Positions 1-64,000 of a stretch of DNA of 64,000 bases are shown here, one piece after another (the stretch's first letter is position 1; each line of letters starts with the position of its first letter). The stretch is from NCBI RefSeq assembly GCF_001730525.1, contig NZ_MDFN01000015.1:62001-126000 (forward strand), written 5' to 3'. A model generated the notes under the pieces. That model searched no databases, was not told the origin of the DNA, and saw only the letters and a list, made by a program, of their open reading frames with translations. Both the position numbers and the translations under genes were made by a program. This stretch comes from Arcticibacter eurypsychrophilus. Its GTDB lineage: Bacteria; Bacteroidota; Bacteroidia; Sphingobacteriales; Sphingobacteriaceae.

Positions 1-1359
1 AGCATTATCAGTCGTATCGCTTATAATTTTGATGAGAAGTATTTATTTGAAGGTCAGTTACGTGTGGATGGGTCCTCGATCTTCCCTCAGGGTAAACAAT
101 GGGGGTACTTCCCTTCTGCATCTGTAGGATGGCGTATTTCGAAAGAAAGGTGGTTTGAAAGTAATGTAAAATTCATTAACGACTTGAAATTGAGGGCTTC
201 TTATGGTTCATTGGGTAATGACAATGTAAAAGGCTTCCAGTATTTTGATAATTATGTTTTGGTTGGGAACGGTTTCGTTGCCAGTTTACCAGCGAGTGGA
301 TCCTCTACGATTCAGCCAGGGGTTAACCTGGTTAAGCTAGCTAATCCGGATATCACCTGGGAGGTATCTAAAAAACTGGATGTTGGAATCAATGGTATTA
401 TATTTAAAAATATATCTTTTGAAGCGATCTATTTTAACCAGAAGAGAGCTGATATTCTGACCACACGAAATGCCTCTTTACCGGGTTCTTCAGGCATCGT
501 AAATCCTTTTGTTACGGATACTTCGCAGCCTTTAGTGCCCTCTGAAAATATAGGCAAAATAAATAGTGAAGGGTTTGAAGGCACTCTGGGTTACAGTCAG
601 CAGGGCCATGAATTTAATTGGGGGATTTCCGGAAATATCACCTATGCGAAGAATGAAGTCATCTTCATTGATGAAGCAGCGGGTACGCTTGATTATCAGC
701 GGAAAACAGGACGTCCACTCAACACTTCCCTGCTGTATAACAGCATTGGCCTTTTTCGTACACAGGCGGACCTGGATGCTTATCCGCATGTATCTGGTGC
801 TAAAATTGGTGACCTGATCTACGAAGATTATAACGACGACGGGCAGATCACAGCGGACGACCAGACGCGTTCAAAATATGCGAATATCCCACAAATTACC
901 TACGGTTTTACTTTAAATGCATCTTATAAAAGCTTTGACCTGTCTGTGCTCTTTTCCGGACAAGCGCGAGTGAGTCAATACGTTTTACCGGAAGCAGGCA
1001 GTGTAGGTAACTTTTATAGCAGCTGGGCCGATAACCGGTTTAGTGCAACCAATTTAAACGGCACATATCCGCGGGTTACGGATCGTGCGTCAAATGCCAT
1101 CAGCGGCGGCCAGTTCCCTAATACCTTTTGGTTAAACAATGTTGCTTTTTTGAGGCTTAAGAATGTGGAGTTAGGTTATAACATCAAAGCTCCTTTTCTT
1201 TCCAAGATTAAGGTATCGGGATTACGATTATATGCCAGCGCCTTCAACTTGTTCACTTTTACCAAGGTGAAAGATTATGATCCAGAAGGGGAAAATGGAA
1301 GCGGACAGTTTTATCCACAGCAACGAATTATCAACCTGGGCGCTAACGTTAAATTTTAA
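1..1359 (+). CDS. SusC/RagA-family TonB-dependent outer-membrane transporter (3' part, start outside window)
   Basis: The frame is open from base 1 to the stop at 1357-1359, giving 452 visible residues, so the gene begins left of the window. The first in-frame GTG at 64 is not the true start. The visible part is the C-terminal half of a 22-strand barrel: alternating aromatic strands, an Asp-rich loop (DYNDDGQIT) often seen in SusC proteins, and a last strand ending in K-F. SusC proteins import oligosaccharides across the outer membrane using TonB energy, with SusD as lid. SusD starts 10 bp downstream, so the two are surely cotranscribed. The substrate cannot be read from the sequence; the downstream galactosidases suggest a beta-galactoside glycan. 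Confidence 0.93.
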   Translation, partial: SIISRIAYNFDEKYLFEGQLRVDGSSIFPQGKQWGYFPSASVGWRISKERWFESNVKFINDLKLRASYGSLGNDNVKGFQYFDNYVLVGNGFVASLPASGSSTIQPGVNLVKLANPDITWEVSKKLDVGINGIIFKNISFEAIYFNQKRADILTTRNASLPGSSGIVNPFVTDTSQPLVPSENIGKINSEGFEGTLGYSQQGHEFNWGISGNITYAKNEVIFIDEAAGTLDYQRKTGRPLNTSLLYNSIGLFRTQADLDAYPHVSGAKIGDLIYEDYNDDGQITADDQTRSKYANIPQITYGFTLNASYKSFDLSVLFSGQARVSQYVLPEAGSVGNFYSSWADNRFSATNLNGTYPRVTDRASNAISGGQFPNTFWLNNVAFLRLKNVELGYNIKAPFLSKIKVSGLRLYASAFNLFTFTKVKDYDPEGENGSGQFYPQQRIINLGANVKF

Positions 1360-1369
1360 ACAGAAGACC

Positions 1370-3067
1370 ATGAAAACTCGATATATAAAGCCACTATTTT
1401 TAATGTTATGTGCATTACTGACGTTATCGGCATGTAAAAAAGATTTTTTAAACGTAGAACCTACCGATCGGATTGCAACCTCAGCTATTGAAACGGACAC
1501 CTCTGTTTTTGAAGCGTATGTCACCAACCGCTATATAGGTACCCGGTTACAGGATAAGGAAGCAGATGGATCAGATCCTGGTTTTGGAAGGGGATTTGAG
1601 TACAGTATGATGAGTTCGTTTACAGATGAATCGGTCTATAACAATGATGATTTTACCTGGCTGATCCAAAGAGGACAGCTGGCACCAGAAAACTTGGGAA
1701 GTGCAGGCATCTTCTGGGCCAGGAGCTATAGGGGGATCCGTGAAATAAACTATGCTTTAAGTGTTCTTACCAAAATTGAAATGAGTGCGGGCCATAAGCA
1801 AATGATCGATGGCGAACTTAAATTTATAAGAGCTATGCGCTATCAGGATCTGATCAGGAATTATGGCCGCGTGGTTTTAATGGGCGATAAAGTAACAAAT
1901 CTAACAGATGACCTGCAGAATCCTTCCCTATTTACCAGGGCTACCCTGAAAGAAGGGATCGATTATGTGGTGGCTCAGTTAAATGAAGCCGCTGCGGAAC
2001 TGCCTTTGAATAATAGTGGGACATGGATGTTAGGACGTGCAACAAAAGGTGCTGCATTAGCGCTTAAATCAAGATTGCTGCTTTATGCGGCCAGTCCCTT
2101 GTATAATACAGGTAGTTGGGCTGATGCCGCCTCTGCTGCCCAGCAAGTGATCAGTTTGAATAAATACGGTATTTACACCGGGGGATATAGAGAGCTATTT
2201 TTAACGAATGAAACCAATGAGGCCATTTTTGAACGGCTGTTTACTAAAAATGCCAATCATGTCCATTTAGAGATAGCAAACGGACCTAATGGCTACGGTG
2301 GTTGGGCAGGTAATGCGCCTATGCAAAACCTGGTTAATGATTACGAAATGGCAAATGGCAAAGCTATTACTGATCCTACATCAGGGTTTGATGCAAATAA
2401 CCCGTATGCCAACCGGGACCCTCGTTTTGCGGCAACCATTCTATATAATGGTGCGACTTACCGGGAACGTGCTATTGAAACTTTTATTCCTGGAGGAAAG
2501 GATAGCAAGGATGGGATCGATAACTGGAACACGACAAAGACTGGTTATTACCTAAAGAAGTTCATGAATGACGCTTATCCCTTACAAAACCCATGGGGTA
2601 ATGCAGGATTTCAGCCCTGGATCTATTTCAGGTATGCGGAAATATTGCTAAACTTTGCGGAAGCTGCGAATGAAGCGTATGGACCTGATGTGGTTCCTTC
2701 GGGCTCCACTTTCTCGGCAAGGCAAGCGGTAAACCTCGTTAGGGCAAGACCAAGTGTCAGTATGCCCGCCTTAGCTACAGGCTCAACACAGGTACAAATG
2801 CGTGATGCTGTACGTTATGAGAGAAGGGTTGAACTAGCCTTTGAAGAGCATCGCTTTTATGATGTACGCCGCTGGAAAATAGCAGAAGTAACTGAGAATA
2901 AACCAGCTGCAGGGGTGATCATTACCAAAACAGCTACTGGGTTTTCTTACACGCCAAAGATAGCTCTTGACGGACGTAAGTTTGAAACTAAACATTATTG
3001 GCTGCCTATTCCCCGAACAGAAATACAAGCCTCCAATGGACAGTTGGAACAAAATCCTGGTTATTAA
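1370..3067 (+). CDS. SusD/RagB-family nutrient-binding outer-membrane lipoprotein
   Basis: 565 residues. The frame is open from 1277, but ATG 1370 is preferred: it follows the SusC stop by 10 bp and starts a lipoprotein signal with lipobox LSAC (Cys22) followed by KKDFL, typical of SusD proteins. The helical TPR-like N-terminal half and the C-terminal motifs (WIYFRYAEILL, then a VARY/RRVELAFE-like segment with DVRRWK) match the RagB/SusD family. It sits on the cell surface and captures glycan for the adjacent SusC. It is followed 22 bp later by a GH2 enzyme, which makes this a polysaccharide utilisation locus. No regulator (ECF sigma/anti-sigma or hybrid sensor) is visible; it may lie left of the window. 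Confidence 0.95.
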   Translation: MKTRYIKPLFLMLCALLTLSACKKDFLNVEPTDRIATSAIETDTSVFEAYVTNRYIGTRLQDKEADGSDPGFGRGFEYSMMSSFTDESVYNNDDFTWLIQRGQLAPENLGSAGIFWARSYRGIREINYALSVLTKIEMSAGHKQMIDGELKFIRAMRYQDLIRNYGRVVLMGDKVTNLTDDLQNPSLFTRATLKEGIDYVVAQLNEAAAELPLNNSGTWMLGRATKGAALALKSRLLLYAASPLYNTGSWADAASAAQQVISLNKYGIYTGGYRELFLTNETNEAIFERLFTKNANHVHLEIANGPNGYGGWAGNAPMQNLVNDYEMANGKAITDPTSGFDANNPYANRDPRFAATILYNGATYRERAIETFIPGGKDSKDGIDNWNTTKTGYYLKKFMNDAYPLQNPWGNAGFQPWIYFRYAEILLNFAEAANEAYGPDVVPSGSTFSARQAVNLVRARPSVSMPALATGSTQVQMRDAVRYERRVELAFEEHRFYDVRRWKIAEVTENKPAAGVIITKTATGFSYTPKIALDGRKFETKHYWLPIPRTEIQASNGQLEQNPGY

Positions 3068-3089
3068 TTATTTATAGATATTAGCTCAA

Positions 3090-5525
3090 ATGAAACTTAC
3101 TATCAAACCATTACGAATCATAATACCCCTTTTGCTCCTTCTAATTTTATTGAACGGAAAAACGGCATTCGCTCAGAATGTGAATGAAAAAGAATCGTTT
3201 AATACAGGTTGGAAATTTCATAAGGGTGATTTAAAGGAGGCGCAAAGTGCTACTTTTTCTGATCAGGATTGGCGGGGTGTTATATTACCGCATGACTGGA
3301 GCATTGAGGGGCCGTTTAGTAATCAATGGGCCAGTGCCACGGGATACTTACCGGGTGGGATCGGCTGGTATAGAAAAAGTTTTAGCCTGAGTCAGGCACA
3401 AAAGGGTAAACGGCTCTATATCTACTTTGATGGCGTGTATATGAACAGCGAAGTGTGGATAAACGGCCATTACTTAGGTAAACGTCCAAATGGTTTTACA
3501 CCTTTTGAGTATGACATTACGCCTTATGTCAATCAGGTTGAAAAGAATGTGATCGCAGTGAAAGCGGATCATAGTGAATTTGCTGACTCCCGGTGGTATA
3601 CCGGTTCGGGAATCTACAGGAATGTGTATCTCAAGGTAAAGGAAGCTGTTCATTTGAAATTATGGGGCGTTGGTTTCAGCACGCCATTGGTAAATCAGGC
3701 TAAGGCTGATGCGCAGGTTAACCTATCTATTGTGAATCATCAGTCGGCGATTGCTGCGATTACCGTCAAGACTTCGTTAACCGATGCTTTAGGTCGGGTA
3801 GCCGCGCAGAAAGACCTTTCTCTTCAGGTTCCGGCAAATGGAAGTGCTCCTGCAGATTTGAATTTTACGGTAAACAAACCACTGTTATGGTCGGTAGATC
3901 AGCCTAATTTGTATCAGTTGCGCGTTAGTCTATGGCAAAATGGTAAACAGATGGATCATTGGCAGGATGAGGTCGGTTTTCGTAGTATTCACTTCGATGC
4001 GGATAAAGGCTTTTTCCTGAATGATGTGGCCATGAAATTAAAGGGGGTATGTATTCATGATGATGCGGGTGCACTTGGGGTAGCCGTTCCTGAAGAAGTA
4101 TGGGTCCGCCGTCTGCGGAAACTAAAAGCCGTGGGTTGTAATTCCATCCGCCTAAGTCATAATCCGCATGCGGAATACTTGTACCGCCTATGCGACGAAA
4201 TGGGTTTTCTAGTGATGGACGAGGCTTTTGACGAGTGGGAATATGGTAAAAATAAATGGGTGGAGGGCTGGAATGTGGGGAAACCTGCTCAATTCGGCTA
4301 TCATGAGTATTTTAAGGAATGGGCGGAGCGGGACGTAAAAGATATGGTATTGCGAAGTCGCAACCATGCTTCCATCATCATGTGGAGCATCGGTAATGAG
4401 ATCGATTACCCAAATGACCCATATACGCATGCGGTGCTCGACAGTGGACGCAATCCGCAGATCTATGGAAAGGGTTTTATGCAGGATCATCCGCCGGTAA
4501 GCAGATTGGCGGAGATCTCCAAAAAATTGGTTGCAGCGGTTAAGAGTGTAGACCGTAGTCGCCCCGTTACAGCTGCTCTTGCTGGTGTGGTCATGTCGAA
4601 TACAACAGATTATCCAAATAACCTGGATGTGGTGGGCTATAATTACCAGGAATACCGGTATAAAGAGGACCATGAGAACTATCCTAAACGGATTATTTAT
4701 GGTAGTGAAAACGGAATGCATGTATCTGCCTGGAATGCGGTGGACAGCAATCAATACATATCTGCACAATATTTATGGACAGGCATTGACTATTTAGGAG
4801 AAGCAGGGAAATGGCCATCCAGAAGTAATGAGGCAGGGTTACTTGATTTAGCAGGGTTTGAAAAATCAGCTTATTACTTACGGTCAAGTTTATGGTTGAA
4901 AGAGCCGGTCATCTATTTAAACACCTTTGATGGTGAGGCTTCAGAAAGGACTGTGCGAAATGCCAGACTTTCCGGGCGGAGTTGGAACTGGACTGCGGGA
5001 TCTAAAAGCAAAGTAAGCTGTTATTCAAATTGTGATGAAGCGGAGCTGTTTTTAAATGGCCATTCATTGGGTAAAAAAGTAGTTCCGAAAGATCATCTGG
5101 TTTTATTTGATCCGATTGATTTTGTTGTTGGAGAACTTTCAGTAAAAGGGTACCGGCAAGGGAAAGAGGTTAGCAGTGATGCAATTCGCACAGCCGGTCC
5201 GGCTACTGTTATTAAGGCCGCAGTTTACCGGGATAAGCTAATTGATCAAGCTTCGCCTTATCAGCAGATTGAGGTATCTGTGCATGACTCAAAAGGGGTA
5301 CCAGTGTATCTCGCAGATGGTATGTTAACGGTAAAAACCAATGACGATGTTGTCATTCAGGGAATAGAAAACGGAGACCCTGCAGCTCATGATTCCTTTA
5401 CAGACCAGCAGCATCAGGTTAGAAACGGAAAACTTATTATATACATCAAAAAGGCAAATGGAGGCAAGCCGGCAAAGCTAACTTTGAGCTATCCAGGTGC
5501 TTCTTCTACTCAGGTAAATATTTAA
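3090..5525 (+). CDS. Glycoside hydrolase family 2, beta-galactosidase type, with C-terminal DUF4982-like domain
   Basis: 811 residues with a Sec signal peptide of about 28 residues (hydrophobic stretch then AFAQ). The order is a jelly-roll sugar-binding domain (about 40-200), an immunoglobulin-like domain (200-310), a TIM barrel (310-600), then a DUF4982-like region with AELFLNGHSLGKK. The catalytic acid/base is likely Glu437 in WSIGNE and the nucleophile Glu540 in YGSE. GH2 members remove terminal beta-linked galactose, mannose or glucuronate; the overall pattern and the GH35 neighbour favour galactose, but this is inference. It acts in the periplasm or at the surface on oligosaccharides delivered by the adjacent SusCD pair. 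It follows SusD by 22 bp. Confidence 0.9.
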   Translation: MKLTIKPLRIIIPLLLLLILLNGKTAFAQNVNEKESFNTGWKFHKGDLKEAQSATFSDQDWRGVILPHDWSIEGPFSNQWASATGYLPGGIGWYRKSFSLSQAQKGKRLYIYFDGVYMNSEVWINGHYLGKRPNGFTPFEYDITPYVNQVEKNVIAVKADHSEFADSRWYTGSGIYRNVYLKVKEAVHLKLWGVGFSTPLVNQAKADAQVNLSIVNHQSAIAAITVKTSLTDALGRVAAQKDLSLQVPANGSAPADLNFTVNKPLLWSVDQPNLYQLRVSLWQNGKQMDHWQDEVGFRSIHFDADKGFFLNDVAMKLKGVCIHDDAGALGVAVPEEVWVRRLRKLKAVGCNSIRLSHNPHAEYLYRLCDEMGFLVMDEAFDEWEYGKNKWVEGWNVGKPAQFGYHEYFKEWAERDVKDMVLRSRNHASIIMWSIGNEIDYPNDPYTHAVLDSGRNPQIYGKGFMQDHPPVSRLAEISKKLVAAVKSVDRSRPVTAALAGVVMSNTTDYPNNLDVVGYNYQEYRYKEDHENYPKRIIYGSENGMHVSAWNAVDSNQYISAQYLWTGIDYLGEAGKWPSRSNEAGLLDLAGFEKSAYYLRSSLWLKEPVIYLNTFDGEASERTVRNARLSGRSWNWTAGSKSKVSCYSNCDEAELFLNGHSLGKKVVPKDHLVLFDPIDFVVGELSVKGYRQGKEVSSDAIRTAGPATVIKAAVYRDKLIDQASPYQQIEVSVHDSKGVPVYLADGMLTVKTNDDVVIQGIENGDPAAHDSFTDQQHQVRNGKLIIYIKKANGGKPAKLTLSYPGASSTQVNI

Positions 5526-5535
5526 TACGCAAAAA

Positions 5536-7359
5536 ATGAAATTCAATTCTTTTCTTTTCTCAATCATGGCCTTACTGATGCTGAACAGCTGTAAAAGCCG
5601 GACGGAACATACATTTGGTTTAGCTGATTCTACATTTTTACTGGATGGAAAACCTTTTCAGATTATATCAGGTGAAATGCATTATCCTCGTGTACCCAGG
5701 GAAGCCTGGCGTGACCGTATGAAAATGGCCAAAGCAATGGGGCTGAATACCATCGGTACATATGTATTTTGGAATTTGCATGAACCGGAAAAAGATCATT
5801 TCGATTTTACAGGCAATAATGATATTGCTGAATTTGTGCGAATTGCAAAAGAAGAAGGACTTTGGGTGATCTTGCGTCCAAGTCCTTATGTATGTGCGGA
5901 ATGGGAATTCGGTGGCTATCCCTACTGGCTTCAGAATGAAAAAGGACTGGTTGTACGAAGTAAGGAAAAACAATATCTGGAAGAGTATCGAAAATACATT
6001 AACGAGGTAGGCAAACAGCTTGCAGGTTTACAGGTAAACCATGGCGGTAATATCCTGATGGTGCAGGTGGAGAATGAATACGGATCGTATGGCAGTGATC
6101 AGGAATACATGAAAATCAACGAGCAGCTGTTTAAGGATGCAGGTTTTGATGGTCTGCTATCTACCTGTGATCCCGCAAAAGATGTAAAAAATGGATATTT
6201 GCATGGCGTTGTTCCCGGAGTTAATGGTATTGATAACCCTCAGCAAGTTAAAGAAATTGTGAACAAATATCATGAAGGTAAGGGGCCTTATTTCATAGCA
6301 GAATGGTATCCTGCCTGGTTCGATTGGTGGGGTACTCCGCATCATACTGTACCTGCTAAAGATTACTCCGGCCGGTTGGATACGGCACTTGCTGCCGGCA
6401 TCTCGATCAATATGTATATGTTTCATGGTGGCAGCACCAGGGGGTTTATGAACGGGGCAAATGATAAGGATTCCACGCCTTATGAACCTCAGATCAGCAG
6501 TTATGATTATGATGCGCCTTTGGATGAAGCGGGAAATGCTACGGATAAATTCATGCAGTTTCGTGAGGTGATTAGAAAACATCTTCCTGCTGGTCAGGAA
6601 CTGCCTGATGTGCCTGCTCCTAAACCTGCGGCAGCATTGGCGGACATTACCTTTACCAAATCGGTTTCAGTTTTTGATCTTCTAGGGACTCCAAAGGTCA
6701 GTACTCATCCGCTTACTTTTGAAGATATGAATCAGGCTTACGGTTACATGTTGTATCGTACAACGGTTCCGGGTGGTACTAAAGGCTGGTTGAAAATTAA
6801 AGAATTGCGGGATTACGGATTGGTTTTTATCAATGGTAAACGAGCTGGAATTTTGGACAGAAGGATGGATCAGGATAGTCTGCTGGTTAATCTGCCCAAA
6901 GGGCAAGTGACGCTGGACATTCTGGTAGAGAATATGGGCAGGGTTAACTTTGGTCCAAATCTGTTGAAAAACAAAAAGGGGATTACTCAGGAGGTTACTT
7001 TGAATAAAAAAGTTATATCATCCTGGAAAATGTATGGATTGCCTTTTGATCAGGTAGATAACAATAAGATAACTGGAGAGGTTAAAAATTCATCAGGTCC
7101 TGCTCTTAGTTACGCCTCATTTGATGTATCTAAAGTGCAGGATACTTATTTAGATCTACGAAAATGGGGTAAGGGAATGATCTGGGTAAACGGGCATAAC
7201 CTGGGTAAATACTGGAGCATCGGTCCGCAGCAAACAATTTATCTTCCGGCAGAATGGCTGAAGAGTGGGAAAAATGAGGTGGCGGTGTTAGAACTTATCA
7301 AACCGGAACAAAAGGTTTTGAGCAGTTTAGGTAAACCAATTCTGAATGAATTAAAGTAA
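5536..7359 (+). CDS. Glycoside hydrolase family 35 beta-galactosidase, lipoprotein
   Basis: 607 residues. The N-terminus carries a lipobox (LNSC, Cys19), so the enzyme is membrane anchored. The TIM barrel shows family landmarks: GEMHYPRVP, NLHEP, RPSPYVCAEWEFGG, acid/base Glu181 in VENEYGSYG, and nucleophile Glu256 in FIAEWYPAW. Two beta-sandwich domains follow, the last with WVNGHNLGKYW. GH35 enzymes release terminal beta-galactose. It starts 10 bp after the GH2 stop and is the last gene of the visible locus. Two different galactosidase families side by side suggest a glycan with more than one beta-galactosyl linkage. The 80-bp gap before anmK has no clear terminator. Confidence 0.94.
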   Translation: MKFNSFLFSIMALLMLNSCKSRTEHTFGLADSTFLLDGKPFQIISGEMHYPRVPREAWRDRMKMAKAMGLNTIGTYVFWNLHEPEKDHFDFTGNNDIAEFVRIAKEEGLWVILRPSPYVCAEWEFGGYPYWLQNEKGLVVRSKEKQYLEEYRKYINEVGKQLAGLQVNHGGNILMVQVENEYGSYGSDQEYMKINEQLFKDAGFDGLLSTCDPAKDVKNGYLHGVVPGVNGIDNPQQVKEIVNKYHEGKGPYFIAEWYPAWFDWWGTPHHTVPAKDYSGRLDTALAAGISINMYMFHGGSTRGFMNGANDKDSTPYEPQISSYDYDAPLDEAGNATDKFMQFREVIRKHLPAGQELPDVPAPKPAAALADITFTKSVSVFDLLGTPKVSTHPLTFEDMNQAYGYMLYRTTVPGGTKGWLKIKELRDYGLVFINGKRAGILDRRMDQDSLLVNLPKGQVTLDILVENMGRVNFGPNLLKNKKGITQEVTLNKKVISSWKMYGLPFDQVDNNKITGEVKNSSGPALSYASFDVSKVQDTYLDLRKWGKGMIWVNGHNLGKYWSIGPQQTIYLPAEWLKSGKNEVAVLELIKPEQKVLSSLGKPILNELK

Positions 7360-7439
7360 GGAAATACCCGTGCATCTTTTCAATAAAATTTGTTTTTTGA
7401 TATTAAAAAATTGATATTGGTTCAGGATAATAATAAATC

Positions 7440-8639
7440 ATGAATAGAAATATCAGTCAACTTTATCAATTATCTTCCAAACCGGTTAAAAGAATCATAG
7501 GGTTAATGTCCGGTACATCTTTCGATGGATTGGATGTTGCTTTGTGTGAATTTAAAGGTAGCGGCAACGATACGGAAGTACAAGTTTTAAACTTTACTAC
7601 TGTTAATTATGAGGAGCCTTTCAAGCAGGATTTGAAATCCATTTTTTCAAAACGGGTTGCCGACATACAAAAGGTTACTTTACTGAATGAATTTATAGGG
7701 TCTTATTTTGGGGAATTAGTGTTATCCTGCTTAAAGAAATGGGATTTAGAGCCTTCGACTGTTGATTTCATTGCCAGTCATGGCCAGACTATCTTTCATG
7801 CACCAAAATCACTGCATCGTTTAAAAGAGTATGGAAATGGCACACTGCAGATTGGGGATGGTGATCACTTGGCGGTTAAAACAGGAATTATCACGATAAG
7901 CGATTTCAGACAAAAGCATATTGCTTCAGGTGGAGAAGGTGCTCCGCTGGCGGTATATGGCGATTATCTTTTATTTTCCAGTATGCATACCGCCAGAATT
8001 ATGCTCAACATAGGCGGGATTGCCAACTTTACTTATTTGCCTGCCTGCAAAACACCAAAGGGCATCTTTTCTACAGATGTTGGTCCGGGAAATACCCTCA
8101 TGGATCAGTATATGCAGTTAAACTATCCTGGAAGGTATTATGATGAAGGTGCAAAGTTGGCCCTTTCTGGAACGATTAATCAACCTTTGCTGAAGGCTTT
8201 GCTCGACAATCCGTTTTTTAATGCCGGGTTCCCCAAGACTACTGGTCCTGAACTTTTCAGTCTGGCTTATTTGCAACTTGCTATTACTAAATCGTATAAA
8301 ACTGACCTGAAACATGAAGATGTAATGGCCACTTTATCTGCTTTTTCGGCACAGAGTATTATCCTGGCTATTAACAAAAGTGTGCCTGAGGCTGAGCCTT
8401 TTGAGATTTATGTAAGCGGTGGTGGAATGCATAATCCGCTACTGATGCAGCAAATTGAAAAGCATTTCAAATTAGGTCCGATCCAGTCTACAGCGGCATT
8501 GGGTATAGATCCGGATGCTAAAGAAGCGGTATTATTTGCTTTACTGGCCAATGAGGCGGTAGCGGGTGGTGCGGTTGACTATGGCGATAACATTGGTTTC
8601 CCTTCTGTATCGCTGGGGAAGATCAGTTTTCCGGGTTAA
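7440..8639 (+). CDS. anmK: Anhydro-N-acetylmuramic acid kinase
   Basis: 399 residues, slightly longer than the E. coli enzyme. The N-terminal phosphate loop GLMSGTSFDGLDVAL (about 21-35), LNIGGIAN and STDVGPGNTLMD are hallmarks of AnmK. The enzyme opens the 1,6-anhydro ring of anhydro-MurNAc and phosphorylates it to MurNAc-6-phosphate, which returns peptidoglycan turnover products to amino-sugar metabolism in the cytoplasm. No murQ lies next to it here. It is on the same strand as the glycan locus but 80 bp downstream, so it may be an independent unit. Its TAA overlaps the stop of the convergent glycosyltransferase within a shared TTAA. Confidence 0.95.
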   Translation: MNRNISQLYQLSSKPVKRIIGLMSGTSFDGLDVALCEFKGSGNDTEVQVLNFTTVNYEEPFKQDLKSIFSKRVADIQKVTLLNEFIGSYFGELVLSCLKKWDLEPSTVDFIASHGQTIFHAPKSLHRLKEYGNGTLQIGDGDHLAVKTGIITISDFRQKHIASGGEGAPLAVYGDYLLFSSMHTARIMLNIGGIANFTYLPACKTPKGIFSTDVGPGNTLMDQYMQLNYPGRYYDEGAKLALSGTINQPLLKALLDNPFFNAGFPKTTGPELFSLAYLQLAITKSYKTDLKHEDVMATLSAFSAQSIILAINKSVPEAEPFEIYVSGGGMHNPLLMQQIEKHFKLGPIQSTAALGIDPDAKEAVLFALLANEAVAGGAVDYGDNIGFPSVSLGKISFPG

Positions 8640-9400
8640 TCGTTTGTCTTTCTATGTTTCAGGTAATAACTGATCAGCTTTGCGGCGATAACCACGTGAT
8701 TAATCAGGTTAGGGATTAAACCATAGTGTTTAGTGAAGATTTGAAAACGTTCCTGCAGACTTTGGCGGTGTTTGGCTTTCGACATCCCTCCCACCAGGTA
8801 TTTGGCGACATAACGATTGGTATTACTGATCTTCTTTGCTTTCTGTACGGCATTAAGGATCCAGTCGATATCGGCACTGAGCTGGTATTGCAGGTCGTAA
8901 GGGGAAATTAAAGACCTTCGGATATAAATGGCCTGATGAGAGATGCTCATGCCATAGCGGAAGCTGTCGTGCGTAAAAGTAGTGGGTGCCTGATGTCTTC
9001 TGCGGCCCAAACTTTCCCATTGCTCATTGTACATTTCCGTTTCACCATAATAGATATCCGCATCTTCTGCAGAGGCAAATACCTGTTCTACTGTATCCGG
9101 AGTATAAAGCTCGTCTCCAGAGTTCATAAACAAAACATAGTCTCCGGTGGCCAGGGCGAGTCCTTTATTCATGGCATCGTAGATTCCTTTGTCTTTTCCA
9201 CTGACAAGTTTGGTGATTTGAGATTGGTATTTCGTAATGACCTCCATTGTGCCATCCGTTGAATTGCCATCAATGATGATGTATTCAATAGCGGGATACG
9301 TTTGGTTAAGGATAGAAAGGATAGTGCGTTCAATAGCCTTTACGTTGTTATATACGACGGTAATGATACTTAAAACGGGCTGGTGATCCTGATTATTCAT
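8636..9400 (-). CDS. Family 2 glycosyltransferase (WcaA-like)
   Basis: 254 residues, GT-A fold. The N-terminal nucleotide-sugar motif is LSIITVVYNN. IIIDGNSTDGT lies near 41-51, and the metal-binding position is taken by NSGD (93-96), as in many short GT2 enzymes that add a single sugar to a lipid-linked glycan. No membrane span is seen. It is the last gene of a four-gene minus-strand run, overlapping the upstream GT4 gene by 8 bp, so translation is probably coupled. Donor and acceptor sugars cannot be inferred. The stop codon is shared in a TTAA palindrome with anmK on the other strand. Confidence 0.9.
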   Translation of the reverse strand: MNNQDHQPVLSIITVVYNNVKAIERTILSILNQTYPAIEYIIIDGNSTDGTMEVITKYQSQITKLVSGKDKGIYDAMNKGLALATGDYVLFMNSGDELYTPDTVEQVFASAEDADIYYGETEMYNEQWESLGRRRHQAPTTFTHDSFRYGMSISHQAIYIRRSLISPYDLQYQLSADIDWILNAVQKAKKISNTNRYVAKYLVGGMSKAKHRQSLQERFQIFTKHYGLIPNLINHVVIAAKLISYYLKHRKTND

Positions 9401-10667
9401 GGTAAAGATCTGAATGTTTTTGCGCTATAGTTTGCAGATTGAAATTCTCAGATGCCCATTCCCTTGCAGCCAGACTAAGACTGGCATAATCCGGATTATT
9501 CAGGATCGTATAAATTCCATTCGCTAAATCTTTTGTATCCTTTAGCGGCGCAAGGTAGCCATTAATGCCATGCTGCACAATATCGGTGACACCTGATGTC
9601 CGGAATGCAACAACGGGGGTACCACATGATAAACTTTCTAAGGCGGTATAACCCATACTTTCTTCCAGTGAAGGAAAAACAAATACATCGGAAAGGCTAT
9701 ACAGCTTGACTAACACTAAATCACTACTTATTTTGCCCATAAAACGATGGGGAATGGGAATATCGAGATGGAGCCCCTCGGCATTGCTGCCATAAAATAA
9801 AAGGATTATCCGGCCTTTGTCTACCCCAGGATGCGCCAGTAAATGAGTAATGGCTTCTATAAGCTCCAGAAGTCCTTTATGACGATCGGATTCGGATGGC
9901 ATGTAGCCTGCAAGGATGACCTGGGCCCGTGGATCTATACCGAATTCAGCTCGACATTCGACTTTATTTAAAGGTTTGAAGATATCGGTTTCCAATGCAT
10001 TGGAGATGACCCGTACCTGCTTATTCGCAGAGAGGGAGGCCTCAAGGGCACATCGTCCCATCCAGATACTGGGGGCAATAAATGTAAAATTGAATTCCTG
10101 ATAGGCTTTACTTTTCGCAAGCCAGGTACGGTGGGAAAGATCGTTTGCTGATGGATTTTTTAATGCTGGACATGCTCCGCATTCCTGCTTAAAATGAGTA
10201 CATCCGTAACGCACATGACAACCACCGGTTATAGGATTACTATCGTGAAGAGTCCAGAAAATCTTCTTATTCAGTTGCGCCAGCTCGCCCATCTTTGATG
10301 GGGATAGAAAGCCATGATTGATCCAATGGATATGAATGACATCTGCATCCTGAAGGACCTTAAGCGTTGAGGGCGAAATACCAAAACGCTGCAGGGAGAA
10401 AGGGATCTGCTTTCCTTTTAAAAAGGGCTTAATCAAAAAGCGCTCGGCTAGGATATTAAACACTGCCTTGATGCGGCCTATAAATGTATTCGAAATGGCC
10501 GTTACACCGGATTGCGGATTAAACTGATACAGGCAAATTACCTGCGAATCGATACCCAGCAGCTTTAACCCTTGATTTAGGCGTAATACCGCCCTTCCTG
10601 CCCCACCGTTGCCGTCATAGGTATTGAGATGTATAACCTTCAATCGCTTTTTATTTATTACGGGCAT
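9393..10667 (-). CDS. Family 4 glycosyltransferase
   Basis: 424 residues, GT-B fold. The N-terminal glycine-rich donor loop is NGGAGRAVLRL. A Cys cluster (GCxxFxxECGACP) near 175-185 is seen in a subgroup of polysaccharide GT4 enzymes. The C-terminal half has the E-x7-E signature in EESMGYTALE, followed by CGTPVVAF. Such retaining transferases build exopolysaccharide or O-antigen repeat units at the cytoplasmic face of the membrane. The gene overlaps its neighbours on both sides (8 bp and 17 bp), as expected for an operon. The start at 10667 is supported by the RLKVIHLNTYDGNGG context typical of the family N-terminus. Confidence 0.92.
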   Translation of the reverse strand: MPVINKKRLKVIHLNTYDGNGGAGRAVLRLNQGLKLLGIDSQVICLYQFNPQSGVTAISNTFIGRIKAVFNILAERFLIKPFLKGKQIPFSLQRFGISPSTLKVLQDADVIHIHWINHGFLSPSKMGELAQLNKKIFWTLHDSNPITGGCHVRYGCTHFKQECGACPALKNPSANDLSHRTWLAKSKAYQEFNFTFIAPSIWMGRCALEASLSANKQVRVISNALETDIFKPLNKVECRAEFGIDPRAQVILAGYMPSESDRHKGLLELIEAITHLLAHPGVDKGRIILLFYGSNAEGLHLDIPIPHRFMGKISSDLVLVKLYSLSDVFVFPSLEESMGYTALESLSCGTPVVAFRTSGVTDIVQHGINGYLAPLKDTKDLANGIYTILNNPDYASLSLAAREWASENFNLQTIAQKHSDLYHE

Positions 10668-11574
10668 TAATTTTCCATTTGGTAATTATATGATTGAAAT
10701 ACCGGATTCCGCGTTGCAGATAGGTTCCCTTGCGATGCTTCAGGAAATCTTTCACTGCCCGATAGGCGATTTCGTTTTCCTTGATTACATCAGGAAATTT
10801 AGAGATCCTGAAATTATTCATTTCTCCTGCATAAATGGTGCTTACGCCGGAATGTACTCCGGTACCGTCATGCCCTATATTTTCAATCAGCGATACGGCC
10901 GGATTTAAAGAAAGTCCTTTGTTGAGGAATACGGATGAGTACCATCTGATGGCCCATGAATTATTCCTTCCATGCTTGAACTCCATAACGTGTTTCCAGA
11001 AGTTCATTGATCCTTCTAACTGAAACTGGTACTTTGAACTGGCATCGAACTTAGAGATAATGGTGTCTATATTGGGTTCAAATTTCTTCCATGCTCTATC
11101 CCATGTTGCCCATGCCTGACTGCTGGCTATGCGTAGTAAAAAGGTTTCGGGAAGATTATTGACTTTCAGGGGATACATGAAAGCGGTGATGTGCATCACC
11201 TGCTCTACGCCCTGGTATTTTGTTAATCCTTCATTGAAATACTGAATTGTATACGGAGAAGTGATGACATCATCTTCGAAAACGATAACCTTTCCATATT
11301 GGTGGGTTAATCGGTTCACCCCATCGATAACAGAATTAGCTAATCCAAAATTTTTATCCCTGTTGATCACTTCAACAGATTTGAAACCATCTACACTTTT
11401 AATCAGGTCTCTAACCGCTTTTACATTCTCTTCGTCACCATCTCTGGCTCCATCGGAAAATATAAACAAACGGGATTCATCAGCCAGAAAATTCTTCTGC
11501 AGAAAGGTAATGGTCCGGCGGGCATGGTCAGGACGGTTATAAACGAAAAGTGCGATAGGAGCAAAATTTTGCAT
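10651..11574 (-). CDS. Glycosyltransferase, GT-A fold (GT13/GNT-I-like)
   Basis: 307 residues. It begins with APIALFVYNRPDHARRTI, a nucleotide-sugar-binding start, and has a DxD-type motif VFEDDV at about 98-103, followed by SPYTIQYFNEGL. This resembles the bacterial relatives of N-acetylglucosaminyltransferase I. A later SSQAWATWDRAW segment is characteristic of these bacterial proteins. It is the second gene of the minus-strand glycosyltransferase run and overlaps the next gene by 17 bp. Specificity is unknown. The annotation as a transferase is secure; the exact CAZy family is my inference. Confidence 0.82.
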   Translation of the reverse strand: MQNFAPIALFVYNRPDHARRTITFLQKNFLADESRLFIFSDGARDGDEENVKAVRDLIKSVDGFKSVEVINRDKNFGLANSVIDGVNRLTHQYGKVIVFEDDVITSPYTIQYFNEGLTKYQGVEQVMHITAFMYPLKVNNLPETFLLRIASSQAWATWDRAWKKFEPNIDTIISKFDASSKYQFQLEGSMNFWKHVMEFKHGRNNSWAIRWYSSVFLNKGLSLNPAVSLIENIGHDGTGVHSGVSTIYAGEMNNFRISKFPDVIKENEIAYRAVKDFLKHRKGTYLQRGIRYFNHIITKWKINARNK

Positions 11575-11589
11575 AGATCTGATTTTAAA

Positions 11590-12609
11590 TTACAACTCTT
11601 CAGTATTGACGAGTCCTAGATTACCTGTTAATCCGTCATGGACTGCTTTTAAAAATTTAGTATAGTTTTTCTGTTTGCCAGTCAAGATACTGACGATCCT
11701 TTGGCCAAACAAGTATAAAGATTTATTCAGTTGATATATAACCGGGTTTGTAACAGCAGTGGTGGAATTAAAGAAAATACTGTTGCGCACCTGGTAATAG
11801 CTGCGGAAGCTCCACTGATCCAAATAGATGGAGCGCCATGGCTTTGGTATGTACGTCACCCCGTATGAGCGGTCAATATCCTCGATCTGGCTATTGGAAA
11901 TAAGCCAGATGGCTCCTCCCTGCTGTGTGATGCGATAGGTATATTCGGAATCATCGGCATATAAGAAAAAGCGTTCATCGGGGCATCCTATTTTTTGCAT
12001 CAGCTTCCGGTGTATAAACAAACCGCCGTAAGGCACATAAGGCATCACTGCACGCGCTTTCAAGGGTCTGCTTTTGCGGAATTTATCGCGGAATTTATAG
12101 TATTGGTTAATGGGAATTTGAAAAAGATTGAAGCCCATAAAACTATTGGGAACCCGATAATAACGATTCGCATTTTCACCCCCTGCAATATTGAGATGCT
12201 GTTTCCTGTCCAGCCGTAAAGAAAACAAGGCTTGTTGATCTTGCTTTAAGGTATCGCTGTTATTTTCCCAGGCACCCAGAAGATTCTTTAGTGCATCTTG
12301 ATGAGGAAGGTTGTCATCGTCCAGAAGCCACAGAAAATCGGCGTTAGTATGGTTGATAAAGTATTCCATCCCGGCTTTATAACCGCCTGCAGAGCCTTCA
12401 TTATCTGCATGGGTGATCACTTTAACCCTGTGGTCCTGCAATTCCCTGCAGTTATCTTCAACGCTGTATGTGGAAGCATTGTCTACGACCAGGATATTAG
12501 AGACATCCGGATCGAGGTTCATCACACTGTTTAGAATTTGCTTTAATAATAACCACCTATCACCATAGGTAACAATTAACACACAAATATTATATGTTAT
12601 CTTTGACAT
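11590..12609 (-). CDS. Family 2 glycosyltransferase (GlfT2/rhamnosyl-like)
   Basis: 339 residues. The GT-A start is CVLIVTYGDRWLLLKQ, then VVDNAST near 42-48, NEGSAGGYKAG near 70-80, and a clear acidic motif LLDDDN (95-100). The GSAGG plus DDD arrangement resembles galactofuranosyl- and rhamnosyl-transferases. The C-terminal part (Arg-rich, WRSIYLDQWSFRSYYQVRN) is consistent with membrane association. It is the first gene of the glycosyltransferase operon, diverging from the flippase across 64 bp that should hold both promoters. No exact TAnnTTTG box is present in that gap. Confidence 0.88.
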   Translation of the reverse strand: MSKITYNICVLIVTYGDRWLLLKQILNSVMNLDPDVSNILVVDNASTYSVEDNCRELQDHRVKVITHADNEGSAGGYKAGMEYFINHTNADFLWLLDDDNLPHQDALKNLLGAWENNSDTLKQDQQALFSLRLDRKQHLNIAGGENANRYYRVPNSFMGFNLFQIPINQYYKFRDKFRKSRPLKARAVMPYVPYGGLFIHRKLMQKIGCPDERFFLYADDSEYTYRITQQGGAIWLISNSQIEDIDRSYGVTYIPKPWRSIYLDQWSFRSYYQVRNSIFFNSTTAVTNPVIYQLNKSLYLFGQRIVSILTGKQKNYTKFLKAVHDGLTGNLGLVNTEEL

Positions 12610-12673
12610 CTTATCCTTGCAAGTTTACGATAGATAAGAAGATTTTACAAGCTAAAAACCACCTTAATTTCTG

Positions 12674-14167
12674 ATGGGAATTATTCAGCAGCAAACTTTA
12701 AAAGGAACCTTCTACTCTTATCTGGGCGTATTAATCGGTTTTCTTTCTGTTTACTTATTACAACCGAAGGTACTTAGTCCCGAACAAGTAGGCTTAATTG
12801 GCCTTCTAGGGTTATTTCCAATACTTTTTGCCCAATTTTCTGTGCTTGGATTTAATGCTACCGCACGGATTTTTCCTTATTTTAGAGATGGGAAAACGCA
12901 TGATCATGGTTATTTGGGACTCGCCTGTTTAATCTCCATTGTTGGTTTTGCTATTTTCATGGTGCTGGTCGCCTTGTTTAAAGATGAGATTGTACAACAG
13001 AAAACTTCGGGGAGTAACTTATTTGACCAGTATTTCTGGTATTTAATTCCCTTAACTTTTTTCACCCTATTTTTTAATGTGTTTGAGTTGTATGCTCGGA
13101 TGTTATATGATACCACGACTGGCAGGATTTTAACAGAATTTGCCAAACGTTTATTTGTGTTGATCGCCTTACTTTTGCTTCTCTTTTCAATTTTGGATTT
13201 TGCCTATTTTATGTGGGCATGGCTACTTGCCAATATTATTCCTACAGGAATCTTGATGTATCGTTTACATCAACGCAATCAGCTTTCTTTCCGAGTTGAT
13301 TTTAAATTTCTCACACCAGTCATCAGAAAGCAGATGATACAGTTATCCGTCTTTGGAATCCTCACCGGTGCCTCTCCTTTTATTATAGCGAATGCGGATA
13401 TGTACATGATTAATAAGGCCTTTGGCTTGCGCAATACCGGGATCTATAGTTTGGCTTTTGCCTTCGCCACGATCATCAGTCTACCAGCGCGCTCATTATA
13501 TAGCATTGCCTATACGGTTATCGCTCAGGCATGGAAGGATAACGATATGGCCGGCATTGCTTCGGTATATCGAAAAAGCTGTATCAGTCAGATTATCAGC
13601 ACGCTATTTTTATTTACCCTCATTTGGGTAAACATTGAAAACATTTATCATGTGCTGCCGCCTGAATATGCTGCCGGCAGGTATGTAATCTTTTTTGTGG
13701 GATTGGGTTATCTGATTGACGCCTCAACGGGGGTTAACGGAGTGATTCTGTCTACGTCAAAATATTATAAGTACGATTCCTTTTTCAACTTTTCGCTGAT
13801 CGCGATTACCATCGGGGCGAACCTGATCTTTATACCTCTTTATGGAATAACGGGTGCGGCTATTGCTTCAGCACTTACCTTTTTCATTTTTAACCTTGCC
13901 CGGTACCTGTTTATCCTCTTTGTGTTTAAGTTGCAGCCCTTCAATTACAACACACCTCTGGTACTTCTTACCGGTGTGGTCACTTATTATCTGGTTCATT
14001 TCATTCCGGCCTTACCGAACTTCATTGCTGACGGAATTATGAGAACGGGACTGGTGACCGTATTATTTGGGGGAACAGTGTATTATTCAAAGTTTTCGCA
14101 GGATATTAACAATTTGATTGATAGCTCACTTTTAAAGGTGAAAAATATAATCGGGATGAATAAATAA
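12674..14167 (+). CDS. Polysaccharide flippase (MOP superfamily, Wzx-like)
   Basis: 497 residues, very hydrophobic, with about 12-14 membrane spans by eye. The start GIIQQQTLKGTFYSYLGVLIGFLSVYLL is typical of Wzx/RfbX-type oligosaccharide exporters. Such proteins flip undecaprenyl-linked repeat units from the cytoplasmic to the periplasmic leaflet. It is divergent from the glycosyltransferase operon and is its functional partner by context. No polymerase (Wzy), chain-length regulator or initiating phosphosugar transferase is seen in the window, so the cluster is incomplete here or is supplemented from elsewhere. It is followed by 233 bp without a recognised gene. Confidence 0.9.
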   Translation: MGIIQQQTLKGTFYSYLGVLIGFLSVYLLQPKVLSPEQVGLIGLLGLFPILFAQFSVLGFNATARIFPYFRDGKTHDHGYLGLACLISIVGFAIFMVLVALFKDEIVQQKTSGSNLFDQYFWYLIPLTFFTLFFNVFELYARMLYDTTTGRILTEFAKRLFVLIALLLLLFSILDFAYFMWAWLLANIIPTGILMYRLHQRNQLSFRVDFKFLTPVIRKQMIQLSVFGILTGASPFIIANADMYMINKAFGLRNTGIYSLAFAFATIISLPARSLYSIAYTVIAQAWKDNDMAGIASVYRKSCISQIISTLFLFTLIWVNIENIYHVLPPEYAAGRYVIFFVGLGYLIDASTGVNGVILSTSKYYKYDSFFNFSLIAITIGANLIFIPLYGITGAAIASALTFFIFNLARYLFILFVFKLQPFNYNTPLVLLTGVVTYYLVHFIPALPNFIADGIMRTGLVTVLFGGTVYYSKFSQDINNLIDSSLLKVKNIIGMNK

Positions 14168-14400
14168 TCGCTCAAAATCCATCTTCAATTCTTCTCTTCT
14201 AAAGAATGTCTACTTATTATAAAAGCATCTAGTTAACATTCAAATATCAGCTGTTTATTTAAAAATGCTGTCACCTACAAAAGGCTTATTCGTTGGGTTC
14301 CTGATTTAAAGAAGCACTTGCTGGATAAATTGCATCAAAGTCACACCCTCAAATTTTTAGCCTAATTAATCATAAAGCTATATTGTATTGATCGGATAAC

Positions 14401-15300
14401 TTAAACGACTAGCGGTGTCGCTCTTATTAATGCTTTTCTAAAAAATGGAGGTTGAGGTGTTTCGTTTTTGTCCTTACTTAAAAAGTACATTAATCCCTTA
14501 GTGGATTCAATTTTATACTTTTTTTCGGCTAGCTCTACACTAAATCGTTTGAAGTCGCCCTGTTGATGATAGGTACACAGCGCTATTTTGGGATGGTATT
14601 TTCGTATAGTCTGATCCATTCCTTTTAACACCTGATCTTCCACTCCTTCAACATCAATTTTCACGAAATGGGGTACTATTGCTTTTTCTGCAAGAAAGGT
14701 ATCGATACTGATATTATCAGAGTCGTTTTTATCAGAAACAAATTTAGAAATGATCTGCACCTTGTTATTCCATTGAGCAAAGGTTGCCTGAAGTGCTTCA
14801 GACCATTCGGGATCGCGTTCAAAAAGGATGACCTTTCCTATCTGTTCGATATTCGAAAGTGGAAAGATCCCTTCAGCTGAGCCAACATCAAAAAGGATGT
14901 CACCTTGTTTAAGTGAAAACTGATCATTGGTATAACGATGGGGAGAATCAGGATCCTGCTCTTTAAGCAACCCGTTATAAAGCATTTTGATCGTGGTTGT
15001 ATTATATGACCTTTTGAAGTACAACCGATGGCCCTGATGATTGACAAAGGAAAGACTGTTTGAAGGATCCTTAAAAACTTCGATATCCTGATAATTATAT
15101 CTATTGCTAAATGATCCGGAGAATACAGCTAACGGATGAACTTTCAGGTGTTCTACAGCTTGCTGATATTCAGGATCCGTTGGAGGATTAGCACTAAAAT
15201 AGGTCAAGATGGTGTTGCGCACTGTCTCAGCATCCTTTTTCCCTTTATAACTAGCTATACGACACGTTACTTTGTATATTAGTTTATCCAGCATGTTCAT
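14401..15300 (-). CDS. FkbM-family methyltransferase
   Basis: 299 residues. The SAM-binding motif I is DILFDVGSAEGIFPL at about 127-141, an acidic residue follows in VILFERDPEW, and the FkbM signature FVKIDVEGVEDQVLKG lies near 210-225. FkbM enzymes O-methylate sugars or small molecules; next to a polysaccharide cluster the likely target is a sugar of the surface glycan, which is inference. The gene stands alone on the minus strand, facing the flippase, with long intergenic regions on both sides (233 bp and 489 bp). ATG at 15300 and 15294 are both possible starts. Confidence 0.88.
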   Translation of the reverse strand: MNMLDKLIYKVTCRIASYKGKKDAETVRNTILTYFSANPPTDPEYQQAVEHLKVHPLAVFSGSFSNRYNYQDIEVFKDPSNSLSFVNHQGHRLYFKRSYNTTTIKMLYNGLLKEQDPDSPHRYTNDQFSLKQGDILFDVGSAEGIFPLSNIEQIGKVILFERDPEWSEALQATFAQWNNKVQIISKFVSDKNDSDNISIDTFLAEKAIVPHFVKIDVEGVEDQVLKGMDQTIRKYHPKIALCTYHQQGDFKRFSVELAEKKYKIESTKGLMYFLSKDKNETPQPPFFRKALIRATPLVV

Positions 15301-15540
15301 GAAATAAAAGTAGAACCTTTTCGGTAAAAAGCAATTTAAAATGTATTTTATTATTTGGGGAAAAGTCTTGTTTGATCCTAATTCAAGTTATATTCTGAAG
15401 CCTTTATATAAAAGACAAGTATGTGAGAAATAAAACCATATCTTACTTTTTCTTTAAAAGAAAAATTGATTATTTAAACCCATAGTGCATCCTTAAATTG
15501 ATATTACTATGCCTCCAACTGAAAGTAGTTTGGCTATTGA

Positions 15541-15595
15541 TTATTGCGCAGATAATACCCACCTTCTCCGCACCTTTTCCGCACCTTTTCCGCAC
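15541..15595. repeat. Tandem array with 11-bp period
   Basis: Three near-identical 11-mers, CTTCTCCGCAC (15563-15573) and CTTTTCCGCAC twice (15574-15584, 15585-15595), preceded by two more 11-bp blocks that fit progressively less well (15552-15562 ends CCCAC; 15541-15551 carries GCGCAG). It lies in intergenic DNA between the FkbM methyltransferase and typA. A different array with the same period is found at 50283-50384. Confidence 0.85.
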
Positions 15596-15681
15596 GGGTA
15601 ATGAATCATTTGAAAATAAGACCAAAATTAATCCCCCTACAAATTATAGTAAGTAAAGGTTTATTTGAACAATTTATCGCA

Positions 15682-15729
15682 TAAAAAAAGGCTAAATAAA
15701 AAGGAATAAATCCAATTCTTCAGCCTTTT
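15682..15729 (-). terminator. Probable intrinsic terminator of typA
   Basis: Read on the minus strand, AAAAGGCT pairs with AGCCTTTT around an interior that also partly pairs (GGA with TCC), followed by a run of Ts. It lies about 60 bp beyond the typA stop. Confidence 0.75.
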
Positions 15730-15789
15730 GATATCGATTAAAATTTAGAGCCCTTATATGTGAAGAGCTTCCGGATCCAATCCTAATAT

Positions 15790-17595
15790 TTAAACAAATT
15801 TCTTTGCGTTCACTTTACGTTCAGCTTCGTTCAAATAGATCTTACGAAGGCGCATGCTCTTAGGCGTAATTTCAATATACTCGTCACTTTGAATATATTC
15901 CATTGCTTCTTCCAAAGAGAACTTGATTGCAGGAGAAATACGAGCGTTATCATCCGTACCGGATGCACGCATATTTGTTAATTGTTTCCCTTTAGTCAGG
16001 TTAATAACCAAATCATTATCGCGGATATGCTCGCCTAATATTTGACCTTCATAAACATCAACTCCCGGATCGATAAAGAAACGACCTCTGTCCTGCAATT
16101 TATCAATTGCATAAGCAGTAGTCATACCCTTGTCCATAGATACTAAAACTCCGTTCGAGCGACCTGGAATGGTTCCTTTCCAAGGCTCATAGCCTTTTAA
16201 TCGGTGTGCCATAGTTGCCTCACCTGCTGTTGCAGTTAAAACGTTGTTTCTTAATCCGATGATACCACGAGCTGGAATATCAAATTCAAGATGTTGTAAA
16301 TCGCCCTTAGGTTCCATAATCAGTAATTCACCTTTACGCTGAGTTACTAGTTCAATCACCTTACCTGAAACTTCTCCGGGAACGTCAACGATCAGTACTT
16401 CTACCGGTTCGCATTTTTTACCATCAATTTCTTTCAGGATTACCTGTGGCTGACCAACCTGTAGCTCATAGCCTTCGCGGCGCATGGTTTCGATTAATAC
16501 AGATAAATGTAGAATACCTCTACCGTATACCAGATAAGAATCAGGAGATTCGGTTTCCAATACCTTAAGGGCAAGATTTTTCTCCATTTCTTTGAAAAGA
16601 CGTTCACGTAAGTGACGGGAAGTTACAAACTTTCCTTCTTTACCAAAGAATGGTGAGTTATTGATGGTGAACAACATGTTCATTGTTGGCTCATCAATAT
16701 GGATTACAGCAAGTTGTTCCGGGTTATCAATATCAGCAATGGTATCACCAATATCAAAACCATCAATACCAACTACCGCACAGATATCACCTGCGCTAAC
16801 TTCTTTCGCTTTGATTTTACCTAGTCCTTCGAATGTATATAGCTCCTTGATACGTGTTTTTTGAATCGTACCGTCACGTTTTACCAACGAAACTGGCATA
16901 TTTTCTTTAACCACGCCTCTGGCAACACGTCCAATTGCAATACGACCTACGAAAGAGGAATAATCCAATGATGTGATCTGCATTTGTAAAGTTCCTTCGG
17001 ATACAGGTGCTGGTGGGATGTTAGCCAGGATAGAATCCAATAGTGGAAATATATCTTCTGTCTTTTCTTTCCAATCTGTACTCATCCATCCTTGTTTAGA
17101 TGAACCGTAGATAACAGGGAAGTCTAACTGATCTTCTGTAGCATCCAGGTTATAGAAAAGTTCGAATATAGATTCGTAAACTTCTTCCGGACGACAGTTC
17201 TCTTTATCCACTTTGTTGACAACAACAATAGGTTTTAATCCTAATGCCAATGCTTTTTGAGTAACAAAACGAGTTTGAGGCATCGCTCCTTCAAATGCAT
17301 CAACTAGCAAGATTACACCATCAGCCATTTTAAGAACCCGTTCTACTTCACCACCGAAATCGGCGTGACCAGGAGTATCAATGATATTGATCTTAACTCC
17401 CTTATAATTAACGGATACGTTTTTAGCTACAATAGTAATTCCTCGCTCACGTTCAAGATCGTTGCTGTCCAGAATTAATTCACCAGTTTCTTCATTATCC
17501 CTGAATAACTGGCAAGAGTGTAAAATTTTGTCAACAAGGGTAGTTTTACCGTGGTCAACGTGTGCAATGATTGCAATGTTTCTGATATTCTGCAT
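15790..17595 (-). CDS. typA: Ribosome-associated translational GTPase TypA/BipA
   Basis: 601 residues. ATG 17595 (MQNIRNIAI) is preferred over an ATG 33 bp upstream because family members start there and a -7 box lies at 17618-17625. The GTPase motifs are AHVDHGKTT (G1), RGITI (G2), DTPGHADFGGEV (G3) and NKVDK (G4). Domain II, two alpha/beta domains like those of EF-G, and the TypA-specific C-terminal domain follow (SDEYIEITPKSMRLRK near the end). TypA binds ribosomes under stress and aids large-subunit assembly. It stands alone with its own promoter and terminator. Confidence 0.97.
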   Translation of the reverse strand: MQNIRNIAIIAHVDHGKTTLVDKILHSCQLFRDNEETGELILDSNDLERERGITIVAKNVSVNYKGVKINIIDTPGHADFGGEVERVLKMADGVILLVDAFEGAMPQTRFVTQKALALGLKPIVVVNKVDKENCRPEEVYESIFELFYNLDATEDQLDFPVIYGSSKQGWMSTDWKEKTEDIFPLLDSILANIPPAPVSEGTLQMQITSLDYSSFVGRIAIGRVARGVVKENMPVSLVKRDGTIQKTRIKELYTFEGLGKIKAKEVSAGDICAVVGIDGFDIGDTIADIDNPEQLAVIHIDEPTMNMLFTINNSPFFGKEGKFVTSRHLRERLFKEMEKNLALKVLETESPDSYLVYGRGILHLSVLIETMRREGYELQVGQPQVILKEIDGKKCEPVEVLIVDVPGEVSGKVIELVTQRKGELLIMEPKGDLQHLEFDIPARGIIGLRNNVLTATAGEATMAHRLKGYEPWKGTIPGRSNGVLVSMDKGMTTAYAIDKLQDRGRFFIDPGVDVYEGQILGEHIRDNDLVINLTKGKQLTNMRASGTDDNARISPAIKFSLEEAMEYIQSDEYIEITPKSMRLRKIYLNEAERKVNAKKFV

Positions 17596-17617
17596 GAAAT
17601 GCCCTAAAAATTTTTTG

Positions 17618-17625
17618 CAAAGGTA
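17618..17625 (-). promoter_or_regulatory. -7 box of the typA promoter
   Basis: On the minus strand the octamer is TACCTTTG, an exact match to the Bacteroidota TAnnTTTG box. It would start transcription near 17611-17613, leaving a leader of fewer than 20 nt before ATG 17595. A good -33 TTTG is not visible. Confidence 0.6.
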
Positions 17626-17693
17626 CAATATTTATCGTGAGAAAGTGTGTTTGAACTTTAAAATATAATGACAATCAGGGAGTAATAAAATTA

Positions 17694-17701
17694 TACCTTT
17701 G
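17694..17701 (+). promoter_or_regulatory. -7 box directly in front of the small Cys-rich gene
   Basis: TACCTTTG matches TAnnTTTG and ends only 3 bp before the ATG at 17705. With the usual spacing the first transcribed base would fall on or next to the start codon, which implies a leaderless or nearly leaderless mRNA. Confidence 0.5.
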
Positions 17702-17704
17702 TAC

Positions 17705-17860
17705 ATGGGCATCCAGGAAGTACTTGTTTTGGTGTTATTTATTTTAGCGGCAGCCTATATAGGCCGCCTTATATACAGAAGTTTGCATGCTAAAAGTGGC
17801 TGCGCATCTGGCTGTGGAAAGTGTGGAGCGGACTTTAGTGGGGTAAAGCTAAAGGACTAA
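17705..17860 (+). CDS. FeoB-associated-type Cys-rich membrane protein, 51 residues
   Basis: ATG 17705 to TAA 17858-17860 encodes 51 residues. There is one N-terminal membrane span (LVLVLFILAAAYIGRLIY), then a basic turn and a Cys cluster SGCASGCGKCGADFSG. This layout is that of the small Cys-rich proteins annotated as FeoB-associated, which may help ferrous iron uptake. No feoA or feoB is in the window, so the iron link is by family resemblance only. The last 12 bp overlap the 3' end of convergent ispF. A -7 box lies just upstream. Confidence 0.75.
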   Translation: MGIQEVLVLVLFILAAAYIGRLIYRSLHAKSGCASGCGKCGADFSGVKLKD

Positions 17861-18346
17861 ACTGGTGACAACTTTTTCTATCAGGCAAACGGCATAGGCA
17901 ACTACGCCTTCTTGCCGACCAATAAATCCCATTTTTTCATTGGTCGTTGCTTTTATGGAGATATCCTCTTCGCTTATACCAATTGATTCGGCTATATTTT
18001 TTTTCATTGCTGGAACGTGTGGGTTAAGTTTGGGGGCTTCCAGACAGATCATGGCATCTATATTCCCAATTCGCCATCCTTTTTCAGTAATGAGGCGAAC
18101 GCATTCTTTAAACAGTACCATGCTGCTAATTCCTTTCCACCGGTCATCCTGATTAGAAAAGTGCTGACCAATATCTCCAAGATTCGCTGCACCTAATAAC
18201 GCATCGCAAATAGCATGGAGCAATACATCCGCATCGGAATGTCCGTATGCTCCTGAATGATGTTCTAACTGAACTCCGCCAACAATAAATGGATGATTTT
18301 CTTTTAATTCATGGACATCAAAGCCAAATCCTACTCTTATTTTCAT
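17849..18346 (-). CDS. ispF: 2-C-methyl-D-erythritol 2,4-cyclodiphosphate synthase
   Basis: 165 residues, the usual length. Metal ligands are in GFDVHEL (Asp10, His12) and the substrate segment is YGHSDADVLLHAICDALLGA. The C-terminal family motif is KATTNEKMGFIGRQEG. IspF forms the cyclic diphosphate intermediate of the non-mevalonate isoprenoid pathway in the cytoplasm as a trimer. It lies 49 bp downstream of porV on the same strand and may be cotranscribed with it. The two have no known functional link. Confidence 0.97.
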   Translation of the reverse strand: MKIRVGFGFDVHELKENHPFIVGGVQLEHHSGAYGHSDADVLLHAICDALLGAANLGDIGQHFSNQDDRWKGISSMVLFKECVRLITEKGWRIGNIDAMICLEAPKLNPHVPAMKKNIAESIGISEEDISIKATTNEKMGFIGRQEGVVAYAVCLIEKVVTSLVL

Positions 18347-18395
18347 GTTGTTATTCTTTTATATGTTTTTGAGGGCTAATTATGGAAGGCTATTA

Positions 18396-19556
18396 TTATT
18401 TAATGGCATACATTAGAGAGAAGCGCAGAGAATTAGCAAGCGGACTTCGTTGAATACTAGCCAGCAGGTAAGAGAAATCAAGATTTAATTGACTGTATTT
18501 GAAGCCGGCTCCCATGGTTAGATAACGTCTCTCCCCTTTATACGGATTTTCGTAATAATAACCGGTACGCAATGCAAACTTCTGATCGAAAAGATACTCC
18601 AGTCCAGCACCCATACTTATTTCCTTTAATTCCTCTGAAAAACTACCAGGCGCATCAGAGAAGGAGCCGAATATACCGGATGCAACCGATCTATCGTTGG
18701 ATCTTCCAGCACTAATGTTTCCTTCAGCATCCGTTTGAGGAGGAGTAGGAACCAGAAGTTTATTGAAATCCAACGCCAAAGTAAGTTGATTTTGACTATC
18801 AGGGTGTAGCGTTAATGCACTGCCAATTTTTAAGTTAGTGGGCAAAAATTGTTTGTTATCATCATTGAGATAGCTTAATTTGTTCCCTATATTGGATAGG
18901 TTAATTCCAAAGGCAAGGTCTGATGGTTTCCCTGCCAGTTGAATTTCCTTTTTATAATAGGCTGATAAATCTGCTGCAAAAGCAGTACCTGCACTGGATT
19001 GCTGACTATTCACCAGGACATCACTGGCTATTTTTGAGTAAATAAACCGGAAAGTGGTAGCCAGCGAGAGCGAGTTACCAAAGGATCTGGCAAATGTTCC
19101 ATCAATGGAGAAATCGCTTGGATTATAGGTTCCGTTTGCTGCAGATGAGGCATCGCGCAATTCAATTTCACCCATGGAAAAGTATTTAAAGGAAAGACCG
19201 ATTGTGTTTCTACTGTTCGTTTTATAATATCCGCTTAAATAAGCCATGTAAATATCAGGAGCAAGCTGCTGCAGCCAGGGGGTATAAGACAAAGAAATGG
19301 CCGATTTACTGATTGCAAAAGCTATTTTAGAGGGATTCCAATGGATCGAATTCACATCAGGAGACGTTGCAACACCGGCATCGCCCATAGCTCCGGAGCG
19401 GGCATCAGGACTGATCAACAAAAAGGGCACTGCGGTTTGAATTTTTTCTGTTAGTACCGTTCCCGTATACCCTGCAACTTGTGCTTTGCTTTCGATTAAG
19501 CAAAACAACAATAGAAAGGTGAACACAAATACAGTTCGGCTGGAACACAAGATCAT
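18396..19556 (-). CDS. porV: Type IX secretion outer-membrane protein PorV (LptO)
   Basis: 386 residues with a signal peptide (hydrophobic stretch then ESKAQ). After it comes the PorV landmark PFLLISPDARSGAMGDAGVATSPD, read in two pieces (PFLLISPDARSGAMGD, AGVATSPD), and SIHWNPSKIAF. The rest is barrel strands ending in RFSLMYAIK. PorV is a FadL-like barrel that carries type IX cargo from the translocon to the PorU sortase. In Flavobacterium porU, porV and gldJ are clustered; here porV is divergent from gldJ and porU is not in the window. The 103 bp between them should contain both promoters. Confidence 0.93.
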   Translation of the reverse strand: MILCSSRTVFVFTFLLLFCLIESKAQVAGYTGTVLTEKIQTAVPFLLISPDARSGAMGDAGVATSPDVNSIHWNPSKIAFAISKSAISLSYTPWLQQLAPDIYMAYLSGYYKTNSRNTIGLSFKYFSMGEIELRDASSAANGTYNPSDFSIDGTFARSFGNSLSLATTFRFIYSKIASDVLVNSQQSSAGTAFAADLSAYYKKEIQLAGKPSDLAFGINLSNIGNKLSYLNDDNKQFLPTNLKIGSALTLHPDSQNQLTLALDFNKLLVPTPPQTDAEGNISAGRSNDRSVASGIFGSFSDAPGSFSEELKEISMGAGLEYLFDQKFALRTGYYYENPYKGERRYLTMGAGFKYSQLNLDFSYLLASIQRSPLANSLRFSLMYAIK

Positions 19557-19600
19557 GTATAAAAGTAGGGATATTAATATAAAAAAGGCTTTTACCTTGC

Positions 19601-19608
19601 TATTTTTG
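19601..19608 (+). promoter_or_regulatory. -7 box of the gldJ promoter
   Basis: TATTTTTG matches TAnnTTTG about 50 bp before the gldJ ATG, giving a leader of about 45 nt. A short AT palindrome (19643-19657) sits between it and the start codon. Confidence 0.5.
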
Positions 19609-19659
19609 TTAAGTACTCGATTATTTGCTATTTTTACAATTCAATGTTTTAAACATTAA

Positions 19660-21222
19660 ATGAAAAGATTATCAATATTTTTTGTCTCAGGAATCCTCAT
19701 TGGAATAGTTGGTTTAGTTACATCATGTAAGACCAAGAGCGCATCATCAAACACTGGATGGGCTTATAATGACAGCAAAAATGGCGGTTTTACTGTTGCT
19801 GAAAATATTAAACCAGCACCTGGTCCTGGTTTAGTTGCAATAGAAGGCGGAACATTTGTAATGGGCGGAAGCTTACAGGAAGACCTTGCTTATGAATATG
19901 ATAATATAAAAAGAAGAGTAACAGTACCGTCTTTTTATATGGATGAAACTGAAGTATCGAATGTAAATTGGGGTGAATATCTATATTGGATTCAACGGAA
20001 TTTCCCGAATGACCGTGAGTATTACTATAATGCGCTTCCTGATACCCTGGTATGGCGTCGTCCACTTTCCTATAACGAACCTTATGTAGAAAATTACCTT
20101 CGGCACCCAGCTTATCAGGATTATCCCGTAATTGGAATCAGTTGGGATCAGGCCAAAGAGTATGCTGAATGGCGTACAGACAGGGTTAATGAACAGATTC
20201 TGCGTTCCAGAGGCGTAATGGTTGATTTTGCAACACTGGCAAGTAAGGGAGGGAAGGCTACTTCTGATCCTTTTAATACAGATATTTATTTGAATGGTCA
20301 ATACCAGGGTGAGGGTATTGATGGAAAGAGAATGCCTTCAAATTTGAATCCTGCCGCCAATGCTACGGGAAATAAAGGCAGCAATAGTGCTCGTCGTCCG
20401 GTTAGAAAAGAAGATGGTGTATTACAGGAGCATTATCGCCTTCCATCTGAAGCGGAGTGGGAATATGCTGCCCTTGCTTTGTCTGGCAATTCTGCTAACG
20501 AAAATATTGAAGATGGAAGAATTTATCCATGGAGTGGATTAGGAGTTCGTTCTGCTTCAAGAAAAACGCAAGGTCTTATAATGGCCAATTTTAAAAGAGG
20601 CGAAGGTGATAATATGGGCGTTGCCCGTGGACTGAATGATAAGGCTGATATTACTGCTTCGGTAAGAAGTTATATGCCTAACGATTTTGGCTTGTATAAT
20701 ATGGCTGGAAATGTCAATGAATGGGTTGCTGACACATACAGAAAAATGTCGTTTGAAGATTTTAATGACTTTAATCCTTTTCGTGGAAATGAATATGTGA
20801 ATAAACGAATGGCCGATGCTAAAAAGGGCACCTTTGCCAAGGATAAATATGGCCGGCCAATCAAAGATCCTGCTACAAGCAGAAGGAAACAAACCTGGGC
20901 TGAAGTGAACGGGCAAACGGATAGTGCAACTGTTTTATCAGAGCCTAAATTCACTAACGACATGAGAGGGTTTAAGGATTCAGTTAACCAGGACTTATAT
21001 GGGGTAACGACCTTAGTAAATGACCGTTCGAAGGTTTATAAAGGGGGATCATGGAATGATCGCGCTTATTGGTTAAATCCTGCCACAAGAAGGTTTATGC
21101 CTGAAGATGAAACAAGCGCTGAAGTAGGTTTCCGTTGCGCAATGAGTATGGTTGGTTCTCCGGTGATCAATACAAATGGTCAGAAAAACTTTTCAATTCC
21201 AAAAAGAAAAAAAGCTAAATAG
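19660..21222 (+). CDS. gldJ: Gliding motility / type IX secretion lipoprotein GldJ
   Basis: 520 residues. A lipoprotein signal ends in VTSC (Cys23). The remainder is a formylglycine-generating-enzyme-like (sulfatase-modifying factor) fold: VAIEGGTFVMGGS near 55-70, YRLPSEAEWEYAA near 263-275, NVNEWVADTY, KGGSWNDRAYW, and EVGFRCAMS near the end. Large insertions in the fold separate GldJ from true FGE enzymes. GldJ forms part of the periplasmic/outer-membrane ring of the T9SS with GldK and GldN and is needed for gliding and secretion. GldK has a similar fold; the porV neighbour favours GldJ. Confidence 0.9.
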   Translation: MKRLSIFFVSGILIGIVGLVTSCKTKSASSNTGWAYNDSKNGGFTVAENIKPAPGPGLVAIEGGTFVMGGSLQEDLAYEYDNIKRRVTVPSFYMDETEVSNVNWGEYLYWIQRNFPNDREYYYNALPDTLVWRRPLSYNEPYVENYLRHPAYQDYPVIGISWDQAKEYAEWRTDRVNEQILRSRGVMVDFATLASKGGKATSDPFNTDIYLNGQYQGEGIDGKRMPSNLNPAANATGNKGSNSARRPVRKEDGVLQEHYRLPSEAEWEYAALALSGNSANENIEDGRIYPWSGLGVRSASRKTQGLIMANFKRGEGDNMGVARGLNDKADITASVRSYMPNDFGLYNMAGNVNEWVADTYRKMSFEDFNDFNPFRGNEYVNKRMADAKKGTFAKDKYGRPIKDPATSRRKQTWAEVNGQTDSATVLSEPKFTNDMRGFKDSVNQDLYGVTTLVNDRSKVYKGGSWNDRAYWLNPATRRFMPEDETSAEVGFRCAMSMVGSPVINTNGQKNFSIPKRKKAK

Positions 21223-21240
21223 CTATTCTTCAATCCTTGT

Positions 21241-21274
21241 TATGCATTAGGGCATCTTACTGCCCTAATGCATA
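21241..21274. repeat. 14-bp perfect inverted repeat at the gldJ/DUF4159 convergence
   Basis: TATGCATTAGGGCA (21241-21254) pairs fully with TGCCCTAATGCATA (21261-21274) around a 6-nt loop. It lies between convergent genes and may end transcription, but no T run follows on either strand. The stop codon of the minus-strand gene is in the loop. Confidence 0.75.
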
Positions 21275-21919
21275 CTGAATTAGATTTGCACCCATTTTAA
21301 GGGCTTTTTGACGAGTGGCTTCAGAGTCACCTTCATAGGTTCCATAATCTTCCCAACCGTTCCCTAAATCGCATTCGTAGGTATAGAAACAAACCATTCT
21401 TCCCTTATGGATTAAGGCAAAACCTTGAGATCGCTTACCATCATGCTCATGCACTTTAGGTAACCCTCCGGAAAATTCGTATTTCTGATGATAAACAGGA
21501 TGGGAAGCAGGGAGCTCAACAAAAGTCAACTCTGGAAAAACCTTCTTCATCTGAGGCCTTACATACTTGTCAAGCCCGTAATTGTCGTCTATATGGAGAA
21601 ATCCTCCACCTATTAGATATTTTCTTAGGTTTTTGGCTTCTGCTTCTGAAAACAGGATATTTCCATGTCCGGTTGCATAGACAAAGGGGTATTGAAAAAG
21701 TGTAGCACTGCCTACATCTGCAATACCTTCCTCGGAATCTATGTTGGTTAAAAGGTTTAGATTACAAAAATTTACCAGATTTTGAAGCGCCGTTCTGTTT
21801 GCGTACCAGTCTCCTCCTCCATTATACTTAAGTCTGGCTATTTTAAATGATGGAGCAAATGCAGAAATAAAGAGGATCGATAACACAATGAGCATGGCCA
21901 AAGATCCTGTCTTTTTCAT
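21257..21919 (-). CDS. DUF4159 domain protein
   Basis: 220 residues. An N-terminal hydrophobic segment (about 8-24, no lipobox) precedes RLKYNGGGDWYANRTALQNL and LRKYLIGGGFLHIDDNYG, the pattern of the DUF4159 family, which has a glutamine-amidotransferase-like fold. The function is unknown; it is probably exported or membrane anchored. It is the last gene of the long minus-strand run, 14 bp after rsmE. Its final codons form one arm of the inverted repeat shared with the gldJ 3' end. Confidence 0.85.
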   Translation of the reverse strand: MKKTGSLAMLIVLSILFISAFAPSFKIARLKYNGGGDWYANRTALQNLVNFCNLNLLTNIDSEEGIADVGSATLFQYPFVYATGHGNILFSEAEAKNLRKYLIGGGFLHIDDNYGLDKYVRPQMKKVFPELTFVELPASHPVYHQKYEFSGGLPKVHEHDGKRSQGFALIHKGRMVCFYTYECDLGNGWEDYGTYEGDSEATRQKALKMGANLIQYALGQ

Positions 21920-21933
21920 CTTCTATATCTTTT

Positions 21934-22632
21934 TTATCGGTTGAGAAAGTTAAGCTCAAAACAAGCTTCCAGGGCTGCTGTTTCAGTGCGCAAGCGACTT
22001 GTACCCAAAGTGAGTGATTGATAGCCATTAGACAGAGCAGATTCAAGTTCTTGAGGCGTAAAATCGCCTTCAGGACCAATTAACACGGTATACCGATCGT
22101 ATTTTATCAAATCAGTTGAAAAATACTTCTTGTTTCCTTCCATGCAATGGGCAATATAACGTTGGCCGGTATCCTTTTTCACAAAGTCTTTGAACCGTAC
22201 CTGTTCATTTAATTGAGGATGATAAGCTTTAATAGACTGTTTTACGGCTGATGTAATGATTTTATTAAGCCTTTCAAACTTCACTTCTTTTCGTTCGGAG
22301 CGGTCGCAAATGAGAGGGGTGATTTCGTCAATACCAATCTCTGTGGCTTTTTCGACAAACCATTCCAATCGTTCCATATTTTTGGTTGGAGCGATTCCAA
22401 TGTGTAAATAGTGGTTTCTTTTACCATATTCTCTGACACAATTAACGATGGTCAGGGACGTTTTTTTTGGATCAGGTTGAACGATTTTAGCTTCGTAAAG
22501 ACCTCCCTTACCATCAATCAGCTGGATGATATCATTTTGCTGGAGTCGCAATACCCGGATACAGTGTTTACTTTCTTCTGTATTTAGGTCGTATTGATCT
22601 CCCGTTATATCCGGAGTATAGAACAAATGCAT
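21934..22632 (-). CDS. rsmE: 16S rRNA (uracil1498-N3)-methyltransferase
   Basis: 232 residues. An N-terminal PUA-like domain is followed by a SPOUT knot with GPEGDFTPQE and LGTSRLRTETAALEA at the C-terminus. RsmE methylates U1498 of 16S rRNA in the assembled 30S subunit. It lies 8 bp after the CorC-type gene and 14 bp before the DUF4159 gene, so it is cotranscribed with both. The length is close to the E. coli enzyme. Confidence 0.96.
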   Translation of the reverse strand: MHLFYTPDITGDQYDLNTEESKHCIRVLRLQQNDIIQLIDGKGGLYEAKIVQPDPKKTSLTIVNCVREYGKRNHYLHIGIAPTKNMERLEWFVEKATEIGIDEITPLICDRSERKEVKFERLNKIITSAVKQSIKAYHPQLNEQVRFKDFVKKDTGQRYIAHCMEGNKKYFSTDLIKYDRYTVLIGPEGDFTPQELESALSNGYQSLTLGTSRLRTETAALEACFELNFLNR

Positions 22633-22640
22633 AATCAGAA

Positions 22641-23966
22641 TTAACGTTCATCTACCATATCTTCCTGGGTAATTACCAGGTCTAATTTTACAGATTCGAT
22701 ATTTTGTTCTGTCTTTTTCATTATTGTAATGACATATCCGTAAAACTCTTTGCGTTCGCCTACTTCAGGAATTTTACCAAACAGATCGCCAACAAGACCA
22801 CCTACTGTATCATAATCTTCATCCTCAGGCAAATCATGTGGAAGATGTTCATTAACGTCATAAATAGAGGCAGAGGCATTGACAATAAACTCATGGTCAG
22901 ATACTTTTTCTACAATAGGTTTCTCTTCATCAAACTCATCCTGAATTTCACCGACAAGTTCTTCTACGATATCTTCCAGAGTAACCATACCAGCAGTACC
23001 ACCAAATTCATCCAATACAATTGCAATTTGAATGCGCCTAAGCTGAAACTCAGCCATCAGATCGTTAATTTTCTTTGATTCAGGAATGAAATAGGGTTTT
23101 CTGATAATATTGCTAACCAACATTTCCTTCCTATTAGCAATGATAGGGAGGATATCTTTGGCGTGAATAATACCCACAATTTTATCTATAGTCTCGTCAT
23201 AAACAGGAATACGCGAATATCCCTCTCTAACGACTGTTGCGATTACTTCTTCGGGAGCTATAGTAAGTTCTATTGCTGACATTTTGGTTCGGGGAACCAT
23301 AATATTTTTAACGACACGCTCATTAAAGTCGAATACGTTTTTTATCAATTCATGCTCATTACTATCCAGAGCACCACTTTCTTTACTTTGTTCGAGTAAA
23401 TATTGAAGTTCTTCAGAACTATGAGCAGCCTCATGACCACCTATAGCATTTACTCCTATCAGCTTTAATATCAGATTAGCAAAGCCATTCAGCAACCATA
23501 TAAAGGGACGAAAAACCATGTAAAAGTAATGAAGAGGCAATGATATAGCCATGGTTACAGCAATAGGCTTTTGAATCGCTATAGACTTAGGAGCAAGTTC
23601 TCCGAAAACAATATGTAATATAGTGATAAATGTGAAAGCGATAATAGGTGCAGCAGTTTTAGTAAACGATTCAAGAAACGCTGGGTCTGCACCAAAGCTT
23701 ACCAGAATATTTCGTAATACATGCTCCATTACTTCCTCACCGACCCATCCCAGCCCTAAAGATGCAAGTGTAATACCCAACTGTGTTGCAGCCAGGTATC
23801 CATCTAAGTGCTGGGTGATATGTTTGGCCGTATTGGCAATGCGGCTTCCAGATTTTGCTTGAATTTCAATCTGTGAGGCCCTGACCTTTACTATTGCAAA
23901 CTCTGCGGCTACAAAAAAGCCATTTAATACAACAAGGAAAAAAGTCCAAAATATTTGGATTCCCAT
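22641..23966 (-). CDS. CNNM/CorC (HlyC) family transporter-like protein with CBS pair
   Basis: 441 residues. The order is a DUF21/CNNM transmembrane domain (about 1-190, with NGFFVAAEFAIVKV at the start), two CBS domains (about 210-330, EGYSRIPVYDE and VLDEFGGTAGMVTLEDIVEE), and a CorC/HlyC C-terminal domain (350-430). Family members are linked to Mg2+ or Co2+ efflux; the haemolysin name is historical. A distant relative, GldE, acts in gliding, but this protein looks like the general type. It starts 6 bp after ppa. Confidence 0.93.
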   Translation of the reverse strand: MGIQIFWTFFLVVLNGFFVAAEFAIVKVRASQIEIQAKSGSRIANTAKHITQHLDGYLAATQLGITLASLGLGWVGEEVMEHVLRNILVSFGADPAFLESFTKTAAPIIAFTFITILHIVFGELAPKSIAIQKPIAVTMAISLPLHYFYMVFRPFIWLLNGFANLILKLIGVNAIGGHEAAHSSEELQYLLEQSKESGALDSNEHELIKNVFDFNERVVKNIMVPRTKMSAIELTIAPEEVIATVVREGYSRIPVYDETIDKIVGIIHAKDILPIIANRKEMLVSNIIRKPYFIPESKKINDLMAEFQLRRIQIAIVLDEFGGTAGMVTLEDIVEELVGEIQDEFDEEKPIVEKVSDHEFIVNASASIYDVNEHLPHDLPEDEDYDTVGGLVGDLFGKIPEVGERKEFYGYVITIMKKTEQNIESVKLDLVITQEDMVDER

Positions 23967-23972
23967 TTATTT

Positions 23973-24518
23973 TTATAGTTTATTTAAATAAGTTTCATTG
24001 TATAAATCTATTCCATCTTGAATAACTTTATATGCTTGTTCTCTACCCATAAGCTGTTCTATGGTTACATTTTTATGTTCGAGTACTTTGTAATCCTGAA
24101 AGAAACGAACAATTTCTTTCATGGTATGAGGAGGTAGGGCTGATAAATCGTCGATGTAATTAACAGACATATCATTTTTAGCAACTGCAATGATTTTATC
24201 ATCTTGTTCGCCATTGTCAACCATATGCATCACCCCAATAACTTTCGCTTCAATAAGCGCCAATGGAACTACATCAGCAGAGCAAAGTACAAGGATGTCT
24301 AATGGATCTTCATCATCACAATATGTTTGTGGAATGAACCCATAGTTTGCAGGATACATAACTGATGAAAAAAGAATACGGTCAAGGCGAAGAAGGCCAG
24401 TTTCTTTGTCGAGTTCATACTTCGCTTTTGAACCTTTTGGGATTTCAATTATTGCGTTAACAAATTCAGGTTGATTTTTTCCTGGAGAGACATTATGCCA
24501 GGCGTTTGAATTACTCAT
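23973..24518 (-). CDS. ppa: Soluble family I inorganic pyrophosphatase
   Basis: 181 residues. The active-site segments YPANYGFIPQTYCDDEDPLDIL (read as YPANYGFIPQT and DEDPLDIL) and the AKNDMSVNYI region match family I PPases. The enzyme hydrolyses pyrophosphate in the cytoplasm and drives biosynthetic reactions. It is tightly packed between dedA (18 bp) and the CorC-type gene (6 bp). No separate promoter was found, so transcription probably comes from upstream. Confidence 0.95.
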   Translation of the reverse strand: MSNSNAWHNVSPGKNQPEFVNAIIEIPKGSKAKYELDKETGLLRLDRILFSSVMYPANYGFIPQTYCDDEDPLDILVLCSADVVPLALIEAKVIGVMHMVDNGEQDDKIIAVAKNDMSVNYIDDLSALPPHTMKEIVRFFQDYKVLEHKNVTIEQLMGREQAYKVIQDGIDLYNETYLNKL

Positions 24519-24536
24519 TTTCGTTTTTATTTGTGG

Positions 24537-25172
24537 TCAGACTATTTTTTTTCTATTTCTATTTAAATAGGTATACACTAATGGAATAGCTGTAATTAGT
24601 ATAAAACCTATGATTATGTATAACAAATATTGATCTATTTGTTTCTCAAACCTTCTACCAAGGAAAAAGCCTATTAAGGTTAAGGAAGTTACCCAAAGAA
24701 ACGCACCTACCATATTATACAAAGCGAATTTTCTGCTATCGATTTTAATTAATCCAGCTACTATTGGAGCAAAAGTTCGTACAATGGGAATAAATCTTCC
24801 CATAATTAATGCAAATGCACCTTGCTTTCGATAATATTCTTCAGCAGCGAGAAGGTATCTTTTCTTAAAAAACAGGGAATCCTTACGTAAATACAATACA
24901 GGTCCCGTTCGTCTTCCAAACCAATAGCCTACGAAGTTTCCTAGTATAGCGACAATAATAAGGCCTGTAATGAGGGTGTAGATAGAAACGTCTAACTTGT
25001 TTGTAGCGACGAACATACCTGACAAAAATAAGAGGTAATCGCCTGGAAGAAAAAACCCAAAAAACAATCCTGTTTCTGCGAAGACCACAAATAACAAGAC
25101 ATAAAATCCTCCTTCTCTTAGTAGGAGTTCAGGATTTATTAGATGTTGAAGATAATTCCAGAATTCGTACAT
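24537..25172 (-). CDS. DedA-family membrane protein
   Basis: 211 residues with several membrane spans. It shows the DedA/SNARE-associated signature: FAETGLFFGFFLPGDYLLF near 30-48, GYWFGRRTG, and FALIMGRFIPIVRTFAPIVAG. DedA proteins are implicated in undecaprenyl-phosphate or phospholipid flipping and membrane homeostasis. It follows nuoN by 32 bp; that gap holds a 9-bp-stem hairpin (25178-25199) just ahead of the start codon. Confidence 0.93.
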   Translation of the reverse strand: MYEFWNYLQHLINPELLLREGGFYVLLFVVFAETGLFFGFFLPGDYLLFLSGMFVATNKLDVSIYTLITGLIIVAILGNFVGYWFGRRTGPVLYLRKDSLFFKKRYLLAAEEYYRKQGAFALIMGRFIPIVRTFAPIVAGLIKIDSRKFALYNMVGAFLWVTSLTLIGFFLGRRFEKQIDQYLLYIIIGFILITAIPLVYTYLNRNRKKIV

Positions 25173-25177
25173 AATGG

Positions 25178-25199
25178 ATATTCGTAAAGCTACGAATAT
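25178..25199. repeat. Hairpin in the nuoN-dedA gap
   Basis: ATATTCGTA pairs with TACGAATAT around a 4-nt loop. No T run follows on the minus strand, so it is not a clear terminator. It lies 5 bp upstream of the dedA ATG and may affect its translation or mRNA stability. Confidence 0.6.
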
Positions 25200-25204
25200 T
25201 TATA

Positions 25205-26584
25205 TTAAATAAGGCTTGCTATAAAATCAGGATAAACACCTAAGACAATCGTTACCAAGGCAGAAAATCCAAGAACAAGCTTGAAGTAAATAGGAACAAT
25301 TAATTCTTTACGATCTTCTTCTTTAAAATACATGGCTACAATAACTTTAAAATAGTAAAAGATCCCTACCATCGCATTGAGTGCGGCAAATACGACAAGA
25401 AAAATATGATAAGAAGACAATGCTCTTGAGAACATCATAAACTTACCGATAAAACCTGCAGTAAGCGGGATACCTGCTAGTGATAACATGGCGATGGTAA
25501 GAGTTAAGGCAATAAAAGGATTCTTTCTGGCAAGGCCGTTAAAACTATCAAAGCTATCGTTGCCAACCTGTCCCTGCAATAAGATCAATACACCAAAGGC
25601 AATAATAGTAGCAACTGAATAAGCTGCGGCATATACAAATACGGCATTATCAGATGAGCCATTAAGCGCTATGATGGCAAATAGCATGTATCCTACATGA
25701 GAAATACTGGAGTATGCCAGCATCCTTTTAAAATGTTGCTGGTAAACTGCCGTTACATTTCCTATTAATAAGGAGAGAACAGACATTCCAATAATCATTG
25801 GGATCCAGAAATCCTGTAATGGAGCAAAACTAAACATGATCAAACGGAGAAAGGCAGCAAATCCCGCTACTTTAACTACAGTACTCATGTAAGCCGCAAT
25901 AAGAGATGGAGATCCTTCGTATACGTCTGGCACCCAGAAATGAAAAGGAGCTGCCCCTACTTTAAAAGATAAACCTACAATCAGAAGTGTTATTCCGGTA
26001 TACAAGAGCGGAGATACGGCTGTTGGATCTTTCAAAATATACTGTTTGATTCCTTCCAGATCAAATGATCCTGAGGCACCATAAATTAAAGTCACACCAA
26101 ATAAAAGAATACCTGTAGAAAAAGCACCCATCAGAAAATACTTTAAAGCGGCTTCATTAGAGGCAAAATCTCTTTTCTTTATACCTGCAAGGATGTATAA
26201 ACTCACAGACATGATCTCAATTCCAATAAACAACATGGAAAGATTATGATAGGAAACCATTAAGATGATTCCTGCCAATGAAAACAAGATTAACGCATAA
26301 TATTCGGCTACATTAGAACTAATCCTTTCAAAATAGTCTTTTGATAAAGCTATAATTAATATAGTCGAAAAAATAGTTATACCAGAGAATGCTATCGCAA
26401 AACGGTCGTATAGCATCATGTCGCTAAAAATTGGCGCGGCATTACTGTTCCATTCCATTAAGGACAAAACCAGTGCCACCATAAGACCTATCAATGCAAC
26501 AGGCAAAAGAGCCTTTTTCGCTTTGAAAAGTCCCAGGTATAAGAGAAGTAATGCTAAAATTGTTATCGTAATTAATGCGCTCAT
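25205..26584 (-). CDS. nuoN: NADH-quinone oxidoreductase subunit N
   Basis: 459 residues, about 14 membrane spans. It has the antiporter-like fold with charged residues in the central helices: GIEIMSVSLYIL carries the conserved Glu, and FKVGAAPFHFWVPDVYEGSP the conserved Lys and partner residues. NuoN is one of three proton-pumping subunits of complex I. It is the last nuo gene, 30 bp after nuoM. Confidence 0.96.
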   Translation of the reverse strand: MSALITITILALLLLYLGLFKAKKALLPVALIGLMVALVLSLMEWNSNAAPIFSDMMLYDRFAIAFSGITIFSTILIIALSKDYFERISSNVAEYYALILFSLAGIILMVSYHNLSMLFIGIEIMSVSLYILAGIKKRDFASNEAALKYFLMGAFSTGILLFGVTLIYGASGSFDLEGIKQYILKDPTAVSPLLYTGITLLIVGLSFKVGAAPFHFWVPDVYEGSPSLIAAYMSTVVKVAGFAAFLRLIMFSFAPLQDFWIPMIIGMSVLSLLIGNVTAVYQQHFKRMLAYSSISHVGYMLFAIIALNGSSDNAVFVYAAAYSVATIIAFGVLILLQGQVGNDSFDSFNGLARKNPFIALTLTIAMLSLAGIPLTAGFIGKFMMFSRALSSYHIFLVVFAALNAMVGIFYYFKVIVAMYFKEEDRKELIVPIYFKLVLGFSALVTIVLGVYPDFIASLI

Positions 26585-26614
26585 TTTATTTATTCTGTAT
26601 CCCTCGTTCTTAAT

Positions 26615-28093
26615 TTAGAATGTGGTACTAATACCATGGACTTTCCCGTCTACCATATCCACCAATGCCTTAACTGTGGCTTCCGATATATGTAAAATCG
26701 GATTTGGATATACGCCAATAATAATAATCAGGGCACAAACCACTCCAAGCACTAGCTTTTCTGTTCCGTCAATGTCTTTGAAACCTAATGTCAAAGCATT
26801 TGTAGGGCCCAACATGACTCTTTGATACAGTCTTAACATATACACCGCACCCAATATTATCGTTAATCCTGCTATTAATGAAGCCCAAATATTATATTGA
26901 TAGATCCCAAATAAGAGAAGAAATTCTCCTATAAATCCATTTGTTAACGGAAGTGCAATACTTCCTAAAATTATAATCAGGAATGCAATGGCAAGTTGTG
27001 GTGCAACTTTTGCTATACCGCCCATTTCAAAGCTGTCACGGGTATGGAGTCTTCTGATGATGATGTCCAAAACAAAGAACATTCCGAATACATTGATACC
27101 ATGATTGATCATTTGGATCATTGCTCCTTGTAAACCATTGGTATTCCATGCAAAAATTCCAGCTGCAATTAAGCCTACATGTGCAATTGACGAATAGGCC
27201 ACCAACCGTTTGACGTCTTTTTGAGTAAAAGCGATAATGGATGCATAAACGACACCTATGATAGAAAGTATTAACGCGAATTGTCCCCATTCAGCGAAAC
27301 CAAGTGGAGCTACTGGGATCAACCATCGTATTGCACCATAAATACCCATTTTAAGCATTATACCGGAAAGCAACATAGTTCCCGTAGTAGGAGCTTCTGT
27401 GTAAGTATCAGGCTGCCAGGTATGGAAGGGAAATACGGGCATTTTAACTGCAAAGGCTAGAAAGAAAGCCCAGAAAATCCAGCCTTGTTCAGCAGTACTT
27501 AAAGATAAGTCATAAAAAGCTTGAAGATCATAGCTTTTATCCGGAGTTTGAAGATGCAGGTAAATGATTCCCAGCAACATAATTAAACTACCGGCAAAAG
27601 TATATATGAAAAATTTCATATTAACCTTTATTCTATTTTCCCCACCCCATATAGCACAGATAAAATAAATAGGTATTAAAGATGCTTCCCAACCTATATA
27701 AAAAAGAAATGCATCTAGTGCTGTAAATACCAATAGTAAAGCACTTTGCATCAACAGAATCAATGCATAAAAAGAGCCAGGTCTTTTATAGGTATGCTTA
27801 AAACTAGATAAAATAATCAAAGGCATTAAGCCATTGGTTAGAAGTACCACGATCATGCTGATACCATCTATTCCAGCTTTAAACCGAATCCCATAGTAAC
27901 TTAACCAGGAATGGTCAACAACAAATTGCGGTGCAGAACTCTCTGGATTGAAAACCGAAAGAAGGTAAGCTGTCAGTCCTAAAGAAAGCAGCGACCAGAT
28001 AAAAGCTAAAGTCTTTACCTGCTGCCTTTCACCAAATAATGATGAAATCAAGGCACCAGCTAAGGGCAAAAATATGAGCAGTAAAATTTCCAT
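26615..28093 (-). CDS. nuoM: NADH-quinone oxidoreductase subunit M
   Basis: 492 residues, strongly hydrophobic. GWEASLIPIYFICAIWGG holds the conserved Glu, and FAVKMPVFPFHTWQPDTYTEAPT is the NuoM proton-channel signature with the essential Lys. It forms the second antiporter-like pump of the complex I membrane arm. It sits 23 bp after nuoL and 30 bp before nuoN. Confidence 0.97.
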   Translation of the reverse strand: MEILLLIFLPLAGALISSLFGERQQVKTLAFIWSLLSLGLTAYLLSVFNPESSAPQFVVDHSWLSYYGIRFKAGIDGISMIVVLLTNGLMPLIILSSFKHTYKRPGSFYALILLMQSALLLVFTALDAFLFYIGWEASLIPIYFICAIWGGENRIKVNMKFFIYTFAGSLIMLLGIIYLHLQTPDKSYDLQAFYDLSLSTAEQGWIFWAFFLAFAVKMPVFPFHTWQPDTYTEAPTTGTMLLSGIMLKMGIYGAIRWLIPVAPLGFAEWGQFALILSIIGVVYASIIAFTQKDVKRLVAYSSIAHVGLIAAGIFAWNTNGLQGAMIQMINHGINVFGMFFVLDIIIRRLHTRDSFEMGGIAKVAPQLAIAFLIIILGSIALPLTNGFIGEFLLLFGIYQYNIWASLIAGLTIILGAVYMLRLYQRVMLGPTNALTLGFKDIDGTEKLVLGVVCALIIIIGVYPNPILHISEATVKALVDMVDGKVHGISTTF

Positions 28094-28116
28094 TTATCGT
28101 TTCTTATCCTTCTCTA

Positions 28117-30030
28117 TTATATATTATAAAATCCATATACAAGTAATGCCACAATTCCTGTAATCATCATAAAAATATAGAACCCTACATTTCCTGATTG
28201 CAAAAGGCGCAAAACTTTACTTCCTTCCGATGTGGCCCTACCTAATCCATTGACAAATCCATCTATCGCTCCTTTATCAATGATCTTGTAGAAAAAGGAT
28301 GACAAGGCATTTAAAGGTTTACCAATAATAAAGTCATATACTTCATCAACGTAAAATTTGTTGTAAGATAGCTTAGAGAGCAGATCTCTTGACGACCCAT
28401 CTACTGCAGGAATATGGCTGCCCTTTACATAACGGGAGTAGGCATACAACGCAGCAATAATTGCTCCTCCAACTGAAATAGCCATCAGAATTAATTCTGT
28501 ACTATGGTCTAGAGGCGCTGTTGTGGCTACAACCAGGCCTTGATGTTCAAAGACGGGAGCAAGAAAGCCTGCCAACCAATGATGTCCACCTAAAATTTCA
28601 GGTATTCCAATCACCCCTCCGAATACAGCCAGAACTGCAAGAATTACCAAAGGGATAGTCATCGTTGCAGGTGATTCATGAAGATGATGTTCCTGCTCTT
28701 GTGTTCCCCGAAAACCTTTATAAAAGGTTAGATATAACATTCTGAACATATAGAAAGAGGTAAGCAACGCCGTGATCACCCCTATTATCCATAATAAAGG
28801 ACTCTGCTCATAAGCATGGGCTAGAATCTCATCTTTAGAAAAGAAACCTGAGAATGGAGGGATTCCAGAGATTGCCAGCGTACCTGCCAACATGGTTAAA
28901 AATGTAATTGGTAGCTTTTTCTTTAACCCACCCATTTTACGCATATCCTGTTCATTGCTCATTGCATGAATCACAGAGCCTGCACAAAGGAATAATAAAG
29001 CTTTAAAAAAGGCATGGGTAATTACATGAAACAACGCTCCGGTATAAGCTCCAACGCCTAAACCTAAGAACATATAACCCAACTGCGAAACAGTAGAGTA
29101 AGCAAGAACTTTCTTAATGTCGGTTTGAGATACAGCAATTGCAGCGGCTAGTATAGCCGTAATAATTCCTATTACAGCAACCAGATGAAGTGTAATTGGT
29201 GATAATGTAAATAATATATTTGACCGGATGATCATGTAAACACCACCGGTAACCATGGTTGCGGCATGAATCAGCGCGGATACTGGTGTCGGTCCAGCCA
29301 TTGCATCAGGTAGCCAGGTAAACAATGGAACCTGAGCAGACTTTCCAATTGCCCCAACAAACAATAGCATGGTGATCCATAACAAAGTAGTGTTACCAGA
29401 TTCCATTTTAGCTGCCTGCATAAATACATCACCAAATTCTACACTTCCAAAAGTGGCAAATATGATAAATATGGCAATTAAAAAGCCCAGATCACCTATT
29501 CGGTTCATTACAAAAGCTTTTTTAGCAGCCGTTGCAAATGAGGGATTAGTAAACCAAAAACCAATTAATAGGTAAGAGCATAAACCAACTCCTTCCCAAC
29601 CAATAAACATCACTACATAGTTTGATCCAAGGATCAGGAGCAGCATAAAGAAAATAAATAAATTCAGATAAGAAAAGTACTTCCCAAATCCAGTATCCAG
29701 TTTCATGTACCCAATGGAATAAACATGAATCAAAAACCCTATTCCAGTTACTATCAACAGCATGATGGAACTCAAAGGATCAATCTGAAAAGCAAAAGGC
29801 ACTTTTACAGCAGCTGTGTGAATCCAATCAAACAATGGAATATAAAAAGATTTAATATCTGAAGCATTTAGTTCAGTAAAGATGCCAATGCTAACGATAA
29901 AAGATAGCAGTATACTTAGGCTTCCAATAAACCCTATAACTCCTTTTGGCAAAACATTCCTGCCTAAACCATTGATCAGGAATCCAACCAGTGGAAACAA
30001 TGGAACTAACCAAACTAAATTTATCAACAT
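28117..30030 (-). CDS. nuoL: NADH-quinone oxidoreductase subunit L
   Basis: 637 residues, the longest membrane subunit. Family motifs are GWEGVGLCSYLLIGFW, GKSAQVPLFTWLPDAMAGPTPVSALIHAATMVTGG (seen as successive segments) and a long C-terminal amphipathic helix that runs along the membrane arm. It is the distal proton pump of complex I. The 64-bp gap after nuoK is the largest in the downstream half of the operon; no terminator is seen there. Confidence 0.97.
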   Translation of the reverse strand: MLINLVWLVPLFPLVGFLINGLGRNVLPKGVIGFIGSLSILLSFIVSIGIFTELNASDIKSFYIPLFDWIHTAAVKVPFAFQIDPLSSIMLLIVTGIGFLIHVYSIGYMKLDTGFGKYFSYLNLFIFFMLLLILGSNYVVMFIGWEGVGLCSYLLIGFWFTNPSFATAAKKAFVMNRIGDLGFLIAIFIIFATFGSVEFGDVFMQAAKMESGNTTLLWITMLLFVGAIGKSAQVPLFTWLPDAMAGPTPVSALIHAATMVTGGVYMIIRSNILFTLSPITLHLVAVIGIITAILAAAIAVSQTDIKKVLAYSTVSQLGYMFLGLGVGAYTGALFHVITHAFFKALLFLCAGSVIHAMSNEQDMRKMGGLKKKLPITFLTMLAGTLAISGIPPFSGFFSKDEILAHAYEQSPLLWIIGVITALLTSFYMFRMLYLTFYKGFRGTQEQEHHLHESPATMTIPLVILAVLAVFGGVIGIPEILGGHHWLAGFLAPVFEHQGLVVATTAPLDHSTELILMAISVGGAIIAALYAYSRYVKGSHIPAVDGSSRDLLSKLSYNKFYVDEVYDFIIGKPLNALSSFFYKIIDKGAIDGFVNGLGRATSEGSKVLRLLQSGNVGFYIFMMITGIVALLVYGFYNI

Positions 30031-30094
30031 GAATCTTGTCCGTATTTGTTTATATAAATAATGAGAAATATCTGCTTTAAAAACAATTAATATT

Positions 30095-30424
30095 TTACCA
30101 CTTTAATCTGTTCAATATATTGATATCTGTGGAATTTGTATTCCTGTATATCATAGTCAAAATAGCCAACCCTATCGCTACCTCTGCAGCAGCGAGAGCC
30201 ATGATAAAGAACACGAACACTTGTCCCGACGCATCTCCCCAATAAACGGAAAAAGCGGTTAGCAAAAGGTTCACTGCATTTAACATCAGTTCAACAGACA
30301 TGAAAATAATAATTGCATTTCTTCTTATCAGAACACCAATAACTCCAATTGTAAAAATTATGGCACTTAATAAGATATAGTGATTTAATGGTATACCTTG
30401 AATTGATTGAGTAACTGTTTCCAT
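30095..30424 (-). CDS. nuoK: NADH-quinone oxidoreductase subunit K
   Basis: 109 residues, three membrane spans. It carries RNAIIIFMSVELMLNAVNLLL, read here as FMSVELMLNAVNL, with the membrane-buried Glu that is essential for coupling, and a second Glu in AAEVAIGLAI. It overlaps the nuoJ stop by 1 base, so translation is coupled. The C-terminus NILNRLKW is typical. Confidence 0.97.
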   Translation of the reverse strand: METVTQSIQGIPLNHYILLSAIIFTIGVIGVLIRRNAIIIFMSVELMLNAVNLLLTAFSVYWGDASGQVFVFFIMALAAAEVAIGLAILTMIYRNTNSTDINILNRLKW

Positions 30425-30921
30425 TATACTTTAGTTATATCCTTTTTAGCTAATAATACAGCACCTACCATCGCTGAAAGCAGCAAAATAGATGACACTT
30501 CAAAAGGAAGTAAAAATTCTTTAAATAACACCTTTCCCAGATTTCGAACTAATCCTATATCAGGGTTCTTTAAAAGAACAGGATCTGATACATGTAATAA
30601 TTTTAACGAGCCTGCTACAGTTAAAAGCAAACAAAGACCTGCGATAACACCAACCACCTTTAAGAGGTTAGATTTCATCGGTTCCGATTCTTTATTTAGA
30701 TTTAAAAGCATGAGCACATATAGGAATAAGACTAATATAGCTCCCATGTATACAATGAAATTTACAATAGCCAGAAATTGTGCATTAAGTAAGATATAAT
30801 GTATGGAAAAAGTGAAAAATGTCACAATCAGATACAACACACTGTATACTGGGTTTTTAGAAAAAATAACCAGTAGTGAAAAAAAGACAGATAGAAAAGC
30901 AACGAAATAGAATAAGTTCAT
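30424..30921 (-). CDS. nuoJ: NADH-quinone oxidoreductase subunit J
   Basis: 165 residues, five membrane spans. The family features are NPVYSVLYLIVTFFTFSIHYILL and FIVYMGAILVLFLYVLMLL, with the conserved IVYMGAIxVLF helix that contains the pi-bulge. It couples the quinone site to the antiporter subunits. It lies 54 bp after nuoI and is translationally coupled to nuoK. Confidence 0.95.
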   Translation of the reverse strand: MNLFYFVAFLSVFFSLLVIFSKNPVYSVLYLIVTFFTFSIHYILLNAQFLAIVNFIVYMGAILVLFLYVLMLLNLNKESEPMKSNLLKVVGVIAGLCLLLTVAGSLKLLHVSDPVLLKNPDIGLVRNLGKVLFKEFLLPFEVSSILLLSAMVGAVLLAKKDITKV

Positions 30922-30975
30922 TAACTCAGTGGATTTTACTTTAATTTGCAGTTATAGAATCAAAGTTATAATATT

Positions 30976-31473
30976 TTATGGTTTCAATGGTTCCTCAACG
31001 AGCTTATCTTTCCCGAAGATAAAATCCTTTCTGAGATAATCGGCCTCCAAAAAGGGACCATCCAGATAGATTGCTTCTTTAGGACAAGCTTCCTCACATA
31101 ATCCACAGAAAATACAGCGCAACATGTTTATTTCGTAAACAGCGGCATACTTTTCTTCTCGATATAGATTCTCTTCACCCTTCTTGCGTTCAGCAGCTTC
31201 CATGGTAATTGCCTCAGCAGGACATGCCAAAGCACACAATCCACAAGCAGTACACCTTTCCTTACCATTCTCATCTCTTTTAAGAGAATGCAGACCACGC
31301 CAGTTTTCGGACATCGGCCTAAGCTCTTCAGGATAAAAAATAGTTTCCCTCTTCTTGAAAATATGCTTGAATGTAATAGCCAGACCTTTTGCTATGGATG
31401 GAAGATAAATCTTCTCCCCAAAGCTCATTGGCTTCTGTTCTAGTACTTTTTTTCTATTACTTAAGGACTCCAT
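30976..31473 (-). CDS. nuoI: NADH-quinone oxidoreductase subunit I (two [4Fe-4S] ferredoxin-type)
   Basis: 165 residues. Two ferredoxin motifs are clear: CTACGLCALACP and CIFCGLCEEACP, ligating clusters N6a and N6b on the electron path to quinone. An N-terminal amphipathic segment contacts the membrane domain. It starts 5 bp after nuoH. Confidence 0.97.
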   Translation of the reverse strand: MESLSNRKKVLEQKPMSFGEKIYLPSIAKGLAITFKHIFKKRETIFYPEELRPMSENWRGLHSLKRDENGKERCTACGLCALACPAEAITMEAAERKKGEENLYREEKYAAVYEINMLRCIFCGLCEEACPKEAIYLDGPFLEADYLRKDFIFGKDKLVEEPLKP

Positions 31474-31478
31474 AAATT

Positions 31479-32528
31479 TTATAATAAATCTTTAACCGTA
31501 ATCCAAATTCCAGTTACTACAATGTTTGCTATGGAGAGCGGAATTAAAACCTTCCATCCCAAATTCATCAGCTGATCATATCTAAACCGTGGAACCGTCC
31601 AGCGAATCCACATAAAAAAGAAGATGAAAAAGAATATTTTGGCAAAAAGGAAAAGAACTCCTAATACAGCAATGATATTCGATGACAGACCCAGATCATT
31701 CATAAATGGGAAATTATATCCACCAAAATATAAAGTAGACATGACAGCTGAAGATACAAACATGTTAATATATTCAGAAAACAGGAATGCTCCCAGCTTA
31801 AACCCAGAGTACTCGGTATGATATCCGGCAACTAGTTCATTTTCACTTTCAGGTAAATCAAAAGGTGTTCTGTTACACTCTGCGAAAGAACAAACTATAA
31901 ACACAAGAAATCCGATAGGCTGACAAAATATGTTCCATGAAAACCAGCCGTTTTGCCAAAATCCATTTTGTTGCTCAGCGATCTCCCTCATGGATAAAGT
32001 CTGAGTTACCATTAAAAGTGCGATCAAGGATAATCCCATTGCAATTTCATAACTAATATTCTGTGAAGCTGCACGAACAGATCCCATAAGAGAATATTTA
32101 TTATTAGAGGACCAACCGGCAATCATAATTCCATAAACACCCAGAGATACCACACCAAATATGTATAATATTCCAACATTAATATTGGCAACCTGAAGCT
32201 GTATCACACGGTCCCCTATCGTAACATCTTGTCCCCATGGAATAACCGCGCTCCCGATACTTGCTGTTAGAAGAGCCAGGCAAGGTGCTGCAATAAAAAG
32301 GAAAGGATTTGATTGAGAAGGAATAATTTCTTCCTTAAAGAACATCTTACCTCCATCAGCCAAAGGCTGGAATACACCAAAAGGACCGGCCCTGTGCGGA
32401 CCTACCCGACCTTGAATATAACCGGCAATTTTTCTTTCGGCCAACGTAGAATACGCTGCAATGCCTAAAGTAATCAGAAATATAACTGATACTAAAACTA
32501 CCTTTTCTATAACAAATGTTAATTCCAT
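31479..32528 (-). CDS. nuoH: NADH-quinone oxidoreductase subunit H
   Basis: 349 residues, eight spans. It shows AERKIAGYIQGRVGPHRAGPFG and CNRTPFDLPESENELVAGYHTEY (each read in parts), the hallmarks of the quinone-cavity subunit. Its start codon overlaps the nuoG stop by 1 base (TAATG), which shows that the short nuoG ends where evolution intends. Confidence 0.97.
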   Translation of the reverse strand: MELTFVIEKVVLVSVIFLITLGIAAYSTLAERKIAGYIQGRVGPHRAGPFGVFQPLADGGKMFFKEEIIPSQSNPFLFIAAPCLALLTASIGSAVIPWGQDVTIGDRVIQLQVANINVGILYIFGVVSLGVYGIMIAGWSSNNKYSLMGSVRAASQNISYEIAMGLSLIALLMVTQTLSMREIAEQQNGFWQNGWFSWNIFCQPIGFLVFIVCSFAECNRTPFDLPESENELVAGYHTEYSGFKLGAFLFSEYINMFVSSAVMSTLYFGGYNFPFMNDLGLSSNIIAVLGVLFLFAKIFFFIFFFMWIRWTVPRFRYDQLMNLGWKVLIPLSIANIVVTGIWITVKDLL

Positions 32529-33535
32529 TAATAATGTCTGGTTACTCTTTCAAATTCTTCAATATTCGCCTCTTTCAAAGCAGGATTCTTTCTGATTACT
32601 GCAGGCGGGTCCAATAACTCATAGTGATTGGAAGAAATCACTGAATGATGCGAAATCTTCCTAGGTCCTTCAATCGTCCATTCACTTGTATTTTTCCTTT
32701 CAAAACGACAGGTATTACAAATAAAAGATTCTACTTCACCATTTACATCCTTACGCGCTGTCACTCGAAGAACCTCTTCACCCTTATACCATAAAGTCAC
32801 TTTTCCCGAACATTTATCACAGTCGCAATGCGCATCTACAGGTTTTGTAAACCAAACTCTGTTTTTAAACCGGAATGTTTTATCGGTAAGCGCTCCAACA
32901 GGACAGACGTCAATCACATTTCCAGAAAAGTCATTATCAATCGCTTTTTCAATGTAAGTTGAAATTTCAGCCGCATCACCTCTACCTAGAATTCCATGCT
33001 CACGTTGATCAGTAAGCTGATCAGCCACATAAACACAACGGTAACATAAAATACAGCGTGTCATATGAAGCTGTATCTTATCCCCAATATCTATTTTATC
33101 AAAAGTTCTCCGTTCAAACTCATAACGAGTTGCCTCGCTACCATGTTCATAGCTCAAATCCTGCAACTTACATTCTCCAGCCTGATCACATATCGGGCAA
33201 TCCAACGGATGGTTAATCAGCAACATTTCTACAATACCCTTTCTCGCTTCCATCACTTCAGGAGAGGTAATATTTTGAACCTCCATACCATCCATTACGC
33301 CGGTACGGCATGAAGCAATCAGTTTAGGCATTGGGCGAGGATCTTTATCAGAACCCTTACTTACTTTAACCAAACAAGTACGGCACTTTCCGCCACTACC
33401 TTCTAATTTCGAATAATAGCACATTGCCGGAGGAACAATATCTCCGCCGATAAGCCTTGCAGCGTTCAGGATAGTTGTTCCTGCATCCACTTCAATACTT
33501 ATACCATCTATTGTTACTTTAACTCTTTCAGACAT
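32528..33535 (-). CDS. nuoG: NADH-quinone oxidoreductase subunit G, short form
   Basis: 335 residues, compared with about 900 in E. coli. Present are the [2Fe-2S] domain (C-x10-GGKCRTC and a later Cys), the His-Cys3 motif HPLDCPICDQAGEC, the two-cluster [4Fe-4S] region CILCYRC and DVCPVGAL, and the start of the molybdopterin-type Fe4S4 domain (CDCDKC to CNTC). The large C-terminal molybdopterin-like domain is missing. There is no frameshift sign: the stop overlaps the nuoH ATG. Short NuoG proteins are known to me from other Bacteroidota. It carries electrons from NuoEF to NuoI. Confidence 0.92.
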   Translation of the reverse strand: MSERVKVTIDGISIEVDAGTTILNAARLIGGDIVPPAMCYYSKLEGSGGKCRTCLVKVSKGSDKDPRPMPKLIASCRTGVMDGMEVQNITSPEVMEARKGIVEMLLINHPLDCPICDQAGECKLQDLSYEHGSEATRYEFERRTFDKIDIGDKIQLHMTRCILCYRCVYVADQLTDQREHGILGRGDAAEISTYIEKAIDNDFSGNVIDVCPVGALTDKTFRFKNRVWFTKPVDAHCDCDKCSGKVTLWYKGEEVLRVTARKDVNGEVESFICNTCRFERKNTSEWTIEGPRKISHHSVISSNHYELLDPPAVIRKNPALKEANIEEFERVTRHY

Positions 33536-33553
33536 GTTAAAGGACCATTTATA

Positions 33554-34921
33554 TTAATTAGCAGCAACTGTTTCGGCCTTTGGCAAAGGATCTGCGTAAT
33601 GTGCCAAGCCGTAATTTCTTCCCATCGCTTCTTCAGCATGTGATACATGCCATTCAAACTCATCTCTGAAATGACGAATTGCACTGGCAACAGGCCAGGC
33701 AGCCGCATCACCCAATGGGCAAATTGTATTTCCTTCTATTTTTTTCGCTACATCAACCAGTAAATCAAGATCACTTAATTTACCATGACCATATTCAAGC
33801 CGGTGAAGTACCTTTTCCATCCAACCCGTTCCCTCACGACAAGGAGAACACTGACCACAGCTTTCATGATGGTAAAACCGGGCGAAGTTCCAGGTATTTC
33901 TAACGATACACTGATCCTCATCAAAAACCACAAAACCGCCCGAACCCAACATGGTCCCGGAAGCAAATGCTCCTTCAGCTAATGATTCATAAGACATCAG
34001 TCTATTTTCACCAGTAGTTAGTTTCAAAATAAGATTAGCAGGAAGGATAGGTACAGAAGAACCTCCGGCTACCACAGCTTTTAGTCGTTTCCCATTAGCC
34101 ATTCCGCCACAATACTCATCCGAATAAATAAACTCTTCTACAGGAACTCCCAGTTCAATTTCATAAACACCTGGGTTCTTAATGTTGCCAGAAGCAGATA
34201 TAAGCTTTGTTCCCGTACTTCTTCCAATTCCCAACTTAGCATATTCATCAGCGCCATCATTAATTATAGGAACTACAGCAGCTATTGATTCTACATTATT
34301 GACTACAGTAGGGCAATTATACAAACCTGAAATAGCAGGGAACGGAGGTTTAATCCTTGGATTACCTCTTTTTCCTTCCAGGGATTCAATAAGGGCCGTT
34401 TCTTCACCACAAATATAGGCACCACCACCAGGTTGTACATATAATTCAAGATCATAACCCGTTCCCAATATATTCTTACCCAGGAAACCTTCAGCCTTTG
34501 CTTCAGCAATTGCTCGTTCAAGAATCCTTATCTGGGGCATCATTTCACCCCTTACATAGATATATGATGTTTTTGCACCTAGAGCATAACTCGCGACTAT
34601 CATACCCTCGATTAACAGATGAGGAATATGGGTAATCAAATAACGGTCTTTAAATGTCCCTGGCTCCGATTCATCAGCATTGCACACCAGGTATCTTGGC
34701 TTTCCTTCCGGTTTGGCAAGAAAACTCCATTTCATCCCTGTAGGAAACCCTGCTCCTCCTCGTCCTCTTAAACCTGACTTTTTCACTTCTTCTACAACAT
34801 CCTCAGTAGACATTGTTTTTAAAGCTTTTTCTACAGCACGATAACCACCATGTTTGCGATATACTTCAAAAGTGTTAATTCCAGGAACGTTTATATTTTC
34901 AAGTAATAATTTCCGTCCCAT
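33554..34921 (-). CDS. nuoF: NADH-quinone oxidoreductase subunit F (NADH/FMN-binding)
   Basis: 455 residues. FMN/NADH motifs GLRGRGGAGFPTGMKW and GAYICGEETALIESLEG, and the N3 cluster motif ESCGQCSPCREGTGW with a later Cys (NTICPLGD). It oxidises NADH in the peripheral arm. Its ATG overlaps the nuoE stop by 1 base. The presence of E, F and G means a real NADH-dehydrogenase module exists, unlike the 11-subunit complexes found in some Bacteroidota. Confidence 0.97.
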   Translation of the reverse strand: MGRKLLLENINVPGINTFEVYRKHGGYRAVEKALKTMSTEDVVEEVKKSGLRGRGGAGFPTGMKWSFLAKPEGKPRYLVCNADESEPGTFKDRYLITHIPHLLIEGMIVASYALGAKTSYIYVRGEMMPQIRILERAIAEAKAEGFLGKNILGTGYDLELYVQPGGGAYICGEETALIESLEGKRGNPRIKPPFPAISGLYNCPTVVNNVESIAAVVPIINDGADEYAKLGIGRSTGTKLISASGNIKNPGVYEIELGVPVEEFIYSDEYCGGMANGKRLKAVVAGGSSVPILPANLILKLTTGENRLMSYESLAEGAFASGTMLGSGGFVVFDEDQCIVRNTWNFARFYHHESCGQCSPCREGTGWMEKVLHRLEYGHGKLSDLDLLVDVAKKIEGNTICPLGDAAAWPVASAIRHFRDEFEWHVSHAEEAMGRNYGLAHYADPLPKAETVAAN

Positions 34922-35460
34922 TATATTATTATTTGTGCCTTTTCAGCAGTTGTTAGACGTAACCGGTCAATCAGCTCATCAACCGATGCAGCCGTCAAAT
35001 TCTCATAAAAGGTGTACTCAGGTGCAATTTGAAGCACAGGTCCCATACCGCATGCCGCAAGACACTCTACTCCCCTCCAGCTAAACAAGCCATCGGCTGT
35101 CACTTCTCCCTCTTTTACATTCAGCCTTTCTTCTATGTGTTTCATGATCGTTTCAGCACCAATAAGACAACAAGGTCCTGTACGGCAAACCTCCAGCATA
35201 TACTTACCTGGAGGTTTAAGAAAAAACATACTATAAAAGGTAGCCACTTCATACACCTCGATAGGTTTAAGCTGTAAAAAATCGGCCACTTTATCCATCA
35301 ATGGACTACTCACCCAACCGTATTCTGCCTGTACAAGATGAAGTATGGGCAATAACGCGGACTTTTGTCTATCTTCCGGATAGCGTAACAAAATCTCGTT
35401 GAACTTTACTAATAGCTCAGGAGTAAAAATAATTTCATCTGTTTCAGATATTTTAAGCAT
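34921..35460 (-). CDS. nuoE: NADH-quinone oxidoreductase subunit E ([2Fe-2S] thioredoxin-like)
   Basis: 179 residues. The N1a cluster ligands are in EVCRTGPCCL and ECLAACGMGP. An N-terminal helical bundle is followed by a thioredoxin-like fold. It partners NuoF. It overlaps nuoD by 8 bp and nuoF by 1 bp. Confidence 0.96.
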   Translation of the reverse strand: MLKISETDEIIFTPELLVKFNEILLRYPEDRQKSALLPILHLVQAEYGWVSSPLMDKVADFLQLKPIEVYEVATFYSMFFLKPPGKYMLEVCRTGPCCLIGAETIMKHIEERLNVKEGEVTADGLFSWRGVECLAACGMGPVLQIAPEYTFYENLTAASVDELIDRLRLTTAEKAQIII

Positions 35461-36661
35461 CTAGTTCTCCCGCAATTACATTTAAACTACTTAAATTAAT
35501 TATAGCATCCGAAAGCAACATTCCACTGCTCATCGGAGCATACATCTGGTAATTTATAAAACTAGGTCTTCTGAAATGCAATCTATATGGAGTTCGTCCC
35601 CCATCATTTACCAGATAAAAACCAAGTTCGCCATTACCTCCTTCAACACAGTGATAAACTTCCGTTTTTGGACTATCAATCTCACCCATCACAATCTTAA
35701 AATGATAAATAAGGGCTTCCATGTTGTTATATACTTCTTCTTTTGGAGGAAGGTAAATATCAGGAACATCGGCATGAAATATACCTTTAGGCTCCTTTTC
35801 AATCTTTTCTAAAGCTTGTTCAATAATGCGGATACTCTGGTACATTTCTTCATTTCGAACCATGTACCGATCATATACATCACCTGTTTCCCCAACAGGA
35901 ACATCAAAGTCAAAGTCTTCATAAGAAGAATATGGCTCATTAGCACGAACATCATAATCAACACCACATGCTCGTAAAATCGGGCCGGTCCAACTATAAT
36001 CCAATGCAGTCTGTGCATCTACTGCAGCAACTCCAACCGTACGATCCATAAATATGCGACTCCTTGTAAAAAGAACCTCAAACTCTTTTAGAACAGGAAC
36101 ATAATTTTTGATAAACTTCTTAATTTTAGCAAAAGCGATATCATTAAAGTCGCGTTCAAATCCACCTATTCGTCCAATATTTGTAGTTAAGCGTGCCCCA
36201 CAGATTTCCTCATAGATTTCATAAATGTGCTCACGCTGTTCCATTAAGTATAAGAATCCGGAGTAAGCTCCAGTATCTACTCCTAATATTCCGTTACAAA
36301 CTAAATGATCCGATATCCGTGCCAGCTCCATCACAATTACACGCATGTAATCAACCCTTTTAGGGGTCTGAACACCTAGCAACTTCTCAACTGTCATATG
36401 CCATCCCATATTATTGATAGGGGAAGAACAGTAATTCATCCGGTCTGTTAATGGTGTGATCTGATAATAAGGCCTGTGCTCAGCTATTTTTTCAAATGCT
36501 CTGTGTATGTAGCCAATAGTAGAAACGCCACTTATAATACGCTCACCGTCCATTTCCAGAACGTTCTGGAACACCCCATGCGTAGACGGGTGAGTTGGAC
36601 CAAGATTTAGCGTAGTCGTCTCTTTACGATCTAATGCGTGTGTTATAGTGGGTTCATTCAT
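35453..36661 (-). CDS. nuoD: NADH-quinone oxidoreductase subunit D (49-kDa type)
   Basis: 402 residues. The family start LNLGPTHPSTHGVFQN and EIYEEICGARLT are visible, and the C-terminus has YRLHFRRPSFINYQ. It lines the quinone-binding site together with NuoB. nuoC and nuoD are separate genes here, unlike the fused nuoCD of enterobacteria; only 2 bp separate them. Confidence 0.97.
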   Translation of the reverse strand: MNEPTITHALDRKETTTLNLGPTHPSTHGVFQNVLEMDGERIISGVSTIGYIHRAFEKIAEHRPYYQITPLTDRMNYCSSPINNMGWHMTVEKLLGVQTPKRVDYMRVIVMELARISDHLVCNGILGVDTGAYSGFLYLMEQREHIYEIYEEICGARLTTNIGRIGGFERDFNDIAFAKIKKFIKNYVPVLKEFEVLFTRSRIFMDRTVGVAAVDAQTALDYSWTGPILRACGVDYDVRANEPYSSYEDFDFDVPVGETGDVYDRYMVRNEEMYQSIRIIEQALEKIEKEPKGIFHADVPDIYLPPKEEVYNNMEALIYHFKIVMGEIDSPKTEVYHCVEGGNGELGFYLVNDGGRTPYRLHFRRPSFINYQMYAPMSSGMLLSDAIINLSSLNVIAGELDA

Positions 36662-36663
36662 GT

Positions 36664-37161
36664 TTATCTTCCGAAGAAAAAGTCTTTTTTATCAACACGA
36701 TTAGGATCTTCCAACGGAAATTCCTTTCTCATTGGAAAAGCGATCATGTCATCCATATTTAATATACGGCGCAGATCGGGATGCCCTTCAAAGTTTACCC
36801 CGTAAAAATCATATGTCTCACGTTCCATCCAATCCGCACCTTTCCATAAAACGAAGGCTGTTGGTATAGATGGATGTTCATCTTCCAGAAAAACCTTAAT
36901 TCGGATACGTACGTTTTGCCTGAAATTATGCAAATGATAAATCACTCCTATAGGTAATTTTGCTTCTGGAAAATGTATCCCTGTTATATCAGTAAGAAAA
37001 TTGAAACCAAGTTCCGTTTTCAGGAAAGTGAGCACATCAATGATCGTTTCTTTGTTCGTCTCAAAAGTTAGCAAACCTATTGGCTCACTGAATTCAAAAG
37101 CTTGGTCACCAAACCTAGCCGATATTTGTTCTATTAAAGCGGTGTTGCTTATCTTTTCCAT
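36664..37161 (-). CDS. nuoC: NADH-quinone oxidoreductase subunit C (30-kDa type)
   Basis: 165 residues. The 30-kDa signature is ERETYDFYGVNFEGHPDLRRIL, read as ERETYDFYGV and HPDLRRIL, followed by FPLEDPNR near the C-terminus. It is a structural subunit of the peripheral arm. Its start overlaps the nuoB stop by 1 base. Confidence 0.95.
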   Translation of the reverse strand: MEKISNTALIEQISARFGDQAFEFSEPIGLLTFETNKETIIDVLTFLKTELGFNFLTDITGIHFPEAKLPIGVIYHLHNFRQNVRIRIKVFLEDEHPSIPTAFVLWKGADWMERETYDFYGVNFEGHPDLRRILNMDDMIAFPMRKEFPLEDPNRVDKKDFFFGR

Positions 37162-37703
37162 TACTGAATACCGTATTTATTGAGTAACTCTTTATATTCA
37201 GCTGAGTTTCTGCGGCGCATCGGCTCATTACGTACCAAGTCTTGAAGCTTAAGTACACCACTTAATATAGCTTCTGGTCGGGGCGGACATCCTGGTACAT
37301 ATACATCTACCGGAATCACCTCATCTATTCCCTGGAGCACAGAGTAACTATCAAAAATTCCTCCACTTGTCGCACATGCGCCAACAGCAATAACCCAACG
37401 TGGTTCTGCCATTTGTATATAAACCTGTCTTAAAACAGGCGCCATTTTCTTCGCAATCGTTCCCATAACAAGCAACATGTCTGCCTGACGTGGAGAGAAA
37501 GAAGGCCTTTCTGATCCAAATCTTGCCAAATCATAATGTGCTCCCATGGTTGCCATAAATTCAATTCCGCAACAAGAAGTTGCAAAAGGCAATGGCCATA
37601 ACGAATTAGCACGAGCTAAGCCGACCACTTTATCAAAAGAAGTTGCAAAAAAACCTGAACCTTCAATACCCGCAGGTGCTTCGGCTAATTTTATATCACT
37701 CAT
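37161..37703 (-). CDS. nuoB: NADH-quinone oxidoreductase subunit B (N2 cluster)
   Basis: 180 residues. N2 cluster ligands are seen in [19 protein letters not shown] and VPGCPPRPE. It passes electrons to quinone. The 106-bp gap separating it from nuoA is unusual for this operon and contains two tandem -7-like boxes and a terminator-like hairpin, listed separately. nuoB-N could therefore be expressed separately from nuoA. Confidence 0.97.
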
Positions 37704-37720
37704 CTTATTTCTTTTGAATT

Positions 37721-37752
37721 AAAAAAACTCATTCCAATACGTTTGAAATGAG
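37721..37752 (-). terminator. Terminator-like hairpin between nuoA and nuoB
   Basis: On the minus strand CTCATTTCAA pairs with TTGGAATGAG (10 bp, one G-U) around a 5-nt loop, followed at once by seven Ts (37727-37721). This is the form of an intrinsic terminator or attenuator, 18 bp upstream of the nuoB ATG. Confidence 0.7.
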
Positions 37753-37754
37753 CC

Positions 37755-37770
37755 CAAATTTACAAATTTA
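37755..37770 (-). promoter_or_regulatory. Tandem TAAATTTG boxes upstream of nuoB
   Basis: On the minus strand TAAATTTG occurs twice back to back, each an exact TAnnTTTG match. They lie just upstream of the hairpin at 37728-37752, so a transcript from here would begin with that hairpin. The match could be chance in AT-rich DNA. Confidence 0.4.
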
Positions 37771-37809
37771 GAATTGCATGTTACAACAGCTTGGTTATTT
37801 AGAAACATT

Positions 37810-38184
37810 CTAATCTCCCCATTCAATTGCTTTTTTCTTTATTATATAAATATATCCCAATAGCAAAGTAGCCATAAAAATAAACATCTCAATTAATCCA
37901 TCTACACCAAATTCGCGAAAATTTACCGCCCATGGATACATAAAAATCACCTCAATGTCAAATAAAACAAATAGAATTGCTACTAGAAAATACTTAATAG
38001 AAACCGGAGTTCGCGCATTCCCTATAACTTCTATACCTGCTTCAAAAGGACTTAACTTATCTGCAGTCTTCCGTTTAGGCCCAATCAGATGCGTTATAGT
38101 CATTGTCAAGACCACAAAACCTAATGCAACAAGCATTTGAAACAAAATAGGTAAGTAATCTACCGGTACACTTTGAACTTCCAT
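37810..38184 (-). CDS. nuoA: NADH-quinone oxidoreductase subunit A
   Basis: 124 residues, three spans. The family segment is KLSPFEAGIEVIGNARTPVSIKYFLVAILFVLFDIEVIFMYPWA, visible as SPFEAGIE, IKYFLVAILFVLFDIE and FMYPWA, including the loop that is mobile near the quinone site. It is the first gene of the nuo operon and has a -7 box 18-25 bp upstream of its ATG. Confidence 0.96.
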   Translation of the reverse strand: MEVQSVPVDYLPILFQMLVALGFVVLTMTITHLIGPKRKTADKLSPFEAGIEVIGNARTPVSIKYFLVAILFVLFDIEVIFMYPWAVNFREFGVDGLIEMFIFMATLLLGYIYIIKKKAIEWGD

Positions 38185-38201
38185 AGAATTAAATGTTTTT
38201 G

Positions 38202-38209
38202 CAAATATA
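38202..38209 (-). promoter_or_regulatory. -7 box of the nuo operon promoter
   Basis: On the minus strand TATATTTG, an exact TAnnTTTG match, lies 18 bp upstream of the nuoA ATG and implies a leader of about 12-15 nt. The upstream gene's terminator hairpin occupies the position where a -33 element would be expected. Confidence 0.6.
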
Positions 38210-38210
38210 A

Positions 38211-38237
38211 ATAAAGAGCCTGTATTAGGCTCTTTAT
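38211..38237 (-). terminator. Terminator hairpin of the exb-tonB-TPR operon
   Basis: ATAAAGAGCC pairs perfectly with GGCTCTTTAT around a 7-nt loop, directly after the stop of the TPR gene. The following minus-strand sequence is AT-rich with only short T runs. Confidence 0.65.
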
Positions 38238-38238
38238 T

Positions 38239-39900
38239 TTATTTTAAGGTATTCAATACGCTTAATGCATATTCATTAGTTGGATCAAGTGCGACAGCCT
38301 TATTAAAAAGCTCTTTTGATTTAGCCTGATTTGTCTTCAAATAATAAGCTCCAAGGTTATTATAAGATTCAACCAAATTTTTCTTATTTCTTACATCTGT
38401 AAGACCATCCGGTTTAGCTAAAACTACTTCAATGTATTTTTCAAAATGAGGAACCATTAATCCTTTTGAATTTTGGTCATCATCCAATAATCTGTTTGTT
38501 CTTGCACGATACAAATACGCATCAGCAGTACTAGGCGATTTTTGAGAAACTAAACTAAATGCTGAGTCTGCTCTTACCAACGCTTCCTTACTCGTCTTTT
38601 GAACTGCAGGAGTTTTACTTGCATAGTCGAAGTAGTTTGCCATTCCCAAATAGAAGTAGTCAAACAAATAAGTTTTGGATGCTGCATTCTTAACAGCTAA
38701 CTCATACAGATCTGCTGATAAACCGTATTTTCTTGCAGAAAATTCTGCTTTAGCCAATTCACTAATTGGTTCTGCGTAAGCAGAGTCAATCTCAACAGCC
38801 TTAGTTAAACTTACTACACCTGTAGAATCACCTGCTTTTAATTGTGCCTGACCCAAGTATAAATAATCCTGTGCAATGATACGCTTTGGATCAACCTTAC
38901 TCATAAAATCTTTCATTGCCTGAACACTACCGGCAAAATTACCGTTTTCATACAATGAATAACCTAGATAACGATAGATCCTTGGATTAGCCTTATCTTG
39001 TTTAATCATCTGTTGAGCTTCTGCTTCAAGTGCTTTATACTCACCTGCTAAAACCAAAAAGTCAGCATACCTCATTCTGGATTCCAATGAACGGTCAGTT
39101 AAATCCAAATACTTAGTATAAAACTGCAACGCTTCTTTAATCCTCGCCGCATATTGTTGAGGTTCAGCTTTAGCCCACAAATAATAAGTTTCTGCTAACT
39201 CGCGATATGCTGGTGCATAGTTTGCATTGATAGCAAGAACGCTTTTGAACTTATCAGCAGATTCCTGAAATGCTTTAGATTGTTTAATCAACTTACCTTG
39301 TTCAATTTCTGCTCTTAAAAGAGTCTTATCCATATCAAAAGCAGTGCGATAAGCTCCAAAAGCCTCACTGTTTTTCTTATCGCCACGATAAGCGTCGCCC
39401 ATCGCTAAAAAAACCTCAGCATCTTTTTCATTTATAGCCTTAGCCTTCTCTAAATTAGTTAATGCACTAGCATAATCAGGTACATCTGCATTGGTATAAG
39501 CTTTACCTATATACAAAAACGGACTGTTGTCCTTACGTTTAGCCAAAGAGATAGCCTTATCAAAATTAACTTTCGCAGCGGTAGGATTTTTGGCATCAAG
39601 ATCTATTGTTCCCAGCCCCACATAGTTCAAAGCATACTCAGCATTTGAACTTACGCCCTTTGTAAAAGTCGTCTTTGCGGAATCAGTATAATCATCTTTC
39701 AAATATACATTTCCTAAATAAAAATAATTCTCGCCACTAGTGGGCTGAGTCGCTATTAGTTTTTTAAGAATAGTTTTAGCTTGTTGATACTGTTCCGCAT
39801 CAATCGCCTTTTTCGCATCCCCTAAACTTTGCGCTAAAGCCGTTGTCCCCACAACTCCTAATAACAGACTCACTTGTATTGCTCTTCTTATAATATTCAT
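38239..39900 (-). CDS. Exported tetratricopeptide-repeat protein
   Basis: 553 residues with a signal peptide (about 1-23, ending TALAQ). The rest is a chain of TPR-like helix pairs, for example GENYFYLGNVYLKDDYTDSA and PRIYRYLGYSLYENGNFAGS. TPR proteins form scaffolds; no enzymatic motif is seen. It is the last gene of the exbB-exbD-exbD-tonB operon, 7 bp after the binding-protein lipoprotein, and is followed by a terminator hairpin. The shared operon suggests a periplasmic role connected to TonB-driven or envelope processes. Confidence 0.85.
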   Translation of the reverse strand: MNIIRRAIQVSLLLGVVGTTALAQSLGDAKKAIDAEQYQQAKTILKKLIATQPTSGENYFYLGNVYLKDDYTDSAKTTFTKGVSSNAEYALNYVGLGTIDLDAKNPTAAKVNFDKAISLAKRKDNSPFLYIGKAYTNADVPDYASALTNLEKAKAINEKDAEVFLAMGDAYRGDKKNSEAFGAYRTAFDMDKTLLRAEIEQGKLIKQSKAFQESADKFKSVLAINANYAPAYRELAETYYLWAKAEPQQYAARIKEALQFYTKYLDLTDRSLESRMRYADFLVLAGEYKALEAEAQQMIKQDKANPRIYRYLGYSLYENGNFAGSVQAMKDFMSKVDPKRIIAQDYLYLGQAQLKAGDSTGVVSLTKAVEIDSAYAEPISELAKAEFSARKYGLSADLYELAVKNAASKTYLFDYFYLGMANYFDYASKTPAVQKTSKEALVRADSAFSLVSQKSPSTADAYLYRARTNRLLDDDQNSKGLMVPHFEKYIEVVLAKPDGLTDVRNKKNLVESYNNLGAYYLKTNQAKSKELFNKAVALDPTNEYALSVLNTLK

Positions 39901-39907
39901 AGTTTAT

Positions 39908-40804
39908 CTATTCTTTATTTTTTCTAATTAATATTTCTCTGGTCGGAATACTATCAGGCATAAGCCCTGATTTCAAAACAACCCGCTGCCCAACTTCCCC
40001 AGCTAAAAAAGAAGCAAATCCTAAGCCAAGACCTCCTCCTGCCTGGCAGTTAATTATATAAACATTTCTGCTTAGCGGATATTGTTCTTGTGCAAGATTA
40101 TCCTGGTTTGGGATATAATACTTATCTGACCCTGGCTTACCAGGTAAGTTTTTAACCCTCATCAACTTTAATTCTGCTACAATACCCTCTAATTCCACAG
40201 GAGGCTGTTTAATCCAATTGAAACCTATAACACCAATTGAACCCAAATTATTGTGTACATACTTAATTACTTCTTGATTTGAATTTAAAGCATAAACCCC
40301 TTTTTGAGGTAATTGTTTAACTTCAGCCAGCTCCATTAAATATCGTACCGTACTAGAGTTCGCATTATCAAACACCAATTGACGTCTCGAAGTTCTACCC
40401 TGCAATATATCAATAAGTTCCTGAACAGTAATCAATGTATCAGCGGTTGATTTATTTACTACCAGTGCTATTGCATCAATTGCAAAACGATTAACATGTA
40501 TTAGTAACTTTCTGTTTTGAATTATTTTTGCTTCATCAGGCCTTAAATTTCGTGTCAAAATAGCAATACGAGCGCTATCTGCAAGAAAGTCTCTGATCAC
40601 ATTATTTTCAGTGTCATAGCTGGCTGATATTTTTGCCTGTTTATAGATATTTTCAAATACAACCAGTTCATCCTCGATGATAGGAGTTACACTCTCATCA
40701 ACCAACATTTTGGTTGTTCCTGTTGTTTCCGTTTCAGTCTCCTTACCTTTACAGGATGTAAACACGATCCCTGTCAGCACAAATAAATAAAACCAATATT
40801 TCAT
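39908..40804 (-). CDS. PstS-like periplasmic binding lipoprotein
   Basis: 298 residues. A lipoprotein signal ends in FTSC (Cys18). The body resembles phosphate-type periplasmic binding proteins: AIDAIALVVNKS, LIDILQGRTSRR, SSTVRYLMEL and GSIGVIGFNWI. The cargo is not known, and no ABC transporter genes are nearby. It lies between the 73-residue membrane protein and the TPR gene in the TonB operon. PstS-like proteins in this position are, to my memory, a recurring feature of Bacteroidota exb-tonB operons. Confidence 0.8.
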   Translation of the reverse strand: MKYWFYLFVLTGIVFTSCKGKETETETTGTTKMLVDESVTPIIEDELVVFENIYKQAKISASYDTENNVIRDFLADSARIAILTRNLRPDEAKIIQNRKLLIHVNRFAIDAIALVVNKSTADTLITVQELIDILQGRTSRRQLVFDNANSSTVRYLMELAEVKQLPQKGVYALNSNQEVIKYVHNNLGSIGVIGFNWIKQPPVELEGIVAELKLMRVKNLPGKPGSDKYYIPNQDNLAQEQYPLSRNVYIINCQAGGGLGLGFASFLAGEVGQRVVLKSGLMPDSIPTREILIRKNKE

Positions 40805-40810
40805 ATCTAA

Positions 40811-41032
40811 TTAATCCCGCTTGGTTTGTAATACTCTCAACAATCTTAGGAAAGCGTATAGGATCAAAAAAGAACCTAAAGCAATCCGATATGTCTTATT
40901 AAGGGTTAATGGAATATCATCCCAAAAGATTAAAGCCAGTCCTAATGCCAAATAGAAAACAAACATGACTGACCCTAAAATGAACAAAAATCGCTTTTGG
41001 GGCGATTTTTGCTGATTTTCATTATTAAACAT
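40811..41032 (-). CDS. Small two-span membrane protein of the tonB operon, unknown function
   Basis: 73 residues. A polar basic N-terminus (about 1-14) precedes two membrane spans (FLFILGSVMFVFYLALGLAL and YRIALGSFLILYAFLRLL) and a basic tail. No family is recognised. It fits exactly between tonB (ATG overlaps nothing; the genes abut) and the binding-protein gene 6 bp downstream, so it is a genuine operon member. Its position suggests a membrane partner of the TonB complex, which is inference. Confidence 0.8.
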   Translation of the reverse strand: MFNNENQQKSPQKRFLFILGSVMFVFYLALGLALIFWDDIPLTLNKTYRIALGSFLILYAFLRLLRVLQTKRD

Positions 41033-41863
41033 TTATTGTCCCTCCAGATTCAGCATGATCGGTAATGTATACTGAACACGAACTGGTCTTCCATTTTGAA
41101 TACCGGGCTTCCATCTGGGGGCCTTTTTCAAGAGCCTTACCGCTTCTTCACCTGTACCCATTCCAAGATCTCTCAGAACTTTAATATCAGTTAAACTACC
41201 ATCTTTTTCAACAACGAAGCTCATGGTAATACGGCCTGAAACACCTTGCTCTCTGGCAGCAGCAGGATAAACATAATTTTTTCCTACATAACCATAGAAC
41301 TTAGGCATACCACCCGGAAATTCCGGCATTTGCTCAATACTAGCAAAATCATATACCGCATTATCTTCTACAACCGCTGCTTTTGTCGGAGGAGCAGTAC
41401 CAACTGGTTCATCAATTCTGATTTCTGCATTTGGATCTCCTGCTAAGGTCTTCTGACCTGGATCAGCGACTTTTAATTCCTCAACCGTAGGTGGTTCTTC
41501 ATCTCTAACCTTATCAGCAGGAACTACTACTGGTGGCGGGAAACGAACCTGATCTACTCTAGGCTTCGGTGGTTCCGCAGCAGGAGGGGGAGGTGGTGCT
41601 TGCTCATCTACTGGCGGTGGTGGTGTTAAAACAACCTCAGTCTGAATGACCTTGTCGCTTTCACTCTCAGGAACAATCCCTTTTAAGAATTTGGCAATAA
41701 GAGGCGCTGACATAACAAGTATAAAAAGCACTGCTCCTATAACCATCGCCTTGTTCGTGGTCTTGTTATTATCTTTCCTTAGCTGATAAGCCCCATAAGC
41801 CTGGTTCCTATCAGTAAAGATAACATCTATCCACTCACGGTTAAAAATATCTAATTTTGCCAT
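41033..41863 (-). CDS. Energy transducer TonB
   Basis: 276 residues. The N-terminal DRNQAYGAYQLRKDNNK is typical of Bacteroidota TonB proteins, followed by one membrane span (about 40-60), a Pro-rich periplasmic stretch (about 82-115), and a C-terminal TonB domain with YPAAAREQGVSGRITMSFVV and RWKPGIQNGRPVRVQYTLPI. It transmits proton-motive energy from ExbBD to outer-membrane transporters such as SusC. It is the fourth gene of the operon. Confidence 0.94.
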   Translation of the reverse strand: MAKLDIFNREWIDVIFTDRNQAYGAYQLRKDNNKTTNKAMVIGAVLFILVMSAPLIAKFLKGIVPESESDKVIQTEVVLTPPPPVDEQAPPPPPAAEPPKPRVDQVRFPPPVVVPADKVRDEEPPTVEELKVADPGQKTLAGDPNAEIRIDEPVGTAPPTKAAVVEDNAVYDFASIEQMPEFPGGMPKFYGYVGKNYVYPAAAREQGVSGRITMSFVVEKDGSLTDIKVLRDLGMGTGEEAVRLLKKAPRWKPGIQNGRPVRVQYTLPIMLNLEGQ

Positions 41864-41910
41864 TTTAAATTTGTTTCATCCCAATATGGAACCTATCCAT
41901 CTGGGCTATT

Positions 41911-42453
41911 TTAATAAATCTTATCACGCTTTAAGAGATCTACCTCTGGAGCGCTGATGTCTACAATCGCGTACTGCTTGGTATTCGTGATTTTCATTTC
42001 ATCCAAAATATCTACCAAATTTTTGTAATTTGATTTATCACTTGGTTTAATAATGATAATCATATCTTTTCCGGTAGCTGCTTTAATATCTTTGGCTTTA
42101 CCGATAATCGTTTTACGAATACCATTCTTGCCAAAATTCTCTACTGTTGGAGGTGTTAATGAATTTCCAGCGATACCAATAAACCATTCTATCCGGTTTG
42201 CGTTACCTAACAAAACAGTCATTGTACGTGTATCCGCTACATCTAACTGCTCATTCGGATTCACATCATCCTTATCTGGCATTGCCAGGTCCATTGCCTG
42301 TGGCTTTGCAAGAGTAGTTGTTAGCATAAAGAAGGTAATCAATAAGAACATTAAATCCACCATAGGTGTCATATCTACCCGTGTTGACTGTTTCTTACTT
42401 CTTACTTTACCACCCTTATGATTACCCCCGCCGCCGCTATCTAATTCTGCCAT
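41911..42453 (-). CDS. exbD: Biopolymer transporter ExbD (second copy)
   Basis: 180 residues. STRVDMTPMVDLMFLLITFFMLTTT contains the membrane helix with the proton-carrying Asp (VDLMFLL), followed by a periplasmic domain. It is paired with the upstream exbD copy 21 bp away; the two differ clearly in sequence. Two ExbD paralogues per operon are common in this phylum. The start is chosen at the ATG with a Gly-rich head (DSGGGGNHKGGK). Confidence 0.93.
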   Translation of the reverse strand: MAELDSGGGGNHKGGKVRSKKQSTRVDMTPMVDLMFLLITFFMLTTTLAKPQAMDLAMPDKDDVNPNEQLDVADTRTMTVLLGNANRIEWFIGIAGNSLTPPTVENFGKNGIRKTIIGKAKDIKAATGKDMIIIIKPSDKSNYKNLVDILDEMKITNTKQYAIVDISAPEVDLLKRDKIY

Positions 42454-42474
42454 GTTATTTTACGTTTGTAATTG

Positions 42475-43095
42475 TTAGTCCTGAGCTTCCATTGAAGTAA
42501 TCAAGCTAAACTTGTTTACCTTTTGTTTTTGTAAAATATTAATTACCCTTTTGATTGTTGGATACTCTTCATCTGAATCACCCTTAATGGAAACACGCAT
42601 TTGCTTGTCGTTTAATTCTTTTGTAGCAATACGGGACTGATAAATCCATTCATGCAATTGTGAAGCTGCTCCATTTACAGAATCAATAGGGATTCCCGTT
42701 TGAAGCCCTGGTTTATTCCTTTCCTCACTCTTCAAATCAATGACCTGACCTAACTGACTAATCGGAACTCCAAACCCTTCCATCAAGGAAAATCTTTTTA
42801 TTTGTGCTGGTGTAAATGGAACCTTGTAACGTTCTGACATTTTCTGTAACACCCGCTCACGGATCATAGTCCCTTTAACTCCAAAGAATACTTTGCCACC
42901 TCCAATTGTTATCGTAGCAATGTCCACTTCTGGAACTTTAATTTTTACTGTTGATGAAGGAGTATCAACGATAAGGGCTTCTGGTTGACGAGCTGTTGCT
43001 GTTAAAATAAAAAATGTTAACAACAGGGAAGCCATATCACACATTGCCGTCATATCAATTGCGGTACTCTTTCTTGGTACTTTTACTCTAGGCAT
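42475..43095 (-). CDS. exbD: Biopolymer transporter ExbD (first copy)
   Basis: 206 residues. STAIDMTAMCDMASLLLTFFILTATAR carries the single membrane helix; the key Asp is in CDMASLL. A longer periplasmic region follows than in the second copy. With ExbB it forms the proton-driven motor that energises TonB. It lies 93 bp after exbB. Confidence 0.93.
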   Translation of the reverse strand: MPRVKVPRKSTAIDMTAMCDMASLLLTFFILTATARQPEALIVDTPSSTVKIKVPEVDIATITIGGGKVFFGVKGTMIRERVLQKMSERYKVPFTPAQIKRFSLMEGFGVPISQLGQVIDLKSEERNKPGLQTGIPIDSVNGAASQLHEWIYQSRIATKELNDKQMRVSIKGDSDEEYPTIKRVINILQKQKVNKFSLITSMEAQD

Positions 43096-43188
43096 CGTTC
43101 TACTTTATATGATTCCTTAATCTCTTTACCTATTGATGAAAATATTTCGGATATTCCATAAGACCATCCGAAATATTTTTATCAATTA

Positions 43189-44016
43189 TTATTTATGTGT
43201 ACTTGCGTAAGTCTGAACAATTGAGAAACCTGCTTCATCAATTGAATAAGTCAACTTATCGATTTTCGATGTGAAGATATTGTACATGATGATCGCTACT
43301 GTTGATACCGAAATACCGGTTGCAGTATTAATAAGCGCTTCAGAAATACCATTTGCTAATGCTGCCTGATCCGGAGCACCTGCTGTAGCTAAGGCAGCAA
43401 ACGACTTGATCATACCTGTTACTGTTCCTAACAAACCTACCAATGTACCTGTAGATACCAGGGTAGCAATGATTGTTAAGTTTTGTTCCAACATTGGCAT
43501 TTCTAAAGAAGTAGCTTCTTCAATATCCTTCTGGATTGCTAATGAAGCTTGCTCAATATCCATTGTCTGGTCTGTTTCCACTTCTTTGTACTTTCTCAAA
43601 CCTGATTTAATCACGTTTGCAACAGATCCTTTTTGTTTGTCACATTCAGCAATCGCTGTGTCAATGCTTCCAGCTGATAATAAAGACTGAATCTTTCTAA
43701 CAAAATGTTCTACACTGCCTGATCCAGCAGCTTTCGAAATTACGATAAACCGCTCAATTGAAAATACGATTACCATTAAAAACATACCAAAAAGCATTGG
43801 TACAATAACTCCTCCTTTGTAAATCATACCGAAAAAGTTTCCGGGTAGTGGGTGACCTAATTCTGGATCTCCTCCGTCAAAATTTGATGGATGTCCCATA
43901 ACGAACTTCCAAATAAGGATTCCAATAACGATACAGATAACGATTGTTAGACTTGCAAAAATGCTTGAACCAGAGCTTTCTTTCTTCGCAGTTGTTGGTT
44001 TTGGTGCGGTTGCCAT
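43189..44016 (-). CDS. exbB: MotA/TolQ/ExbB proton channel protein
   Basis: 275 residues with three to four membrane spans. The family region is LTIIATLVSTGTLVGLLGTVTGMIKSFAAL, seen as TGTLVGLLGTVTGMIKSF, followed by ALINTATGISVSTVAIIMYN. It forms the ring around the ExbD dimer. It is the first gene of the operon with a -7 box about 70 bp upstream. The Pro/Thr/Lys-rich head is cytoplasmic. Confidence 0.94.
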   Translation of the reverse strand: MATAPKPTTAKKESSGSSIFASLTIVICIVIGILIWKFVMGHPSNFDGGDPELGHPLPGNFFGMIYKGGVIVPMLFGMFLMVIVFSIERFIVISKAAGSGSVEHFVRKIQSLLSAGSIDTAIAECDKQKGSVANVIKSGLRKYKEVETDQTMDIEQASLAIQKDIEEATSLEMPMLEQNLTIIATLVSTGTLVGLLGTVTGMIKSFAALATAGAPDQAALANGISEALINTATGISVSTVAIIMYNIFTSKIDKLTYSIDEAGFSIVQTYASTHK

Positions 44017-44085
44017 TCTTCTTGAAATTTAGTTTTTAGTGTTAATTAAAATATAATAGTTACGATTTATTGAAAATTATGATAA

Positions 44086-44093
44086 CAAAAATA
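44086..44093 (-). promoter_or_regulatory. -7 box of the exbB operon promoter
   Basis: On the minus strand TATTTTTG, an exact TAnnTTTG match, gives a leader of about 63 nt before the exbB ATG. The surrounding 278-bp gap is otherwise AT-rich without recognised structure. Confidence 0.45.
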
Positions 44094-44294
44094 GAAGTTT
44101 TAAAACTAATAAAATGTGATTCTAATTACATTTAAAATTAAATCACCCCTATAGCATTATTTACTGAACTGACATTGTTTAATTAATCCGTCTTTATTTT
44201 TAACAATATTATACAATAAAAACGATTTTTTTCTAAAATTACAAATTAGTGATGCTAAATGAACTAAAAAATCACACTTAAGCTCATATTTGCA

Positions 44295-44636
44295 TTATCC
44301 ACCTGATTTTTTCACTCTATAACCCTCAGATTTTAAATAATCTAAGATTTTATCACGAAAATCGCCCTGTACAATAATTTCTCCATTTTTTGCAGCCCCA
44401 CCGGCACCACATTTGGTTTTTAACTTCTTTCCTAATATTTCAAGGTCAGTAACCGTTCCTTTAAAACCAGTTATTAATGTAACAGCTTTCCCATTTCTTT
44501 GCTTTTTGTCAAGCTGAACCCGTAAATCCTGTTGCCCCGCACCTAAAGTTATTGCTTCAGGTGTAACTTCATAGTCATACTCGAAACTTGGATCCGTCGA
44601 ATAAACCACTCCGTTAATGTTGTTTTTTTTTGACAT
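44295..44636 (-). CDS. SUI1/YciH-family translation factor
   Basis: 113 residues, start at ATG 44636 (MSKKNNINGVVY), which is preferred because an upstream ATG would run into the neighbouring gene. The SUI1 fold shows KQRNGKAVTLITGFKG, KLKTKCGAGGAAKNGEIIVQGD (in parts) and a C-terminal KSEGYRVKKSGG. It is a homologue of eukaryotic eIF1; the bacterial proteins are thought to affect start-codon fidelity. It starts 5 bp after the diacylglycerol-kinase-like gene. Confidence 0.93.
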   Translation of the reverse strand: MSKKNNINGVVYSTDPSFEYDYEVTPEAITLGAGQQDLRVQLDKKQRNGKAVTLITGFKGTVTDLEILGKKLKTKCGAGGAAKNGEIIVQGDFRDKILDYLKSEGYRVKKSGG

Positions 44637-44641
44637 TATTG

Positions 44642-45514
44642 CTAATATAAAACACAAAGAGACAAAGGGTTCACATTAATCAAGATTTCCTTCCCTAGAT
44701 TTATTGCTTCCCCATCAATATGAACCATTGCATTATTATCAGACTGTATACGTATAGTTTTCCCTTTTATTATTTCGACATACCTCGATTTTTCAGAAGT
44801 TTTCGCAAACATTCGCAAACCCATTGAAACAAAGAGATATAGAGGAAAAGGTTTTATCACACAAATATCCAGAAGTCCGTCGTCAAGCAGTGCCTTCGGC
44901 GCAATATGCGCATTATTTCCATACTGACTGGAATTAGCAATACTTATCATAAAGGCATCCCGTATATATTCTTTCCCATCTATGTCTATTCTATACCGGT
45001 CTGGCTTATAATTGATCACTTCGGAAAAAGCAGTTTTAACGTATCCCGAAAAGCCCCTACCCTTTAATGAAGCAAACTTATGACTAATATAGGCATCAAA
45101 ACCCAAACCAGCCATATTAAAAAATTTGTATTCATTTAAACAGGCCGAATCTATTAAACGGGTATTCCATTTATTTAATTGCAACACTGCCTTTTTTTTA
45201 TTCAGTGGAATACCTAACGAACGGGCAAGGCCATTACCCGAACCACACGGAATGATCCCCATAATGGTCTTACTTCCCAAAATCGCAGAAGCAACCTCAT
45301 TTATAGTTCCATCTCCACCCACTGCCACAACCACCTCAACACCTTTATCAACCGCTTCAAGCGTCATTTCAAAGGCATGTTTTGGTCGGTTTGTATAAGC
45401 GAATTCAGCTGTATAAAGACGATTATCAAGGTATTTTTTTACTAAAAAAGGGAAGTCAAGCTTGTTTTTGCCTCCCGATATTGGATTTATGATAAATAGT
45501 ATATTCTTTTTCAA
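44642..45514 (-). CDS. Diacylglycerol/lipid kinase (YegS/DgkB-type)
   Basis: 290 residues. NPISGGKNK near 10-18 and the nucleotide-binding motif GGDGTINEVASAI, with CGSGNGLARSLGIP, define the DAGK catalytic family. It phosphorylates diacylglycerol or related lipids at the membrane. It is the upstream member of a two-gene unit with the SUI1 factor and diverges from metK. Confidence 0.93.
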   Translation of the reverse strand: MKKNILFIINPISGGKNKLDFPFLVKKYLDNRLYTAEFAYTNRPKHAFEMTLEAVDKGVEVVVAVGGDGTINEVASAILGSKTIMGIIPCGSGNGLARSLGIPLNKKKAVLQLNKWNTRLIDSACLNEYKFFNMAGLGFDAYISHKFASLKGRGFSGYVKTAFSEVINYKPDRYRIDIDGKEYIRDAFMISIANSSQYGNNAHIAPKALLDDGLLDICVIKPFPLYLFVSMGLRMFAKTSEKSRYVEIIKGKTIRIQSDNNAMVHIDGEAINLGKEILINVNPLSLCVLY

Positions 45515-45580
45515 CCAGTTATGCCTCTTATATTCTTGGGCTAAATTAGGTTTTAATTTCTCATAATATAAAAAATCTTA

Positions 45581-45588
45581 TAAATTTG
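45581..45588 (+). promoter_or_regulatory. -7 box of the metK promoter
   Basis: TAAATTTG, an exact TAnnTTTG match, predicts a start near 45593-45596, immediately before the predicted SAM-sensing fold. This spacing supports both calls. Confidence 0.65.
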
Positions 45589-45595
45589 CAGCGCT

Positions 45596-45661
45596 AAGTG
45601 GACTGATTTGCTTTGTTCCGAAAAGGAATGAGATTGCAACCACGTAAAAAAATCGCTAATA
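45596..45661 (+). ncRNA. SAM-II-like riboswitch in the metK leader (enlarged loop)
   Basis: The leader follows the SAM-II order: a P1 strand GTGG (45598-45601), CTGATTTG, a loop, GATTGCAA, the closing CCAC (45640-45643), then an A-rich strand and GCTAA. GATTT (45605-45609) can pair with AAATC (45650-45654) to form the pseudoknot. The loop is longer than in classical SAM-II and contains a small hairpin (TTCC/GGAA, 45616-45628). SAM-II elements bind S-adenosylmethionine and repress translation or transcription. Position ahead of metK fits feedback control. No terminator follows, so translational control is more likely. Confidence 0.72.
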
Positions 45662-45739
45662 CCTGTTTATTTACTTCTTCGCGCAATCTTAGCTGCATGC
45701 CTTCCGTTTTAGCTTATCTTATTTCTAAAACTATTTAAT

Positions 45740-46993
45740 ATGCCCTATTTATTTACGTCCGAATCAGTTTCTGAAGGTCATCCTGATAAAGTGGCCGATC
45801 AGATATCCGATGCATTAATTGATAACTTTCTAGCCTGGGATGCCGAATCTAAAGTTGCCTGCGAAACATTGGTAACAACCGGACAGGTAATACTTGCCGG
45901 AGAAGTAAAATCAACAGTTTACCTTGACGTTCAAAAAATCACCCGTGATGTAATCCGAAAAATCGGCTATACCAAGTCTGAATATATGTTTGAAGCAAAT
46001 TCATGTGGCATATTATCTGCCATCCATGAACAATCAGCCGATATCAATCAGGGAGTAGACCGACAGGAAAAGCAACAGCAAGGTGCAGGAGACCAGGGAA
46101 TGATGTTTGGTTATGCCACAAGTGAGACCACTAATTACATGCCCTTAGCATTAGATTTAGCCCATAAACTCCTTGTTGAACTCGCTGTTTTACGTCGCGA
46201 AAACAAAGACATTTCCTACCTGCGCCCTGACGCAAAATCACAGGTTACTATCGAATATAGCGATGATCATCGCCCTATCCGTATTGAAGCCATCGTAATT
46301 TCCACTCAACATGATGACTTTGCTCCTGAAAAGGAAATGCAGGACAAGATCAAAGAAGATGTGATCACTATCCTTATTCCAAGAATAAAGGCTCAACTTC
46401 CTGCAAATTTGCAACAACTGTTTAACGGAGAAATAAAATACCACGTTAACCCTACCGGCAAGTTTGTAATCGGTGGTCCGCATGGCGACACCGGCTTAAC
46501 TGGTCGTAAGATCATTGTGGATACTTATGGAGGAAAAGGTGCTCACGGTGGTGGTGCATTTTCAGGTAAAGATCCTTCTAAAGTTGACCGTTCAGCAGCC
46601 TATGCAACACGTCATATTGCCAAAAACCTCGTAGCAGCAGGTGTTTGTAATGAAATTCTGGTACAGGTTTCTTATGCTATTGGCGTTAAAGACCCTATGG
46701 GGATCTATGTGAACACCTACAATACCGCTAAAGTAAACCTGACAGACGGTGAAATTGCTGAGAAAATCACCGCGCTTTTCGATATGACTCCTTATGGAAT
46801 TGAAACCCGCCTAAAACTCCGCAACCCGATTTATTCTGAAACAGCTGCTTACGGACATATGGGAAGAGAAAATGAAATCGTAACTAAGGTTTTCGAAGGT
46901 GCCAATGGCGAAAAGAAAACCATAGAGGTAGAACTTTTCACCTGGGAAAAATTAGATTACCAGGATCAGGTGAAAGCTGCTTTTGGCCTTTAA
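45740..46993 (+). CDS. metK: S-adenosylmethionine synthetase
   Basis: 417 residues, longer than the E. coli enzyme by about 30. Motifs are [18 protein letters not shown] at the N-terminus, [12 protein letters not shown] near 118-129, and [22 protein letters not shown] near 262-283. It makes SAM from methionine and ATP. The 145-nt leader contains a SAM-II-like element, and a strong terminator follows at 47021-47050. Confidence 0.98.
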
Positions 46994-47020
46994 GGTGAAC
47001 TCGAAAAACTATTTTTAAAT

Positions 47021-47050
47021 AAAAGGGGCTGTAATTACAGCCCCTTTTTT
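47021..47050 (+). terminator. Intrinsic terminator of metK
   Basis: A 28-bp perfect palindrome AAAAGGGGCTGTAA / TTACAGCCCCTTTT followed by further Ts, 28 bp after the metK stop. Confidence 0.9.
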
Positions 47051-47063
47051 AGTACTTTGCACC

Positions 47064-47627
47064 ATGATAAATGAAGACACTAATCCATGGAAAGTCTTAT
47101 CTCAGAATGAAGTTTACACCAACCCATGGATAAATGTAACCGAATATAAGGTACTTAACCCCTCCGGTGGGAATGGTATTTACGGAAAAGTGCATTTCAA
47201 AAACTTCGCATTAGGTATTATCGCCCTGGATGAGGACCTTCATATCTGGCTTGTTGGTCAGTTTCGCTTTGCCCTGAATCAATACAGCTGGGAAATCCCA
47301 GAAGGTGGTGGGCCATTAGGCATCAACCCGCTTGAATCTGCCAAAAGAGAATTGCTGGAAGAAACCGGATTAACCGCATCAAACTGGACCGAATTGCAGC
47401 ATATTCATCTTTCCAATTCAGTATCTGACGAATTCGGAATCATCTATCTGGCACGCGGACTTCAACTAGGCCAGGCAGAGCCCGAAGAAACCGAAGAACT
47501 TCAACTCAAACGCGTGCCATTTGAACAAGCCTATCAGATGGTGCTCGACAATAGAATCACCGATTCCATGAGCATAGCCGCTATTTTGAAAGTGAAGATC
47601 TTATTGTTAGAAAATAAACTAGCATGA
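47064..47627 (+). CDS. Nudix hydrolase (ADP-sugar pyrophosphatase-like)
   Basis: 187 residues. The Nudix box is GGPLGINPLESAKRELLEETGL (seen as GGPLG-x7-AKRELLEETGL, about 83-105), preceded by SWEIPEGG. This layout is that of ADP-ribose/NDP-sugar pyrophosphatases. The substrate is not certain. It begins 14 bp after the metK terminator and overlaps plsC by 4 bp (ATGA), so the two are translationally coupled. Confidence 0.9.
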   Translation: MINEDTNPWKVLSQNEVYTNPWINVTEYKVLNPSGGNGIYGKVHFKNFALGIIALDEDLHIWLVGQFRFALNQYSWEIPEGGGPLGINPLESAKRELLEETGLTASNWTELQHIHLSNSVSDEFGIIYLARGLQLGQAEPEETEELQLKRVPFEQAYQMVLDNRITDSMSIAAILKVKILLLENKLA

Positions 47628-48361
47628 AAGTAAAAAAGCTCCTCGGCTATATCCTGTCTCCGATTCATTACCTGATGTTTGGCTTATTCCTCGTCATCTT
47701 TCACCCCATCCAGTGGTTAAGTCTTAAATTCGGGGGGTATGCCGGACATAAACTTTCCGTTGATATCATGAACTTCTTTTTAGTCGCTACCTATTATATA
47801 GTAGGATGCCGGGTACAGTTTAAAAACGAATACGATCTGCCCATAGGAAGACCTCTGATTTTTGTGGCCAACCATCAAAGCATGTACGACGTATCTCCCC
47901 TGATCTGGTTCTTACGAAGATATCACGTTAAATTTGTTTCCAAAATTGAACTCACCAAAGGAATTCCAAGTATTTCTTTCAATCTTAAATATGGTGGTGC
48001 AGCAAACATCGACCGCAAAGATCCCAAACAATCCATTGCCGAAATATTGAAACTTGCCAAACGGATGAAGGAAAACAATTGGTCCGCAGGCATCTTCCCT
48101 GAAGGGACACGCTCTAAAGATGGCTGCATGAAACCTTTTATACTTGGCGGAGTGACTACGATCCTTAAAAGGGCACCCAACGCACTTGTCGTACCCATTG
48201 CCATTGAGAATTCCTGGAAGTTAACCCGGTACGGTAAGTACCCACTCAGCTTTGGTGAACACATGAAACTTACAGTACTCAAACCCGTTGATGCCGCCGG
48301 ACTCTCTCCAGATGAAGTGATTCTGCAAGCTGAAAAACAGATCAGAGAATTTATAGCTTAA
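47624..48361 (+). CDS. plsC: 1-acyl-sn-glycerol-3-phosphate acyltransferase
   Basis: 245 residues. A hydrophobic N-terminus (spans near 10-28 and 46-62) precedes the HX4D motif NHQSMYD (His84), and the second block is GIFPEGTRSKDG. PlsC makes phosphatidic acid at the inner membrane. It is coupled to the Nudix gene by a 4-bp overlap. Its stop shares a TTAA with the convergent LytTR gene. Related LPLAT family members cannot be ruled out. Confidence 0.92.
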   Translation: MKVKKLLGYILSPIHYLMFGLFLVIFHPIQWLSLKFGGYAGHKLSVDIMNFFLVATYYIVGCRVQFKNEYDLPIGRPLIFVANHQSMYDVSPLIWFLRRYHVKFVSKIELTKGIPSISFNLKYGGAANIDRKDPKQSIAEILKLAKRMKENNWSAGIFPEGTRSKDGCMKPFILGGVTTILKRAPNALVVPIAIENSWKLTRYGKYPLSFGEHMKLTVLKPVDAAGLSPDEVILQAEKQIREFIA

Positions 48362-49077
48362 ATATTCCGATCCTGGATCTTATTAAAAAACGCCTCCCGG
48401 TAAGTATCCCCTATCGGAATAATTTTATCCCCAATTTGAATCCTTCCCCTTTCAATGCTCTCAATCTTATCAATAGCCACAATGTAAGATTTATGAACCC
48501 TTGCAAAAATCGCACAAGGCAACACCTCTTCCATTTTCTTCATATACTGCAGCGTAATAATCCGTTCTGAAGCCGTAAAAATGGAGATATAGTCTTTTAA
48601 CCCTTCAATATATAGGATATCATTGATATAAATTTTCTGAATCCGGTGTTCAGTTTTCACAAATATAAAATCGGGTACCCCATTGTTCTGCTTTTCAGGG
48701 ACCAAGACTGCCGGTGCCAGCAAACTCTGTTGCTGCTGCACCTTTACTACAGCCTTATAAAAACGATCAAAGGCAATCGGTTTTAAGAGGTAATCGGCAA
48801 CATCCAATTCATAACCATCCAGTGCATATTGCGAATAAGCCGTCGTCAAAATCACCTTACACTTACCCTTTATAATATTTAAAAACTGGATCCCGGTAAG
48901 CTCAGGCATCTGCACATCCAGAAAGATAAGGTCGATATCCTCTTCCTGCGCCAAAGCTAGTGCCTCAAATGCGCTGGTCGTCGCTTTAACTAATTTCAAA
49001 TCTGGAACCTTAGCGATATAATCAACTAATATATCAAGAGCCAAAGGTTCATCATCAACTACGAGGCAGCGTATCAT
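48358..49077 (-). CDS. LytTR-family response regulator
   Basis: 239 residues. The receiver domain has VDDEPLAL (Asp8, Asp9), the phospho-acceptor Asp in IFLDVQMPELTG (about 54), and a Lys in YLLKP. The C-terminal LytTR DNA-binding domain runs from about 135, with FARVHKSYIVAIDKIESI. It is encoded 1 bp after the sensor kinase gene. LytTR proteins bind pairs of direct repeats; the target here is unknown. Confidence 0.95.
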   Translation of the reverse strand: MIRCLVVDDEPLALDILVDYIAKVPDLKLVKATTSAFEALALAQEEDIDLIFLDVQMPELTGIQFLNIIKGKCKVILTTAYSQYALDGYELDVADYLLKPIAFDRFYKAVVKVQQQQSLLAPAVLVPEKQNNGVPDFIFVKTEHRIQKIYINDILYIEGLKDYISIFTASERIITLQYMKKMEEVLPCAIFARVHKSYIVAIDKIESIERGRIQIGDKIIPIGDTYREAFFNKIQDRNI

Positions 49078-49078
49078 A

Positions 49079-50092
49079 TTATAAATGTAAGGCTAATTTG
49101 CAATAGTAGGTAGAAATCGTCTCATCTATCAGCAGTTCATAACGGCCTTCGTACAACAATTCCAATCGTCGTTTCACGTTACTTAATCCAATCCCTCCTG
49201 TATTATCTTTATTCTGAGCGCTTTTCAAATTCCATACCTCGAAAATCATCAAATTATGCTGCACCTGCAGATCAATTTTAACCGGATGATCTGCATCGGA
49301 TACAATTCCATGTTTGAAAGCATTTTCAACAAAAGCGATCAATATCAGCGGGATGATCTGTATCTGATCCTCCACAGCCTTGATCCCAAAATCAACAAAA
49401 GCCCCATTTTTAAACCGCAGCGTCTGTAGTTCAATATAGTTCTTTAAATACCTGATCTCCCGGTGCAACGGCACTTTGGGCTCATTACTATCTTCCAGCA
49501 TATACCGCATAATTTCAGATAGTTTCAATATAGCTTCAGGGGTTTTTTCGGATTGCTGATAAGCCAGGGAGTAAATATTATTTAAGGAATTGAATAAAAA
49601 ATGCGGGTTAATTTGCGAGCGGAGAAAGGCAAGTTCCGTACTGAGTTTTTCATTCTCCAGACTCTTCCTGATCTTTTCATTCAGGAACCAGTCCACCGTA
49701 AACTTATAAGCCGTACTTAAAAAGACAAAAAATGTCCCTGTAATGGTGGCTATAAAAAGGTATTCCCAAAAATTAACATAGTAATCCTGGTTATGTCCCT
49801 GAACTAAAATAATTTCACTGAAGATACTAGCGATGGCATATTTAACACATGCAGAAAAAAGGACAAGCAAAATAATGCTAAGTGTACATCCCAGATACCT
49901 TCGGCTATTTAAATAGTTGGGTAAAATATAGAGGTAATTGATGTAGAAAATCGCAATATTGACCAGGCCAAAATATAAAAAGATTACGATGGAGTCTTTT
50001 ACTGCACCGTTTCTACTCGACACATAAATAAACAACAACAAGATGGCTATCCATATGAAGACATGAAGGAATGCTGTTCGCAACTTATTCAT
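49079..50092 (-). CDS. LytS/YehU-type sensor histidine kinase
   Basis: 337 residues. Four membrane spans (about 8-135), then the phospho-acceptor region with QINPHFLFNSLNNIYSLA (His165) and an ATP-binding domain ending in GIGLSNVKRRLELLY. It lacks a periplasmic sensor domain, so the signal may be sensed in the membrane. It is transcribed with the LytTR regulator. Confidence 0.94.
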   Translation of the reverse strand: MNKLRTAFLHVFIWIAILLLFIYVSSRNGAVKDSIVIFLYFGLVNIAIFYINYLYILPNYLNSRRYLGCTLSIILLVLFSACVKYAIASIFSEIILVQGHNQDYYVNFWEYLFIATITGTFFVFLSTAYKFTVDWFLNEKIRKSLENEKLSTELAFLRSQINPHFLFNSLNNIYSLAYQQSEKTPEAILKLSEIMRYMLEDSNEPKVPLHREIRYLKNYIELQTLRFKNGAFVDFGIKAVEDQIQIIPLILIAFVENAFKHGIVSDADHPVKIDLQVQHNLMIFEVWNLKSAQNKDNTGGIGLSNVKRRLELLYEGRYELLIDETISTYYCKLALHL

Positions 50093-50168
50093 CAGCCTAA
50101 AGTAGCTATAAACAAATTAAATATCAGAAAGCATTATACCAACAGGATAGGTTTGTCTTCTAATGCAC

Positions 50169-50176
50169 CAAATTTA
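50169..50176 (-). promoter_or_regulatory. -7 box for the LytS/LytTR pair
   Basis: On the minus strand TAAATTTG is an exact TAnnTTTG match, about 77 bp upstream of the kinase ATG, implying a leader of about 70 nt. Confidence 0.4.
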
Positions 50177-50282
50177 GCAGCAACTCCGCATGGTGCGCTT
50201 TATAAAGCAGCAAAGAAATCATCAATGAGAAATATTATCAAGGAGTAGTATACTTATAACCCGATTAAGGTAAGATTACCCT

Positions 50283-50384
50283 TGATGCTAGCGTGATGCT
50301 ACAGTGAGGCCACGTTGAGGCCACGTTTTTGCAGTAAAAGGTGGCCTCACTGTGGCCTCACCGTGGCGTCACTGTGGCCTCACC
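50283..50384. repeat. Two opposed 11-bp repeat arrays forming a long hairpin
   Basis: Left arm: four 11-mers, TGATGCTAGCG, TGATGCTACAG, TGAGGCCACGT and TGAGGCCACGT (50283-50326). A 14-nt spacer follows, then a right arm of four: GTGGCCTCACT, GTGGCCTCACC, GTGGCGTCACT and GTGGCCTCACC (50341-50384). The inner left units are the inverse complement of the right units apart from two bases per junction, so the arms can pair over about 20 bp, and TTTT/AAAA in the spacer extends the stem. It lies between the LytS promoter region and ackA. Confidence 0.9.
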
Positions 50385-50516
50385 CATAATCTGATGACTA
50401 GTTACTATTAGGTTGTTCCCTTTTAGAATAGGGTTAGGCTAATCAGTAGTTAACACTAATCTTCTTTCATCGCCCCCTTTTTTATTCCAAGCACCCCTTC
50501 CAGCTTAAAAAAAGGA

Positions 50517-50555
50517 CAAAAAAAAAGGCCGTTCCCACTGAATGGAAACGACCTT
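50517..50555 (-). terminator. Intrinsic terminator of pta-ackA
   Basis: On the minus strand AAGGTCGTTTCC pairs with GGGAACGGCCTT (12 bp with two G-U) around a 7-nt loop, followed by a run of Ts, about 65 bp past the ackA stop. Confidence 0.9.
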
Positions 50556-50620
50556 CGAACAACTAGTTATTTAAAAAGGATCAAAAAGAACTCAATAATG
50601 CCTTAAATCCTTTGTTGAAT

Positions 50621-51820
50621 CTACTTTTCTAAAAGCTCAAAACACTCTTTTGCAATTTCCAATTCTTCATTGGTTGGAACGATCAGCACCTTAACTCTTG
50701 AATCAGGAAGATTTACTTCTCTCAATCCCTTTGCACGTTTATGATTTTTTTCTGTATCCAGTTTAATGCCGGTAAAATCCATACCCGCACATACTGCTTC
50801 CCTCAAATAATCATCATTTTCGCCTACTCCTGCAGTAAATATGATGGCATCAAGACCATTCATTGCTACAGCATAAGATCCGATATACTTCTTGATCCGG
50901 TATGCGTACATATCGTAAGCAAGTTTAGCCTTCTCATCTCCAGCATCAATCGCTTTCAGAATGTCGCGCATATCACTGAAACCGGTTAGTCCCAGCATAC
51001 CACTTTGTTTGTTGAACAAATTATCAACCTGAGCAATATCATATCCCAATTGAGAAACTAGGAAGAACACTACAGAAGGGTCGATATTTCCACAACGGGT
51101 GCCCATAATCAAGCCGTCCAACGGACCTAAGCCCATACTGGTATCCACACAAACGCCAGCATCAACAGCCGCCATACTGCAGCCATTTCCGAGGTGAATG
51201 GTTATAATTTTGGCATCAGGTTTTTCAAGGTAAGCAATAGCTTGTTCGCTTACATATTTATGACTGGTACCATGGAATCCATATACACGCACACCATAAT
51301 CAGTATAGAAAGATTCAGGAATAGCATATCGGAATGCCTTTTCGGGCATAGTGGCATGGAATGCAGTATCAAAAACAACTACATGAGTTGCTTTTGAAAA
51401 AATCTTCTGTGCTACATTGATACCCACATAATGACCAGGGTTATGAAGAGGAGCTAAAATAGCCAGTCTCTTAATTTCTTCCTTTACTTCCGGAGTAACA
51501 ATAGTTGTTTGAACGAAAGACTCACCACCATGAACAATACGGTGACCTACAGCTTCAATTTCTTCCGGATTTTGAATTACACCAATGCCAGGCTCAGTAA
51601 GCAATGCGCCTACTTGTTGCATACCTGCATCATGATCTGGTAAATCTAACACACGTTTGATAACCTGTTCGCCAGCTGAAGTATACACCTTATGCGTAAT
51701 AATGGAATTCTCGAGACCAATACGCTCAACCAATCCACTACAGATAGGTTCTTCAGAAGGCCATTTAAATAATTGGTATTTTATGGAACTGCTACCACAG
51801 TTAACAACAAATATATTCAT
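50621..51820 (-). CDS. ackA: Acetate kinase
   Basis: 399 residues, the normal length. VNCGSSSIKYQLF at the N-terminus, GFHGTSHKYVSEQA, HLGNGCSMAAV and FTAGVGEND are ASKHA-family acetate kinase motifs. It makes ATP and acetate from acetyl phosphate. It is downstream of pta by 18 bp, and a strong terminator follows. Confidence 0.98.
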   Translation of the reverse strand: MNIFVVNCGSSSIKYQLFKWPSEEPICSGLVERIGLENSIITHKVYTSAGEQVIKRVLDLPDHDAGMQQVGALLTEPGIGVIQNPEEIEAVGHRIVHGGESFVQTTIVTPEVKEEIKRLAILAPLHNPGHYVGINVAQKIFSKATHVVVFDTAFHATMPEKAFRYAIPESFYTDYGVRVYGFHGTSHKYVSEQAIAYLEKPDAKIITIHLGNGCSMAAVDAGVCVDTSMGLGPLDGLIMGTRCGNIDPSVVFFLVSQLGYDIAQVDNLFNKQSGMLGLTGFSDMRDILKAIDAGDEKAKLAYDMYAYRIKKYIGSYAVAMNGLDAIIFTAGVGENDDYLREAVCAGMDFTGIKLDTEKNHKRAKGLREVNLPDSRVKVLIVPTNEELEIAKECFELLEK

Positions 51821-51838
51821 GTGTCTATCTTATTAAAA

Positions 51839-53932
51839 TTAATTCTGCTGACTTTGAATAGCTGTAATAATTACAGTATTAAATATGTCATCAACAGTAC
51901 AACCACGACTTAAATCATTAACGGGTTTATTTAAACCCTGAAGCATTGGTCCGATTGCCAAGGCACCGGTTTCTCTTTGAACTGCTTTATAGGTATTGTT
52001 ACCTGTATTTAAATCAGGGAAAATCAACACACTTGCTTGTCCGGCTACTTCAGAATCAGGCATTTTTTGTTTACCAACGATAGGGTCAACAGCAGCGTCA
52101 TATTGAATAGGTCCTTCAATTTTCAAATCAGGACGTTTTTGTTTCACGATTTCAGTAGCACGACGAACCTTTTCTACGTCTTCACCTTCGCCGGATGTTC
52201 CTGATGAGTAAGAAAGCATAGCGATACGTGGTTCGATACCAAAACGGATACTACTTTCTGCAGAAGAGATCGCAATTTCAGCCAATTGTTCGGCAGTTGG
52301 GTTTGGATTAACCGCACAGTCTCCAAAAACAGATACGCGATCAGGAAGACACATAAAGAATACGGAAGATACCACTGAAGTACCTGGTTTAGTTTTGACA
52401 AACTGTAAAGCCGGTCTGATCGTATGAGAAGTAGTATGCACCGCTCCGGAAACCATACCATCGGCATGTCCCTTATAAACCATCATGGTTCCAAAGTAAG
52501 AAACATCGGTCATTAAGTCGCGAGCCATGCTCATGTTTACATTCTTTGTTTTCCTTAACTCATACAAGGTTGACACATAATCTTCAAAGTACTCAGATTT
52601 AACAGGGTCAATAATTTTAACCTTATTAAAGTCAAGATCCAATCCCAGTCTTTTAACAGATGCTGCGATAACTTCCGGATCACCAAGGATAGTTAAGTTC
52701 ACAATTCCCTGGTTAATTAAGCGGGTAGCGGCCTTCAGGATCCGGTCATCCTGACCTTCTGGCAATACAATATTTTTGATGGTCCGCTTAGCCCATTGAC
52801 CCAATTGATATTGGAACATATGAGGAGTGATACCTTCTGATGTAAAAGTGACGATCTTTTCTTCCAGAGACTTAATGTTCATGTACTTACTGAACGTATC
52901 GATGGCCAGTTGAATTTTATTCACATTATCGGTAGTAATTTTTGGCTTGATGCCATCAATTTGGGTGATTGTTTGGAAAGTACCTGTTTTAACCGCAATG
53001 ATCGGGAAAATGGTTTGAGAACCACCAAGTAACCTTAAAATTGGTTGTTCCGGAATTAAACCACCTGTTAACACAATACCTGCAATTTTAGGATAGTTGG
53101 TAGACAGATTGGCCTGCATGGCTCCAAGGATAATGTCACCACGATCACCAGGAGTTACAATCAGTACGTTTTCTTTAATATGGTTTAGGAAGTTAGGAAC
53201 GTTCATCGCTCCAGTAACGAAGTTATCAACCTGATTAGCCAGCTGACCTTCGCCAAAGAGTAATTTACCACCTAAGTTTTCGTAAATTTCTTTCATGGAA
53301 GGACTTTCTAACCCCCTATCATCAGGAATAATAGCTAATAAGATTCCTGATGGAAGCTGAGCCGTAAGCAGCTCTTGAATATCATGAACCTGATCGGCTA
53401 TTGTGCGGTTAGCTACAACAGCTAATACTTGTATTTCTCTGGCTTCAAAATTACGAAGCATGGTGAGAACAGAATTCACAACCTGTGCAGTTGTTTTATT
53501 TGCACCTGTAACGACTATGATAACCGGAGAACCTAAGTTCTTAGCGATAGAAATATTTGCTTCAAATTCGAAAGCGGCACCTTCACCTATAAAGTCACTA
53601 CCCTCAATTACATTGAAATCATATTTGGCTTCCAGTTGTTTGAACTTACTGATTACTAAATCCATCATCTGACCCTGACCTTCGCCTTCAATTTGGCGCA
53701 TTGCTTCCTGACGGGTAACAGCGTATGTTTCTTCGTAATTGATCTGAAGTCCAAAATGCTCGATAATAGTTTGAACGTTTACATCCTTTTGTTCGGTAGG
53801 ATCAAAGTTCACAATGGGTTTAAAATAACCAACACGCTGGGTTTTACCCAAAAGCATATTAACAAGACCCAATGCGACAACAGATTTACCGCTGTAGGGC
53901 TCTGCAGTGGCAATAAAAATATTCTTGGTCAT
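51839..53932 (-). CDS. pta: Phosphate acetyltransferase (long, three-domain)
   Basis: 697 residues, as in E. coli. An N-terminal BioD-like P-loop domain (ATAEPYSGKSVVALGL), a central DRTGG domain (about 215-320), and the C-terminal catalytic PTA domain with ARDLMTDVSYFGTMMVY, SSVFFMCLPD and YSSGTSGEGEDVEKVRRAT (in parts). It converts acetyl-CoA and phosphate to acetyl phosphate. It is first in the pta-ackA operon. A near-match -7 box (TACCTTCG on the minus strand, 53962-53969) lies 30 bp upstream. Confidence 0.98.
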   Translation of the reverse strand: MTKNIFIATAEPYSGKSVVALGLVNMLLGKTQRVGYFKPIVNFDPTEQKDVNVQTIIEHFGLQINYEETYAVTRQEAMRQIEGEGQGQMMDLVISKFKQLEAKYDFNVIEGSDFIGEGAAFEFEANISIAKNLGSPVIIVVTGANKTTAQVVNSVLTMLRNFEAREIQVLAVVANRTIADQVHDIQELLTAQLPSGILLAIIPDDRGLESPSMKEIYENLGGKLLFGEGQLANQVDNFVTGAMNVPNFLNHIKENVLIVTPGDRGDIILGAMQANLSTNYPKIAGIVLTGGLIPEQPILRLLGGSQTIFPIIAVKTGTFQTITQIDGIKPKITTDNVNKIQLAIDTFSKYMNIKSLEEKIVTFTSEGITPHMFQYQLGQWAKRTIKNIVLPEGQDDRILKAATRLINQGIVNLTILGDPEVIAASVKRLGLDLDFNKVKIIDPVKSEYFEDYVSTLYELRKTKNVNMSMARDLMTDVSYFGTMMVYKGHADGMVSGAVHTTSHTIRPALQFVKTKPGTSVVSSVFFMCLPDRVSVFGDCAVNPNPTAEQLAEIAISSAESSIRFGIEPRIAMLSYSSGTSGEGEDVEKVRRATEIVKQKRPDLKIEGPIQYDAAVDPIVGKQKMPDSEVAGQASVLIFPDLNTGNNTYKAVQRETGALAIGPMLQGLNKPVNDLSRGCTVDDIFNTVIITAIQSQQN

Positions 53933-54313
53933 GATTTTTTGATTGAAATAGTGTACGAAGGTATAATTAAAGCATTTTATATAGAGTGACTGCGATCACA
54001 TTCTTGATTAATCGTCAACATAACACCTATTTTTTTCCATTTATTCCTTAAAAATAGGACAAATTTTTTAACTCTTATAATTTGTGACACGGTAATGCAA
54101 AAGGAATAAGCTGCTACATGAGATGATACTTAGAAAGCAAAACCTGCTGCATATATACAAGGTGTACCTATTCAAGTCATAACATACTAATACCCTGTTA
54201 AAACATTAAATGTTTAACATCATATTTTTCAATAAGGCGCGTCATTCCACAGGCTTTTAAACCGCTTTACATTTGTTCACACAAAAATTCACAACACCCA
54301 TAAATAATACATA
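53933..54313. other. 381-bp divergent promoter region between pta and yceI
   Basis: No gene is seen. It holds a near-match minus-strand -7 box for pta (53962-53969), an AT-rich inverted repeat GTTAAAACATT / AATGTTTAAC at 54197-54217, and a plus-strand TACATTTG box at 54268-54275. The palindrome may be an operator for the yceI operon. Confidence 0.6.
54268..54275 (+). promoter_or_regulatory. -7 box of the yceI operon
   Basis: TACATTTG matches TAnnTTTG and implies a leader of about 32 nt before ATG 54314. An AT palindrome lies about 50 bp upstream. Confidence 0.5.
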
Positions 54314-54928
54314 ATGAAAAAGGCAAACATCACACCATTAAGAAACAGGTATCAAACTTTTATGATCCTCTTCTTATCTACGATTTGTGCAATAAGTTTC
54401 ACTCCACAAGCAGGAGCACAAACTTTCAAAGCAGTAGCCGGATCTGAAATTAAAGTATTAGGATCTTCGAATATTCATGACTGGACCATGGAAGCGACAA
54501 GTTTTACGGGGGATGCACAATTAGTTTTCAAAGCAGGCAACCTGCAAGATGTTAGTTCATTCAGTTTTACGCTTCCTGTTAAAAATCTAAAAGGGAAAGA
54601 GGGCTTACTAAATACCAGAGCTCACAAAGCATTGAAAGCAGACAAGTTTACCACCATTACTTTTAAACTGAGTACTGCCACCGTAACTCCACTAACAACA
54701 AACCAATATACAATTAAGGCTACCGGAGCATTAACAATTTCTGGCGTAACGAAAACGGTCACCCTACAGGCAAAAGGAATTGAGAACACAGATGGTACAG
54801 TAACTGTATCAGGTTCAAGAAAAATTAAAATGAGCGAGTTTGAGGTAGAGCCACCATCTTTTATGCTGGGCGCATTAAAAGTAACTGACGACGTAACTGT
54901 TAACTTCAGTCTAAAATTAAAGAAATAA
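54314..54928 (+). CDS. YceI-family periplasmic lipid-binding-type protein (copy 1)
   Basis: 204 residues with a signal peptide (about 1-35, ending GAQ). The YceI lipocalin-like barrel has IKVLGSSNIHDWTMEA, FSFTLPVKNLKGKEG and LKADKFTTITFKLS, followed by ALTISGVTKTVTLQAKG. YceI proteins bind isoprenoid chains in some bacteria and are often stress induced; the ligand is unknown here. It is followed 44 bp later by an outer-membrane barrel, with which it is probably cotranscribed. Confidence 0.93.
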   Translation: MKKANITPLRNRYQTFMILFLSTICAISFTPQAGAQTFKAVAGSEIKVLGSSNIHDWTMEATSFTGDAQLVFKAGNLQDVSSFSFTLPVKNLKGKEGLLNTRAHKALKADKFTTITFKLSTATVTPLTTNQYTIKATGALTISGVTKTVTLQAKGIENTDGTVTVSGSRKIKMSEFEVEPPSFMLGALKVTDDVTVNFSLKLKK

Positions 54929-54972
54929 ACCTAAATTATAATACATATTACACACCAAATAACACCAAAACA

Positions 54973-56352
54973 ATGAAAATTAGTTTACTTACAATCGCAA
55001 AAAATACCGCATATGCTCTGTTGATTATGAGCCCGGCATTAGTGAATGCTCAGTCATCCAGAGATTGGACAAACATGAGAGGTTATGATCAAAGTGGCAT
55101 CAATGTATTTGAAACACCTAAAGATACAGCAACAACATTTGATGGTCTTGACGTACGTTTCGGCGCAGGATTTACTCAATCATTCCAGAATTTAAAGCAT
55201 GAAAATAGCTTGAACAATCTGTATAAAATGAGCCCCGGTTTTAATACCGCCAATGCCAACTTATTTATGGATGTACAATTAGCTGATGGTATCCGTTTAA
55301 ACTTAACCAGTTACCTTTCTTCTCGTCACCATAATGAAACATGGGTAAAAGGTGGTTTTATCCAATTTGATAAACTTCCGTTCAAAGGACAGATCTGGGA
55401 AGATATCATGAAGTTTACAACAATCAAAATTGGTCACACTGAAATTAACTACGGTGATCAGCATTTCCGCAGATCAGATGGTGGACAGACTTTATACAAT
55501 CCATTTGTTGAAAACTACATCATGGATGCATTCTCAACTGAAATTGGTGGAGAAGTATACGTAAGACAAGGTGCAGCTTTCGCGATGTTGGGGGTAACTA
55601 ATGGCTTGATCAAGGGAAACATTGATAGTGTTACTATAGGAAAAGATCCGGTAACAGGAGCTATAGACGACAATTTGCGCAAATCACCATCTATATTCGG
55701 AAAGATTGGATTTGACAAACAAGTGGATGAAAATCTTAGGATCCGTGTTGCAGGTTCATTCTACCATAACAGCAGTGCAGGAAACAATGGTAACACCTTA
55801 TATGGTGGTGACCGTACCGGTTCTAATTACTTTATGGTAATGGAGCAAGCAAGCACAACTGTAAATGGAGTAATAACACCTCTAGCTGGCGTTACATATT
55901 CTGCAAATGCATTTTCAGGACGTTACAACCCTGGCTTCACTAAGAAAATTGACGCTTTCCAATTAAACGGATTTGTTAAGACTTATGGTTTGGAAGTTTT
56001 CGGAACATTTGAAGTAGCTAAGGGAAGATCTAAAACTGAAGCAGATAGCCGCAATGCACAACAAATAGCTATTGAAGGTGTATACCGATTTGGAAGCAGC
56101 GAAAATCTATTCGTTGGAGCTCGTTACAATACAGTTAAATCTGATGCGCTTTCAGGAATAGCTGCAAACTCAATCGTAACGAATGATACTAAGATTGATC
56201 GTACATCTTTCTCAGCTGGTTGGTTCTTAACTAAAAACATCCTTTTAAAGGGTGAATATACTACTCAGAAATACAAGGATTTCGCTGCAACTGATTACAG
56301 AAATGGCGGTAAATTCGATGGTTATGTAATCCAGGCTGTTGTTGGATTCTAA
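54973..56352 (+). CDS. Outer-membrane beta-barrel protein, unknown function
   Basis: 459 residues with a signal peptide (about 1-26, ending VNAQ). No domain motif is recognised, but the sequence has alternating hydrophobic/polar strands (for example GIRLNLTSYLSSR, YGLEVFGTFEVAKG, NLFVGARYNTVKS) and ends VIQAVVGF, a typical last barrel strand with terminal Phe. It may be a porin-like channel. It is flanked by two YceI genes, and a strong terminator follows its stop, so it ends a two-gene unit with YceI copy 1. Confidence 0.75.
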   Translation: MKISLLTIAKNTAYALLIMSPALVNAQSSRDWTNMRGYDQSGINVFETPKDTATTFDGLDVRFGAGFTQSFQNLKHENSLNNLYKMSPGFNTANANLFMDVQLADGIRLNLTSYLSSRHHNETWVKGGFIQFDKLPFKGQIWEDIMKFTTIKIGHTEINYGDQHFRRSDGGQTLYNPFVENYIMDAFSTEIGGEVYVRQGAAFAMLGVTNGLIKGNIDSVTIGKDPVTGAIDDNLRKSPSIFGKIGFDKQVDENLRIRVAGSFYHNSSAGNNGNTLYGGDRTGSNYFMVMEQASTTVNGVITPLAGVTYSANAFSGRYNPGFTKKIDAFQLNGFVKTYGLEVFGTFEVAKGRSKTEADSRNAQQIAIEGVYRFGSSENLFVGARYNTVKSDALSGIAANSIVTNDTKIDRTSFSAGWFLTKNILLKGEYTTQKYKDFAATDYRNGGKFDGYVIQAVVGF

Positions 56353-56380
56353 ATTATAATAATCTGTTTTTATTTTCAAG

Positions 56381-56414
56381 GTCAGGCTGAGTCATATTCA
56401 GCCTGACTTTTTAT
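56381..56414 (+). terminator. Intrinsic terminator after the barrel gene
   Basis: GTCAGGCTGA (56381-56390) pairs perfectly with TCAGCCTGAC (56398-56407) around a 7-nt loop, then a T run follows. Confidence 0.9.
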
Positions 56415-56450
56415 TATAATTGCAGGGCATTCAGACAAAAGAGAACCGCT

Positions 56451-57074
56451 ATGAAACGATTGTTTATTTTCTACATCACGCTTTCCTCTCTTTTGCTGTA
56501 TAGTTTTACTGGCTATAAATTAACAGAAAGTCCCCCTGTAAGCACAAAATGGGTTGTATTAAATGGAGGATCGCTTCGGGTGAAAGGAAGCACAAATGTC
56601 AACACCTTCGCATGTGAGATTACAGGATATAGCAGACCCGATACAATCAACGTGTATAGAAAGATTGCAGGAAGAGAGGGGATTCCGTTAAAAGGCAGGT
56701 TAGGATTGAATGTTAAACTATTTGACTGTCACCATGCAATGATGACCGCTGATTTGCGCAAAACATTAAAAGCGAAAGAGTACCCACAATTAAAAATCAG
56801 TTTTGTCAGTCTGGCTAAACTCCCTTCCTTAAGCACACAAGAAAGCAAAATAAAAGGAATTGTTGATATTGAACTTGCTGGTCGGGCCAAAAGGTTCGAT
56901 ATTAATTACACGTTTAAGCTGGACAACCAAGGGAACATCAGGCTACTAGGAGAGCAGGATGTAAACTTCTCTGATTTTGATTTGAAACCGCCCAGAAAGC
57001 TAGGTGGAATGATTCAGACAGGTAATAAATTAAGTGTCGAGTTTCAGCTTACCATGAAGATTTTAAGAAACTAG
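56451..57074 (+). CDS. YceI-family protein (copy 2)
   Basis: 207 residues with a signal-like hydrophobic N-terminus (about 3-20). YceI features are SLRVKGSTNVNTFACEITG, a Cys/His-containing FDCHHAMM loop, LRKTLKAKEYPQLKISF and IVDIELAGRAKRFDINYTF. It is diverged from copy 1, and its Cys residues are not found there. It has its own near-match -7 box (TATAATTG at 56415-56422) right after the terminator. Its stop shares a CTAG with the convergent membrane-protein gene. Confidence 0.85.
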   Translation: MKRLFIFYITLSSLLLYSFTGYKLTESPPVSTKWVVLNGGSLRVKGSTNVNTFACEITGYSRPDTINVYRKIAGREGIPLKGRLGLNVKLFDCHHAMMTADLRKTLKAKEYPQLKISFVSLAKLPSLSTQESKIKGIVDIELAGRAKRFDINYTFKLDNQGNIRLLGEQDVNFSDFDLKPPRKLGGMIQTGNKLSVEFQLTMKILRN

Positions 57075-57478
57075 GGATTAATACGGGACAGAATTACACC
57101 GGCAATTATGGCCTGTACAATTCCATAAAACAACCAGCTGAGCACCATTACTACAGTGATATCCATTGTGCTGAAGGTGATCCACATCACAGGGAGCAAG
57201 GCAACCATTCCATATACGAGTCCAAACTCCACTCCTCTTATAATTGATCCACCCTTAAACAGAGGTTTAAAACGTTCCCAGAACCAGGATAAAGCCATAC
57301 TGATAATAAAGGCGTGCATGTAAAACAATACGTCTCTGCTTCCATCGGAATTAAAGAGGGGATTATTATAATCGACAAAAAGGGCAGGGAAAAACATGAT
57401 GCTCAGAAAAAGTCCACCATAGCTGATCACAAATAATATAACCCCTACGATTAATCCGGATTTAATAACTCTTTTCAT
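57071..57478 (-). CDS. Four-span membrane protein, unknown function
   Basis: 135 residues with four membrane spans by eye (about 8-30, 48-65, 80-103, 108-130). No family is recognised with confidence. The protein is standalone: convergent with YceI copy 2 (4-bp overlap) and divergent from the coiled-coil gene. Codon use and hydrophobic pattern look like a real gene. Confidence 0.75.
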   Translation of the reverse strand: MKRVIKSGLIVGVILFVISYGGLFLSIMFFPALFVDYNNPLFNSDGSRDVLFYMHAFIISMALSWFWERFKPLFKGGSIIRGVEFGLVYGMVALLPVMWITFSTMDITVVMVLSWLFYGIVQAIIAGVILSRINP

Positions 57479-57585
57479 TAGGTTTTAGTTTGTTCTATAT
57501 ATCAGTATCTTAAATGACATCCATCATTTTTATCAAGCAAAATAACCTCAATTTTATATCTGTCGTTAATATAATAATTAATACC

Positions 57586-58056
57586 ATGAAAGCAGAAATA
57601 TTAAAAACACCAATCATCTATGGTTCTGGGGCTACAATCCAAACCCTATATCTTTCTTCAAGGAATTGGCTTTCATACATTGACTTTTTTGAAGATGAGG
57701 TTAAATTTTTAAAGAAACTGTTACTCAAATTCTTTACTGAAGACCTGAATGACGAAAATACAAACAATATTCAAGAAATTAACTGTGCAATCAATACCCT
57801 GGACAGGAAAAAAAATTTGGTGCTTAATAAAATTTTCTGCCATCAGTCACACCTTAAATCTACTATAGAAGAACTGATGAATTTAAAGGAAGATTACCTT
57901 ACTATTCAACATGAGCTCATTCAACAAGATGTAATGGAATTGCAGACTACGCTAGACGGCATCAAAATCGACATATATAAAATCACAGAGCGGCAAATTA
58001 AACAAAGTCGTTGGGAGGGAAACCCTACAGTTAAAAGTACACGCGCTAAGAATTAA
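57586..58056 (+). CDS. Predicted helical/coiled-coil cytoplasmic protein, unknown function
   Basis: 156 residues from ATG 57586. The frame stays open upstream to 57514, but this ATG (MKAEILKTPIIYG) is preferred; the upstream codons are AT-rich filler. Long helices with heptad-like patterning are visible at about 35-135 (SHLKSTIEELMNLKEDYLTIQ). There is no signal peptide, and no family is recognised. It may be a lineage-specific protein. Imperfect 20-bp repeats follow downstream. Confidence 0.65.
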   Translation: MKAEILKTPIIYGSGATIQTLYLSSRNWLSYIDFFEDEVKFLKKLLLKFFTEDLNDENTNNIQEINCAINTLDRKKNLVLNKIFCHQSHLKSTIEELMNLKEDYLTIQHELIQQDVMELQTTLDGIKIDIYKITERQIKQSRWEGNPTVKSTRAKN

Positions 58057-58110
58057 CAATTACCGTTTTTATTCACTGGATTATTTACATCCTTTATTTC
58101 TTGCTTGCTA

Positions 58111-58174
58111 ATTACTTGTATGCTTGGTTGATTACTTGTTTGCTTATAGGCTTAGTTACTGGTATGCTTACTAA
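58111..58174. repeat. Imperfect 20-bp direct repeats
   Basis: Three related units: ATTACTTGTATGCTTGGTTG (58111-58130), ATTACTTGTTTGCTTATAGG (58131-58150) and GTTACTGGTATGCTTACTAA (58155-58174). The last overlaps the 3' end of the lipoprotein gene. Confidence 0.6.
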
Positions 58175-58755
58175 ATGGAAGGAATACTCTTAAGTGTTTT
58201 GTACTCCTTTAAATCCTTAATGACCGTGTATTTGAAATTATAAGGGAACTTACAAGCCTTTTTATCTAGTGGCTTTTTGTAGGTATCAGTAATGGTATAT
58301 AAAGAATCGATCAGTTTAAACTCAGCATTATAATAGCCTATACTATTTTCCATTGCGGCTCCATGCGTACATTCATTATTAAGAAAGTTATTTAAGCGCT
58401 GAAAGGCAAATAATTTACCCTGTTCATCAAAATAGCTTTTATAAGAGATAAACCATTCACTCGTTTCATTATAAGGCATTTCGGAAATAAAGACAATACG
58501 ATCTTCTTTGTCTTTTAAGATGTTAAAAGTGGTTTCAATTTTTTGAGGGTATTTCCTGTCTATCACTGGAACAAGTTGATTTTTGCCCTTCACTTTGACA
58601 AAAACAAGCAATGTACTATCGGTGATCATCAGATCAATATTATTTTTCTTTTTTAAAAGTTCTTTAGATGCGGCATTTTCATTTGATTGTTTAGAATTAG
58701 TACAGGATACTACGATAATGCTGAGGATGGTGAGGAATAGGATGTAGGCTTTCAT
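58171..58755 (-). CDS. Predicted lipoprotein, unknown function
   Basis: 194 residues from ATG 58755 (MKAYILFLTI); an ATG 12 bp upstream is also possible. A lipoprotein signal ends in VVSC followed by TNSKQS. No domain is recognised. The body is polar with paired aromatic residues (EWFISYKSYFDEQGKLFAF) and four or five Cys residues, which suggests an exported protein. It faces the RhlE helicase gene divergently. Confidence 0.75.
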   Translation of the reverse strand: MKAYILFLTILSIIVVSCTNSKQSNENAASKELLKKKNNIDLMITDSTLLVFVKVKGKNQLVPVIDRKYPQKIETTFNILKDKEDRIVFISEMPYNETSEWFISYKSYFDEQGKLFAFQRLNNFLNNECTHGAAMENSIGYYNAEFKLIDSLYTITDTYKKPLDKKACKFPYNFKYTVIKDLKEYKTLKSIPSI

Positions 58756-58881
58756 GTCTTTTTGCATTTAAAGGCATTAAGGTAGCGCTTTATCCGTTAC
58801 ATAAAGTATAATTTTCGTCAAGATTTTGATCTGCGTATGAATTTTAATTTTTAACTTGGCAAATAATAAGAAATAAATATA

Positions 58882-60078
58882 TTGACTTTCAACGATTTTA
58901 ATTTCGAAGAGCCATTGCTTGACGGCATTCTAAGTATGGGCTATAAAGAGCCTACCCCTATTCAGCAACAAACAATACCCTTAATATTAGAAGGAAAAGA
59001 TTTGATTGCCTGTGCACAAACTGGAACCGGTAAAACAGCCTCTTATCTTTTACCAGTATTGAATAGCATATCAAAGACAGATAAGAAATTTACACATACG
59101 CTTATCTTAGCGCCAACACGGGAACTGGCACAGCAAATTGACCAACAGGTTGAGGGTCTGGGTTATTTTACAGGCATTAGTTCAGTGGCCGTATATGGCG
59201 GGGGCGATGGGATTGTTTACGGACAACAACAAAGAGCGCTTAAAGATGGGGTAGATATTATAATAGCGACACCGGGAAGGCTGATTGCGCATTTGAATGC
59301 AGGTACGTTTAAGGCGGAGCATTTAAAATGTTTGATTCTGGATGAAGCGGACAGAATGATGGACATGGGTTTTCTGGATGATATCATGCGGATCATCAGT
59401 TTTTTGCCTGCTCAAAGACAGACAGTTATGTTTTCCGCTACAATGCCTCCAAAGATTCGTAAACTGGCCACTTCTATATTGAATCATCCGGAACAGGTAA
59501 CTATGGCTGTATCAACACCTGCTGCAGGAATTGATCAACAGATCTATAAGGTTACGGATAGCCAGAAAATTCCTTTGATTACCTTGCTGCTTCAAAAGAA
59601 TGAGTATTCGAGTGTATTGATCTTTGCTTCGACTAAAGATAAGGTCAAGGCATTATATAAGTCGTTAAAGGCTATAAAGATTCAGGCTAAGGCTTTTCAT
59701 TCGGATCTGGACCAGTCTGAGCGGGAAGAAATTATGCTCTTGTTTAGGAATCGTAAACTACGTGTATTGATTGGAACGGATGTACTTTCCAGAGGAATTG
59801 ATGTGGAAGGGATTAGTCTGGTACTGAATTTTGACGCACCGATTGATGCGGAAGATTACATACACCGGGTTGGACGTACTGCAAGAGCGGAAACTACCGG
59901 TACGGCAATTACCTTTGTAAACGAGAAAGATCAGCGCAAGCTGCTTAACATAGAAGCATTGATTGGAAGGCCAATTCCTCATATTGCTTTACCAGTGGAA
60001 ATTGGTGAAGAGCCTGTTTTTAAGACCTCAACAGGTAGCACTCCTTTTAAAAGGAAAAAGAAGTTTGTGAAAAGGTAG
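58882..60078 (+). CDS. DEAD-box RNA helicase, RhlE type
   Basis: 398 residues, apparently starting at TTG 58882. The Q motif (PTPIQQQTIP), AQTGTGKT (motif I), PTRELAQQ (Ia), TPGRL, DEAD (IDE ADRMM region: LDEADRMMDMGF), SAT (III), and the C-terminal HRVGRTAR are all present. A short basic tail (FKRKKKFVKR) is typical of the RhlE subgroup. Such helicases remodel RNA in ribosome assembly and decay. No in-frame ATG fits upstream; TTG is used because the Q-motif spacing requires this start. Confidence 0.93.
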   Translation: MTFNDFNFEEPLLDGILSMGYKEPTPIQQQTIPLILEGKDLIACAQTGTGKTASYLLPVLNSISKTDKKFTHTLILAPTRELAQQIDQQVEGLGYFTGISSVAVYGGGDGIVYGQQQRALKDGVDIIIATPGRLIAHLNAGTFKAEHLKCLILDEADRMMDMGFLDDIMRIISFLPAQRQTVMFSATMPPKIRKLATSILNHPEQVTMAVSTPAAGIDQQIYKVTDSQKIPLITLLLQKNEYSSVLIFASTKDKVKALYKSLKAIKIQAKAFHSDLDQSEREEIMLLFRNRKLRVLIGTDVLSRGIDVEGISLVLNFDAPIDAEDYIHRVGRTARAETTGTAITFVNEKDQRKLLNIEALIGRPIPHIALPVEIGEEPVFKTSTGSTPFKRKKKFVKR

Positions 60079-60417
60079 GTAGGGGTTAAGAAATGGGAAG
60101 CTAAGGTTTATTAAGGGATTATAATGACCTTTTTTGTAAATTAAACCTAGCTTATTGTAGATTTTGTCTTCCCATGATTTTCAGGCTCCACGACGGGGAA
60201 TTGCTTAAAAACATGAGCTTCATGCAACCTAATGGTATGTTACTTAAAAACGCTTTTGGTCTTTAATAGCATGTTGACTGCATTAAGAGTTGCAATAGGA
60301 AAATTGGACTTTTTATATAAACCAATAATTATTTATTTCCTAAGTATATACTAATGTTTGTTTTTATTATTTTAGTTTAGAATATACATCATCAACCTAT
60401 ATACTAAACTTAATCCT
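60079..60417. other. 339-bp intergenic region between the RhlE gene and mscL
   Basis: I see no gene, no clear terminator and no exact -7 box. The right half is very AT-rich and presumably holds the mscL promoter. Confidence 0.6.
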
Positions 60418-60831
60418 ATGAGCATTGTAAAAGAATTTAAAGAGTTTGCAGCAAAGGGCAATGTAATTGATCTTGCTGTGGGTGTAATCATCGGTGCTGC
60501 CTTTGGCAAAATAGTAACCTCACTGGTAAGTGATATCATTATGCCACCAATCGGCTACCTGACGGGTGGTATTGACTTTGCAAACAAGGTATTACTTCTT
60601 CAAAAAGCCGATCCGGCTAATTCTGTTGCCGAAGTCTCCATTAAATACGGCCTGTTTTTGAATACACTGATTCAGTTCCTTATTGTCGCTTTCTGTATTT
60701 TTTTAGTTGTAAAAGCCATTAATTCTTTGAAACGTAAAGAAGAAATAGCTCCTACGGTACCTTTTGTTCCAACGAAGGAGGAAGTTTTACTGACTCAGAT
60801 TCGGGATATTTTACAAGAAAAGAAAATCTGA
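60418..60831 (+). CDS. mscL: Large-conductance mechanosensitive channel
   Basis: 137 residues. The N-terminal [40 protein letters not shown] segment, seen as [20 protein letters not shown] and SDIIMPPIG, is the MscL pore helix. The second span is [19 protein letters not shown], and the C-terminal helix has [11 protein letters not shown]. It opens on membrane tension to release solutes after osmotic downshock. The gene is a single unit with long intergenic flanks. Confidence 0.98.
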
Positions 60832-61204
60832 TTTCTATTAGTTGCTTGTTTAGAATCCATTATTTTAGGTTTAAAGGAAGAGTTCAGAAAGGGTTCCTCC
60901 TTTTCAACATGGCATCAAGAATAAGGATAAGTTTCTTTATTGACTTGCTTAAAGCCACAGTTGTGGTTTATATTTTCTAAAAATCATATAGAGTCTTGCA
61001 GAGAGAAGGATTAAGCGGAATTTGTTATGTCAAAAGTATACTCAAGATATTTATTGTGAAATAGTTATTAGGTAAGCTATTGAAAAATAACGATGAATAC
61101 TGTCTTTCAGGCGGAAAATGTAAGGGGGAAAAACCGGAGAGGGTTTTGTTAGGAAGCCCTCTCCGGTTTTTTAGGTTCAAGTATTAAATTAGACCTTATT
61201 GAAT
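60832..61204. other. 373-bp intergenic region between mscL and the OsmC gene
   Basis: No gene is seen. It has a small hairpin after mscL (around 60951-60970, AGCCACAGTTGTGG) and the strong two-way terminator at 61129-61171. Confidence 0.6.
61129..61171. terminator. Strong bidirectional terminator
   Basis: A 15-bp stem (61129-61143 with 61157-61171) with core ACCGGAGAGGG / CCCTCTCCGGT, a 13-nt loop, and A/T tracts on both sides. It can end OsmC (minus) and anything read from the mscL side (plus). Confidence 0.9.
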
Positions 61205-61618
61205 TTAGCTAAGTAATTTTGCTTCAGAAGAGATTTCTGTCTTCAACAATTTACTAACAGGACAATTCTGCTCTGCATTTGTAACTAGTTCTTGAAATTT
61301 GTCTTCCTCAATTTTAGGGACTTTAGCCTCAACACTTAAATGAGATTTTGCAATCACACCATTTTCAAAAGTAATTTCACAAATGGTTGTTAATTGATCT
61401 GCTATAAAACCAGCCTCGGTTAATACAGAACTTAACATCATAGTAAAACAGCCTGCATGTGCAGCTGCAATTAGCTCTTCAGGATTGGTTCCAACACCTT
61501 CTGCAAAGCGTGAGTTGTATGAATATTGTGTATGATCAAGAACAGTACTTTGAGTAGTTAAGTTCCCGTTACCTTCTTTGACTGATCCGGTCCAGACAGC
61601 TGTTGCATTTCTTATCAT
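61205..61618 (-). CDS. OsmC-family peroxiredoxin
   Basis: 137 residues. The two redox Cys are in AAHAGCFTMML (about 53-58) and QNCPVSKLLKTE (near 118). OsmC/Ohr proteins reduce organic hydroperoxides. The sequence SYNSRFAEGVGTNPEEL places it in the OsmC subgroup. A strong terminator lies 34 bp after the stop. A distant -7 box candidate (TAATTTTG on the minus strand, 61801-61808) is about 180 bp upstream. Confidence 0.95.
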   Translation of the reverse strand: MIRNATAVWTGSVKEGNGNLTTQSTVLDHTQYSYNSRFAEGVGTNPEELIAAAHAGCFTMMLSSVLTEAGFIADQLTTICEITFENGVIAKSHLSVEAKVPKIEEDKFQELVTNAEQNCPVSKLLKTEISSEAKLLS

Positions 61619-61867
61619 GATATATTAAATTTTGATTCTGAATGTAAACGATTAAGCTAGCACTTAGTTTTTAAGAATAAAATTTAGAAATAATAAGAAG
61701 TTAAAGTATAAATCGTTCGTATCTTAAAGTAACGCAGAAATAATTGATTTCTAGGATTATTAAACTCTCAATAAGTCTATTTGTGCAATTACTTAAATAG
61801 CAAAATTAACAACCGGGAACGTTTTCTTTTACGACAATTACAATAATTAAAAAGATTGATTAATATA

Positions 61868-61899
61868 TTTGCAAGGAACAGATAAACGTATTATATTTG
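61868..61899 (+). promoter_or_regulatory. Consensus -33/-7 promoter of a small RNA
   Basis: TTTG (61868-61871), a 20-bp spacer and TATATTTG (61892-61899) fit the Bacteroidota TTTG-N(19-21)-TAnnTTTG promoter exactly. Predicted start is about 61903-61906. Confidence 0.75.
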
Positions 61900-61905
61900 T
61901 ATCAA

Positions 61906-62056
61906 GCAAAAGGGAATAAAAAACCTGAGCACACTGTAGCGTTTGGAACAGGTTAAAATCTTGAAGGTTCGATTCCTTCTCTAACAGCTCCTTTCAATAA
62001 TTTAGGTTTATAATTGGTTAGTTTGAGCTCTCGCCCATCGAGAGCTTATTTTTTTT
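61906..62056 (+). ncRNA. Candidate small RNA of about 150 nt with a tRNA T-arm-like hairpin
   Basis: It begins behind a complete -33/-7 promoter and ends in a 10-bp terminator. AACCTG (61923-61928) can pair with CAGGTT (61949-61954), and AAACCT with AGGTTT (62003-62008); these two pairings exclude each other. GAAGG-TTCGATT-CCTTC (61963-61979) is a perfect T-arm mimic of 5 bp with a 7-nt T-loop. CTGTAG (61935-61940) may pair with CTAACAG (61981-61987) with one bulge, like an acceptor stem. There is no anticodon arm or CCA end. No protein start fits the length. The RNA family is not recognised. Confidence 0.65.
62024..62056 (+). terminator. Intrinsic terminator of the small RNA
   Basis: GCTCTCG (62027-62033) pairs with CGAGAGC (62039-62045) around a 5-nt loop, extended to 10 bp by flanking pairs, followed by eight Ts. 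Confidence 0.9.
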
Positions 62057-62105
62057 GCCTAAATTTTCGGTTATTTAGGGCGTAATAAAACAAGTCAAAA
62101 CATTG

Positions 62106-62191
62106 AGGGCTAATGCAAGATATTTCTCAAATCAGTTAAATCAAACCTAGACCGGAGTGAGTCTATACAGAAAAAATCAAGATTAAGCCCT
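62106..62191. other. Stem-closed noncoding segment beside the DUF2147 gene
   Basis: AGGGCTAAT (62106-62114) pairs with ATTAAGCCCT (62182-62191) with one bulge and encloses a second hairpin, TAGAC (62149-62153) with GTCTA (62161-62165). It lies between the small RNA's terminator and the stop of the DUF2147 gene. It could be a 3' UTR structure of that gene on the minus strand. Confidence 0.4.
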
Positions 62192-62253
62192 ATTGTTCTC
62201 ACTTATTATATTGTTGTGGACTATTTGAATTTTACGAATACATCGTTTGTTGA

Positions 62254-62688
62254 TTAATTCAATCTGATCATCGTTTCAGTTTTCCCTATTAAGCTAAATC
62301 CTATGAATCCTCTTACATTCAATTCGCCTTCTTCAGATAAAGATATTTTACAATCGTAGGTTTTTCCTGATCTGGGATCATAAATTTCACCTCCTGTCCA
62401 TTCGTGATCCTGATTATAAGTGAAGTTTTTTAATATTTCGATACCTTTCAAGTCCCTGTCCCGTAGAGCCGTTTCCGGATTATTATTATCTTTCCTAACA
62501 TTCCCATTCTTATCAAAAGGATCTTTTAACCAGTATAATTTTCCAAAAAACTGGTTCCCTTTCTTATAGATTTCAATTTTGGCTTCGCCTTTTTGGTCGA
62601 TCCACTTGCCAACAATGGTATCATCATCCAAAGCGAAAATAGGACAGGTAGAAACAAGTAAAAGACAGGAAAGAAGCAAGTATCTCAT
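62254..62688 (-). CDS. DUF2147-family exported protein
   Basis: 144 residues from ATG 62688 (MRYLLLSCLL); an ATG 9 bp upstream is possible. A signal peptide of about 20 residues ends in IFA. The family pattern is IVGKWIDQKGEAKIEIYKKGNQFFGKLYWL and YDPRSGKTYDCKISL, with GFIGFSLIGKTE at the end, read in short pieces. The function is unknown. It stands alone and converges with the small RNA. Confidence 0.85.
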   Translation of the reverse strand: MRYLLLSCLLLVSTCPIFALDDDTIVGKWIDQKGEAKIEIYKKGNQFFGKLYWLKDPFDKNGNVRKDNNNPETALRDRDLKGIEILKNFTYNQDHEWTGGEIYDPRSGKTYDCKISLSEEGELNVRGFIGFSLIGKTETMIRLN

Positions 62689-62782
62689 TATGCACATTTT
62701 GATTGCTTAAGGTAGGGATAAATGTGAAATAACTCAGAACATCTTTAGAAAAACCTATTGGGAAATGTTACAAAGCAACAAA

Positions 62783-63721
62783 TTAGAAGGTATAGGATTT
62801 GACTTTATTGTTACGTTTTAAGGGCACTTTAACATTGATTTCAAAACTTCCCCCGGTTGCTTCTCTTTGACCTGCAAGCTGACTGCTATAAACCCCCTGA
62901 AGCGTACATTTATTCAGGTAATTTATGGACAGAGCTACAGTAGAGCTTTGACTACTATGGTACATCGCCATCAAGGTTACTTTATCAGAGAAACTTAAAT
63001 TCGATCCAAAGTCCCATAAGTTATCTATGCCTTGTGCCCCACGCAAACAAAACTTAGGTTCAAGTGATAAAACATCCGGATTTCTACCCATTTTATATGA
63101 TATAGCCATAAAGAAAGTTGATCCATCCACAGATACCGTATTATCCTTTCTAAGAAACTTCTTCAAATTTGGCACTGTACCCTGGAAAGTCATCCGCTCG
63201 TTCGTATAAATTACTCCAAAGTCGCCATCAACATATGTTTTCCGCTGGTTATATAGATCAGCAAGAACATCATTTGGATCAGCAATGATACTTTCGTTAT
63301 CCAGACGTTCATTCATCATCCCTAGAGATAAACCGAAATGAATGAACTGAGTTCCACCATCAAGAGGTAAATGATAAGCATAACTACCCATTATTCTCGT
63401 TCTTTTAATCAAGCCAGCATTATCGCTGTAGACATTTAAGCCTACACCAGCTTTACCTCCTTCGAATGTAGGCAAGAGATAATCTCCTGTTAAGGATTGA
63501 GTAACCGGAGAGCCGGGAATAGCCCTCCACTGATTGCGATAAGCAATATTGACCCTCAACCCTTCATCAAAACCTGCAAAAGCAGGATTACCTAAATATT
63601 GATTCAGGTAATATTGAGCGGCCAAGGGTACTATTTGTGCATTTGCCTGCTGAATAGTTAAACCAAAGCAGATGAATAGTAGACTTAGAAAAGGGATATA
63701 TGTATCTATTTTGTTTTGCAT
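62783..63721 (-). CDS. PorP/SprF-family type IX secretion outer-membrane protein
   Basis: 312 residues. ATG 63721 (MQNKIDTY) is chosen because a clean signal peptide starts there (cleavage after ANA); upstream ATGs would add 19 residues and break the signal. PorP/SprF marks are QYYLNQYLGNPAFAGFDEGLRVNIAYRNQW (in parts) and YHLPL, with barrel strands to the C-terminus. These proteins form a barrel that pairs with a type IX-secreted protein encoded just upstream. Here a sorting-domain protein ends 44 bp upstream, the usual sprB/sprF arrangement. Confidence 0.92.
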   Translation of the reverse strand: MQNKIDTYIPFLSLLFICFGLTIQQANAQIVPLAAQYYLNQYLGNPAFAGFDEGLRVNIAYRNQWRAIPGSPVTQSLTGDYLLPTFEGGKAGVGLNVYSDNAGLIKRTRIMGSYAYHLPLDGGTQFIHFGLSLGMMNERLDNESIIADPNDVLADLYNQRKTYVDGDFGVIYTNERMTFQGTVPNLKKFLRKDNTVSVDGSTFFMAISYKMGRNPDVLSLEPKFCLRGAQGIDNLWDFGSNLSFSDKVTLMAMYHSSQSSTVALSINYLNKCTLQGVYSSQLAGQREATGGSFEINVKVPLKRNNKVKSYTF

Positions 63722-63764
63722 TTTAGTATCTGCACAAAGTATTTTTACCATAGTATTTTTGCGG

Positions 63765-64000
63765 TTATGGGCGTACAACTGATATAAAACCAGTTAATTT
63801 TCCTTTTCCAGAATCGAGGTATAAGACATAGTAATAAGTATCTTCAGACAAGAGAATTCCATTAAAGGTTCCGTCCCAGGTATTATTATAACCAGTCTGA
63901 CTAAACACGACTCTTCCAGCACGATCAAATATTTTCAGCTCATTATTAGGATATAAATCGATATTTTTTATGACCCAGAAATCATTTATACCGTCACCAT
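63765..64000 (-). CDS. T9SS-secreted protein, C-terminal sorting domain (5' part outside window)
   Basis: The minus-strand frame is open from the window edge to the stop at 63765-63767 and shows 77 residues: [37 protein letters not shown] and [13 protein letters not shown], then GFISVVRP. This is the gliding-motility-associated C-terminal (CHU_C, type B) sorting domain, which directs export by the T9SS. The rest of the protein, probably a large adhesin or enzyme, lies right of the window. The porP/sprF partner follows directly. Confidence 0.9.

Follow-up and report, generated by a model that had tools for sequence, protein, structure and literature searches.

The locus at positions 61868 to 62056 of the DNA stretch analysed here (the window; 64,000 nucleotides) raises the question of what RNA it would encode. 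A preliminary description had proposed an undescribed small RNA that could mimic tRNA elbows, act as a switch between two pairings, or belong to an unidentified Bacteroidota motif. Direct reading of the sequence bore out the landmarks on which that proposal was built. The promoter is of the Bacteroidota type, TTTG-N20-TATATTTG (61868..61899, + strand), with TTTG at 61868-61871 and, after 20 nt, TATATTTG at 61892-61899; transcription is expected to start near 61904-61907. The claimed stretch of about 150 nt without a reading frame was found as well, as the ORF list of the window holds no ORF of at least 30 aa overlapping 61900-62056. The perfect T-arm hairpin, GAAGG-TTCGATT-CCTTC (61963..61979, +), is present. 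No other 5-bp Watson-Crick stem in the 64 kb closes a TTCGANY loop, and 0.1 such stems are expected per first-order random sequence. The intrinsic terminator (62024..62056, +) consists, as claimed, of a 10-bp stem (62024-62033/62039-62048) with the loop CCCAT and eight Ts (62049-62056). The neighbours, named by eye from their translations, are an OsmC-like gene (61205-61618, −) and a small gene (62254-62697, −). Between convergent genes, at 61131-61173, lies a probable bidirectional terminator, a strong inverted repeat rich in GC (CCGGAGAGGG...CCCTCTCCGG) and provided with a T-run.

Database searches placed the element in no known family. Rfam, at gathering and relaxed thresholds, gave only chance-level matches at the element, and neither Flavo-1, the Bacteroidales motifs nor any other Rfam motif reached its gathering score there. 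The sole Rfam match of the window is a SAM-II riboswitch at 45592-45669 (+). ARAGORN reported no tRNA at the element; with the anticodon arm absent and the tRNA models silent, the window copy does not belong to the tRNA family (RF00005). A pseudogene of a canonical tRNA was rejected, as the body matches the tRNA-like family described below and normal tRNAs for Asp, Leu, and Ser are encoded elsewhere in the genome. tmRNA was also rejected, as ARAGORN found none and there is no tag frame.

The origin of the T arm was indicated by a search of the same genome. Paralogues at 92-93% identity were obtained, two in tandem on contig C1 and one on C26, together with tail-only copies on C88 and C18. On C1 and C26, a complete tRNA-like RNA stands ahead of the same tail; it has the acceptor TGTAGGG/CCCTACA, a D arm, the anticodon loop TTGTCNC, a long variable region, a T arm, and G73. 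The genome thus has three full tRNA-like paralogues, and more than 160 copies were found elsewhere. Matching these, a truncated tRNA-like domain occupies 61934..61987 (+) of the window. Its 5′ acceptor strand CTGTAG (61934-61939, +), its T arm, and its 3′ acceptor strand TCTAACAG (+), the last base of which is G73 at 61987, remain, and a linker stands in place of the D, anticodon, and variable arms; the acceptor helix is imperfect, with a bulged A and a mismatch. Both full copies on C1 are missed by ARAGORN, and they score 33.2 and 31.8 bits against the Rfam tRNA model, above its cut-off of 29. The window copy scored 17.6 bits (E 0.011) against model R1, which was built from 53 full tRNA-like copies, and that alignment was convincing solely over the T arm and the 3′ acceptor end. 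As judged from the paralogues, the T arm of the window is the product of descent from a full tRNA-like RNA and not of chance or convergent mimicry. The elbow mimicry was accordingly abandoned, while an RNA that is non-coding, absent from Rfam, and provided with a meaningful T arm was retained. We concluded that the window element is real and belongs, in truncated form, to a composite family of tRNA-like RNA and sRNA.

The other half of the composite is the tail, 61988..62056 (+), a conserved block that is the predicted mature sRNA behind a cleavage at G73. It is a separate multi-copy sRNA; its standalone homologues, each with its own promoter immediately ahead, begin at the corresponding position. 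The most-conserved portion of the whole element, overlooked in the preliminary description, is the 26-nt seed AATAATTTAGGTTTATAATTGGTTAG (61996..62021, +) ahead of the terminator, recognized from genome copies, a class-wide draw, and duplex tests, and complementary to susC leaders. Seven seed copies were found in the genome. A fuzzy search yielded 59 distinct matches, most of which are a seed with a terminator and a few of which are chance. The two parts lie either directly behind a promoter, as a gene of about 60 nt, or behind a tRNA-like or truncated body, and the terminators vary in sequence between copies. Among the 395 genomes of the draw, all 15 from Sphingobacteriaceae had the seed core, one of them (G025) only as a single one-mismatch site; outside this family, single one-mismatch hits were about as frequent as with the reversed-pattern control.

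Viral sequences carry the module as well. In IMG/VR, 28 contigs (L412-L439) contain an exact match to the 21-nt seed core, usually as CTTTTCATAATTTAGGTTTATAATTGGTTAG followed by a terminator. Several of these cores stand directly behind phage tRNAs; in L420, the tRNA is a tRNA-Asp that lies 13 nt upstream. Phages may carry a SusC-silencing RNA. Searches of INPHARED and of plasmids yielded one convincing phage, Tenacibaculum phage JQ. Its near seed match (L440, 1201-1229) lies between an HNH endonuclease gene and the terminase large subunit gene. Class-type tRNA-like genes were present in 47 IMG/VR contigs (L365-L411), some of them beside ordinary tRNA genes.

The seed, AGGUUAAUAAAaGAUU, is similar to that of FopS, AGGUUUAUAAUUGGUU. 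FopS of B. thetaiotaomicron is a multicopy sRNA made of a seed and a terminator, and it blocks translation at susC starts; RbpB, an RRM protein, counteracts this repression, and the FopS seeds lie inside the RbpB footprint (PMC11697453). Hence, susC leaders were tested for pairing with the seed. In the genome of the window, 14 of 46 susC starts reached p<=0.05 against dinucleotide shuffles, compared with 1 of 41 other genes (rank-test p 6e-5), and in a second genome (G021) the figures were 15 of 29 susC starts and 4 of 40 control genes (p 6e-5), the control genes coming from few loci and the susC starts having been chosen by rule. The best predicted sites fall within −60 to +14 relative to the susC start codon. 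The strongest (−22.1 kcal/mol) is that of the susC gene in which the window begins (C6:60333-63356). No excess was seen when the D arm or the terminator was used as the query against the susC leaders. With the reversed seed, a weak excess appeared (5/46, p 0.018), so that base composition contributes part of the susC signal. A search of the genome for the seed complement at 0-1 mismatches returned other sRNA copies only, and the targets are therefore imperfect duplexes. By analogy with FopS, the tail probably pairs with and silences susC mRNAs. These data also bear on another reading, in which seed and terminator form a general 3′-end cassette (a protein site or stabiliser plus a terminator) conserved for protein binding, and the susC complementarity arises incidentally because the leaders are AT-rich. 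The RNAs ahead of the cassette do differ widely and include phage tRNAs, and the weak excess of the reversed seed and the position of FopS seeds in the RbpB footprint would suit it. However, shuffles and non-susC genes were without effect, the result was replicated in the second genome, and the sites cluster at the start codon; we give this reading a minor, though appreciable, chance.

The account that we favour, with moderate confidence, is that of processing followed by susC repression. By computation we observed the family membership of both halves, their conservation, the covariation of the full body described below, and the excess complementarity at susC starts. RNase P and RNase Z read the acceptor strands, the T arm, and G73. 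These parts are common to the full and the truncated versions, and several phage seeds also stand behind tRNAs, which led us to regard the tRNA-like part as a processing handle. For this account we infer transcription, cleavage, RNA-protein binding, and repression as follows. The promoter would drive a transcript of about 150 nt, with a reduced tRNA-like RNA as its 5′ half and a FopS-like sRNA as its 3′ half. The acceptor/T-arm helix would be recognised, RNase Z would cut behind G73 and RNase P at the 5′ side, and an sRNA of about 69 nt, with a 5′ end like that of the standalone members, would be released. This sRNA would pair via AUAAUUUAGGUUUAUAAUUGGUUAGUUUGAG with several susC mRNAs near their start codons, blocking translation of the outer-membrane importers. 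The genome encodes three RRM_1 proteins, one of which may assist the pairing. The imperfect acceptor helix of the window copy, a minimum-energy fold that lacks the T arm, the share of composition in the susC signal, and the tRNA-like copies that carry no seed weigh against this account. If this is true, sRNA control of glycan importers extends from gut Bacteroides to environmental Sphingobacteriaceae, and the tails of tRNA-like transcripts are a new way of making sugar-uptake sRNAs.

Orthologues of the window element were identified in G005 and G003, so that the locus is found in three genomes in all. Between the window and G003, 61962-62056 shows about two differences, whereas divergence is much greater in the flanks and the linker has also changed. 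Both promoter boxes are kept in G005 and G003, though much of the spacer is altered in G003. The T arm is identical across the three orthologues save for one loop base; conservation of stems in relatives had been named earlier as a check. The loss of the D, anticodon, and variable arms, the finding of the locus in only three genomes, and an internal duplication in the C26 copy would also be expected of a decaying pseudogene of a duplicated tRNA-like gene, in which the terminator region alone lingers. Against such decay, G003 retains near-unchanged promoter boxes, T arm, seed, and terminator beside the diverged flanks and linker, and a comparable reduction to acceptor and T arm, with unrelated filler, is seen in genus g6 (L028, L035). 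We therefore consider a decaying pseudogene improbable.

The full body is that of a class-II tRNA-like RNA: a 7-bp acceptor, a D arm, a GUC anticodon arm, a long variable arm, a T arm, and G73. Across the 53 non-redundant copies, 96.5% of cells were paired and 9 pairs had changed in both partners; no shuffle out of 500 reached the observed value, and sliding the partner lowered pairing to 43-64%. The 7-bp acceptor and the 5-bp T stem are fully paired in 166 parsed copies and in 36 copies from other families, and the D and anticodon stems covary between families. The T stem reads GAAGG in 136 of the 166 parsed full copies, GGAGG in 25, and GTAGG with a compensating CCTAC in 5. The apical hairpin of the variable arm is maintained over 77 sequence variants, most of which have four-base loops. 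With R1 at E<=1e-14, the tRNA-like RNA was detected in 41 of 295 class genomes from some 17 families. Tandem arrays of three to five copies occur at L165 and L227.

The seed is present on 82 of 178 tRNA-like copies, and it drifts between genera, as the tails of L291 and L292 indicate. Tails CATACAGGTTTATTGATTGGTA or CATAAGGTTTATTGATTGGTA stand behind the tRNA-like RNA at these two loci (genera g8 and g5). In Pedobacter, the second tRNA-like RNA of a tandem (L036, L131, L135, L216, L243) has a longer variable region of 67-76 nt, often with GGGTTGACCAC; these second copies bear a different tail, ATGAATAATAAGTTAGTTAA with a terminator. In the literature searched, there was no description of the tRNA-like RNA or of the sRNA tail. 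The intergenic regions extracted in Weinberg 2010 were delimited by protein, tRNA, and rRNA genes; a copy annotated as a tRNA would thus have bounded such a region. The tRNA-like RNA is thus widespread, previously unlabelled, and missed by a standard tRNA finder.

The five strong AspRS determinants are G73, G34, U35, C36, and C38 (PMC9976931). Among 63 copies they are present in 63, 61, 62, 62, and 62, respectively, an agreement with tRNA-Asp identity in which the counts are slightly optimistic, the copies having been gathered without an anticodon motif in the search but with a parser that favoured a GUC loop. All 63 copies have U1-A72 in place of the G1-C72 of bacterial tRNA-Asp. The long variable arm and G73 would also fit SerRS, and AspRS is thus not the sole candidate charging enzyme. 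U33 occurs in 55 of the 63 copies and is replaced by G in family f2, and position 37 is T in 49, C in 9, G in 5, and never A. A decoding tRNA combines U33 with a purine at position 37, a pattern from which the full paralogues depart, and the usual pyrimidine at position 37, with the G at position 33 in f2, argues against ordinary decoding; the genome of the window has a normal tRNA-Asp. The T-arm RNA might itself be the effector, binding a tRNA partner such as a synthetase, a modification enzyme, or EF-Tu, with the tail being secondary, as the near-invariance of the T arm in the three orthologues and the AspRS determinants of the full relatives could suggest. We consider this quite unlikely, as the window copy is without the anticodon arm, which holds four of the five determinants, and the tail is the best-conserved part and the sole part common to the standalone copies.

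Taken over its full 162 nt, the RNA has no more stable a fold than its shuffles (z −0.56). Its 77-nt 3′ part does fold better (z −2.41), the terminator giving most of the signal, and the T arm is absent from the minimum-energy fold. AACCT (61922-61926) can pair on paper with CAGGTT (61949-61954; the pair spans 61922..61954, +) or with AGGTTT of the seed (62004-62009), the latter being used in the minimum-energy fold, but the switch once proposed between them is highly improbable and judged outside the function, as AACCT and CAGGTT are both gone in G003, where the promoter boxes and the T arm persist along with the seed and the terminator, and the AACCT strand is missing from the full-length paralogues.

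The function of the full tRNA-like RNA is hinted at by its neighbourhood. A Lrp/AsnC regulator gene (PF01037) lies divergent to it, typically about 160 bp away, in 102 of 130 loci (L004, L016-L027, L130-L249, L280-L312), which are not independent, many coming from one family and a few genomes being counted twice; eleven genomes of other families also show the pairing. Lrp/AsnC was never found in another arrangement, and 11 of the 28 remaining loci have a flank too short to tell. This is a strong hint that the two genes form a functional pair. The C1 and window copies, which are without a divergent Lrp/AsnC gene, look like secondary duplicates. Tentatively, the parent could be an undescribed class-wide class-II tRNA-like RNA, Asp- (or Ser-) charged, non-decoding, and paired with Lrp/AsnC, the trailer of which serves in Sphingobacteriaceae as an sRNA that represses susC. 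An amino-acid-responsive regulator could in that case steer sugar import through the tail of a tRNA-like RNA, and phages would carry both parts. The Lrp/AsnC pairing and the aspartate determinants make the function of the tRNA-like RNA directly testable.

Parts of the composite have counterparts in known systems. E. coli 3′ETS-leuZ, an sRNA derived from the 3′ trailer of a tRNA precursor, acts as a sponge for other sRNAs. The tail resembles it as a predicted sRNA from the trailer of a tRNA-type transcript and differs in having its own terminator, a seed common to standalone genes, and predicted mRNA targets. The window copy and tmRNA both have an acceptor and a T arm without an anticodon arm; the architecture of tmRNA otherwise differs. 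Allo-tRNAs, irregular tRNAs with a likeness to the full tRNA-like RNA, have a long variable arm, SerRS elements, and sometimes a GUC anticodon, can be polycistronic, and are known from Clostridia, Proteobacteria, and Acidobacteria, with 8/4 or 9/3 acceptor/T stems (Mukai et al. 2017, in PMC7609411). In contrast, the tRNA-like RNA of Bacteroidia has 7/5 stems. The closest likeness is to FopS/GibS (RF04319; PMC11697453). Both RNAs are multicopy, have an unpaired 5′ seed followed by an intrinsic terminator with the core AGGUUwAUAA, and have predicted sites at susC start codons in genomes with RRM_1 proteins, and FopS, too, has been reported in a phage. The tail scored 16.1 and 18.4 bits against the FopS model, for which the gathering score is 56. 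Its seed continues UUGGUUAG, where FopS differs, and it belongs to another bacterial family; many of its copies are tails of a tRNA-like RNA, whereas no such body is reported for FopS. The tail is thus FopS-like without being a FopS member by the Rfam model, and within the processing and susC account towards which we lean, it would work as FopS does.
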